A stretch of 38,962 nucleotides of DNA, taken from contig NVSU01000011.1 in NCBI GenBank assembly GCA_002401345.1, positions 54 to 39,015 of the forward strand, given 5' to 3'. The notes beneath the pieces were generated by a model. The model searched no databases. It was not told the origin of the DNA and saw only the letters and a program-made list of their open reading frames with translations. The translations under genes and the position numbers were made by a program. Of the stretch, positions 1 to 38,962 are shown in pieces. Within the stretch, counting starts at the first letter, position 1; each line of letters starts with the position of its first letter. Origin of the DNA: Candidatus Wolfebacteria bacterium. GTDB taxonomy: Bacteria > Patescibacteriota > Minisyncoccia > Phycocordibacterales > NVSU01.

Positions 1-861
1 CTTAGTGAGACAGTAGCTATCTTTGACTTCACAAACAATGGTGACAAGGATATTACCTTTGCATCAGCAGGAACTGATCAACTTGTGCTTCAGATTTCGA
101 CAGCAGGTACAGCTGATGATACTAGTGGGAGTGCTGAAGCAGTTACTATCTACGATCAAGACAATAATATACTTGATACAGATACAACTAACTGGCAAGC
201 AGCCGGAGTTGGAACACAAGCAATTGCATTCGACTTCTCAACTAAATCATGGACAATTCCAGCTGGTCAAACTAAGACATTGACCGTTAAGTTGGATACA
301 ACTGACCTTGAAGATGACGGAGACCTTGTTCAAGTATGGTTTGATGCTACTGGTGGAGTGCTCGCTTCGAGAACTCTTACAGTTGGCGCCGCATTTCCTA
401 CTCTTGCTAATGCAGAAACCATTACTATCGGTTCTTGTCTAATTGATTTTGTTCAAGATGGTGCAGGTATTGCTGCAGATGATGAATTAAACTGTGCTGA
501 TAATCTTGCTACTATTGACCTTGAACTAGATACTGGTGGAGCAGACGGAGCTGATAGAACTGCTGCTCAAATTTCAGCAGTTATCGACACACTTATCAAC
601 GTTTCAGATGCTACTCAAGGAGCACTTACAGTAGGTGCAGGAGGAGCTTCAACGACAGTATTTACAGCAGCAACAGCAATAAATGGAAACATTACATTTA
701 CTGATGGAACAACTGGAGATGTGACTGCAACTAATACTCCAGGTGTGCTTGCTGATGGTACTCTTATCTACAGTATTAACTCAGACGCAGGAGCATATAC
801 AGAAGGTGACGACGTATTTAAGGGCGACATCTTTGCAAACTCAATGACAAATCCTTCCTAA
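1..861 (+). CDS. C-terminal part of a secreted/surface protein, 5' truncated by window edge
   Basis: Frame 1 is open from base 1 to TAA at 861; Thr/Ala/Gly/Asp-rich beta-type low-complexity sequence without Lys/Arg clusters. Confidence 0.7.
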   Translation, partial: LSETVAIFDFTNNGDKDITFASAGTDQLVLQISTAGTADDTSGSAEAVTIYDQDNNILDTDTTNWQAAGVGTQAIAFDFSTKSWTIPAGQTKTLTVKLDTTDLEDDGDLVQVWFDATGGVLASRTLTVGAAFPTLANAETITIGSCLIDFVQDGAGIAADDELNCADNLATIDLELDTGGADGADRTAAQISAVIDTLINVSDATQGALTVGAGGASTTVFTAATAINGNITFTDGTTGDVTATNTPGVLADGTLIYSINSDAGAYTEGDDVFKGDIFANSMTNPS

Positions 862-930
862 CTTAATTAGGTAAAGATTTCTCAAAATGAGAATGCACGT
901 ATAGCTACTAACTCTTCGTTAGTACTCAAC

Positions 931-970
931 AAAAACCCCACTCCGCCAATTGGCGGATGTGGGGTTTTTG
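931..970 (+). terminator. Rho-independent terminator whose loop is a 16-bp palindrome
   Basis: AAAAACCCCAC-TCCGCCAATTGGCGGA-TGTGGGGTTTTT. Confidence 0.85.
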
Positions 971-991
971 TGTGTATGTTACAATTGCACT

Positions 992-1138
992 ATGTTTAAT
1001 AAGCACTTCTTTAAATTTACACTTGGTTTTATCGGTATGATTTTACTGGGATTAGTAGGCTTATTATTAGTGCAACTCTTTGGTTTCTCAGGCACAGACA
1101 ATGTCGCCAACATTTCATCAACTGAAATAACCAAATAA
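992..1138 (+). CDS. small single-TM protein (MFNKHFFKFTLGFIGMILLGLVGLLLVQLFG...)
   Basis: 48-aa ORF with a clear hydrophobic helix; internal start within ORF 950..1138 (the 950 start lies inside the terminator). Confidence 0.5.
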   Translation: MFNKHFFKFTLGFIGMILLGLVGLLLVQLFGFSGTDNVANISSTEITK

Positions 1139-1163
1139 ATTATTTATTTTAATTAACCTCCCC

Positions 1164-1200
1164 ATATACCACTTAGACGTCGGACGTCTAAGTGGTATAT
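1164..1200. repeat. REP-like palindrome 1 of the RAYT locus
   Basis: ATATACCACTTAGACGTC-G-GACGTCTAAGTGGTATAT, perfect 18-bp arms. Confidence 0.9.
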
Positions 1201-1208
1201 TTATATAT

Positions 1209-1850
1209 ATGAGAAAAGTTCCATTTGTACAAGGCGAATTTTATCACATCTACAACAGAGGGGTTGATAAAAGAAATATTTTTCAAGATCAAAAAGATCT
1301 CAAGCGTTTCATTCAAAGTATGAAGGAATTTAATACAGTAGAACCAATAGGGAGTATTTATGCTAATTCTTTCGACAAAGACCAACTTAGACGTCCGACG
1401 TCTAAGTTGGTTAATTTTATATGTTATTGCTTAAATCCAAATCATTTTCACTTTATTTTAGAGCAACTAGAAGATAATGGAATAAGTGAATTTATGAAAC
1501 GTCTTGGTGGTTATACAAAATATTTTAATGAAAGATATAAAAGAAGTGGCACCTTATTTCAAGGAAAATTTAAATCGAAACACATTAATGATGATAATTA
1601 TTTACTACATTTGAGTGCATATATAAATTTGAATCACAAAGTTCACAAATATAATGATGATTTGTTAAAGTTGTCACATTCTAGTTGGGAAGAATATATT
1701 GGAGAGAGTTCAAATTTTTGTAGCAAAAATATTGTTATAGGGCAATTTGATGATAAAGAAGAGTACAGAAAATTTGCATTATCAGCATTAGAAAATATCT
1801 TGAATAAGAAGAAGGCAGACAAGGAACTAGATAAGTTATTGTTGGAATAA
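1209..1850 (+). CDS. REP-associated tyrosine transposase (RAYT, Y1/HUH, IS200-like)
   Basis: YHIYNRGVDKRNIF, HUH motif NPNHFHFILEQ, GGYTKYFNERYKRSGTLFQGKFKS; flanked by palindromes. Confidence 0.93.
   Translation: MRKVPFVQGEFYHIYNRGVDKRNIFQDQKDLKRFIQSMKEFNTVEPIGSIYANSFDKDQLRRPTSKLVNFICYCLNPNHFHFILEQLEDNGISEFMKRLGGYTKYFNERYKRSGTLFQGKFKSKHINDDNYLLHLSAYINLNHKVHKYNDDLLKLSHSSWEEYIGESSNFCSKNIVIGQFDDKEEYRKFALSALENILNKKKADKELDKLLLE
1381..1411. repeat. REP-like palindrome 2, inside the transposase CDS
   Basis: ACCAACTTAGACGTC-C-GACGTCTAAGTTGGT, 15-bp arms; encodes QLRRPTSKLV. Confidence 0.9.
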
Positions 1851-1877
1851 TCACTTAGACGTCGGACGTCTAAGTGA
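1851..1877. repeat. REP-like palindrome 3, downstream of the transposase
   Basis: TCACTTAGACGTC-G-GACGTCTAAGTGA, 13-bp arms. Confidence 0.9.
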
Positions 1878-1914
1878 GGAAATTTGACAAATAATCCTAT
1901 AATGATAATCTTGT

Positions 1915-2085
1915 TTCATAAGCCGTAGAAGGCAGGCAATCAGAAGATTTTAATTAAGCCCCTAAATCCCACAACACGGGATCGGGCGAACAAATACTTT
2001 GTATTTGTTATAGCCTGCAGAGGTCGAAAGTATCCTATCTATTAGGATTATTTACGCACAGCGGTCATTATGACCGTTTTTTATT
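1915..2085 (+). promoter_or_regulatory. ribosomal protein L10 leader (autoregulatory RNA)
   Basis: AAGCCGTAGAAGGCAGGC ... GCCTGCAGAGGTCGAAAG upstream of rplJ, ending in the hairpin AGCGGTCATTATGACCGTTTTTT. Confidence 0.78.
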
Positions 2086-2108
2086 TAGCCAAAATTTAAA
2101 CAATATAT

Positions 2109-2600
2109 ATGGCATTAACAAAAGATAAGAAAAAAGAAATACTTGGAGAGTTAAAAGACGCAGTAAAAGGTGCTATATCTATAGCATTTGTGAATTTTCA
2201 CAATCTTACCGTTGAGGATTCAACACAACTTCGATCACAACTTCGAGAGGAGGGTGTTTCATATAGAGTTGCAAAGAAGACGCTCATAAAGAAAGCTTTA
2301 GATGATCAAAAGATAGAAGGCGATATGCCACTATTAGAGGGTGAATTGGCACTTGCATACGGAAATGACCTAATTGCGCCTGCACGAAGTGTATATGCGT
2401 TCCAGAAGGATCATAAAGACATGATATCGATCGTAGGAGGTGTATTTGAAGGGAAATATATGGACATGACAGCAATGAATGAAATAGCCATGATCCCACC
2501 AACACCAATTCTTCGAGGTCAGTTTGTAAATGTGATAAATTCACCAATTCAAGGACTTGTAGTAGCACTTAATCAGATTGCTGAAAAGAAAGAGAGCTAA
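2109..2600 (+). CDS. rplJ: 50S ribosomal protein L10
   Basis: MALTKDKKKEILGELKDAVKGAISIAFVNFHNLTVEDSTQLRSQLREEGVSYRVAKKTLIKKAL. Confidence 0.95.
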   Translation: MALTKDKKKEILGELKDAVKGAISIAFVNFHNLTVEDSTQLRSQLREEGVSYRVAKKTLIKKALDDQKIEGDMPLLEGELALAYGNDLIAPARSVYAFQKDHKDMISIVGGVFEGKYMDMTAMNEIAMIPPTPILRGQFVNVINSPIQGLVVALNQIAEKKES

Positions 2601-2765
2601 TACAAGTTTTAAACAAACGTGTCGCGTAGCGAGCTTTGCTCTACTATCGGGATTGCGGGCAAGAAGACAGCTTAAAATTGTCTTCAGTCCAGGAATCGCA
2701 GAGCGATTATCGGACAAGAAGACAGCTTAAAATATTAATTAATGAGCGTGGTTTCTATTATTTTT

Positions 2766-2833
2766 TACCCCAGTGAAATACCTTTTGAACAAGTTCAAAA
2801 GACGATTTGTATCACAAATCATTTCACAGGGTG
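2766..2833. repeat. CCCCAGTGAAAT...ATTTCACAGGG hairpin element, copy 1
   Basis: Outer GTGAAAT/ATTTCAC plus CCC/GGG pairing encloses CTTTTGAAC-AA-GTTCAAAAG and GATTTGT-ATC-ACAAATC; start motif shared with 38890. Confidence 0.7.
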
Positions 2834-2871
2834 ATGATTTTAATAGTCGCTTCGCTCCTTTAAAATCAATC

Positions 2872-3366
2872 ATGGCAGACGAAAAAGATACAACACAAGA
2901 GGAGCAAAAGGCTGAGGCTCCTAAAGAGGAAGCTAATTCGCCAGCTGGCGAAGAAGCACCAGCAGAAGCTCCTAAGGAAGAGGCAGGGGAGGACGTAGAA
3001 GTACCAGCAAAATTCAAGGATATTGTTGAGAAAATTGAAACTATGTCAGTACTTGATTTGCACGAGCTAGTAAAGCTTTTTGAGAAGAAATTCGGTGTAT
3101 CAGCAGCAGCTGTTGCAGTAGCAGGAGGTGGAGCTGGAGAGGCTGCAGAAGAAAAAGACGAATTCACTGTAGAACTTACATCAGACGGTGGAGCAAAAAT
3201 CCCAGTTATGAAGGCTGTAAAGGAAATTCTTGCGCTTGGACTTAAAGAAGCAAAGGATATCGTAGAAGGAGCACCTTCAGTGTTAAAAGAAGGTGTAAAG
3301 AAAGAAGAAGCAGAAGAAATGAAGAAGAAAATCGAAGACGTTGGTGGAAAAGTTGAATTGAAATAG
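2872..3366 (+). CDS. rplL: 50S ribosomal protein L7/L12 with acidic N-terminal extension
   Basis: [29 protein letters not shown]...[43 protein letters not shown]; start set at the internal MADEKDTT. Confidence 0.93.
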
Positions 3367-3448
3367 CATTTCAATTCAACTCACCATCGTGTGAAAGGGT
3401 CGGAAAACGGTAGTTTTCCGCGATAGATTATAGCGACCATTGTATTGC

Positions 3449-3488
3449 AAAAAACCATCATGCCAACTGGCGGGTGGTTTTTTTGCTT
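3449..3488 (+). terminator. terminator after rplL
   Basis: AAAAAACCATCATGCCAACTGGCGGGTGGTTTTTTT. Confidence 0.8.
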
Positions 3489-3534
3489 TTTTATGCTATA
3501 TTTCAAATGAAAATGCACATTTAAACATAAAATT

Positions 3535-3996
3535 ATGAAAAGTTATACCCCTTCTTCCTTTGTAGAGCTTATGGTGTTAGCTCCAAGCGTATTGGTGCTA
3601 CTTTTAATAATAAATCAGCTTGCCCCGATTTTGGAAACTTTAGTGCAAGATCATTTGGTATTTATTAAAAATAACATTATTGTGGGATTATTTTTTATTT
3701 TTATTGGACTACTGTTAGTATTGTCTCCAATTTTCTACTTAGTAAGAGGAACATATTTATCTTTTCCTCATAACTATGGAGTAAATTTTAATGGTAAGTA
3801 TTTCTGGAAAACAATACGGTCACAAGAAACACGCATTGATTTTGATGTTATTACAGAGATAACGTATAGATGGAGTCTCTTTGGCCCTGTTGTTATTGTT
3901 TACTACACTAAAGATAGTAAAAATAATACATTTAAGATGCATTATTTATTGCACTATAGACAGATCAGTGGTGAATTAGAACAATGTCTACGCTAG
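3535..3996 (+). CDS. membrane protein with two TM helices and a possible PH-like C-terminus
   Basis: 153-aa ORF with hydrophobic N-terminal half. Confidence 0.6.
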   Translation: MKSYTPSSFVELMVLAPSVLVLLLIINQLAPILETLVQDHLVFIKNNIIVGLFFIFIGLLLVLSPIFYLVRGTYLSFPHNYGVNFNGKYFWKTIRSQETRIDFDVITEITYRWSLFGPVVIVYYTKDSKNNTFKMHYLLHYRQISGELEQCLR

Positions 3997-4017
3997 ATAA
4001 GAGTTTACGCACTTTAT

Positions 4018-4052
4018 GAAGCAGTTTCACCCTTGTGAAGCTGCTTTTTTTG
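4018..4052 (+). terminator. terminator
   Basis: AGCAGTTTCACCCTTGTGAAGCTGCTTTTTTTG. Confidence 0.75.
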
Positions 4053-4079
4053 TATTAATTTTAACTTGAAACCTTATCC

Positions 4080-4769
4080 ATGATGGCATATACTAATAGT
4101 ATTATGTCACTAGAAATACTAGGAAAACTCTTTAGCAGTAACGCGCTTGTGAAGATCATGCGTCTTTTTCTGTCAAATCAAGAACAGGGATTTGAACTTG
4201 CCGATATTGTTTCTCATAGCAAGGTACGGGCACCGGCGGCACGAGTTGAATTAACTCTTTTGAAATCAATAGGATTTGTAAAACAAAAGCAATTTAGTAA
4301 AGAAATTGAGTCAAAATCTCGAGCGAAAGGAAAAAATAAACAACCGCCCAAAATGATTAAAAAGAAAGTAACAGGATGGTTTTTAAATCCTTCTTTTAAA
4401 TATCTTCAGCAAATACAGGCACTATTAATAGATTCGACTTCACTTCCAAAAGAAGAAATAGCTCAAAAATTCAAGTCAGCTGGGAAGATCAAATTATTAC
4501 TTGTATCAGGTATTTTTATACGCGACAACAACAGCAGGGTAGATATATTGATTGTAGGAGACAAACTAAAAAACAGAGCAATTGATGAAACAGTAAAAAA
4601 TTTGGAAGCGGAAATAGGAAAAGAACTTAATTATGTCGTATTTGACACAGAAGAGTATTTGTACCGTCTCGATATGTATGACAAGTTGATAAGCGACATT
4701 TTAGACTTTCCTCATAAGAAGATATTAAATACCTTTGAGTTATCCACAAATTCTTCAAAAAAACCCTAA
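4080..4769 (+). CDS. putative winged-helix transcriptional regulator
   Basis: LEILGKLFSSNALVKIMRLFLSNQEQGFELADIVSHSKVRAPAARVELTLLKSIGFVKQK; start may be the internal ATG at 4083 or 4104. Confidence 0.65.
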   Translation: MMAYTNSIMSLEILGKLFSSNALVKIMRLFLSNQEQGFELADIVSHSKVRAPAARVELTLLKSIGFVKQKQFSKEIESKSRAKGKNKQPPKMIKKKVTGWFLNPSFKYLQQIQALLIDSTSLPKEEIAQKFKSAGKIKLLLVSGIFIRDNNSRVDILIVGDKLKNRAIDETVKNLEAEIGKELNYVVFDTEEYLYRLDMYDKLISDILDFPHKKILNTFELSTNSSKKP

Positions 4770-4947
4770 AAAATTGATATAATTATTTACGTAACTTTTT
4801 ACACCTCGAAAGTCGATGTTTGAGGTCGTTTGTAGTTTTATTTAATAATATGAATTTCTTTACTACGTAAGGAGGTTCGATCGTGTTTGCTTTTATACTA
4901 TTAATCTATTCAGATAGATATATAAAAGTGAACTAAAGATAGTTAGT

Positions 4948-5646
4948 ATGTTTATTCAAACATGGGGAGAGGTATTCAGAACATCTCTTCAAGGTCTATG
5001 GGTTGAATTTATCAACTTTGTACCAGATTTTCTTATCGCACTCATTATTTTTATTGTGGGATGGGTAGTAGGTGTTGTGATTGGTAAAGCAATCCAACAA
5101 ATTATTAATGCACTTAAGATCGACAAGCTTTTTGCTAACGTCGGTGCAGATGAATTGCTAGCGAAAGCTGGACTTCGACTTGATGTGGGAGGATTTCTTG
5201 GCTGGGTCACAAAGTGGTTCATTATCATAGTATTTTTGATGACATCACTCGAAATTCTTGGATTAACTCAAGTGAATGTATTCTTGCAGAATGTAGTATT
5301 GCAATATCTACCACAAGTGGTAATTGCAGCACTTATTCTTATACTTGCAAGTGTTATTTCTGATGGAATGAAAAAGATTGTTATTGCAGGAGCAAAAGCA
5401 GCTAATGTTGCTTCAGGATCAGCTAAATTCGCTGGATCAGTAGTTAAGTGGGCAATTTGGGTATTTGCAATTATTATTGTTCTCTCAGAGCTTGGAATTG
5501 CTGCTCAATTTATGCAAATCCTCTTCACTGGAATCGTAGCTATGCTCGCGATTGCTGGTGGACTTGCGTTCGGCCTTGGTGGAAAGGAGGTTGCAGGTAA
5601 ATCACTGCAAAATATACGAGATCAGATCTCTCGTCATGATGACTAG
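4948..5646 (+). CDS. MscS-like / conserved TM helix (PF05552-type) membrane protein
   Basis: LIALIIFIVGWVVGVVIGKAIQQII...GLAFGLGGKEVAGKSLQNIRDQI. Confidence 0.75.
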   Translation: MFIQTWGEVFRTSLQGLWVEFINFVPDFLIALIIFIVGWVVGVVIGKAIQQIINALKIDKLFANVGADELLAKAGLRLDVGGFLGWVTKWFIIIVFLMTSLEILGLTQVNVFLQNVVLQYLPQVVIAALILILASVISDGMKKIVIAGAKAANVASGSAKFAGSVVKWAIWVFAIIIVLSELGIAAQFMQILFTGIVAMLAIAGGLAFGLGGKEVAGKSLQNIRDQISRHDD

Positions 5647-5669
5647 TCTATAATCCACTCATTTTCAAC

Positions 5670-5705
5670 AAAAAAGGATGTCGAGATAACTTGACATCCT
5701 TTTTG
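5670..5705 (+). terminator. terminator
   Basis: AAAAAAGGATGTCGAGATAACTTGACATCCTTTTTG. Confidence 0.85.
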
Positions 5706-6479
5706 TATTGTATATACTTTTCCTTACGTATGAATAAATTTAAACAACTAGGACGGACAAAATAGAAAGTGTTTCGTTTTTTATTTTGTCCGCCTTAGTC
5801 GGCGGATTTTTGCTTATATCAATCTGATATAACATACGAATGATCATTAAAAACAACATCCTGTTCCGACCATACTTTTTTGTCTTTTTGTCTAGTAGGT
5901 TGGAAACAGATCATCTCCTTTTACAGCGGTGTAAAAGGAGATATATAAATTATATGTAAGTGATTTTTAAGTTTCCTAATAGGAAACAAGAGCATATGGT
6001 GGATGCCTTGACTCTAAAAGGCGATGAAGGACGTGGCTTGGCTGCGATAAGCTTCGGGGAGGTGCCTAGCGACCTTTGATCCGGAGATCTCCGAATGGGG
6101 AAACCTCATCCACTGAAAGTGGATGACTTCGATTTATTTCGAAGAGCGAACCCAGGGAAGTGAAACATCTCAGTACCTGGAGGAACAGAAAACAATGTCA
6201 CCTAGTGACGACATTCCCTAAGTAGCGGCGAGCGAAAAGGGAGGAGCCCAAACCCATCACTTCGGTGGTGGGGGTTGTAAGGTAACAACGTAGTTTTACT
6301 AGAGAAGTCAAAAAATACAATGTTAGTTGAAGTTGTTGGAAAGCAACGCCAAAGGAGGTGATAGCCCTGTAAGCGAAAACATTGAATCTTCTTTGTTGTT
6401 ATTCTTGAGTATCTCAAGACACGAATAGCTTGAGAGAATCTGCCAGCACTAACTGGTAAGGCTAAATACTTTTAGAGAT

Positions 6480-6518
<39 letters not shown>

Positions 6519-6596
6519 GTCCGATTAGGACAGTGAAATAGACCTGAAACCATATGCTTACAAGTAGTGGGAGTGGGCATCACATTGCATGTGATG

Positions 6597-6680
6597 CCGA
6601 ATTATGAATAAAGAATTATGAATTATGGGGGAAATTTGCTTCGCAAATTTCCCATTCCTGATTCATATTTCATGATTCGG
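6597..6680. repeat. IVS-like hairpin insert in 23S (helix 25 region)
   Basis: CCGAATTATGAATAAAGAATTATGAATTATGGGGGAAATTTGCTTCGCAAATTTCCC...CATGATTCGG; lies where E. coli has GCACGCUUAGGCGUGUGAC. Confidence 0.85.
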
Positions 6681-7210
6681 ACATCATGCGTAGTGTGATG
6701 TCCATGACCGCGTGCCTATTGAAGAATGAGCCAACGAGTTTATATATATTGCTTAGCTAAACCATACAGTGGTGGAGCTCTAGGGAAACCGAGTATTAAT
6801 AGTGCGAAATTTGTAGTATGTATAAGACCCGAAACCAAGTGAGCTTGCCATGAGCAGGGTGAACCCCGCAGAAATGTGGGAGGAGGCCCGAACCGGTTGG
6901 TCGTACAATTCCATCGGATGACTTGTGGTAAGGAGTGAAAAGCTAATCGAACTTGGTAATAGCTGGTTCTCTCCGAAATAGCTTTAGGGCTAGCGTCGTG
7001 TGTACCTTTTGGGGGTAGAGCACTGGAAGGTTTAAATAGGGGGAAACCTCGTTAAACCTATCAAACTCCGAATACCAAAAGTAAATTACGCGGCAGTTAG
7101 ACTACGGGGGCTAAGCTCCGTTAGTCGAAAGGGAAACAGCCCAGATCTCTAGATAAGGTCCCTAAATCTACACTAAGTGCAAACTAAGGATGTGAAATCT
7201 CATAGACAAT

Positions 7211-7254
<44 letters not shown>

Positions 7255-7898
7255 CAGCTCACTGATCAAGAGGTCTCGCGCCGAAAATAATCGGGGCTAA
7301 GTGTAGTACCGAATCTGAGGATTCATGATTACTTCGGTAATTGTGAGTGGTAGGAGAGTATTCCACTCCGCATTGAAGCCAAAGGGGTGACCCATGGTGG
7401 AGCGTGTGGAAGTAAGAATGTTGGCACAAGTAACCGCAACGCGGGTGAGATCCCCGCGCGCCGAAAGACTAAGGTTTCCTTGGCAATGATAATCAACCAA
7501 GGGTTAGTCGGGCCTAAGGCAATGGCGAAAGCCGCAGCCGATGGACACATGGTTAATATTCCATGACTTCTATATTGTTCGATGGGAGGACGGAGTTTAG
7601 TATGTATCGCGTATTATTGGATTTACGTTCGTACTGTAGGGAGGATGTGTAGGAAAATCCGCACATCATTAACTCCGAGCAGCGCGAAAATTCTTCACTT
7701 CGGTGAAGGAAATGATGCAAAGCAAGCTTCCAAGAAAATTCTCTAAGGATAACAATACAGAATCCGTACCGTAAACCAACACAGGTAGTCAGGTCGAGAA
7801 GACCAAGGCGAACGAGTGAGAGGTCCTCAAGGAACTCGGCAAAAAAGCAGCCGTAACTTCGGAATAAGGCTTGCCCGAGCATCTCACTGTCGTGAAAT

Positions 7899-7989
7899 GC
7901 GGAATAATGAAGCATGAAGCAAGAATAATGAAATTAAAATTTGCGAAGCAAATTTTTTATAATTCATAATTCGTTATTCATAATTCTGC
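7899..7989. repeat. IVS-like hairpin insert in 23S (helix 63 region), inverted homologue of 6597-6680
   Basis: Reverse complement GAATTATGAATAACGAATTATGAATTATAAAAAATTTGCTTCGCAAATTT nearly matches 6599-6650. Confidence 0.85.
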
Positions 7990-8193
7990 AACGAACGAGA
8001 GTGAGATGCTTGGGCCGCAGCGAAAGTATCCCTGGCGACTGTTTATCAAAAACACAGCTCCCTGCGAACTAGTAATAGGATGTATAGGGGGTGACGCCTG
8101 ACCAATGCCAGAAGGTTAAATACGGGGGGTGCGTATCTCAGTATTCATAATTATTGTGAACACTGAGATGCGTGCTGATCTGTATAAGCCCTG

Positions 8194-8228
<35 letters not shown>

Positions 8229-8421
8229 TTACTACGTTTACAATTTGTAAGTGTAGTGAAGGACTGGGACTGTTATTCAGTGATAAACAGATACGCAAGT
8301 TACCTTCCACACAGTAATGTGTGAGTAGTCCAGTAACGATTAAATAGAGACCAACGTCGTTGCCCTACCTTGAAAAAGGAGGGATAAGATAGAGTCCATG
8401 ATGTGTTTTAAGGAATTCATG
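8229..8421 (+). ncRNA. ORF-less group I intron, L1931-equivalent site in 23S
   Basis: Removing it joins CCTAAGGT|AGCGAAATTCC exactly; R-like AATAGAGACCAACGTCGTTGCCC, S-like AAGATAGAGTCC, P8 CCCTACCTT-GAAA-AAGGAGGG; ends in G. Confidence 0.78.
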
Positions 8422-9084
8422 AGCGAAATTCCTTGTCTGGTAAGTTCAGACGTGCACGAATGGCGTAACGACTGGGGAACTGTCTCGAGGACTTGCTCGG
8501 TGAAAATACAATGCCGGTAAAGATGCCGGCTACCCACAGCTAGACGAAAAGACCCTAGAAGCTTTACTATAGCTTGATATTGGTTATGTTGTTTAACTGC
8601 GTAGAATAGGCGGGAGACTTTGAAGGACAGTTTTTGGATTGTCTGGAGTCGCCAGTGAAATACCGCTCTTTTAGACGGCATACCCTAATCCTTACGGTAA
8701 AAACGTAAAGAGACAGTATCTGGTAGGTAGTTTGTTTGGGGCGAATCCCTCCTAAAGAGTAACGGAGGGGCCTATTAAGGTCAGCTAGGCGCGAATGGAA
8801 ATCGTGCCGATAGTGTAATGGCATAAGCTGGCTTGACTGTAAGACGTACATGTCGAGCAGGTGCGAAAGCAGAGCATAGTGAACTGTTAGTACGCATTAG
8901 ATGCGGCTAACAATCAACGGATAAAAGCTACTCTAGGGATAACAGGCTAGTTCCGCCTAAGAGTTCATATCGACGGCGGAGTTCGGCACCTCGATGTCGG
9001 CTCAACTTATCCTGGGGCTGGAGAAGGTCCCAAGGGTTTGGCTGTTCGCCAATTAAAAAGTTACGCGAGCTGGGTTCAAACCGT

Positions 9085-9367
9085 TCAGGAGCTATAATAA
9101 TGGCTTTTGAATAGTTTGAATCCCTTCGAGATTTTTGTTTATGCAAAAGAAATAGGAACACAACCTTTCACGGCGGTCATAAAGAGTAATCTTTATGTCT
9201 AAAGTTGACTTATATCGGTGAAACCCTGATTAGAATCCAGGGCAATACCGAGGGAATTCATATATTTTTATTATATGAGGCCCGTAGAGACTGAATGTCA
9301 ACCTCCTTTATGTATTAAAGGATGAAGTTACAGTCCGTGCCATGTAGTAATACATGGGAAAATCATG
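9085..9367 (+). ncRNA. ORF-less group I intron, L2593-equivalent site in 23S
   Basis: Exons GGGTTCAAACCGT|CGTGAGACAGG; IGS GCGGT pairs ACCGU with U.G; P3 GTTGAC/GTCAAC, P4 CGGT/ACCG, P5 CCCTG/CAGGG, P7 GACTG/CAGTC, P8 CCTTTA/TAAAGG; S AAGTTACAGTCC; ends in G. Confidence 0.9.
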
Positions 9368-9691
9368 CGTGAGACAGGTTGGTCTCCTATCTGCTGTGGG
9401 CGTTGATTCTTGAGAAGATCTGCTTCTAGTACGAGAGGACCGAAGTGGACTGACCTCTGGTGTATCGGCTGTCGTGCCAACGGCATTGCCGAGTAGCTAT
9501 GTTGGGAATGGATAACCTCTGAAAGCATCTAAGAGGGAAGCCAACTTCAAGATAAGGAATCGTTGAGAATCCTAGGAGATGACTAGGTTGATAGGCTCTA
9601 AGTGTACGCACAGTAATGTGTTCAGCTGAGGAGTACTAATTATTCGATTCCTATTAGGAAACTTGAAAATCACATATAATTAATGATCAAA

Positions 9692-9968
9692 TTTTGAAAG
9701 CTACTATTTGGGTTATGTAATCCAAAAAAAGAAAGCGAGCATTTTCGTTGAGTGTAGTACTGTCAGTTATTTTTTTAGAAAAATATTTACTGTGTTATTA
9801 CTGAAGATAAATAGTGGACACCTGGAACGTGACAATTGGGAAGTCTTACAAACTTCTCCAAAAAGGTACCAGTGATGTATTACTGCTCGCTCCCAATTCT
9901 AGTTCTTTCTATCTACAACATGTCGCGCGATCGAATGTTCGATCGCGCCCAAATAGTAGCTTTCAAAA
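9692..9968. other. large stem-loop in the 23S-5S spacer
   Basis: TTTTGAAAGCTACTATTTGGG (9692-9712) is a perfect 21-bp inverted repeat of 9948-9968; adjacent hairpin GCGCGATCGAA-TG-TTCGATCGCGC 9925-9948. Confidence 0.75.
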
Positions 9969-10061
9969 AGTATGCAAAGCATATATTAGGTTCACTCGGA
10001 CGATATGAAAACAAGTTTTCATGTCGCTCCTCGTTGCCAAATATAGAATTGAATATTCTAT

Positions 10062-10167
10062 TCTGGTGGTTTGACGCGGTGGCCACACCTGTTCTCATTC
10101 CGAACACAGAAGTTAAGCACTGTAGTACCGATGATACTCTTTTAGGGGAAAGTAGGTAACTGCCAGA
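10062..10167 (+). rRNA. 5S ribosomal RNA
   Basis: CTGGTGG...GCGGTGGCCACACCTGTTCTCATTCCGAACACAGAAGTTAAGCAC...GGGGAAAGTAGGTAACTGCCAG. Confidence 0.93.
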
Positions 10168-10222
10168 ATAGAGTATTTAATACCACAAAAATCAGCTTTA
10201 AAAGGCTGGTTTTTTTGGTATA

Positions 10223-10984
10223 ATGGCGAATATGAGCAAACCTGGAATTAATGAATTTTTCGATATAAATAAATTTCCGAAAGAAAAGGGGATTTTGTTT
10301 TTTCCCTTATCTATTTCCAATTTAGACACCAAACAAAGACCGGAGATTCTTATTCAACACATCGTGGATTTTATCCCTAAAGTGGCTATGCCACAGATTG
10401 GTTTAAATTTTGTGTACAGTGATACACTTTACTTGCATTCAGATGAGCTTGCATATGTTTTGAAACAGAAACACATGGAAATGATAATCAGTCACCGGAA
10501 TGCAATCCGTAAATTGATTGAGAAAAAAAGAATGAATCTCCAAATTCAGCATGCTTTTTCTTTTGAAAGTTGGTCTCAATTGTATCTTGGAACAAGAGAT
10601 TTTTCTGATAAATTTAGAGAGATTAGAAAGTTGTATGAAAGAGATGAAAATCTACAGAAGTACGTGAATGAAGACTGTACTTATTTTGGGAAAGAATGTT
10701 CAGAAAATCAAATTAATTTTTTCTTGGAAGAGTCACTCATGGCGTATCTTGCAGTAAAAGGGAAGGTTAGATTCCAGAATGATTACATTGAAGATCAGCA
10801 AAAATGGATACTACAGGCGTATCCAGGATTTCCTCCAAAAACACAGGTATATTTATTTCAATTGAACCCATTTAAACTAGAAAACCCTGACAATTTTTAT
10901 GAAAATGCATTTTATGATCTTGAGAAGAAACAATTAATAGAGTATGACCGTGTAGATTTAGAAACATATAATTTAGATTCATAA
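10223..10984 (+). CDS. hypothetical protein, possibly distant cyclodipeptide-synthase-like
   Basis: 253-aa ORF; 'gILFFPLSISN...' near N-terminus and 'QINFFLEESLMAYL' near C-terminus; see finding. Confidence 0.6.
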   Translation: MANMSKPGINEFFDINKFPKEKGILFFPLSISNLDTKQRPEILIQHIVDFIPKVAMPQIGLNFVYSDTLYLHSDELAYVLKQKHMEMIISHRNAIRKLIEKKRMNLQIQHAFSFESWSQLYLGTRDFSDKFREIRKLYERDENLQKYVNEDCTYFGKECSENQINFFLEESLMAYLAVKGKVRFQNDYIEDQQKWILQAYPGFPPKTQVYLFQLNPFKLENPDNFYENAFYDLEKKQLIEYDRVDLETYNLDS

Positions 10985-10985
10985 T

Positions 10986-11765
10986 ATGAACTGGGCAAAT
11001 AAGCGTCAATTTATAATATTTGGAATAGTAGCAGTGGTAGTTTTAGTCCTCGCTCTTTTCTATATAGTCCCTCGAGCAACTAGGGCACCAACGTGTTTTG
11101 ATAATAAGCAAAATGGAAATGAGACAGGAGTTGATAGTGGAGGAGATTGTCCTAGATTCTCACCAGAAGAAATCAATGAAATAGGTATATTGTGGAGTAG
11201 GGCATTTGAAACAACCCCAAATATTTTCAATGTAGTCGCTTTTATAGAAAATAGAAATCCTGATGGAATAGTATTTGAAGTTCCATACGTATTTAAGATT
11301 TTTGATAAAGACAATGTGTTTATTGCTGATCGAGAAGGTACAACATTTATTGAACCCAATAAACGTTCGGCGATTTTTGAGGGGAATATAGATGTGGGTA
11401 ATAGAGTTCCGTTTCGTGCAACATTTAGTTTTCTTGAAAGTCCACAATGGATACGAGTCGACAGGCAAATCTTAGAAGACATACTAATTGTGGTACAAGA
11501 TGAAACACTTATAAATACATTCACAAGTCCTAAACTTTCTGCGACACTTACAAATAATTCACTCTATAATATTCCCAAATTAGAGGTAGTTGCGATTATT
11601 TTTGATGCTGATGATAATGCGATTGCCGTGAGTAAGACATTTGTGGATGTGCTTAAAAAGAAAAAATCACAAAAAGTATTCTTTACATGGCCTCAACCTT
11701 TTGAGGATACCGCAGTGAGAATTGAACTTATTCCACGTATAAACATATTTGAAATCGATTTTTAA
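10986..11765 (+). CDS. membrane-anchored extracytoplasmic protein
   Basis: N-terminal TM helix FIIFGIVAVVVLVLALFYIV then a soluble beta-rich domain. Confidence 0.65.
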   Translation: MNWANKRQFIIFGIVAVVVLVLALFYIVPRATRAPTCFDNKQNGNETGVDSGGDCPRFSPEEINEIGILWSRAFETTPNIFNVVAFIENRNPDGIVFEVPYVFKIFDKDNVFIADREGTTFIEPNKRSAIFEGNIDVGNRVPFRATFSFLESPQWIRVDRQILEDILIVVQDETLINTFTSPKLSATLTNNSLYNIPKLEVVAIIFDADDNAIAVSKTFVDVLKKKKSQKVFFTWPQPFEDTAVRIELIPRINIFEIDF

Positions 11766-11779
11766 AATAATCACATGAA

Positions 11780-11899
11780 TCCCGTTAGAGATCTAAACGT
11801 TATGTATTGGACTTTGTGGAGAATCTACAGATATAATAAAAACAATTAGAATTTATTACGAATTATACGGAAATCTTTGACTTCCTATCTCTAACGGGA
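11780..11899. mobile_element. 120-bp TIR element A (TCCCGTTAGAGAT ends), direct repeat TGAA
   Basis: TCCCGTTAGAGAT...ATCTCTAACGGGA; TGAA at 11776-11779 and 11900-11903; near-identical inverted copy at 27178-27297. Confidence 0.85.
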
Positions 11900-11903
11900 T
11901 GAA

Positions 11904-12023
11904 TCCCGTACGAAATGAATAAGTTATAGATTTGGTCTTGATGTGGTATAAATAATTTACTTTTATTATGAAGAATTATACAAATAATTTGCGGAAATCT
12001 TTGATTTCCTATCTCTAACGGGA
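11904..12023. mobile_element. 120-bp TIR element B, direct repeat TGAA, decayed or chimeric left end
   Basis: TCCCGTACGAAATGAA...GCGGAAATCTTTGATTTCCTATCTCTAACGGGA; flanked by TGAA at 11900-11903 and 12024-12027. Confidence 0.75.
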
Positions 12024-12027
12024 TGAA

Positions 12028-12156
12028 TCCCGTAGTAGAAAATGACATTAGAGAAACATCATATTTTTTATGTATAATATAATTCAGCATTATAATAAAT
12101 TAATAAATCATGACATATATGCTCCACAAGGAGCGATGTCATTTTTCACTACGGGA
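12028..12156. mobile_element. 129-bp second-family element C (TCCCGTAGTAGAAAATGACAT ends)
   Basis: TCCCGTAGTAGAAAATGACAT...ATGTCATTTTTCACTACGGGA flanked by TGAA; last base is the A of the rodA ATG. Confidence 0.8.
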
Positions 12157-13301
12157 TGAATGCTATTAAAAAATCAAAGTTATTTCGTGGAGTAGATTGG
12201 CTCCTCTTTTTTTTCATAGTTCCTCTTCTTGGGGCTGGACTTGTGACAATGAATTCATTTGTGACTACTCAGCTACAGGGTGGTTTTTTTGAGAAGCAAC
12301 TTTTATGGATTGCGCTTTCTTTGATAATCTTTTTTGTATTTTCAACTATTGATTTCAGGTTTTTAAAGCAAACTAATGTACTTGTGACACTTTATTTAAT
12401 TTTTACTGGTTTGTTGTTGTTTCTCTTTGTATTTGGAAGCACTATAAAGGGGGCAACGAGCTGGTTTGATTTAGGTGGATTCTCTTTTCAGCCGTCAGAT
12501 TTGATGAAGTTGATTGTGGTACTGATGTTGGCAAAATATTTTTCCCGTAGACACGTAGAGATAGCCAATGTTAAACATATCTTAGTATCAGGATTATATG
12601 CACTCATTCCTTTCGTATTAGTATTCTTGCAGCCTGATTTTGGATCGGCAGTCGTAATTTTTCTTATTTGGCTCGGTATGGTGATGGTGTCTGGAATATC
12701 AAAGAAACACCTTGCGGTGGTGTTTACGACAGTGGCACTTATTTCAGTATTTCTTTGGTCCTTTGTATTTCAGCCATATCAGAAAGCCCGAATTCAGTCA
12801 TTTATATATCCCCTTACAGACATAAGTGGCACTGGATACAATGCATATCAATCAACTATAGCGGTTGGCTCAGGACAGCTATTGGGCAAGGGAGTTGGAT
12901 ACGGCACACAATCACGACTTCAATTTTTGCCAGAATATGAAACCGACTTTATATTTGCAGCATTCGCTGAAGAGTGGGGCTTTGTCGGCTCGATTCTTGT
13001 GTTTATACTCTATGGACTGGTCATTTGGAGGATTCTCGCTAATGCATTACTAGGAGCGTCCAATTTTGAGATGTTGTATGGAATTGGAGTCGCGATATTT
13101 TTTATGAGCCACATTGTGATAAATATAGGTATGAATATTGGATTGCTGCCCGTCACCGGTATTACACTACCATTTATGAGTTATGGAGGGTCTCATCTCG
13201 TGACAGAATTTGCTGCACTTGGAATTCTTATGGGTATGCGTAATTACAGAAGAAGAACTCATAGAGATGATCTAAAAAATGAATTCTTAGGTATTGAGTA
13301 A
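12156..13301 (+). CDS. rodA: rod shape-determining protein RodA (SEDS family)
   Basis: FQPSDLMKLIVVLMLAKYFS, FLQPDFGSAVVIFLIWLGM, GTGYNAYQSTIAVGSGQLLGKG, LPEYETDFIFAAFAEEWGF, TGITLPFMSYGGSHLV. Confidence 0.95.
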   Translation: MNAIKKSKLFRGVDWLLFFFIVPLLGAGLVTMNSFVTTQLQGGFFEKQLLWIALSLIIFFVFSTIDFRFLKQTNVLVTLYLIFTGLLLFLFVFGSTIKGATSWFDLGGFSFQPSDLMKLIVVLMLAKYFSRRHVEIANVKHILVSGLYALIPFVLVFLQPDFGSAVVIFLIWLGMVMVSGISKKHLAVVFTTVALISVFLWSFVFQPYQKARIQSFIYPLTDISGTGYNAYQSTIAVGSGQLLGKGVGYGTQSRLQFLPEYETDFIFAAFAEEWGFVGSILVFILYGLVIWRILANALLGASNFEMLYGIGVAIFFMSHIVINIGMNIGLLPVTGITLPFMSYGGSHLVTEFAALGILMGMRNYRRRTHRDDLKNEFLGIE

Positions 13302-13305
13302 GATA

Positions 13306-13333
13306 GTATAAGTATAAGTATAAGTATAAGTAT
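13306..13333. repeat. GTATAA hexanucleotide tandem repeat (about 4.7 copies)
   Basis: GTATAAGTATAAGTATAAGTATAAGTAT immediately upstream of the ATG at 13339. Confidence 0.9.
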
Positions 13334-13338
13334 TTAGT

Positions 13339-13992
13339 ATGAGTATATTAGAAAAAAGGAAAATATTAACACGAGATGAGATAAATAGAGTAGAAGTGGT
13401 TGATAATGATGAATCACTTGTTGAAATAGAGGAAACTGAAAAACTTAAATTAAGCACAAAAAGAACAAGTATTTATTTTAATCGTAGGCAGGTTGTAGAA
13501 ATGCTTTATGAGGCAGCTGATCACTTGTTTAAAGATTATATGTTAGTACTTAGCGAAGGATATAGATCTCTTAAAAGACAGACAGTACTTTGGGAGAAAA
13601 CACTTCTAAGAATTAGAGAAAAATCGCCCAATCTTTCTGAAGATGAAATAAGAAGAAGAGCAAGAATGCTTATAGCTGAACCAACAAAACTTGGGCCACC
13701 TCATTCAACTGGTGGGGCTGTTGATGTTATGCTTGCATACAGCGATGGTACTGAAGTGGAAATGGGTGGAGAAATTGGGAAATCAGGAGGAAAAACGTGG
13801 ACTGCATCTGATGGACTTACAGAAGAAGAGGAAAAGAATAGAAAAATTCTTCTAGATGTTATGGAACAAGCAGGATTTATAAATTATCCAGGGGAGTGGT
13901 GGCATTATTCATACGGGGATAGAATGTGGGCTGCATATACAGGGAGTGACACGTGTTTTTATGATGGTCCACTTCCGGAACCAAAAGAATAA
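13339..13992 (+). CDS. D-alanyl-D-alanine dipeptidase (VanX-type, M15)
   Basis: LSEGYRSLKRQTVLWEK, GPPHSTGGAVDVML, FINYPGEWWHYSYGDRMWA. Confidence 0.88.
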   Translation: MSILEKRKILTRDEINRVEVVDNDESLVEIEETEKLKLSTKRTSIYFNRRQVVEMLYEAADHLFKDYMLVLSEGYRSLKRQTVLWEKTLLRIREKSPNLSEDEIRRRARMLIAEPTKLGPPHSTGGAVDVMLAYSDGTEVEMGGEIGKSGGKTWTASDGLTEEEEKNRKILLDVMEQAGFINYPGEWWHYSYGDRMWAAYTGSDTCFYDGPLPEPKE

Positions 13993-14026
13993 CTTTATAA
14001 CTTTACAAACTTTATAACTTTTAACT

Positions 14027-14839
14027 ATGATAATTGATGGAAAAAAAATTTCAGAGGAAATAAAAAATGAGCTCAAAGAAAAAATCTCTACGCTCGGTCG
14101 CATTCCTACGCTTGGAATTGTCTATGTGGGCTCGGATCCAGTTATTGATCAGTTTTTGAATATAAAGAAAAAATTTGGTGCTGATATTGGAGTAGAAGTA
14201 CAGGTACATACTTTTGATGAGAATATAGACGCAGAAGAATTGAAAACTTCCATTAAAGAATTATCTGATCGTTATGATGGGTTACTTGTTCAACTTCCGC
14301 TTCCATTCACATTCTCAACGGATGATATCCTCAATTCAATTCCATTGGCGCGTGATGTAGATATGCTGTCTGCATCTTCAGCACAGGCATTTTTTGATAA
14401 TGAAACCACATTATTTCCTCCAGTAGTTGGTGCGATTAAAAAGATATTTGATATACATCATGTTGAATTGAGAGATAAATCTATTGTTGTGGTGGGGCAA
14501 GGTAGACTCGTTGGAGTTCCTATTATGGACTGGCTTAAGAGGGAACATATTAAATACGAACTTATTACCGAGGAGACGACTAATCGAGAAGAGAAATTTA
14601 AGCAGGCAGATGTTATAATGACTGGGGCTGGTAGTCCAGGTATGATTCAACCAGAAATGCTCACTCAAGGAGTACTACTCATAGATGCAGGCACAAGTGA
14701 GCACTCAGGGAAGATCAAAGGAGATGCAGATCCGGCATGCGCCTCAAAATGCAGTATATTTACTCCGGTACCCGGAGGAATAGGACCACTTACAGTTGCA
14801 CATTTATTTAAAAATTTATTAGAATTAATTTCAAAATAA
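14027..14839 (+). CDS. folD: methylenetetrahydrofolate dehydrogenase/cyclohydrolase
   Basis: YDGLLVQLPLP, ARDVDMLS, SIVVVGQGRLVGVPIMDWL, TPVPGGIGPLTVAHLFKN. Confidence 0.92.
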   Translation: MIIDGKKISEEIKNELKEKISTLGRIPTLGIVYVGSDPVIDQFLNIKKKFGADIGVEVQVHTFDENIDAEELKTSIKELSDRYDGLLVQLPLPFTFSTDDILNSIPLARDVDMLSASSAQAFFDNETTLFPPVVGAIKKIFDIHHVELRDKSIVVVGQGRLVGVPIMDWLKREHIKYELITEETTNREEKFKQADVIMTGAGSPGMIQPEMLTQGVLLIDAGTSEHSGKIKGDADPACASKCSIFTPVPGGIGPLTVAHLFKNLLELISK

Positions 14840-14848
14840 TTGCATGAA

Positions 14849-14968
14849 TCCCGTTAGAGATCACAATGTTATATATACGGGAGGAAGTGTAATAGAAAAA
14901 ATAATTAACAATAATTACGATAGGCATGAGTTACACGGAAATGTAATCATTTCCTATCTCTAACGGGA
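14849..14968. mobile_element. 120-bp TIR element D, direct repeat TGAA
   Basis: TCCCGTTAGAGAT...ATCTCTAACGGGA; TGAA at 14845-14848 and 14969-14972; last base is the A of the downstream ATG. Confidence 0.85.
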
Positions 14969-15525
14969 TGAATATAACACTTTTTTATTTTTTAAATGAT
15001 CTTGCATTTAGATCTCCAGTACTTGATGCCCTCATAATATTTTTTGCGACACACTTCGGAACACTATTGTTTGCAGGAGTAATTTTATTTTTAGTTGTCG
15101 AAAAATATCCAAAAGAACATAATCCACTTAGAATAATTAGATTGCGATTAAATAAATTCGCTGTTATTTTTGTGTCTGTAGTAGGGTCATGGGGGGTCGC
15201 AGGATTACTCAAGGAAATCTTGACGGTACCTCGACCATTTTTGTTTCTTGAAAATGTGAAGTTGCTTTTCGAGCATGGTGGCTTTGATTCATTTCCATCA
15301 GGACACGCTACGTTTTTTGCAGCATTGGCCATGGCACTTTACTATTATAATAAGAAATTAGGACTCATTTTTGGTGTGTCGGCACTCATCATTGGAGTAT
15401 CACGAGTGATTGCTGGTGTACATTTTCCAGTTGATATTATCGCAGGTTTTTTCATTGGAATCGTTGGAGCGTGGATAGTGCATCTTATTGCCGTTAAAGT
15501 TGCAAAACTCGAACAAACGCTGTAG
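14968..15525 (+). CDS. PAP2 family phosphatase (undecaprenyl-diphosphatase-like)
   Basis: KEILTVPRPF, FDSFPSGHATFFAALA, GVSRVIAGVHFPVDIIAGFFIG. Confidence 0.9.
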   Translation: MNITLFYFLNDLAFRSPVLDALIIFFATHFGTLLFAGVILFLVVEKYPKEHNPLRIIRLRLNKFAVIFVSVVGSWGVAGLLKEILTVPRPFLFLENVKLLFEHGGFDSFPSGHATFFAALAMALYYYNKKLGLIFGVSALIIGVSRVIAGVHFPVDIIAGFFIGIVGAWIVHLIAVKVAKLEQTL

Positions 15526-15541
15526 AATATGGGCTAATACT

Positions 15542-16972
15542 ATGTGGAAGAAAAGAATTTTAGCATTACTTATATTGTTGATCGGAATAGGAATATCTTA
15601 CTCTGTATATAAATCAGAACCAGGATTATCTAAGTCATCTGACCTGTCCGCGGACGTGGAAAGGACAACATTTCTCTCAAAATTCCCCTTTAAATTAGGG
15701 CTTGATTTGTCGGGCGGTACACACCTTGTATATCGAGCTGATGTATCTGAAATAGCTGCGAGCGAAGTAACTAATTCAATGAATGCACTTCGTGATGTCA
15801 TAGAGCGTCGAGTGAATCTTTTTGGTGTGTCTGAAACAAATGTTTTTGTTCAAGAGGGAGGATTTGGTAGAGAAGGGGAAAATAGACTTGTAGTAGAGCT
15901 TCCCGGTGTAACCGATATAAACCAAGCGGTGACCATGATTGGTCAAACTCCGCTTCTAGAATTTAAAATTGAAAATCCAGAGTTTGATCCTCTTGCAGTT
16001 CAAGAGATTACAATAGATGCTCATTCCATTGGAGAGGATGGAAGCCTTATTATTCCGGCATTCGATAATGGCGGTGTTGAACGATTTATTAATACCGAAC
16101 TGACCGGAAAGTTTCTTGATCGAGCAATGCTTGAATTTTCCCAACAAGGAGGACACGGAGGAATTGGAGGTGAACCAATAGTATCTCTTAGATTTAATAA
16201 AGAAGGAGCAGAGTTATTCGAGCAGATTACGAGAGAAAATGTAGGTAAAGTTATCGCTATTTTTCTTGATGGAGCACCTATTTCTACACCTGTTGTAAAT
16301 CAAATAATTTCAGGTGGAGAAGCTCAAATCACCGGTAACTTTACTCCTGAGGAAGCAAAGTTATTAGTTGGACGACTTAATTCGGGTGCACTTCCTGTCC
16401 CTATTGAACTTATTTCAACTCAGACTATTGGTCCAACACTTGGTGAAAAGGCGATTGATGCGGGTGTAAAAGCGGGACTTATTGGATTTGTTATTCTAGC
16501 TATACTCTTCATTCTTTGGTATCGACTACCAGGTGTGATTGCTGTCATTGCACTCGCAATATACATTTCAATTATGTTCGCACTCTTTAAGCTCATTCCT
16601 GTCACACTTACTGCTGCCGGAATCGCAGGATTTATTATATCCCTTGGTATTGCAGTTGATGCCAATATTCTTATTTTTGAGCGTGTAAAAGAAGAACTCA
16701 AGAATGGAAGATCGATTATCGATTCGATAGAAGTTGGATTTGAGAGAGCATGGCTTTCTATTCGAGATGCAAATACATCAAGTATCATAAGCGCCTTTAT
16801 TTTATTCTGGTTTGGAACATCTCTTATAAAGGGGTTTGCATTAACATTTGGAATTGGAGTACTTGTCAGCATGATCTCAGCCATTACGTTTAGTCGAATA
16901 TTCTTACGAGCACTTGGTCGTGAATCAAGAGGGAAGGTAATGAGATTCTTGTTTAGTAGTGGAATAAAGTAA
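15542..16972 (+). CDS. secD: protein translocase subunit SecD
   Basis: KLGLDLSGGTHLVYRAD, RVNLFGVSE, GIAVDANILIFERVKEELKNGRS; start set at MWKKRILALL within ORF 15488. Confidence 0.94.
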   Translation: MWKKRILALLILLIGIGISYSVYKSEPGLSKSSDLSADVERTTFLSKFPFKLGLDLSGGTHLVYRADVSEIAASEVTNSMNALRDVIERRVNLFGVSETNVFVQEGGFGREGENRLVVELPGVTDINQAVTMIGQTPLLEFKIENPEFDPLAVQEITIDAHSIGEDGSLIIPAFDNGGVERFINTELTGKFLDRAMLEFSQQGGHGGIGGEPIVSLRFNKEGAELFEQITRENVGKVIAIFLDGAPISTPVVNQIISGGEAQITGNFTPEEAKLLVGRLNSGALPVPIELISTQTIGPTLGEKAIDAGVKAGLIGFVILAILFILWYRLPGVIAVIALAIYISIMFALFKLIPVTLTAAGIAGFIISLGIAVDANILIFERVKEELKNGRSIIDSIEVGFERAWLSIRDANTSSIISAFILFWFGTSLIKGFALTFGIGVLVSMISAITFSRIFLRALGRESRGKVMRFLFSSGIK

Positions 16973-16976
16973 TATT

Positions 16977-17888
16977 ATGTTTGTAATTAATAATAAAAAA
17001 ACATTTGTACTTATATCGATTTCATTAATGATAATTTCTATCATTGCACTTTCTGTGTTTGGGTTGAAATTGGGAATTGATTTTAAGGGAGGAGCACTTT
17101 CAGAAGTATCATACCCAGGAGGACGTCCGGCTGTTGAGTTGATTCAAGAGCAGGTTGCAACGCTTGATATTGGCGAAGTATTAGTTCAGCCAACAGAAGA
17201 CGACTCATTTTTGATAAAGACAAAAGACCTGACTGAAGAAGAGCGACTCGCACTTTTTGCTTCGTTGACTCTTGATAATGAATATCCTCTCGAAGAAAAG
17301 AGCTTTACATCTATTGGTCCATCTGTGGGGAGGGAATTAACAAAGAAGGCGATTCTTGCGCTTATTATTGTATCGTTTGCTATAATCCTCTTCATTGCAT
17401 ACATATTTAGAAAAGTTTCTAAGCCAGTATCGTCATGGAAATATGGATTGATAGCGATCTTCGCCCTTGCACATGATGTATTACTGACCGCAGGGTTTTT
17501 CTCTATACTCTCACACTTTACTGGGGCAGAGGCAGGAACGCTCTTTGTTGTTGCGCTCTTAACGGTACTTGGACTTTCAGTGAATGATACTATTGTGGTC
17601 TTTGACCGTGTACGAGAAAATCTTACAGAAAAAATCTCTAAAGTGTTCGCAGAAACAGTAGGACATAGCTTGAAACAAACCATTACACGATCAATAAATA
17701 CATCACTATCAACTATCATAGTATTACTTGCGCTGTTCTTTGTCGGACCAGAAACAACAAAAGTATTTGCACTCACACTTGCAGTTGGAATGTTCTTTGG
17801 AACATATTCATCTATATTCTTGGCATCTCCACTTCTCGTATTAACTGAACAATATCAAAAAGCTAAAGAGCCAGAAGACGAAGAATAA
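16977..17888 (+). CDS. secF: protein translocase subunit SecF
   Basis: LGIDFKGGALSEVSY, LGLSVNDTIVVFDRVRENL, SINTSLSTIIVLLALFF. Confidence 0.94.
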   Translation: MFVINNKKTFVLISISLMIISIIALSVFGLKLGIDFKGGALSEVSYPGGRPAVELIQEQVATLDIGEVLVQPTEDDSFLIKTKDLTEEERLALFASLTLDNEYPLEEKSFTSIGPSVGRELTKKAILALIIVSFAIILFIAYIFRKVSKPVSSWKYGLIAIFALAHDVLLTAGFFSILSHFTGAEAGTLFVVALLTVLGLSVNDTIVVFDRVRENLTEKISKVFAETVGHSLKQTITRSINTSLSTIIVLLALFFVGPETTKVFALTLAVGMFFGTYSSIFLASPLLVLTEQYQKAKEPEDEE

Positions 17889-17909
17889 ATTTGTATACAT
17901 AGGAAATTA

Positions 17910-17940
17910 AAAAAAGCCGCACGTATGTGCGGCTTTAAAT
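17910..17940. terminator. terminator hairpin
   Basis: AAAAAAGCCGCACGTATGTGCGGCTTTAAAT. Confidence 0.8.
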
Positions 17941-18216
17941 TTGTTGTGTACGTTCTTCTACATTTCTCCTTCTTTCTCGCCTTAGTTTTCTCATTTTATC
18001 TAACCAATTTTTTTGTTGAGTAATTGTTCTTTTTATTGCGAGAAGTGTCGCAATAATTAGTATTGTTTTTAATAACCAAAGAGGCGATGAGTTATTTACG
18101 AAAAAGTTACCTAACAGGGCACTTAGCATTAATCCTCCGATAATAAAGAATGGAAGATTAAAAATAAAATTGAAAGCAAACTTTCTGATTTTGGCAAACA
18201 ATCTCTTTATTTTCAT
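17935..18216 (-). CDS. small membrane protein
   Basis: 93-aa ORF with two hydrophobic segments; convergent with secF. Confidence 0.55.
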   Translation of the reverse strand: MKIKRLFAKIRKFAFNFIFNLPFFIIGGLMLSALLGNFFVNNSSPLWLLKTILIIATLLAIKRTITQQKNWLDKMRKLRRERRRNVEERTQQI

Positions 18217-18367
18217 TGTTCAAAGTGTTCTGGTTCATGTGTATTGTGACAAAAAATAGGGCTTTTGTAAATAATATAAAAAACCGCACCAAGGTGCGGT
18301 TTGTGTAAATAATTTAGAAATATTACCTGCCTCCACATTTCACATTGTCTACATATTCAGCATTTTT

Positions 18368-18691
18368 TTACCGTTTATATTTGATTTCCTCTTCTTGTAT
18401 TCGTTTTTCATACTTTAGGCGCATCAACATCTCTTTTTTAGTTCTCCTAGAGTTTATCAACCTTCTGATTCCTTTAGTGAGAGCTCCAAGGGCTAATAAA
18501 ATAGTTCCAAATATGATTAATAATACTGGCCCCCAATGTACCTCTCCTTTTTCAGGAAATCCATGGAGAAATTTAAAAATATAAATCCCCAAAACCAAAA
18601 ATACACTAATGCATATAATAGTAGACACCATTTGCCGTTTATATTGTTTTTGTAAGGTCTTGGAGTCATGTCCGAGTATTCTAGCTTCCAT
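18368..18691 (-). CDS. small membrane protein
   Basis: 107-aa ORF with two TM helices; hairpin ACCGCACCAAGGTGCGGT at 18283-18300 downstream. Confidence 0.55.
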   Translation of the reverse strand: MEARILGHDSKTLQKQYKRQMVSTIICISVFLVLGIYIFKFLHGFPEKGEVHWGPVLLIIFGTILLALGALTKGIRRLINSRRTKKEMLMRLKYEKRIQEEEIKYKR

Positions 18692-18850
18692 ATTATTTGA
18701 TTGTTAAATTGTTTCAAATTCTGAACCAAGAATAACAACGCACACATGTATTGTCAAATCAATCTTAAAAAAGTGTTTTGTGATATAATTCGCATATTAT
18801 CATTTAAGTAAATACTAGTTGCTAAAAGCTGGCTGCTAGGAGCTAAAAAT

Positions 18851-19408
18851 ATGACTATACTTATTATTATCCTTGCTGTTATTGTGTTTTGGTTTGTGCT
18901 GGCATATAACGGTTTTATTCGACTACGAACTCGTTCAAATGAAGCATGGGCTGATATTGACGTTCAACTCAAGCGTAGATATGATCTTATCCCTAATCTT
19001 ATAACTACAGTGCAAGGATATGCAGCTCATGAAAAGGAAGTGTTCACTCGTGTGACAGAGGCTCGTTCTCAGGCTATGCAAGCTGAGGCAACAGGAGACC
19101 CTGCGGCTACAGGGAGAGCAGAGAATATGCTCTCAGGTGCATTAAAATCATTGTTTGCAGTTTCAGAGGCATATCCAGACTTGAAAGCAAATCAAAATTT
19201 CTTGGAACTTCAACAAGAACTCTCAGATACAGAAAATAAGATTCAAGCAGCTAGGCGTTTTTATAACGGAAATGTCCGTGACCTTAATATCAAAGTTCAA
19301 AGTTTTCCAAGCAATCTAATTGCAAACTGGTTTAAGTTTACAAAAAAGGAATTCTTCGAACTCGAAGAAGATTCTGCCGCAAAAGACCCCGTGAAAGTAA
19401 ATTTCTAG
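18851..19408 (+). CDS. lemA: LemA family protein
   Basis: RTRSNEAWADIDVQLKRRYDLIPNLITTVQGYAAHEKEVFTRVTEARS, ENKIQAARRFYNGNVRDLNIKVQSFPSNLIA. Confidence 0.95.
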   Translation: MTILIIILAVIVFWFVLAYNGFIRLRTRSNEAWADIDVQLKRRYDLIPNLITTVQGYAAHEKEVFTRVTEARSQAMQAEATGDPAATGRAENMLSGALKSLFAVSEAYPDLKANQNFLELQQELSDTENKIQAARRFYNGNVRDLNIKVQSFPSNLIANWFKFTKKEFFELEEDSAAKDPVKVNF

Positions 19409-19414
19409 TTTTCA

Positions 19415-20311
19415 ATGGCAACATTATATTCACACCAAGATAAAAACATGCGAAAAACATGGGTTCTAATGACCCTGTTTTTTGTCGTAATTATTGGAAT
19501 CGGATGGGGCTTTAGTCTTATATATAATGCTCCGGAAATTATAGTGATTGCTATATCATTCAGTGTCATTATGAATGTGGTTGCGTATTGGTATTCAGAT
19601 AAGATCGTACTAAAAATGTCTGGTGCTCGACCAGTTACAAGAGAGGAGAATCGAGAACTCTACACTATGGTTGAGAATCTTGCTATTACTGCAGGACTTC
19701 CACTTCCTAAAATTTATATAATACATGATCAATCACCTAATGCATTTGCAACTGGAAGAAATAAAGAACATGCAGTAGTTGCAGTCACGACTGGACTTCT
19801 TTCAATGCTTGATAAAAATGAACTCGAAGGTGTAATTGCTCATGAACTCTCACATATAGGAAATAGAGATATACTTATTTCTACTATAGTAGTTGTCCTC
19901 GTAGGATTTATTACACTTCTTTCAGATTTCTTCTTGAGAATGACACTTTTTGGTGGTGGAAGGGGGGACAATAGGGGTGATGGTAGAATTCAGTTTATAA
20001 TGATTGTTGCAGGGTTAGCTCTGGCAATATTAGCTCCAATTGTGGCGACACTTATCCAGCTTGCGATATCACGTAAGAGAGAATTTCTAGCTGATGCCAG
20101 CGGTGCACTTCTTACTCGATATCCTGAAGGATTAGCGAGTGCATTAGAGAAAATAGCAGCTCATGGTGGGAGAATGAAGAAAGCAAATCACGCAACTGCA
20201 CATTTATTTATAAGTAATCCATTTGGAGCGAGGGCTAAAAAAGGATTTAATAGGTTGTTTCTTACGCATCCTCCCGCTGAAGAACGTATAAAGGCTTTAA
20301 GAAATTTATAG
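19415..20311 (+). CDS. htpX: HtpX family M48 zinc metalloprotease
   Basis: HELSHIGNRDI, REFLADASGALLTRYPEGLASALEKIA, FLTHPPAEERIKALRNL. Confidence 0.93.
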   Translation: MATLYSHQDKNMRKTWVLMTLFFVVIIGIGWGFSLIYNAPEIIVIAISFSVIMNVVAYWYSDKIVLKMSGARPVTREENRELYTMVENLAITAGLPLPKIYIIHDQSPNAFATGRNKEHAVVAVTTGLLSMLDKNELEGVIAHELSHIGNRDILISTIVVVLVGFITLLSDFFLRMTLFGGGRGDNRGDGRIQFIMIVAGLALAILAPIVATLIQLAISRKREFLADASGALLTRYPEGLASALEKIAAHGGRMKKANHATAHLFISNPFGARAKKGFNRLFLTHPPAEERIKALRNL

Positions 20312-20322
20312 ACTTTTTACCT

Positions 20323-20340
20323 GGCCCCGTAGCTCGACTG
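20323..20340 (+). pseudogene. possible tRNA 5'-end fragment
   Basis: GGCCCCGTAGCTCGACTG resembles a tRNA acceptor/D-arm start, then runs into a dispersed repeat at 20341. Confidence 0.3.
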
Positions 20341-20371
20341 ATCCGCCTCGTCTTCGTCTTGGCGAGACGGG
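20341..20371. repeat. dispersed GTCTCGCC...AGGCGG repeat (reverse orientation)
   Basis: ATCCGCCTCGTCTTCGTCTTGGCGAGACGGG; related sequence in msrB 21124-21147. Confidence 0.6.
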
Positions 20372-20389
20372 AAGGAGATGGTATTTGGG

Positions 20390-20448
20390 TGACTCATCCA
20401 CCAGCAGAAGAGAGGATTAAGGCTTTACGTGGAAATGTAGTAGAGTAG
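20390..20448 (+). pseudogene. duplicated htpX C-terminal fragment
   Basis: Translates VTHPPAEERIKALRGNVVE*, matching the HtpX tail LTHPPAEERIKALRNL*. Confidence 0.7.
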
Positions 20449-20454
20449 AAGTCT

Positions 20455-20481
20455 GGAGGAGTGGCTGAGTGGTTTAAGGCG
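20455..20481 (+). pseudogene. tRNA-Ser 5' fragment
   Basis: GGAGGAGTGGCTGAGTGGTTTAAGGCG, identical to positions 1-27 of the intact tRNA at 20620. Confidence 0.85.
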
Positions 20482-20619
20482 TGAGATTGTTCCCGATTTA
20501 CCCAAGCTCCCTGTTTGTCCAAGGGCGTAGCGATTGGCAACAAACAGCAGTGCAGGGAGATCTTCAGGTCGAGTCGTGAGCAGAGTGATTGGATGCAAAT
20601 CGCAATACCTGCATATAGC

Positions 20620-20704
20620 GGAGGAGTGGCTGAGTGGTTTAAGGCGCTCGCTTGGAAAGCGAGTTAGGAGTAATCCTACGCAGGTTCAAATCCTGTCTCC
20701 TCCG
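20620..20704 (+). tRNA. tRNA-Ser (anticodon GGA)
   Basis: GGAGGAG acceptor, CTCGC-TTGGAAA-GCGAG anticodon arm, long variable arm TAGGAGTAATCCTA, T-arm CAGGTTCAAATCCTG, CTCCTCC-G. Confidence 0.95.
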
Positions 20705-20716
20705 CTATGTACAGGA

Positions 20717-20741
20717 GAAAGCGAGTTAGGAGTAATCCTAC
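20717..20741 (+). pseudogene. tRNA-Ser anticodon/variable-arm fragment
   Basis: GAAAGCGAGTTAGGAGTAATCCTAC repeats the internal part of the tRNA. Confidence 0.85.
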
Positions 20742-20797
20742 ACAAACACACATTTTAAAGAATCGAGGCGACTATAAAAAAATGGTAAAATAGAAGT

Positions 20798-21229
20798 ATG
20801 GACAACACTGAAAAAACAGAAGAAGAATGGAAAAAGGAACTCACACCGGAGCAGTATCGTGTATTGCGTGAGAAGGGAACGGAGCAGCCATTTACTGGAA
20901 AATTTGATAACTATTTTGAAAAGGGAAAGTATACATGCGCTGCATGTGATTCACCGATTTTTTCTTCGAATGATAAATATGATGCAAAATGTGGATGGCC
21001 CTCATTTGATCAAGCTATTCCAGGATCTGTAGAATTTCATGATGATACGAGTATCGGTATGCACCGAGTGGAGGTCACCTGTGCACACTGTGGAGGTCAT
21101 CTAGGTCATGTCTTCCCAGACCTGTCTCGCCGACAAGACAAGGCGGGTGGACCACAAGATACTACAGGTCAGCGATTTTGCATCAATTCAATCTCACTTG
21201 GATTCGAAAAAGAAAAAGAGCAAAAATAG
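20798..21229 (+). CDS. msrB: peptide-methionine (R)-S-oxide reductase MsrB
   Basis: RVLREKGTEQPFTGKFDN, YTCAACDSPIFSS, CGWPSFDQAI, VTCAHCGGHLGHVFPD, GQRFCINSISL. Confidence 0.94.
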   Translation: MDNTEKTEEEWKKELTPEQYRVLREKGTEQPFTGKFDNYFEKGKYTCAACDSPIFSSNDKYDAKCGWPSFDQAIPGSVEFHDDTSIGMHRVEVTCAHCGGHLGHVFPDLSRRQDKAGGPQDTTGQRFCINSISLGFEKEKEQK

Positions 21230-21249
21230 CTTAAAGAACTCATTCTTAA

Positions 21250-21274
21250 AGACCTGCATTACATGCAGGTCTTT
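21250..21274 (+). terminator. terminator after msrB
   Basis: AGACCTGCATTACATGCAGGTCTTT. Confidence 0.8.
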
Positions 21275-21309
21275 ATTGATAAAAATAGGAGAAAAGGTAA
21301 AATAAAGAC

Positions 21310-22041
21310 ATGTTAAAATATATTGCGTTCATTATTTTTATAGTATTGTCGTTAGTGTTTTTCTTGATAGAACCTCTAAGTTCTATCGACCTCAATTTAT
21401 CTAGTACGTTTCTCACCATCGCCACATTCTTATTTGCTATCTTTGCGGGCTTTTTTATTTCTCGTCAGGGGACACGGTATAGCACTATCAGGGACCAAAT
21501 TACCACATTTGATGGATCGATGTCAGCTATATTTCGCTTCTTTGGACATTTGGGTACTGAACCCCAAGAAGAGGCGAGGGGAATTATCAAATATCATTAT
21601 GAAACTATTTTAAAAGAGAAAGCGTGGGATTATCATTTTGTACACAAGTCTACAACTATCTCGTCGATGCATGATCTCCTTGAACGTGTAGTTGGAGACC
21701 ACACACTGCCGAGTCTCCGTAACTTTGCGCTACAGAGAATTCTTTTTAATTTGAGAATACTACAGGTGACACGGAAAAGTATGATTGCGCTTCATACTGA
21801 GAGAATTCCACGTTTTCAGTGGATGTTGATCATCTTCCTCGCAGCTATTTTATTGGTGGCGGTATCGCTTATCCCTTCTTTTCATAATGTACTCGGGGCA
21901 ATTTTAAAAGGTGCGTTTGGCAGCGCAGTGATTTTTGTGCTTATTCTGCTAAGTGAGTTTGATAAACTTAAATTCTTTGAAGGAACAATAGGAGAGCGAT
22001 CAGCTCAAGATATTTTAGATATTTTCAGCGGTAAAAAATAA
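21310..22041 (+). CDS. membrane protein, DUF4239-like topology
   Basis: 243 aa with TM helices at both ends. Confidence 0.55.
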   Translation: MLKYIAFIIFIVLSLVFFLIEPLSSIDLNLSSTFLTIATFLFAIFAGFFISRQGTRYSTIRDQITTFDGSMSAIFRFFGHLGTEPQEEARGIIKYHYETILKEKAWDYHFVHKSTTISSMHDLLERVVGDHTLPSLRNFALQRILFNLRILQVTRKSMIALHTERIPRFQWMLIIFLAAILLVAVSLIPSFHNVLGAILKGAFGSAVIFVLILLSEFDKLKFFEGTIGERSAQDILDIFSGKK

Positions 22042-22124
22042 AACAATACTAAAAGGTAGACTTTGACAAATGGTGGTTTTTAATGTACACTGAAATCAGA
22101 AAATAGTTGATAATTAAATACAGA

Positions 22125-22736
22125 ATGAGTATGAAAGATCAGAGAACAACACCCGAAAAGATTCTACTTGTGACTGAAAAGATTGAAATGATTATTTATC
22201 CGAAAGAAGATGACCTGCTGTATAATGGCAAATCAATTCTGAAACTTTTTAAGGAAGCGTCACTGTGTTTACCTGAAGAGATTCAAAAATTAGCAATACA
22301 AGCATTTCCTCGGTATGTAGCATCACCCATTATTCTTGACGTCTTTGAAGACTTTGTTGATCCTGCTGTTCGAGATGCTCAACGGTATGATTTTGAGAAG
22401 ACATTACAAAAGGAGGGACTTATGGATGCATATGAGTTTTATAGAAGCAATAAACTGAGAAGAACACACATAAGCAATGTGCTTGTCATGTTTCCTCTCA
22501 TACATAAGACTATTGGAATAAATGATTTACTTCCAATAAGGCTCATTAGTAGAATTCATTCTCTCATATCAAGTAATCCAACTGTTGATAGAGAAAAAAA
22601 GGTATATAGGTTTGATAACTACGAAATGAAACTTTCTTTAAGGGAAAAACTTAAGGTTATCGAGTTTACTTCACAGTTAGCGTATACAGTATGTGTGCAT
22701 GTGATCGAGTACCATCAAAAACAGAATAAAAGTTAA
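22125..22736 (+). CDS. hypothetical protein
   Basis: MSMKDQRTTPEKILLVTEKIEM...; internal ATG used rather than the upstream TTG at 22107. Confidence 0.6.
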   Translation: MSMKDQRTTPEKILLVTEKIEMIIYPKEDDLLYNGKSILKLFKEASLCLPEEIQKLAIQAFPRYVASPIILDVFEDFVDPAVRDAQRYDFEKTLQKEGLMDAYEFYRSNKLRRTHISNVLVMFPLIHKTIGINDLLPIRLISRIHSLISSNPTVDREKKVYRFDNYEMKLSLREKLKVIEFTSQLAYTVCVHVIEYHQKQNKS

Positions 22737-22744
22737 TTATTATA

Positions 22745-22769
22745 AAGCCTGCATTTATGCAGGCTTTTA
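22745..22769 (+). terminator. terminator
   Basis: AAGCCTGCATTTATGCAGGCTTTTA. Confidence 0.8.
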
Positions 22770-22804
22770 TTGATAAAAATAAGAGAAAAGGATACTATAT
22801 ATAT

Positions 22805-23491
22805 ATGATTTCCGATATATTTAATAATACTTCAGGTGGCGAAAAGGAGGGGGCAGTTGAAAAATTGATTTCTCAGAGTACTCCAACAATAGACTTTTTC
22901 CTTATGGTGGCACTTTCGGTGTTCATGGCAGCATTCGGACTCTTGATAGATAGTTCTGCAATAGTGATTGGAGCTATGCTTATTGCGCCTGTGTTATATC
23001 CACTTCTTTCCTCATCAATGGGTATTGTGATGTTTAATAAAAAATTGATTCGATTATCTCTTACCACACTCTTAAAATCTATCGCGGTGGGAATTGGCGC
23101 AGCATTTATTGTGGGGATTTTCTTTGGCTCAAAAGAGGCACTGTTAGCAAATGAAATTATGTCTCGAACCAGTCCATCACTTATTGATGCGGCAATAGCT
23201 GTCGTTGCGGGATTCGCTGCATCTTTTGCACTCGTGAAACCTAAATTGAGCGAGACATTACCAGGAATAGCGATATCGGTATCACTTGTTCCACCGCTTG
23301 CGGTAACAGGACTTGGACTCGCATTTTTCGATGGTGCAATCATACGAGGATCACTTCTTTTATTTTTTGTAAATGTAATAGGAATTATGTTTGCAAGTGT
23401 GTTTGTATTCTCTGCAATGAATTTTTATATAAAAAGAGGGGCCGCAACTCAAGCTATCAAAAAAGAAGAAAAAGAAGAACACATGATTTAA
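22805..23491 (+). CDS. DUF389-like membrane protein
   Basis: LLIDSSAIVIGAMLIAPVLYPLLSSSMGI, LPGIAISVSLVPPLAVTGLGL; ORF start at 22757 lies in the terminator so 22805 is preferred. Confidence 0.82.
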   Translation: MISDIFNNTSGGEKEGAVEKLISQSTPTIDFFLMVALSVFMAAFGLLIDSSAIVIGAMLIAPVLYPLLSSSMGIVMFNKKLIRLSLTTLLKSIAVGIGAAFIVGIFFGSKEALLANEIMSRTSPSLIDAAIAVVAGFAASFALVKPKLSETLPGIAISVSLVPPLAVTGLGLAFFDGAIIRGSLLLFFVNVIGIMFASVFVFSAMNFYIKRGAATQAIKKEEKEEHMI

Positions 23492-23533
23492 AAAGAAAAG
23501 AAAAAGCCAACACTATGTGTTGGCTTTTTTTGT

Positions 23534-23890
23534 TTAAGCTACTCTTGCGTATACCCTAATTCTTTTAGATTTTCTTGAACAGTTTACAAACTTTTGTTTG
23601 TTACCCTTGCCCACAACATAGCGTGGGTGAGTAGGAGTTTGTGACATGTGCCGCAAGCGTCTTAAATATGCTCTTGACCTTTCTTTTTTGCATCGCATTA
23701 GTTGATAGTAGCGAGTGTTAAATAATCGTAAATCATTTGCAGAAACAATAGATTCTAAAATTTCTAAATTATCATTCTCTATTCGCGCTTCGTAAATTAA
23801 TACATCTGCATTTTGTTGTTTTCTGTTATTTTTGTAAAACGTATACAACTTTGATAAGCATCGCGTAGTAGCTTCTGTGTCTGTGTGCAT
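23534..23890 (-). CDS. hypothetical protein
   Basis: 118-aa basic ORF, terminator-like hairpin 23505-23532 downstream. Confidence 0.5.
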   Translation of the reverse strand: MHTDTEATTRCLSKLYTFYKNNRKQQNADVLIYEARIENDNLEILESIVSANDLRLFNTRYYQLMRCKKERSRAYLRRLRHMSQTPTHPRYVVGKGNKQKFVNCSRKSKRIRVYARVA

Positions 23891-23953
23891 GTATAAAATA
23901 TTTTATTAGAACATCTCTAATCATCATTATACATAGAAAACTGTATTGGTCAA

Positions 23954-24027
23954 TCCCGTAGTAGAAAACAGTACATTCTGGGAATAAAATACATATGTAA
24001 ACTGTGATTCTGTTTTTCACTACGGGA
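23954..24027. mobile_element. 74-bp second-family element F, direct repeat TCAA
   Basis: TCCCGTAGTAGAAAACAG...CTGTTTTTCACTACGGGA; TCAA at 23950-23953 and 24028-24031. Confidence 0.8.
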
Positions 24028-24062
24028 TCAATGTGCGATAAACTTATAGTATAATATAACTC

Positions 24063-27047
24063 ATGTTAGAAAAGGCTTTTAATGATTATTATAAAATACT
24101 CAATAAAGAGCAGCGATTGGCTGTAGATACTATTGAGGGTCCTGTGATGGTAGTTGCAGGTCCTGGAACAGGTAAAACACAGATTTTGACACTTAGAATT
24201 GCTAACATATTACGAAAAACAGATGTCGATCCAGAAAATATTCTCGCACTTACATTCACTGAGTCAGGAGTTCATAGTATGAGAAAACGTTTAGCTAAGA
24301 TAATTGGAAGTAGAGCATATGCAGTTGAGATAAATACATTTCATGGATTTTGTAATGACGTGATCAAAAAGTATCCTGAGGAGTTCCCAAGGATTATCGG
24401 TTCCACACACATTAGTGAAGTTGATCAAATTAAAATTATTGAAGAAATTATAATGGAGTTACCACTTCAATATCTTAGGCCATTTGGAGATCAAATGTTT
24501 TATGTTCGATCAATTATCTCTTCAATTAATAATTTAAAAAGAGAAGGAGTTTCACCTGATGAGTTTTCTACTATCATTGCAAAGGAAATTGAGTCATTTG
24601 ATTTGATCTCTGATCTCTATCATGAGAAGGGGGCGTATAAAGATCAGATGAAGGGAGAATATCAAAAGCTTCAGAAAAAAATTTCCAAAAATAGCGAACT
24701 CAGCGAAGCGTATAAGAAGTATCAAGAGAAGTTGCAAGTACAAAGACTCTATGATTACAGTGACATGATCATTGAGGTATTGAGAGCGTTATCAGAAAAT
24801 AAAGATCTACTACTCATCCTTCAAGAAGAGCATCAATATATTTTGGTTGACGAACATCAAGATACAAATAATGCACAAAACAAAATAATGGAATTACTTG
24901 CAAGTTTTCATGATAATCCAAACATTTTTGTTGTAGGAGATGAGAAGCAGGCAATTTTTCGATTTCAAGGAGCTTCTGTAGAAAATTTTAATCGAATAAA
25001 AAATTTACATAAAAATGTATCAGTTGTCACACTTAAAAATAATTATAGATCATCTCAGAATATCTTAGATGCATCACACTCACTTTTAAAGGGCGATGAG
25101 GCACTTGTGTCTGGTAAGGTATCTCAGGGTACTAATGAAAAAATAAATCTCTATTCATTTGGCAGGGCAGAAGTGGAACATTATTTTATTGCACGTGATG
25201 TTGGCGAAAAAATCTCTCAAGGAGTTCAACCGCAGGAAATTGCCATTTTATATAGAAATAATAAGGATGCATTTGCTATAGCTAAAAGCCTTAGTGTACA
25301 GAACATTTCTTATTCCATTGAATCGGATCAGGATTTATTTACAGATTCAGATATTCGCAAAATTCTCATTTTACTTCAAATTATAAATTCATTTGGAGAT
25401 GAAGAATCCCTCTCTCAAGTACTTCATATTGATTTTCTTGGGATTGATCCATTGGATGTATACAAAATGGTGAAGTATGGTCGAGAACATTCGATACCTC
25501 TTTTCGATATTATTAAATCATCTTCCATGCTTGCAAAAGTTGGAGTGGAGTCTGAAAAAGAAATACGATCATTATATAAAAAACTCTCCAAGCTTGTAAC
25601 TATTAGTAAGAATAGTGATGTAACTACTTTTTTTGAACACTTCATTCAGGATTCAGGTTTTCTTGCATATATACTTGGGAAAGACGCTATTTCAGATAGA
25701 TTTGATGTGCTCAATAGTTTCTTCGCTGAAGTGAAGTCAATAGTTGAAACGCATCCGGATGCAAAACTCGCTGACTTTATGAATTATTTAAATACGCTTA
25801 GCTCACATGGTATTTTAATAAAAAAAAGAGGGGATGGACGAAATGAAAATTCAGTTCGACTTATGACAGTTCATAAATCAAAGGGCCAAGAGTTTGATTA
25901 TGTCTATATTGTAGGGGCGTACAATGGGCATTTTGGTAATAAGAGAAAAGTGAATCCACTAGAGATTTTACCGAGCGTATTTTCTAATGAGGTTTCAGAT
26001 TCTAAAAATAATAATGATGATGAGCGCAGACTGTTTTATGTTGCACTGACTCGCGCACGAGAAGGTATTTCATTAACATATACGAGGCAGAGTGATTCGG
26101 GAAAAGAACAATTACCATCACAATTTATAGAAGAAATTGATTCGGATTATATTAGCGTTGTTGATACGAGTGCAATAGAGCAAGAATATTATGATGATAC
26201 AGGAAGGAATTTCCCCGCTCCAGCAGAGGACGATGGAGAGAAAGATGTGTCTAATAAAGAATTGATCGCTGAATTATTTATAAAGAATGGTTTATCTGTA
26301 ACAGCTATAAATAATTATTTAACGTGTCCATGGAGATATTTTTATAATAACCTTATTCGTATTCCCCGGACATTCACAAAACACCAACTCTATGGAACTG
26401 CAATTCATAATACACTTGAGTCATTTTTTGAAAAACAAAAAGAAAATGAAGTGAGCAAAGAGACACTCATTGAAATGTTTATTCATTCTTTAAGTACACA
26501 GCCACTTACAAAGAACGACCATAAGGAAGTACTTGAAAAAGGGAAGCGAGCGCTTGATGGATATTATGATGCGTATAGTGCGTCTTGGAATTCAAATTTA
26601 CTTACAGAATTTTATATTAAGGGTGTGCTTTTAACACCTGATATACGTTTAACTGGAAAGATAGATAAAATAGAATTTCTTGATGATTCAAATAAGGCAC
26701 TTGTTATAGATTACAAAACAAAGAAGCCTGTATCGCGGCGTGAAATTGAAGGTCAGACAAAAAAAGGTAATGGAGACCTAAAACGACAACTGGTCTTTTA
26801 TAAACTTCTACTTGATAGATATGAGAATGGTAAATATGATATGAAGTATGGAGTTATAGATTTTATAGAACCCAATGAGAGAGGGAAGTATAAGAAGGAA
26901 GAATTTGAGATTACTGATGATGAAGTGATTGATCTTGAACACACAATAAAAAAAATCTCCGAAGAGATCTTATCATTATCATTTTGGGATACTCGATGTG
27001 GCGATAAAGAATGTGAATATTGTTCACTTCGAGAGTTAATGAAATAA
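24063..27047 (+). CDS. UvrD/Rep-like superfamily 1 helicase fused to a C-terminal PD-(D/E)XK (Fe-S type) nuclease domain
   Basis: Walker A VAGPGTGKTQILTLRIANIL, QYILVDEHQDTN, VGDEKQAIFRFQGA, RLMTVHKSKGQEFDYV; C-term GTAIHNTLE, KIDKIEF...LVIDYKTKKP, CGDKECEYC. Confidence 0.93.
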   Translation: MLEKAFNDYYKILNKEQRLAVDTIEGPVMVVAGPGTGKTQILTLRIANILRKTDVDPENILALTFTESGVHSMRKRLAKIIGSRAYAVEINTFHGFCNDVIKKYPEEFPRIIGSTHISEVDQIKIIEEIIMELPLQYLRPFGDQMFYVRSIISSINNLKREGVSPDEFSTIIAKEIESFDLISDLYHEKGAYKDQMKGEYQKLQKKISKNSELSEAYKKYQEKLQVQRLYDYSDMIIEVLRALSENKDLLLILQEEHQYILVDEHQDTNNAQNKIMELLASFHDNPNIFVVGDEKQAIFRFQGASVENFNRIKNLHKNVSVVTLKNNYRSSQNILDASHSLLKGDEALVSGKVSQGTNEKINLYSFGRAEVEHYFIARDVGEKISQGVQPQEIAILYRNNKDAFAIAKSLSVQNISYSIESDQDLFTDSDIRKILILLQIINSFGDEESLSQVLHIDFLGIDPLDVYKMVKYGREHSIPLFDIIKSSSMLAKVGVESEKEIRSLYKKLSKLVTISKNSDVTTFFEHFIQDSGFLAYILGKDAISDRFDVLNSFFAEVKSIVETHPDAKLADFMNYLNTLSSHGILIKKRGDGRNENSVRLMTVHKSKGQEFDYVYIVGAYNGHFGNKRKVNPLEILPSVFSNEVSDSKNNNDDERRLFYVALTRAREGISLTYTRQSDSGKEQLPSQFIEEIDSDYISVVDTSAIEQEYYDDTGRNFPAPAEDDGEKDVSNKELIAELFIKNGLSVTAINNYLTCPWRYFYNNLIRIPRTFTKHQLYGTAIHNTLESFFEKQKENEVSKETLIEMFIHSLSTQPLTKNDHKEVLEKGKRALDGYYDAYSASWNSNLLTEFYIKGVLLTPDIRLTGKIDKIEFLDDSNKALVIDYKTKKPVSRREIEGQTKKGNGDLKRQLVFYKLLLDRYENGKYDMKYGVIDFIEPNERGKYKKEEFEITDDEVIDLEHTIKKISEEILSLSFWDTRCGDKECEYCSLRELMK

Positions 27048-27066
27048 AAAGTTGAATCTAGTAGCG

Positions 27067-27156
27067 TTATATCTTATCAAGCACTCCTAAATAGTATCCG
27101 AGTGCAGCAAATACCAACAAAAGTATGAAGGCTATGATTTTCTCGTGTGTTCTCAT
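27067..27156 (-). CDS. possible 29-aa single-TM peptide
   Basis: MRTHEKIIAFILLLVFAALGYYLGVLDKI*. Confidence 0.35.
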   Translation of the reverse strand: MRTHEKIIAFILLLVFAALGYYLGVLDKI

Positions 27157-27177
27157 ATTCAAAGTATACAGGATGTA

Positions 27178-27297
27178 TCCCGTTAGAGATAGGAAGTCAA
27201 AGATTTCCGTATAATGTGTAATAAATCCTAATTGTTTTTATTATATCTGTAGATTCTCCATAAAGTCCAGTACATAACGTTTAGATCTCTAACGGGA
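27178..27297. mobile_element. 120-bp TIR element E, inverted copy of element A, direct repeat TGTA
   Basis: Reverse complement differs from 11780-11899 at 5 positions by eye; TGTA at 27174-27177 and 27298-27301. Confidence 0.92.
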
Positions 27298-27336
27298 TGT
27301 ACTTTGTTTTTAAAATGATATAATAATCAAATATCT

Positions 27337-28035
27337 ATGGAAAATAATGATAAAAAAGGGCATCTTCACCCGTTAACACAGGTTATGCAGGAAGTTACTA
27401 CTATTTTTGGGGAAATGGGATTTTCTATTGAAGTAGGTCCAGAAATTGAAGACGAATGGCATAATTTCGATGCACTCAATGTTCCCAAGGATCATCCGGC
27501 ACGTGACATGCAAGATACTTTTTTTGTAAAAGGTAAGAAAGAGACAGTCATGAGAACACATACATCACCTGTGCAGATTCACTACATGCAGGAACACGAA
27601 CCCCCAATCAAAATTATTGTTCCTGGAAAAGTATTTAGACACGAAGCGACCGATGCAACTCATGAAGCTCAATTTCATCAAATAGAGGGATTATATGTAG
27701 ACAAGGATGTTTCAATTGCACATTTGAAAGGTATCCTTTTGGAATTTTTTAAAAGGTTTTTAGGTGAAGAAGTTGAGATACGACTCCGTCCGGGGTATTT
27801 TCCATTTGTAGAACCTGGCGTTGAGGTGGATTTGAAATTTAAAGGGAAGTGGCTAGAAGTGCTCGGTGCAGGGATGGTACATCCAAATGTATTAAAAAAT
27901 GTAAATATAGATCCGGAAAAATATAAAGGACTTGCATTTGGTATTGGTCTCGATCGACTTATGATGATGAAATATAACATTCCGGATGTTCGACTTTCGT
28001 ATGAAGGAGATCTTCGGTTTGTTAATCAATTTTAA
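27337..28035 (+). CDS. pheS: phenylalanine--tRNA ligase alpha subunit, lacking N-terminal coiled coil
   Basis: [77 protein letters not shown]. Confidence 0.95.
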
Positions 28036-28037
28036 TT

Positions 28038-29987
28038 ATGTTAGTTTCATATAATTGGCTGCAATCATATATAGAAGACACACTTCCTGATCCAGAATCA
28101 CTTGTGGATTCTCTGTCGCTTCATGCATTTGAAATTGAAGGTCTTGATCCCATTAGAATTGACGACTCTCAAGGAGAGTCTACTTCTAACGGGACAGGAC
28201 AGATCATTGATTGGGTTATTGATGTGGATGTACTGCCTAATCGGGCACACGATGCACTTTCACATTTTGGAATTGCTCGTGAGATTACCGTTATTTTAGG
28301 TCTTACGTTAAAGGAACGTACACGTAAGCAGATTGAGGCGAAAGATTCTGACTTGGAGATTGAAATTAAGAATAAAGATAAGTGTCGACGATACATTGGA
28401 CGCGAGATAGATAATATACAGGTTGGTCCTTCTCCAGACTGGCTTAAAAAAAGTCTAGAAACGATAGGACAAAAATCTATCAATAATGTTGTGGACGCCA
28501 CAAATTATGTGATGTTTTCTTTTGGTCAACCTTTGCATGCATTTGACGCTGATAAACTTGAGAGTAAAAAAATTATTATAAGAGACGCGAAAGAAGGTGA
28601 GAAAATAACACTGCTTACCGGGGAAGAAATTTCACTGTCTAGTTTACATCTTGTTATTGCTGATGAAGCTGGTGCACTTGCAATAGCTGGTGTAAAGGGA
28701 GGTACAAAAGCTGAAGTAGAAAAGAGTACGACGAATATAATAATAGAATCAGCTAACTTTGAACCTGTAAGTACAAGAAAAACAGCTCATGCATTACACA
28801 TTCATACTGATTCAGTAAAACGATTTGAAAATGAGATAAGTCCCGAATTTTCACAAATAGGAATGGACGAGGTAGTTGAACTTATTTCAGAAATAGCAGG
28901 AAGTCATAGTACAAAAATTAACACTCAAGTAGATGTATATCCTCATCCAGTAGAATCTTGGAGAGTACAATTACGTAGTGATGATATTTCAGCTGTATTG
29001 GGAGTTACTATTTCTTTACGTGAAGTCGAAGATATACTAAAGAGATTTGGTTTCGAATATAGTGAAGCGACAGGAATCTTTGATATTGCTATTCCATTCT
29101 ATAGACTTGATCTAAAAATAAAGGAAGACGTCATAGAAGAGATCGCGAGAATATATGGATATTCAAACATTAAAGGAATAATACCGAATGATACTGTTGA
29201 GAGAGAAGTAAATAAGAAGTTTTACTATGCATCAAAAATAAGAAAATTTTTAACTGAACATGCATATTCAGAAGTGTACACATATTCATTTGTACATTCT
29301 GGAGATGTAGAAATGATAAATCCATTAGCATCTGACAAGAAATTTTTGCGCAATAGTCTTGTTGAAGGATTGCAAAAAAGTGTAGAGTTAAACTCTCATA
29401 ACAAAGATTTACTGATGCTCGATGCTATAAAGATATTTGAAATAGGTACAGTATTTAAAAAGAATAGGGAACACATGTCGCTTGCACTTGCGTCAACTGA
29501 AAAACAAAAGGAATTAGAAAATAGCATTGAAATGCTCGGGGAGCATTTAGGAATAAAACTCAATGGGAAGCTTTTTGAGAATGTGCTCGAAATAGATCTT
29601 GATGATGCTATGGAGGTACTTCCAGATGTGGATGAATACGGTGATGTATTGAAAGTATCCGAAGTTACCACATTATTTTCACCAATTTCACAGTATCCAG
29701 TTATTTCAAGAGATATTGCAGTGTGGATTCCCAATAACCAATCAAAAGAAGACCTAGTCTCATTGATTAAAGATAGAGCTGGTACACTTCTAGTAACAGA
29801 GCCGAGGTTATTTGATCAATTTACCCCAGAAAAAGATTCTGGCAATAAATATGAAGGAAATACCTCATATGCGTACCGTTTAGTGTTTCAATCTCAAGAA
29901 AAAACGCTTTCAGACAATGAAGTGAACGTATTTATGGATGCAATAAATAAAGGAATTTCGTCTAAATCAGACTGGGAAGTGAGATAG
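28038..29987 (+). CDS. pheT: phenylalanine--tRNA ligase beta subunit
   Basis: MLVSYNWLQSYIEDTLP, VLPNRAHDALSHFGIAREI, NNVVDATNYVMFSFGQPLHAFDADKL; C-terminal FDX-ACB-like YPVISRDIAVWI. Confidence 0.95.
   Translation: MLVSYNWLQSYIEDTLPDPESLVDSLSLHAFEIEGLDPIRIDDSQGESTSNGTGQIIDWVIDVDVLPNRAHDALSHFGIAREITVILGLTLKERTRKQIEAKDSDLEIEIKNKDKCRRYIGREIDNIQVGPSPDWLKKSLETIGQKSINNVVDATNYVMFSFGQPLHAFDADKLESKKIIIRDAKEGEKITLLTGEEISLSSLHLVIADEAGALAIAGVKGGTKAEVEKSTTNIIIESANFEPVSTRKTAHALHIHTDSVKRFENEISPEFSQIGMDEVVELISEIAGSHSTKINTQVDVYPHPVESWRVQLRSDDISAVLGVTISLREVEDILKRFGFEYSEATGIFDIAIPFYRLDLKIKEDVIEEIARIYGYSNIKGIIPNDTVEREVNKKFYYASKIRKFLTEHAYSEVYTYSFVHSGDVEMINPLASDKKFLRNSLVEGLQKSVELNSHNKDLLMLDAIKIFEIGTVFKKNREHMSLALASTEKQKELENSIEMLGEHLGIKLNGKLFENVLEIDLDDAMEVLPDVDEYGDVLKVSEVTTLFSPISQYPVISRDIAVWIPNNQSKEDLVSLIKDRAGTLLVTEPRLFDQFTPEKDSGNKYEGNTSYAYRLVFQSQEKTLSDNEVNVFMDAINKGISSKSDWEVR
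28148..28194. repeat. 47-bp mini-element with TCCCRTTAGAA ends inside pheT
   Basis: TCCCATTAGAA...TTCTAACGGGA enclosing GACTCTC-AAG-GAGAGTC. Confidence 0.6.
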
Positions 29988-30084
29988 AACCTTTTTTCAT
30001 ATATTGCTAGTCCACTATTGTTTTTAGAATAATCATTGTACTATTAGAATAATAGGTATTAATAATTTTCACTACATATAGTAT

Positions 30085-31422
30085 ATGCATACAAATAAAA
30101 TATATTTACACTACATTATTTCAAGTGTGATTCTACTGTCTTTTGCCTTTCTGTTACCGCTTACTACTCATGCTCAAGATAGCGCAACAAGAGCGGCAGG
30201 AGCAGATATTCAAGTGACTGCACAGTCAGTACAACAGCCAACAGTGGCAGCTGAGGAAAATGCGGCACGTCCAATTATATTGGAATTCCAAAGTCCGGTA
30301 GAGGCTCGTGGTTTATTGTTTAATATAGTTGTTATTAACAGCGATGGGGAAGTCGTGTTTGAGACTAAGACAGCACAAAATAGTGTGGAGCTGCCATTGT
30401 TACCACCAGGATTTTATACATGGAGAGTTAATACAACTGCAACTGGATATAAACCAAGTCCAGCCGTTGAGTCTAATTTTACTGTGAGCTCGAGACCTTC
30501 TATTTCAACAGGAATGCCTGCACCAATTACAACAAATGCAGTTGAAGATCGAAATATATTAAACAGACTATTCGATGGTGTTAAAAAGATACTCGGGAGT
30601 ATTGCTACTTTTGTTCAAGGAATTATAGGAATATCACCTTCTAAAGTTTTTGTTGATACGGAAGCTCCATTATCTAGTGATTTGTTTGGACAGGGTGGAT
30701 ATAATAAAATTCAAAAAATAGCCCAAAGTATAGAAGAGCCACCAACTCCTACATTCACGTTCAATAAGATTAGAACTAAGATTGGGAAATATCTTTCTCC
30801 CACTGATGGAGTCATTATTTCATTTCAAAATAATGATGCTTCAGGAAATTATGATGTTCCGGACAATAATCCGTTTGGTAGTGTGCTCGCATCTGCATCA
30901 GGAATAATCCCGGTACTTCAGAGTTATTCCCAAGGTGACCAACTTTCTAATTCTTATAGGAAGTCATTTTCATCTTTTTCTGTGGACATACCTGCTGATT
31001 TACAAAGTGGTGAAAAATTCTGGATAGTATTTGAAAGAAGTGGAGCATTTACAAGTTGTACCTTGGGAGATAGTGAGTGTTCATATTCACTTGCAAAACA
31101 AAGTGGAGACCCATATCCATCTAGTGTGAATCCAAGCGGAAAAGGAGAACAACTTAATTATATAGATTGTACCAATGATAATGTGAATAATCCTGATTGG
31201 CTTCCCGCGGGAGTTGACTGTAGTACTGTAATAGCTCAAGGAATAGGCAGTACTGGAACAATAGTTTCTCCAGGAGGAATAGGAGGTGAATTTCCAGGAA
31301 CTGGCGGGATAGTAGTCGTTGGGGGTGGATCATCAGGAAGCGTGGATGATGTTGATCTGCAGTTAATAGGTAAGACACCAAGATTAATACGGAAGAAAGA
31401 TTTAACTGAACAGGAGTTATAA
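30085..31422 (+). CDS. secreted cell-surface protein
   Basis: Signal-like N-terminus YIISSVILLSFAFLLPLTTHAQ; beta-type domain SPVEARGLLFNIVVIN...FYTWRVNTTATG; Gly-rich C-terminus. Confidence 0.75.
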   Translation: MHTNKIYLHYIISSVILLSFAFLLPLTTHAQDSATRAAGADIQVTAQSVQQPTVAAEENAARPIILEFQSPVEARGLLFNIVVINSDGEVVFETKTAQNSVELPLLPPGFYTWRVNTTATGYKPSPAVESNFTVSSRPSISTGMPAPITTNAVEDRNILNRLFDGVKKILGSIATFVQGIIGISPSKVFVDTEAPLSSDLFGQGGYNKIQKIAQSIEEPPTPTFTFNKIRTKIGKYLSPTDGVIISFQNNDASGNYDVPDNNPFGSVLASASGIIPVLQSYSQGDQLSNSYRKSFSSFSVDIPADLQSGEKFWIVFERSGAFTSCTLGDSECSYSLAKQSGDPYPSSVNPSGKGEQLNYIDCTNDNVNNPDWLPAGVDCSTVIAQGIGSTGTIVSPGGIGGEFPGTGGIVVVGGGSSGSVDDVDLQLIGKTPRLIRKKDLTEQEL

Positions 31423-31456
31423 TAACGTTGTAAGATAACATTAATAAAGTATATAC

Positions 31457-32656
31457 ATGAAACATCTTCTTAAAAAACATTTACTATCAGTAGTGGCAAT
31501 ATTGTTCCTTATAGGAATCTCTGTATTATTTTTGACAAAAGATGACATACTGGCAGCTGCACCATCAGGCGGATACGCTGCAGGAGCTACGTTAAATCCA
31601 GATTGTTTTCCAGATGTAGGAGATCCAGATTGTAAAGTGATCGCTGCAGGAGGAGATTTTGCTGACGCAGGTGAAGCAGGAACAGCAGATCGAACACTTG
31701 GTAACACTGATGCTTTTGATTTAGGTTTTATTACTGATGGTCTAACACGACTTCATATTCAGAGTGATGGTAATGTTGGTATTGGCGTATCGACGCCAGG
31801 GTATGACGTTACGATTAAATCAGATGATATGGATTATGGGCTAGTGCATACAGCCACTTCAATAGCCTCATCTGTGATAGCTGAAATAGGAACATGGATT
31901 GATGCCGATAACGAGGAAGATACGCATTTCGGAGGATTTATTGGTACAAAAACCAATCATCCATTTCATCTTTTTGCTAATGACGATGGTGATGCTAATC
32001 CAGATGGTCCTATTCCACGGTTAACAATTGAGAAGAATGGTAATGTGGGGATTGGAACAGATTTTGATTTTTCATATGGTAATACAGTAGAAGGAATAGG
32101 GGTGATTGGACTTTCGAACGCAACGACTGTTCCAATAGGAGCTATAACAAGCGGTGGAGGTGTGCTCTATTCTACAGGAGGCATATTGCATTGGCTGAAA
32201 CAAGATGGAACAGATGTAGATCTTACTGCTGGAGGTGGGGGAGGACCTTCGGTAGTAAATCAAGTGAAGGTATCTTTATCTGCTGCACAAATAGAAGCAT
32301 TTGATACTGTACCCGTTGAATTAGTTGCAGCACCAGGGGCAGGTTTTGCATTACAAGTTGTAAATGTGGCTGTAAGGTATAATTTTGTCTCTGAACAGTA
32401 TTCCTTTTCCTTTGGAGAAGCTTTGATAAAAAACCCAAGTGCCATAGGTGAACAAGCGAAATTTGATGAAAGTGTATTACAAGCTCTTTCATCAAATCTT
32501 CAGTCAATTCAAGTTGTTACAGGCGCAAGTGCCTCAAATAATATGGTGGAAGGCGAGAAATTGCAAATCAAAGCTATTGGTAGCTCAGCAACGTGTACTG
32601 GTACTTGTGATGGAACATTGGATATATACCTATCATATCGAACAATAACACTATAA
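31457..32656 (+). CDS. secreted surface protein with tail-fibre-like GNVGIG repeats
   Basis: N-terminal hydrophobic segment; DGNVGIGVSTP and NGNVGIGTDF repeats. Confidence 0.75.
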   Translation: MKHLLKKHLLSVVAILFLIGISVLFLTKDDILAAAPSGGYAAGATLNPDCFPDVGDPDCKVIAAGGDFADAGEAGTADRTLGNTDAFDLGFITDGLTRLHIQSDGNVGIGVSTPGYDVTIKSDDMDYGLVHTATSIASSVIAEIGTWIDADNEEDTHFGGFIGTKTNHPFHLFANDDGDANPDGPIPRLTIEKNGNVGIGTDFDFSYGNTVEGIGVIGLSNATTVPIGAITSGGGVLYSTGGILHWLKQDGTDVDLTAGGGGGPSVVNQVKVSLSAAQIEAFDTVPVELVAAPGAGFALQVVNVAVRYNFVSEQYSFSFGEALIKNPSAIGEQAKFDESVLQALSSNLQSIQVVTGASASNNMVEGEKLQIKAIGSSATCTGTCDGTLDIYLSYRTITL

Positions 32657-32667
32657 ATAGATTAAAT

Positions 32668-32704
32668 TGAAGTTGAAAAAGCCTCATTTATGAGGCTTTT
32701 TTAA
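32668..32704 (+). terminator. terminator
   Basis: AAAAAGCCTCATTTATGAGGCTTTTTT. Confidence 0.85.
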
Positions 32705-32814
32705 ATGCACAGTTTTGCCCAAAAACGCTTTATTTTAAAGTCTTTTTTTGCTAAAATAGCTATATGGAAAGAGCCACATTTTAAGATGATGGCTATTAAA
32801 TTTTAATCAAATAA

Positions 32815-34959
32815 ATGCCTAAAAAAGAGGTCAAAAAGGCCGTAAAAAAAGACATGAGTAAATATGGAGCCAAAGACATCTCAGTACTTGAGGGTCTTGA
32901 ACCTGTACGTAAGCGTCCGGGTATGTATATTGGTTCTACAGGACCAGATGGACTACATCACCTTATTATAGAGATCTTTGATAACTCTCGTGATGAGGCT
33001 ATGGCAGGGTTCTGTAACAATATTGAGATCGTGCTTCTTCCAGGTAATAGAGTTCGTGTAGCAGATAATGGGCGAGGAATTCCTGTTGACATACATCCCA
33101 AAACAAAAGTTTCAGCACTTGAAACTGTAATGACGACACTTCATGCAGGAGGAAAGTTCGGCGAGGGTGGATATGAAGTATCTGGGGGACTTCATGGTGT
33201 TGGTGCGTCTGTGGTAAATGCGCTCTCAACATTCGCACGGGCCGAAGTCCATCGAGATGGAGGTAAATATATTCAGGAATATAAGATTGGCCAAAAGAAA
33301 GCTGCAGTTAAAAAAATTGCACCTTCAAAGAAGAAAGGAACGATAATTACATTTGAACCTGACGTTAGTATATTCAAAGAAGTAATATTTGATATGAATA
33401 GACTCGTTGATCACATGCGTCAGCAAGCATATCTGGTAAAGGAACTTCGCATTACTGTACTCGATGCTCGAGAGTATGAGGGAAAAATTGATCTAGAAGA
33501 CAAAAAAGGAGGTGACCGTGTATTTTACTTTAAAGAATTAGGACTTGAGGTACCATCAAAAGCATTTTATTTTGAAGGCGGGTTAGTATCTTTGATTTCT
33601 TTTTATAATGAAACTCAAAAGCCGGTACACAAGCATATTTTTTATGTTGAGAAAAAGCATGAGGAAGAAGGGAAGGAAACTGTAGGTGTCGAAGTTGCGC
33701 TTCAATATGTGGATGATATCAGTGCTCGAATAGTTCCATTTGCAAACAATATTTATAACTCAGAAGGAGGAATGCATGTAACCGGATTCAAGACAGCACT
33801 TACGCGACATTTAAATAACTATGCGAAGAAAAGTAAGCTTGTAAAAGAAGCAGACGGTAATTTTACGGGTGATGACGTACTTGAAGGACTTACAGTAGTT
33901 ATTTCGCTTAAAATGCATGAGATTCAGTTTGAAGGGCAAACAAAGGCTAAATTGGGATCAACCGAGGCACGAGGGGCAGTAGAATCTATATTTGGGGAAG
34001 CATTTTCAGCATTCCTGGAGGAAAATCCAGATGACGCAAAAGCTATCATAAACAAAGTGACGTTGGCTCTACGGGCACGAAAAGCTGCTAAAGCTGCCAA
34101 GGACAGCGTGCTACGAAAGGGAGCACTCGAAGGAATGATGCTTCCTGGTAAACTTGCTGATTGTCAGACTAAGGATCCTAATGAGGCTGAAATCTTTATT
34201 GTTGAGGGAGATTCCGCCGGTGGTAGCGCAAAAATGGGACGAGATCGTAGAACTCAAGCAATTTTACCGCTTCGTGGAAAAATTTTGAATGTGGAGCGGG
34301 CGCGAATTGATAAAATGATTGCATCGAAGGAAATCAAAGCACTCGTGATTGCATTGGGAACATCTATTGGAGATACATTTGATGTGGAGAAAGTAAGATA
34401 TAAGAAACTGATTATCGCAACTGATGCCGATGTTGATGGTGCGCACATTACAACACTTCTGCTCACGTTATTTTATAGATACTTTAAGCCAGTTATAGAA
34501 GAGGGGTATTTGTATGTAGCTCAACCTCCGCTTTATAAAATCAAGCAAGGAAAGAAGATTCAATATGTGTACACAGAAGAAGAGAAAATAGCGATTGTTG
34601 GGACAGATATACCTGAAATAAGTGAAGATCAAGAGGATGAAGTTGAGGAGACAGAAGGCGACGAAATCCCGACTGAAAGCGTCGGGAAAGATACAAAAGG
34701 ATCAAAAGGGCCTGTCCGCGATAGTGGGAAAAAGAAAGCACAGAAGTTCCATATCCAAAGATATAAAGGTCTTGGTGAAATGAATCCAGAAGAATTATGG
34801 GAAACAACCATGGATCCTGAAACAAGGACACTGAAGCAAATTACTATCAAAGATGCACAAGGAGCTGATAAAATATTTGATACGCTCATGGGAGCTGAGG
34901 TTGCCCCGCGAAAGGCATTTATTCAAAACAATGCAAAACTCGCTGAAATTGATATTTAA
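32815..34959 (+). CDS. gyrB: DNA gyrase/topoisomerase IIA subunit B
   Basis: LEGLEPVRKRPGMYIGSTGPDGLHHL, VADNGRGIPVDIHP, YEVSGGLHGVGASVVNALS, EIFIVEGDSAGGSAKMGRDRRTQAILPLRGKILNVE, QRYKGLGEMNPEELWETTMDP. Confidence 0.96.
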   Translation: MPKKEVKKAVKKDMSKYGAKDISVLEGLEPVRKRPGMYIGSTGPDGLHHLIIEIFDNSRDEAMAGFCNNIEIVLLPGNRVRVADNGRGIPVDIHPKTKVSALETVMTTLHAGGKFGEGGYEVSGGLHGVGASVVNALSTFARAEVHRDGGKYIQEYKIGQKKAAVKKIAPSKKKGTIITFEPDVSIFKEVIFDMNRLVDHMRQQAYLVKELRITVLDAREYEGKIDLEDKKGGDRVFYFKELGLEVPSKAFYFEGGLVSLISFYNETQKPVHKHIFYVEKKHEEEGKETVGVEVALQYVDDISARIVPFANNIYNSEGGMHVTGFKTALTRHLNNYAKKSKLVKEADGNFTGDDVLEGLTVVISLKMHEIQFEGQTKAKLGSTEARGAVESIFGEAFSAFLEENPDDAKAIINKVTLALRARKAAKAAKDSVLRKGALEGMMLPGKLADCQTKDPNEAEIFIVEGDSAGGSAKMGRDRRTQAILPLRGKILNVERARIDKMIASKEIKALVIALGTSIGDTFDVEKVRYKKLIIATDADVDGAHITTLLLTLFYRYFKPVIEEGYLYVAQPPLYKIKQGKKIQYVYTEEEKIAIVGTDIPEISEDQEDEVEETEGDEIPTESVGKDTKGSKGPVRDSGKKKAQKFHIQRYKGLGEMNPEELWETTMDPETRTLKQITIKDAQGADKIFDTLMGAEVAPRKAFIQNNAKLAEIDI

Positions 34960-34974
34960 TGCTAAATTATACAC

Positions 34975-35442
34975 ATGGAAACACCTCCCAGAATTGAATC
35001 AGATCCAATAAGACTGAATGTAGAAGAACAAAAGGAGTTATTGGAAAATAATCTTTCAAATCTTTTAAATAACCTCGATTCATTTCCAGAACCAGGAACT
35101 AAAGTTTTTGAACTCTTTGAAGAGAAACTAATGAAAGATTCTGGTTATTTTGGAAGGGTTATAAATAACTTAACAAGTATATCTAATGCCTCTACATTAG
35201 CAAAAGTACTTTCTCTCGGTTCTGCATTTTGGGGTGTATCCGAAGGAGTACCCGATGTTTTCTCGGGTGTTGAATCCTCACAATACGGACTTACTTTTTC
35301 AGGACTTATCGAATTGGGATTAGGATTAGGTGTGGGGAAATTGCTACTCAATAAAGCTAGAAAACTGGAAAGTAAGTTTGATAGATTTAATAAAGTACTT
35401 CAGGATATATCAGAGAAAAATTTAAAAGGAAATGAAATATAG
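34975..35442 (+). CDS. hypothetical protein
   Basis: 155-aa ORF, partly hydrophobic centre. Confidence 0.55.
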   Translation: METPPRIESDPIRLNVEEQKELLENNLSNLLNNLDSFPEPGTKVFELFEEKLMKDSGYFGRVINNLTSISNASTLAKVLSLGSAFWGVSEGVPDVFSGVESSQYGLTFSGLIELGLGLGVGKLLLNKARKLESKFDRFNKVLQDISEKNLKGNEI

Positions 35443-35445
35443 TTT

Positions 35446-35595
35446 ATGAATAAAGATGACTTTTTACAATTAGCCCAAAAAATTAAGGATAATACAATAT
35501 CTGATACTGAAAAATTGTCCTTATTGAAATTTTTAAATTCAGAAATAGAAATGTTATCTCAAGTCTTTGGAGATTTTAAAAAAGAATTGGAATAA
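35446..35595 (+). CDS. small hypothetical protein (49 aa)
   Basis: MNKDDFLQLAQKIKDNTISDTEKLSLLKFLNSEIEMLSQVFGDFKKELE*, 3 nt after the previous stop. Confidence 0.5.
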   Translation: MNKDDFLQLAQKIKDNTISDTEKLSLLKFLNSEIEMLSQVFGDFKKELE

Positions 35596-35638
35596 AAAAA
35601 TCCCCGTGATGGGGATTTTTTTATTCCAATTCTTTTTT
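35578..35638. terminator. bidirectional terminator, 28-bp perfect inverted repeat
   Basis: AAAAAAGAATTGGAATAAAAAAATCCCC-GTGAT-GGGGATTTTTTTATTCCAATTCTTTTTT. Confidence 0.93.
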
Positions 35639-35815
35639 GATGAGTTCCTTTAATTCTGTGATATGTTCTTCTTTGTCGTTGATCATTTTCTCCCAGAATA
35701 CTTTGCTCTCAGGTGAATTCTCAGAGTCTTTCACATAGTCTTTCTTTATTCTCCACAGGCTCTTATGTTCAATTGTAACTTGCATCATTAGATTATATAG
35801 ATTGTTTTCAAACAT
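35621..35815 (-). CDS. small hypothetical protein (64 aa)
   Basis: MFENNLYNLMMQVTIEHKSLWRIKKDYVKDSENSPESKVFWEKMINDKEEHITELKELIKKELE. Confidence 0.6.
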   Translation of the reverse strand: MFENNLYNLMMQVTIEHKSLWRIKKDYVKDSENSPESKVFWEKMINDKEEHITELKELIKKELE

Positions 35816-35821
35816 GATATA

Positions 35822-37591
35822 TTACTTTTTATTTTTAATTTTATTTTCCAATAACGTTATGAAATCTGCCATTGTAATGTATTCATGACGTTCATTGTCT
35901 CGACCTTCAACGGTTATTTTTTTATATTCGATTTCTTTGTCTCCAATTACAACCAAGTATGGAATTTTTTGCATCTTAGATTGACGAATTCTCTTACCAA
36001 GACTCTCACTTTCTCCCATCCACTCAACTCGTATTCCTAGCTTAAGAAGTGCATCGTACACTTCCTTTGCATACTCACCATGTTTATCTTCTGCAATTGG
36101 AAGCACTGCAACCTGAGTAGGGGAAAGCCATAGCGGGAAGCTTCCAGCGTAGTGTTCGATTAAAAATGCCATGATTCTCTCTATTGCCCCTACTGATGAA
36201 CGATGAATCACTATCGGTTCCTTTTCCTTGCCGTCACTATCTGTAAATGTAAGTTCAAACCGTTTTGGCATCACAAAATCATACTGTACTGTAAATGCAG
36301 TATCCTCTTTTCCAAGCACGTTTTTCATCTGAATATCAATTTTAGGGCCATAAAATGAGGCCTCATTTTGAGCTTCTACAAATGGAACCCTTCGCTTCTT
36401 TAATACATTTCGCAATATCCCTTCTGCTACATCCCATGCATTGTCATCCTTGAAGTATTTTTCTTCTTCATCTCTATTGCCGAGTGAGAGCCGGTAAGAA
36501 TAATTCTCGCCTAAATTTAATCCAAACACTTTTGCAATGTATTCTATAAGGTCAAGTGCTCCATCAACTTCTTCTTGTGCCTGTGTTGTATCTCGACAAA
36601 TAATATGAGCATCTGCGAGACAAAAGCTACGTACTCTCATGAGTCCGCTGAGTTCTCCTGATTGCTCATATCTATAGAGTTGTGCAAGTTCAGCTATGCG
36701 AAGTGGTAACTCTCTGTAACTTCGAGGCTTACTTAAATAGAGTTCAAAATGATGAGGACACGTCATTGGGCGAAGCATATATTCATCTTCATCAATTACC
36801 ATGGGGGTATACATAGAATCCTTATAGTACGGATAGTGGCCAGATTTTTTATAAAGGTCGATTCGTGCCATATCAGGAGTTCTCACATGTTTATAACCAC
36901 GTCGTATTTCTTCATCGACAATAAAACGCTCTACTTCTCGTCGTATCGTGGCACCTTTATCAGTCCATAAAGGCAGACCCTTTCCGACAATATCAGAAAA
37001 GACAAAGAGTCCTAATTCTTTACCAAGTTTTCTGTGATCTCTTTCTTTCGCTTCTGCGAGCATCTTTTCATATTCATCCAAATCTTTTTTTGTTTCAAAT
37101 GCGAGACCGTATATTCGTGTAAGTTGTGTATTATTTTCATCACCTCTCCAGTACGCCCCTGCAATATGACTCAATTTAAATGCATCGGCATTTATTTTCT
37201 TCATATCTTCTATGTGTCCGCCCTTACATAAATCCGTGAATCCGCCAGCTGGCGGACCAGATGTATAGAGTGTTATATCTTCTTTTTTTGAAACGATTTC
37301 ATCTATGAGTTCTTGCTTATAGGGATTGTCTTTAAAGAAATCTTTTGCTTCTTTCTCGGATACTTTTTTCTCTGAAAATGTATCCCATGTATTCAGCATT
37401 TTCTTCATTTTCTTTTGAATTACAGAAAGGTCTTTGTCGGAAAGTGGTTTTGAAAATTCGAAGTCATAATAGAATCCATTATCAATGGCTGGCCCAATCG
37501 CAGTTTTTGTATCTGGCCATAGTTCTAATACTGCAGCAGCAAGTAAATGTGCCAGTGAGTGTCTCATATTTTGTAAATCTTTTTTGTCCAT
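35822..37591 (-). CDS. thrS: threonine--tRNA ligase, no TGS domain
   Basis: MRHSLAHLLAAAVLELWPDTKTAIGPAIDNGFYYDF, MLRPMTCPHHFELYLSKPRSYRELPLRIAELAQLYRYEQSGELSGLMRVRSFCLADAHI. Confidence 0.96.
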   Translation of the reverse strand: MDKKDLQNMRHSLAHLLAAAVLELWPDTKTAIGPAIDNGFYYDFEFSKPLSDKDLSVIQKKMKKMLNTWDTFSEKKVSEKEAKDFFKDNPYKQELIDEIVSKKEDITLYTSGPPAGGFTDLCKGGHIEDMKKINADAFKLSHIAGAYWRGDENNTQLTRIYGLAFETKKDLDEYEKMLAEAKERDHRKLGKELGLFVFSDIVGKGLPLWTDKGATIRREVERFIVDEEIRRGYKHVRTPDMARIDLYKKSGHYPYYKDSMYTPMVIDEDEYMLRPMTCPHHFELYLSKPRSYRELPLRIAELAQLYRYEQSGELSGLMRVRSFCLADAHIICRDTTQAQEEVDGALDLIEYIAKVFGLNLGENYSYRLSLGNRDEEEKYFKDDNAWDVAEGILRNVLKKRRVPFVEAQNEASFYGPKIDIQMKNVLGKEDTAFTVQYDFVMPKRFELTFTDSDGKEKEPIVIHRSSVGAIERIMAFLIEHYAGSFPLWLSPTQVAVLPIAEDKHGEYAKEVYDALLKLGIRVEWMGESESLGKRIRQSKMQKIPYLVVIGDKEIEYKKITVEGRDNERHEYITMADFITLLENKIKNKK

Positions 37592-37689
37592 AACGTATAT
37601 CGTACCATATTATAGGTTGACCGAGTATATTGTGAATTTTGTGAAATAAGGCTTGATACTCAGATATAAATACGCTATACTGGCCCCAT

Positions 37690-37920
37690 ATGGTAATACG
37701 AATGCGACATACGAGGGCTCATACAGCCAATAGACGTTCACATCATGCACTTAAAAGTGCAGCTATTTCCTCCTGTTCAAACTGTGGTCAATCTCATGTT
37801 CGACATACAGTATGTATAAAATGCGGATATTACAGAGGAAAACAAGTTATTAACATGGTACAAAAACTTGAGAAGAAACAAGCGAAGCTGAAGGCGAAGG
37901 AAAAAGAGGAACAGAAATAG
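37690..37920 (+). CDS. rpmF: 50S ribosomal protein L32
   Basis: MRHTRAHTANRRSHHALKSAAISSCSNCGQSHVRHTVCIKCGYYRGKQVI; true start may be the internal ATG at 37702. Confidence 0.9.
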   Translation: MVIRMRHTRAHTANRRSHHALKSAAISSCSNCGQSHVRHTVCIKCGYYRGKQVINMVQKLEKKQAKLKAKEKEEQK

Positions 37921-37965
37921 TTAGACACTTACAAGTTTTCTAAATTTATTCTACAATATAACTAT

Positions 37966-38865
37966 ATGGCAAATAGGCACCTTTCAAGATCTATTGTTCT
38001 ACAAACTCTATTTGAGTGGGACTTTAATAATAAGAAAGACGATGAACTCGATATTATTCTCGATCGAGATATAAAAGAATTTGCTCCAGGCGTGGAGGAC
38101 TTTTCTTTTATGAAGGATCTTTCTAAACACATAATAAAGAAAAAGAAAGTAATTGATGAAATTATAGTAAAAGCTGCGCCCGAGTGGCCACTTGATAAAA
38201 TATCAGTAGTCGATCGAAATATTTTACGCATAGGTCTTTATGAGCTTTTATTTGGTGATCGCGAACAAGTTCCACCGAAAGTTGCCATCAACGAAGCTAT
38301 CGAACTTGCTAAAACATTTGGAGGCGAGAACAGTAGTAAATTCGTAAATGGAGTATTGGGTGCAGTGTATAAAGAAATCGGCGAGCCAGGAAAAGATGAT
38401 ACAAGAAAAAAGAAAAAAGAACCTATAGATATCTCTAAACTTCCTGTAGAGTTACTTGGTGGTGCGGTTGTATATAGTAGAGATGGTTCAGATATTTATC
38501 TTGCGCTTGTTCATGATGTATTTGGATTCTGGACACTTTCAAAAGGTCACATAGAAGAAGGTGAAGATGAGAAACAGGGAACTATTCGCGAAATAAAAGA
38601 GGAGATTGGACTGGATGTAAAAATTATAGAAAAACTAGGAGAAAATGAATATGTTGCATCTCATCCTGAAAAAGGTAAAATACGTAAACACGTGTCATAT
38701 TTTTTGACCGAGGCACCGTACAAGGAACTTACATTAGGAAGTTCTGGTGGTCTCGATGATACAAGGTGGTTTACGCTTGACGAAATAGGGAGTCTTAAAA
38801 TTTATGACGATATCGTCCCGCTTTTGACCCAAGCAATTGAAATTATTAGTTTAGAAAAAAAATAA
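37966..38865 (+). CDS. NusB-like antitermination factor fused to a Nudix hydrolase domain
   Basis: NusB: RSIVLQTLFEWDF...VDRNILRIGLYELLFGDREQVPPKVAINEAIELAKTFGGENSSKFVNGVLGAV; Nudix box GHIEEGEDEKQGTIREIKEEIGL. Confidence 0.93.
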   Translation: MANRHLSRSIVLQTLFEWDFNNKKDDELDIILDRDIKEFAPGVEDFSFMKDLSKHIIKKKKVIDEIIVKAAPEWPLDKISVVDRNILRIGLYELLFGDREQVPPKVAINEAIELAKTFGGENSSKFVNGVLGAVYKEIGEPGKDDTRKKKKEPIDISKLPVELLGGAVVYSRDGSDIYLALVHDVFGFWTLSKGHIEEGEDEKQGTIREIKEEIGLDVKIIEKLGENEYVASHPEKGKIRKHVSYFLTEAPYKELTLGSSGGLDDTRWFTLDEIGSLKIYDDIVPLLTQAIEIISLEKK

Positions 38866-38889
38866 GCGAAGCGAACTTTATTTTTCTTA

Positions 38890-38962
38890 ACCCCAGTGAA
38901 ATGATTTTCAACCTGAAAATCATTCTTCAAAATAATTTTATAATTATAAAATTATTTTGAAG
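38890..38962. repeat. CCCCAGTGAAAT hairpin element, copy 2, cut by window end
   Basis: ACCCCAGTGAAAT, AATGATTTTCA-ACC-TGAAAATCATT, then a perfect 38-bp palindrome 38925-38962. Confidence 0.75.

What the first reader, a model, noticed from the sequence alone, without database searches (positions are those of the whole stretch)
14844..14972. Element D splits a start codon and creates a 39-codon leader ORF coupled to the PAP2 gene
The left flank is A-TGAA and the right junction A(element)-TGAA, so ATG exists on both sides. From the left ATG the element reads MNPVRDHNVIYTGGSVIEKIINNNYDRHELHGNVIISYL*, stopping at TAACGGGATG, with only 4 nt between the stop and the PAP2 ATG. This geometry suits translational coupling. 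A start codon (ATGAA) may be the preferred target, making insertion benign.
Basis: partly seen in the sequence, partly recalled or inferred. Interest (0 to 1): 0.75.

Follow-up and report, generated by a model that had tools for sequence, protein, structure and literature searches.

The report
Start-codon-targeting GIY-YIG mobile element
The 118-base insert in front of this gene is a stripped-down copy of a tiny (about 276-base) one-gene mobile element, apparently undescribed, that lands exactly on the start codons of bacterial genes and duplicates the start codon, so that the invaded gene keeps an intact beginning.

Summary
The ORF from the left ATG is 39 codons and stops (TAA 14961-14963) four bases before the PAP2 ATG.

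It is a short, non-autonomous copy of an element found at 83 places in this order/phylum. Full-length relatives (67 delimited, median 276 bp) share the ends and target and carry one gene, a GIY-YIG nuclease of the small UPF0213 kind. Most sit on start codons: 52 of 67 autonomous and 60 of 83 TIR-paired copies put an ATG opening a long ORF at the right junction, against 26% expected for non-coding ATGAA sites. Host genes include ruvC, rsmA, truB, rplI, rpsL, murG, gatC and gapdh. Four empty sites in congeners show a single ATG, and half of the aligned PAP2 orthologues without the element start at the same codon. The nuclease's stop codon is usually completed by the target (A|TGA).

So start-codon targeting and benign insertion are supported. 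Leader-ORF coupling is possible here but not a family property (leader open to the end in 18 of 66). That the nuclease drives movement is inferred. No paper in the held library describes such an element.

The parts
14844..14848 (+). left copy of the target duplication ATGAA (original PAP2 start codon, 4 nt after the folD stop)
   Evidence: sequence; PAP2 orthologues without the element start at or near this codon
14849..14967 (+). element D: non-autonomous copy, T + 118 bp CCCG...CGGG with perfect 12-bp (14 with flanking AT) terminal inverted repeats
14850..14861 (+). left terminal inverted repeat CCCGTTAGAGAT
14956..14967 (+). right terminal inverted repeat ATCTCTAACGGG, abutting the gene
14937..14954 (+). 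sub-terminal hairpin GGAAATG-TAAT-CATTTCC next to the right end; same position but different sequence in other copies
14844..14963 (+). 39-codon leader ORF MNPVRDHNVIYTGG...ISYL*, probably the remnant of the nuclease reading frame
   Evidence: no Pfam match
14968..14972 (+). right copy of the target duplication ATGAA; ATG = PAP2 start
14968..15525 (+). invaded gene: PAP2 phosphatase
   Evidence: PF01569 E=4e-22
11775..11898 (+). copy E1 of the same element (ATGAA T CCCG...CGGG, 118 bp); first of a tandem array of three at the ftsW/rodA start
11899..12022 (+). copy E2: hybrid, left end of the GTACGAAAT type (as the autonomous element L282 of this genome), right end of the GTTAGAGAT type
12023..12155 (+). 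copy E3: related element with GTAGT-type ends, followed directly by the ftsW/rodA ATG (12156)
   Evidence: autonomous relative at a GTPase (LepA-like) start in L309; PF01098
27173..27301 (-). copy E4, flanked by ATGTA/ATGTA; not at a start codon, right end about 22 bp from a small minus-strand ORF

Best explanation
Element D is a non-autonomous (MITE-like) copy of a compact transposable element whose full-length form is about 276 bp: short terminal inverted repeats (TCCCGTTAGAGAT...) around a single gene for a UPF0213-type GIY-YIG nuclease. The element inserts into (A)TGNN at gene start codons in one orientation and duplicates 4-5 bp including the ATG. The left copy stays behind the gene's own promoter or upstream gene and is usually in frame as a start for the nuclease. 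The right copy regenerates the host gene's start and also completes the nuclease's stop (A|TGA). Shown here: the family, its boundaries, target duplications, empty sites, start-codon bias, orientation bias and the shared ends of coding and non-coding copies. Inferred: that the nuclease recognises the paired ends and nicks start-codon DNA to move the element, and that copies without the gene, such as D, are moved in trans. Start-codon choice may reflect open DNA at transcription starts, because target genes have a -10 box 4-11 nt before the ATG more often than other genes.
For: Copies: CCCGTTAGAGAT 38 times in the genome, reversed control 0; TIR in 22/98 same-order genomes. Duplications vary with the target and match on both sides (TGAA, TGAG, TGGA, TGTA, CGAA). 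Empty sites with one ATG in congeners for ftsW-murG, rplF-rplR and two other loci. Full-length copies encode GIY-YIG (PF01541 6e-18); 67 delimited copies, 272-315 bp, median 276, junction ATG opening a long ORF in 52, stop TGA formed at the junction in 48. Nuclease sequence tracks TIR type on a tree built without the TIR-coded residues: 6 changes against 13.8 shuffled, 0 of 200 as low. Orientation: 40 copies against 2 with the same end facing the gene; 0 of 71 autonomous copies reversed. True starts confirmed by curated families. -10 box in 49/87 targets against 114/337 controls, p = 2e-4.
Against: No movement has been observed. This genome (92% complete) has no nuclease-coding copy with the exact GTTAGAGAT ends; its nearest one (L282) has GTACGAAAT ends. 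26 of 67 autonomous copies lack a perfect duplication and 14 of 67 lack an ATG at the junction. GIY-YIG enzymes are hydrolytic nucleases not known to join DNA ends, so the joining step would need host repair. Part of the start-codon bias could be survival of harmless insertions, and the null model used a simple ORF-based annotation.
Confidence: 0.78

Rival explanations
1. Ordinary MITE: both short and nuclease-coding copies are moved by an unseen DDE transposase, and the GIY-YIG gene is a passenger.
For: TIR plus 4-5 bp target duplication is typical of DDE elements; no nuclease copy with the exact ends in this genome.
Against: No TIR pair enclosing more than about 400 bp was found around the single-TIR hits of the fetched loci; the only recognisable gene inside any copy is the nuclease; nuclease sequence co-varies with TIR type.
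Confidence: 0.15
2. Single-strand (HUH/Y1, IS200/REP-like) element inserted 3' of ATGAA, its apparent duplication being part of its right end; moved by a Y1 enzyme such as ORF 1209-1850.
For: Hairpin-rich ends, oriented insertion, and one Y1_Tnp ORF in the genome.
Against: Flank pairs change together in near-identical copies (TGAA vs TGAG between elements 97% alike), which needs target duplication; the Y1 ORF has its own, different palindrome CACTTAGACGTC.
Confidence: 0.04
3. The leader is a selected regulatory unit: the element is kept because its leader ORF couples translation to the PAP2 gene.
For: TAA-N4-ATG geometry; termination-reinitiation at overlapping gene pairs is documented (PMC6728339); the leader frame is open to the end in 18/66 copies against 0 and 2 for the other frames.
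Against: 48 of 66 copies have internal stops; element lengths fall in all three frames; the frame excess follows from descent from the nuclease ORF.
Confidence: 0.12
4. No start-codon targeting: insertions are random and only those that keep a start codon survive in a gene-dense genome.
For: Most of the genome is coding; insertion at ATG with duplication is harmless.
Against: Non-coding ATGAA sites that are not starts are about three times as many as starts (183 vs 66) yet hold few copies; same orientation throughout; -10 box excess.
Confidence: 0.25

Closest known systems
MITEs (non-autonomous TIR elements)
   Same: Short, TIR-bounded, target duplication, many copies, partner with longer coding copies.
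   Different: The partner gene is a GIY-YIG nuclease, not a transposase; the target is the start codon in fixed orientation.
UPF0213/YhbQ-type single-domain GIY-YIG proteins (PDB 1ZG2, 1YWL)
   Same: Same domain and similar size (A1 profile, E=1e-9 and 2e-5).
   Different: Here the gene is bounded by TIRs and mobile; those entries are named hypothetical proteins, with no mobile context known to me.
GIY-YIG homing endonuclease genes (I-TevI type, free-standing Seg type)
   Same: Mobile DNA carrying a GIY-YIG nuclease.
   Different: Homing copies into one cognate allele; here dozens of unrelated genes are hit, with TIRs and short duplications. Homing enzymes recognise the empty target only, not their own mobile DNA (PMC1564403).
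Insertion sequences in CPR rRNA genes that encode GIY-YIG or no ORF (PMC11270868)
   Same: Same bacteria, GIY-YIG-coding or short (<200 bp) inserts unlike group I or II introns; the GIY-YIG ones judged not to spread by homing.
   Different: That paper reports rRNA insertions and mentions no inverted repeats or start codons; identity with this family was not tested.
HEARO / IscB elements
   Same: Compact nuclease-coding elements; from memory they insert at ATGA or GTGA.
   Different: IscB is RuvC/HNH and RNA-guided; no Rfam hit here. The ATGA recollection was not confirmed in the library.
IS200/IS605 and REP/RAYT elements
   Same: Small hairpin-ended elements with oriented insertion next to a short motif.
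   Different: Y1 HUH enzymes make no target duplication; this family duplicates its target and has no Y1 gene.
Rickettsia palindromic elements
   Same: About 100-150 bp palindromic repeats tolerated at protein-coding genes (from memory).
   Different: Those sit in frame inside ORFs; these sit on the start codon and have a coding partner.

Membership tests
MITE | terminal inverted repeats | tested here: met
MITE | target-site duplication | tested here: met
   matching 4-5 bp flanks that vary with the target and four empty sites
MITE | no transposase gene; shares ends with an autonomous element | tested here: met
   same ends as GIY-YIG-coding copies; the partner is a nuclease, not a transposase
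Classical IS with DDE transposase | DDE transposase inside TIR-bounded copies | tested here: not met
   no larger TIR pairs; the only recognisable gene inside is PF01541
IS200/IS605 or REP-RAYT | Y1 HUH transposase linked to the ends | tested here: not met
   single Y1 ORF has a different palindrome
IS200/IS605 or REP-RAYT | no target duplication | tested here: not met
   duplications present
GIY-YIG nuclease family | PF01541 domain | tested here: met
   6.2e-18 and 7.6e-16
GIY-YIG nuclease family | conserved Tyr, Arg, His and Glu of the domain | tested here: met
   Y14, Y25, R35, H39, E71 invariant in 10 sequences; G27 lost in one
GIY-YIG homing endonuclease | insertion into one cognate conserved site | tested here: not met
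   dozens of unrelated genes
GIY-YIG homing endonuclease | lies in a self-splicing intron or intein | tested here: inconclusive
   no Rfam match for the non-coding copies; coding copies were not scanned
HEARO/IscB | omega-RNA and RuvC/HNH protein | tested here: not met
   no Rfam match; the protein is GIY-YIG
Translational leader/coupling element | conserved leader ORF ending at the downstream start | tested here: not met
   open to the end in 18/66 copies
GIY-YIG transposon (proposed) | nuclease catalyses movement | not testable with these tools
   needs a mobilisation assay

The most novel reading that the evidence does not exclude
A new kind of autonomous transposable element of about 276 bp, smaller than the classical insertion sequences known to me: a GIY-YIG nuclease uses its own inverted repeats to insert itself and its gene-less derivatives at the transcription start/start codon of leaderless genes. 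It borrows the host gene's start codon and part of its stop codon from the duplicated ATGA, so the host gene survives. Such elements would explain many of the small GIY-YIG genes of Patescibacteria.
Probability: 0.45. Interest if true: 0.95.

Novelty: categorically new. Interest (0 to 1): 0.85.

Why it matters
If right, it adds a nuclease class not known to run TIR elements to the list of transposition enzymes. It gives a simple solution to living in streamlined genomes (land on start codons, duplicate them), and offers an explanation for the many small GIY-YIG genes of Patescibacteria. It also warns annotators that MNPVRD... N-termini and leader ORFs in these genomes can be transposon ends, and it makes start-codon or transcription-start targeting by a DNA element testable.

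Tried and rejected
Y1/HUH origin (rejected: flanks co-vary, Y1 ORF has another palindrome). Large autonomous transposon (no TIR partner within reach). Viral carriers: the viral-contig scan with the 14-mer gave scattered single matches that look like chance hits. Known RNA element: none in Rfam. Leader ORF as conserved coupling device: not conserved. Shine-Dalgarno loss as the reason for tolerance: SD is rare in control genes too (11/87 vs 58/337, p = 0.33). Local alignment with the element left in gave a wrong pairing for L135, because G184 holds a related element elsewhere in that locus; repeated with joined flanks. The L096 empty site is gapped and not counted. One row of A1 was typed with M for its first residue I (L065); this does not affect the results used.

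Full report
OBSERVATION. The window is part of a draft genome of 897 kb in 24 contigs; the best matching named records are mostly Parcubacteria/Paceibacterota. Element D is exactly as described: ATGAA 14844-14848, T, CCCGTTAGAGAT 14850-14861 to ATCTCTAACGGG 14956-14967, ATGAA 14968-14972. The left-ATG ORF has 39 codons, TAA at 14961-14963 and four bases to the PAP2 ATG. folD ends four bases before the left ATG, so the native geometry was also TAA-N4-ATG. The copy number is far above chance.

FAMILY. A DNA search of the genome finds about 20 copies, the best 97% identical. 19 paired copies were delimited, 118-121 bp. The same ends occur in 22 of 98 genomes of the order and more sparsely in the rest of the phylum (16 of 379), with a reversed-pattern control near zero. 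After fetching loci, 83 TIR-paired copies of 48-389 bp were compiled; a few of these are probably chance or decayed pairs. Flanks are duplicated and change from copy to copy on both sides together (TGAA, TGAG, TGGA, TGTA, CGAA), even between near-identical elements; some copies show a 4-bp ATGA/ATGG duplication. This is true target duplication and argues against a single-strand HUH mechanism.

THE CODING FORM. Copies of 269-280 bp encode, between the same ends, a GIY-YIG nuclease (PF01541 6e-18; nearest solved sequences UPF0213 1ZG2 and 1YWL). Its N-terminus MNPVRD and C-terminus SLTG are the translated inverted repeats. A genome-collection scan found 476 relatives; the best 80 were examined. 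A stricter pass over these and earlier loci delimited 67 elements, 272-315 bp, median 276. In 53 the junction codon is ATG, in 52 of them opening a long ORF. In 48 the nuclease stop is a TGA that starts one base past the CGGG end, that is, the TG of the host ATG plus its next A. In 35 of 46 copies with a left ATG that codon is in frame with the nuclease; 52 also have an internal ATG. 41 of 67 keep a perfect 4-5 nt duplication. Wider relatives have other TIR types (ACCCTGTTAAATA, GTACGAAAT, GTAGT, a perfect 20-mer). On a tree from the non-TIR part of the nuclease, TIR type changes 6 times against 13.8 in shuffles, 0 of 200 as low, as expected if the nuclease recognises its ends; 79 columns leave many forks unresolved.

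TARGET. 60 of 83 TIR-paired copies have a junction ATG opening at least 60 codons; among ATGAA sites outside coding sequence in the same loci only 66 of 249 (26%) are starts. 18 of 19 downstream proteins with a curated family match align from within their first ten residues, the exception being uS10 with a 16-residue lead (RuvC, RsmA, TruB, bL9, PcrA, ExoIII, RecR, MurG twice, uS12, MurA, bL31, GatC, Adk-like, transaldolase-type, GAPDH, uL18, peptide deformylase). Four clean empty sites in congeners show the flanks continuous with one ATG. Of 16 aligned PAP2 orthologues without the element, 8 have an ATG at exactly the same codon, and most others start within a few codons. The same element end faces the gene in 40 copies against 2, and no autonomous copy is reversed (0 of 71). 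Genes of these genomes rarely have a Shine-Dalgarno motif (17%), but a TANNNT box 4-11 nt before the ATG is common (34%), consistent with leaderless mRNAs; targets show it in 56% (p = 2e-4). Insertion at a transcription start is therefore plausible, but some targets (rplF-rplR, ftsW-murG) lie inside operons.

STRUCTURE. Strand D folds with a 14-bp terminal stem that puts the right AUG at its base, z = -4.15. 19 of 41 short copies carry a sub-terminal hairpin at the same place (0.35 expected after shuffling) with at least six different sequences, so shape rather than sequence is kept there.

HOW IT MOST LIKELY WORKS. Shown: a mobile family with a nuclease-only coding form, start-codon preference, duplication that preserves the gene, and short derivatives sharing the ends. 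Inferred: the nuclease binds the paired ends, perhaps as a hairpin, nicks opened DNA at (A)TGNN and lets host repair complete the joint; short copies such as D move in trans. In this genome the cognate coding copy is missing from the 92% assembly; L282 (GTACGAAAT type) and the hybrid E2 at 11899-12022 suggest exchange of ends between types.

LEADER. The leader frame is open to the end in 18 of 66 copies, against 0 and 2 in the other frames. The excess follows from the translated ends and from descent from the nuclease ORF. Most copies have internal stops, so coupling is not how the family is tolerated in general. At D itself it remains possible, and termination-reinitiation is known for overlapping gene pairs (PMC6728339).

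KNOWN OR NOT. Nine searches of the open-access library found no description. The nearest is the report that GIY-YIG-coding inserts in CPR rRNA genes are unlike group I or II introns and do not look like homing, and that short ORF-less inserts also occur there (PMC11270868). Most subscription papers and all preprints were out of reach, so the novelty claim is provisional.

Noticed in passing
window 1209-1850: Y1_Tnp (IS200-like) ORF with palindromes of the CACTTAGACGTCGGACGTCTAAGTG type on both sides and a related copy inside the ORF: looks like a REP/RAYT unit, unrelated to element D.
   Followed up: partly
window 11775-12155: Three elements in tandem (E1, E2 hybrid, E3) sharing ATGAA separators, all upstream of the ftsW/rodA start: repeated insertion into the regenerated start codon.
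   Followed up: yes
L287 (G000:C4:16026-16199): A GIY-YIG ORF between CCCCGCCCCCTA inverted repeats, not at a start codon: a further TIR type in the same genome.
   Followed up: no
L304: GIY-YIG ORF inside a perfect 20-bp inverted repeat CCCGCCCAACTTTTTAGAGT.
   Followed up: no
L145 and L136: Orthologous copies in two species of one genus (G170, G184) at a non-ATG site ATTAA: an old shared insertion.
   Followed up: partly
window 5949-5985 / 9648-9684 and 6595-6678 / 7909-7990: Two nested long-distance inverted repeats around minus-strand ORFs; possibly another mobile unit.
   Followed up: no
L356, L367, L381, L382, L389, L397: Close nuclease relatives in records named Planctomycetes, Omnitrophota, Desulfobacteraceae, Endomicrobia, TA06 and Syntrophaceae: horizontal spread or mis-binned contigs.
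   Followed up: no
control genes of fetched loci: Shine-Dalgarno motifs are rare (17%) while a -10-like box peaks 6-9 nt before the ATG: these bacteria may use leaderless mRNAs widely.
   Followed up: partly

Follow-up and report, generated by a model that had tools for sequence, protein, structure and literature searches.

The window, by which we mean the whole 38,962-nt stretch of Candidatus Wolfebacteria DNA that was analysed, carries two nearly identical 120-bp units in opposite orientations, and the copy upstream of pheS raises the question of whether this unit is mobile and, if so, what moves it. The original prediction held that the two units match over their full length with about five mismatches, that they are flanked by different duplicated tetramers, and that the unit therefore transposes, unless the homology were found to run past the element ends. 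Pairwise alignment of the reverse complement of 27178-27297 with 11780-11899 gave 115/120 identities without gaps, the exactly five mismatches falling at element positions 28, 37, 71, 81 and 82. Both copies end in arms, TCCCGTTAGAGAT and ATCTCTAACGGGA, that are complementary at 13/13 positions, and the flanking tetramers are TGTA/TGTA at the pheS-proximal copy and TGAA/TGAA at its partner. Homology did not continue past the ends, since flank identity was only 24/60 and 23/60. A mild similarity (12/20) outside the right ends (27156-27177 versus 11900-11921) fades to 17/40 over 40 bases, and in a repeat search of the window the inverted pair could be extended to 143 nt at 91%. The precise TIRs, the site-varying 4-bp duplication, the absence of sustained flank homology and the bimodal lengths described below bear out the view that the 120-bp unit transposes, as does, for a 280-bp form, an empty site in sister genomes.

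The start of pheS lies 36 nt past the right TGTA. Because a TATAAT, the putative pheS promoter, is positioned in between (at 27320), the insertion is situated upstream of the likely promoter. The copy is antisense, with its CCT-end directed away from pheS, and its ATGTA begins no gene; it thus represents a minority type that is both antisense and off the start codon. As ATGTA still fits the ATGNA target described below, this copy suggests that the sequence preference is exerted on the DNA itself, start codon or not.

Table 1. Elements, target duplications and neighbouring genes in the window.
Feature	Coordinates	Strand	Evidence
120-bp element, perfect 13-bp TIRs	27178..27297	-	sequence, alignment
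Left 4-bp target duplication TGTA; preceding A gives ATGTA	27174..27177		sequence
Right 4-bp target duplication TGTA	27298..27301		sequence
pheS	27337..28035	+	PF01409, 9e-99
UvrD-type helicase with PD-(D/E)XK nuclease domain, upstream neighbour of the 27178-27297 element	24063..27047	+	domain search
Element A, 120 bp, 13/13 TIRs	11780..11899	+	alignment
TGAA duplication left of element A	11776..11779		sequence
TGAA right of element A, doubling as left duplication of the next element	11900..11903		sequence
Second element of tandem chain, mixed arms TCCCGTACGAAAT / ATCTCTAACGGGA (10/13), TSD TGAA	11904..12023	+	
Third chain element, 129 bp, TCCCGTAGTAGAAAA..TTTTCACTACGGGA type, TSD TGAA	12028..12156	+	
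FtsW/RodA/SpoVE gene, start codon invaded	12156..13301	+	PF01098, 1e-90
120-bp element, TSD TGAA, last A = A of the next gene's ATG	14849..14968	+	
PAP2 phosphatase gene, start codon invaded	14968..15525	+	PF01569
74-bp short member, TCCCGTAGTAGAAAA..TTTTTCACTACGGGA, TSD TCAA, upstream of the helicase gene, off its start codon	23954..24027		

The window contains further copies (Table 1). The third element of the tandem chain contributes its last A to the ATG of the FtsW/RodA/SpoVE gene, and the element that invades the PAP2 gene contains a 39-codon open frame, MNPVRDHNVIYTGG...SYL, which ends 4 nt ahead of that gene's ATG. The elements at 12028-12156 and 23954-24027 constitute a second family, which has the same TCCCGTA ends as the first but a different interior (TCCCGTAGTAGAAAA..TTTTTCACTACGGGA). 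Its copies are of full or reduced length; one of the two lies at a start codon and the other does not. The 0.9-Mb genome (assembly of 897 kb in 24 contigs, 92% complete) holds about 20 copies, one of which, 120 bp long, sits at the start codon of leuS. A DNA search of this genome returned 24 matches, among which five covered nearly the whole element with 82-100% identity (E 1e-28 to 1e-62), and the 12-base arm occurred 38 times as compared with 0 for a backward control pattern; chance is therefore excluded. Nesting, in which one family member lies inside another, was seen at two loci (L189, 1619-1706, and L239, 1676-1862).

To define the target, we drew on a scan in which 85,488 species were represented by one genome each and the search pattern did not require ATG. 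Of the copies analysed among the matches listed, 75/84 form an ATG from the last A of the element and the TG of the duplicated target, a gene (murG, topA, rpmI, frr and others) opens directly from the element in 72/84, and in 5 more the gene start is on the opposite side, that is, the insertion is antisense. Identical 4-bp duplications, nearly all TGNA, flank 61/84 of these copies. The duplications seen were TGAA, TGGA, TGTA, TGCA, TGAG and CGAA, with both flanks varying together, and the arms were identical in 150/185 tabulated elements, across 17 different arm sequences. Over 102 sites the target logo was ATG[A/G]A with nothing else save a weak preceding TATAAT, and the fourth duplicated base was A in 94/102. 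Within the window, ATGNA occurs 45 times outside starts versus 14 times at starts, and the start-codon bias thus reflects either targeting or very strong selection. A minority of copies, the one near pheS among them, lie off start codons.

The lineage-labelled records among the matches listed in the 85,488-species scan were all from Parcubacteria/Patescibacteria (Kaiser-, Nomura-, Yanofsky-, Taylor-, Harrison-, Lloyd-, Zambryskibacteria and others), the remaining records being titled just "bacterium". With a stricter pattern that ends in ATG, applied to a draw of 294 genomes of the phylum, the element was present in the source genome, in 0/11 order relatives, in 2/12 other class members outside the order and in 2 of about 270 genomes of other classes. 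A looser pattern found it in 10/40 order relatives, all from other families and at least two by weak single matches. Order relatives also carry start-codon copies, at topA (three), ssb (two, with TGTA), rpmI, gatC, murG and adk. Viral contigs gave 0 matches to the element pattern. Among the class-wide loci, the same genes (topA, murG, rpmI and an RNase-J-like gene) were invaded recurrently in distant genomes, for which chance or old inherited insertions are candidate readings.

Direct evidence of insertion at a start codon comes from frr, which is filled in one species (...aatttaatcacATGA, the 280-bp element, then ATGATAGATTTC) and empty in two other species of the genus (...aatttaatttcATGATTGATTTT and ...aatttaatatcATGATAGATTTT). 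The upstream flank is clearly homologous up to the junction across the three genomes. This case, a long copy, is the one clean filled/empty comparison; no synteny was seen in sister genomes at the sites of a short copy at a phosphoesterase-like gene and of a long copy at a nucleotidyltransferase gene, and the genus of G276 yielded no clean case. At another locus (L394/L395, about 1380-1550), the left flank of a short element is an approximately 50-bp second copy of the invaded gene's start, encoding nearly the same peptide (MKLLIFGDVFGKLGR) from DNA that is just 36/50 identical. Such a flank points to recombination with a divergent allele, either at the time of insertion or later.

What, then, might move the 120-bp unit? 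One long form, a 280-bp element at murG (L190, 164-443), has the same TIRs and duplication and contains a complete GIY-YIG nuclease frame. In a class-wide protein search, 25 of the best 30 GIY-YIG loci were inside 273-282-bp elements with 12-13/13 TIRs. Full-length copies, 276-284 bp, consist of the TIRs and a single gene for a nuclease of about 95 aa, the sole protein that they encode, and its GIY-YIG domain was recognized in Pfam (PF01541, 2.6e-16 and 7.6e-16, the latter for the copy in the source genome). That copy lies on contig C11 (about 21960-22239, TSD TGAA) directly behind leuS and ahead of a putative murJ-like gene; no second autonomous candidate was found within the window. Lengths fall into two peaks, at 110-129 bp (192 copies) and 270-289 bp (41 copies), with few copies of 50-89 bp. 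Beyond the TIR, the ends of short and long copies show a modest similarity, given here without a shuffle baseline. A structure predicted from the nuclease sequence alone was of low quality (pLDDT 57). The nearest solved structures by sequence are UPF0213 GIY-YIG proteins (PDB 1zg2 and 1ywl, E 5e-7 and 4e-3), which are entered as hypothetical proteins with no mobility described there.

Where the left duplication is intact, in copies of 280 and 277 bp, the nuclease frame starts at the target's duplicated ATG (MNPVRD...). It has no stop codon of its own; it reads through the right TIR (...FLSLTG) and ends on a TGA, the TG(A) of which is supplied by the target ATGA and overlaps the regenerated start of the host gene. 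All 30/30 long copies at an ATG have TGA as the target stop, as compared with 51/72 short copies (Fisher p = 3e-4), the other 21/72 having TGG, TGC or TGT there. A requirement for the target's stop in the long copies alone would predict this difference. Two other classes of GIY-YIG element were also encountered. Those at L311, L325, L333 and L338 have CCCCGTTAG..CTAACGGGG arms, do not rebuild the ATG, and have flanks that look inverted (TTCA..TAAA/TGAA) and not duplicated. Those at L292, L301, L307 and L379 have arms of the CCCTGTTAAATAA..TTATTTAACAGGG type, again without a regenerated ATG, and their frames end in YLTG or YFTG at the arm.

An insertion of this kind leaves the original promoter and the original ATG upstream of the element. 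TAnnnT was found 4-8 nt before the original ATG in 45/115 left flanks versus 16 in a control position, and SD-like tetramers were depleted (4 versus 15 in the control). Shine-Dalgarno initiation at the left ATG was rejected for this latter reason, and the two results together make the invaded genes look leaderless. Reading frames were then counted in 111 non-redundant short copies and in dinucleotide shuffles of these. An ATG-initiated frame of at least 20 codons with its TAA 4 nt before the regenerated ATG (TAA-CGGG-ATG) is present in 53% of short copies, the shuffle expectation being 9.5 ± 2.5%. The frame ends on an overlapping TGA in 16% (9.0 ± 2.7% in shuffles) and is fused in-frame to the gene in 0% (5% in shuffles); about a third of the short copies have no such open frame. 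The encoded peptides have no codon-position bias, with mismatches of 268/257/256 at the three positions, and selection on the peptide itself was rejected for want of such a signal. Because the codon positions mutate equally, it is the open frame that is conserved and not the peptide. We infer that termination-reinitiation would keep the invaded gene expressed. The elements are also predicted to adopt a stable fold (z -3.4 to -4.6) that is closed by the TIR helix and may be of use at the DNA or the RNA stage.

These observations lead us to propose that the 120-bp unit is probably a non-autonomous, MITE-like derivative of a GIY-YIG element that settles at start codons and lets translation of the invaded gene go on through termination-reinitiation. 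The target would be the pentamer ATGNA, chiefly where the ATG is the start codon of a gene, and the 4-bp TGNA would be duplicated on insertion. Since the element ends in ...CGGGA and the duplicated target begins with TG, the final A together with this TG would rebuild an ATG ahead of the gene. The GIY-YIG frame could begin on the target's duplicated ATG, and as it terminates at the TGA within the target's ATGA, the host gene would restart by ATGA-type termination-reinitiation. Copies of 113-129 bp would be internally deleted derivatives moved in trans. Most of them retain a short open frame that stops 4 nt ahead of the regenerated ATG or overlaps it, which would allow the invaded gene still to be translated.

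The TIRs, site-varying duplications, start-codon targeting, ATG regeneration and GIY-YIG frame with its target-supplied stop, together with the filled and empty frr sites, are shown directly by the sequences. Beyond this, we infer that a staggered cut by the GIY-YIG protein sets both forms in motion, and the short copies presumably descend from the long ones. The GIY-YIG homing enzymes characterised so far produce 2-nt 3' extensions (PMC2988022), and how these would fit the 4-bp duplication seen here is not obvious. On balance, we favour the broader view that these elements form a new class: a GIY-YIG element of less than 300 bp that would take the start codons of essential genes as its target, use the host promoter and ATG together with the target's stop, return a working ATG by termination-reinitiation, and have trans-mobilised 120-bp derivatives across the Parcubacteria.

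One could envision alternative scenarios for the origin of the 120-bp unit. It might be an ordinary MITE moved by a conventional DDE transposase, the autonomous copy of which is missing from an assembly that is just 92% complete, with the GIY-YIG gene being a passenger or a homing gene. TIRs combined with a short TSD are indeed the classical DDE signature. We think, however, that this is unlikely, as no other gene was found between these TIRs among the examined loci, the long forms are filled entirely by the GIY-YIG frame, and the target is non-palindromic and bound to the start codon. A DDE transposase partner with these TIRs was likewise absent from the examined loci, where the GIY-YIG nuclease was the sole partner found. 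Another candidate for the mover is encoded in the window, where a RAYT-type Y1 transposase (1209-1850) lies within 1171-1890 with the palindrome ACTTAGACGTCSGACGTCTAAGT on both sides; a third copy of ACTTAGACGTCSGACGTCTAAGT lies within the RAYT reading frame and leaves it open. Single-strand transposition by this enzyme might disperse the elements in the manner of a BIME, and PF01797 was present in 11/11 genomes that match the element pattern versus 15/30 that do not; the elements also form hairpins, with the z-scores given above. The RAYT gene, however, has its own flanking palindrome, which is unrelated to the dispersed elements, and Y1 transposition produces no target duplication, whereas the flanks here vary together. 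This explanation is very improbable.

The position immediately 5' of coding sequence, the strong predicted fold closed by the TIR helix and the conserved open frame would all suit a cis-regulatory RNA leader fixed at many start codons. Such a leader would not be mobile. It is contradicted by the empty frr sites and fits poorly with duplications that differ from site to site, with antisense copies and tandem chains, with a copy 96% identical at an unrelated site and with versions that encode a nuclease; we attach hardly any weight to it. In Rfam, no family matched 27000-27400 at E<=1, and at the gathering threshold the elements of the window were likewise without a match. Segmental duplication or recombination of a longer inverted block could account for the reach of the inverted pair to 143 nt and for the 12/20 similarity outside one end, but the flanks are at background past 20 nt (24/60 and 23/60) and each copy has its own duplication, making this the least credible of the readings considered.

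Bacterial mobile elements normally survive by staying out of essential genes. The element described here settles in the start codons of such genes and appears to preserve their function. Should the GIY-YIG protein prove to be the mover, this would be, as far as the open-access literature shows, the first TIR/TSD element driven by the GIY-YIG family, and it would be among the smallest autonomous elements known. Many predicted small proteins of Parcubacteria of the MNPVRD...LSLTG type would then be explained, and the annotation of start sites and operons would be affected in a very large uncultured group. The element also offers a candidate for a compact start-codon insertion tool. No account of GIY-YIG elements that are bounded by TIRs and target start codons came up in the open-access literature searched, which covered few subscription journals and no preprints.

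The nearest reports from the same bacteria concern insertions in CPR rRNA genes (PMC11270868). Some contain GIY-YIG frames and are unlike group I/II introns, and their spread by homing was doubted; others are uncharacterised, ORF-less and mostly shorter than 200 bp (PMC11270868). These are sited in rRNA genes, and neither "inverted repeat" nor "start codon" occurs in the text of that report; likened by description, they may be of the same kind as the elements studied here. As a separate observation, the 23S rRNA gene of the window (5976-9659) exceeds the model by about 760 nt; it contains a group I intron (9157-9357) and a pair of long, imperfect inverted repeats (6595-6678 / 7873-8015).

Among characterised systems, the free-standing T4 homing genes SegA-SegG likewise consist of a small GIY-YIG nuclease alone, which is intergenic, intron-free and co-transcribed with its neighbours (PMC2988022). 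Each Seg gene, however, has one cognate locus and depends on recombination between homologous flanks (PMC2988022), whereas the elements here have perfect TIRs and site-varying 4-bp duplications, occupy dozens of unrelated genes in each lineage, include non-autonomous derivatives and take a stop codon from the target. Homing endonucleases are defined by a single cognate site; these elements occupy many unrelated genes per genome, with flanks that are unrelated except for ATGNA. REP/RAYT repeats are likewise small, palindromic and dispersed by a tiny enzyme of the same genome, but they have no target duplication and their sequences differ from those of the elements here, and the palindrome ACTTAGACGTCSGACGTCTAAGT at the RAYT gene is unrelated to the dispersed elements. 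The resemblance to RUP, Correia, ERIC and similar bacterial MITEs extends to a length of 100-130 bp, TIRs, a short TSD, high copy number, the lack of genes and a predicted hairpin. Known MITEs are matched by an IS of the DDE type, and most of their insertions are at TA or between genes. The elements here have a GIY-YIG partner instead, and more than 85% of the copies analysed among the matches listed lie exactly on start codons. The element thus combines MITE-like behaviour with homing-endonuclease-like content and departs from each in a defining respect: the only partner found among the examined loci is not a DDE enzyme, and the site is not one cognate locus.
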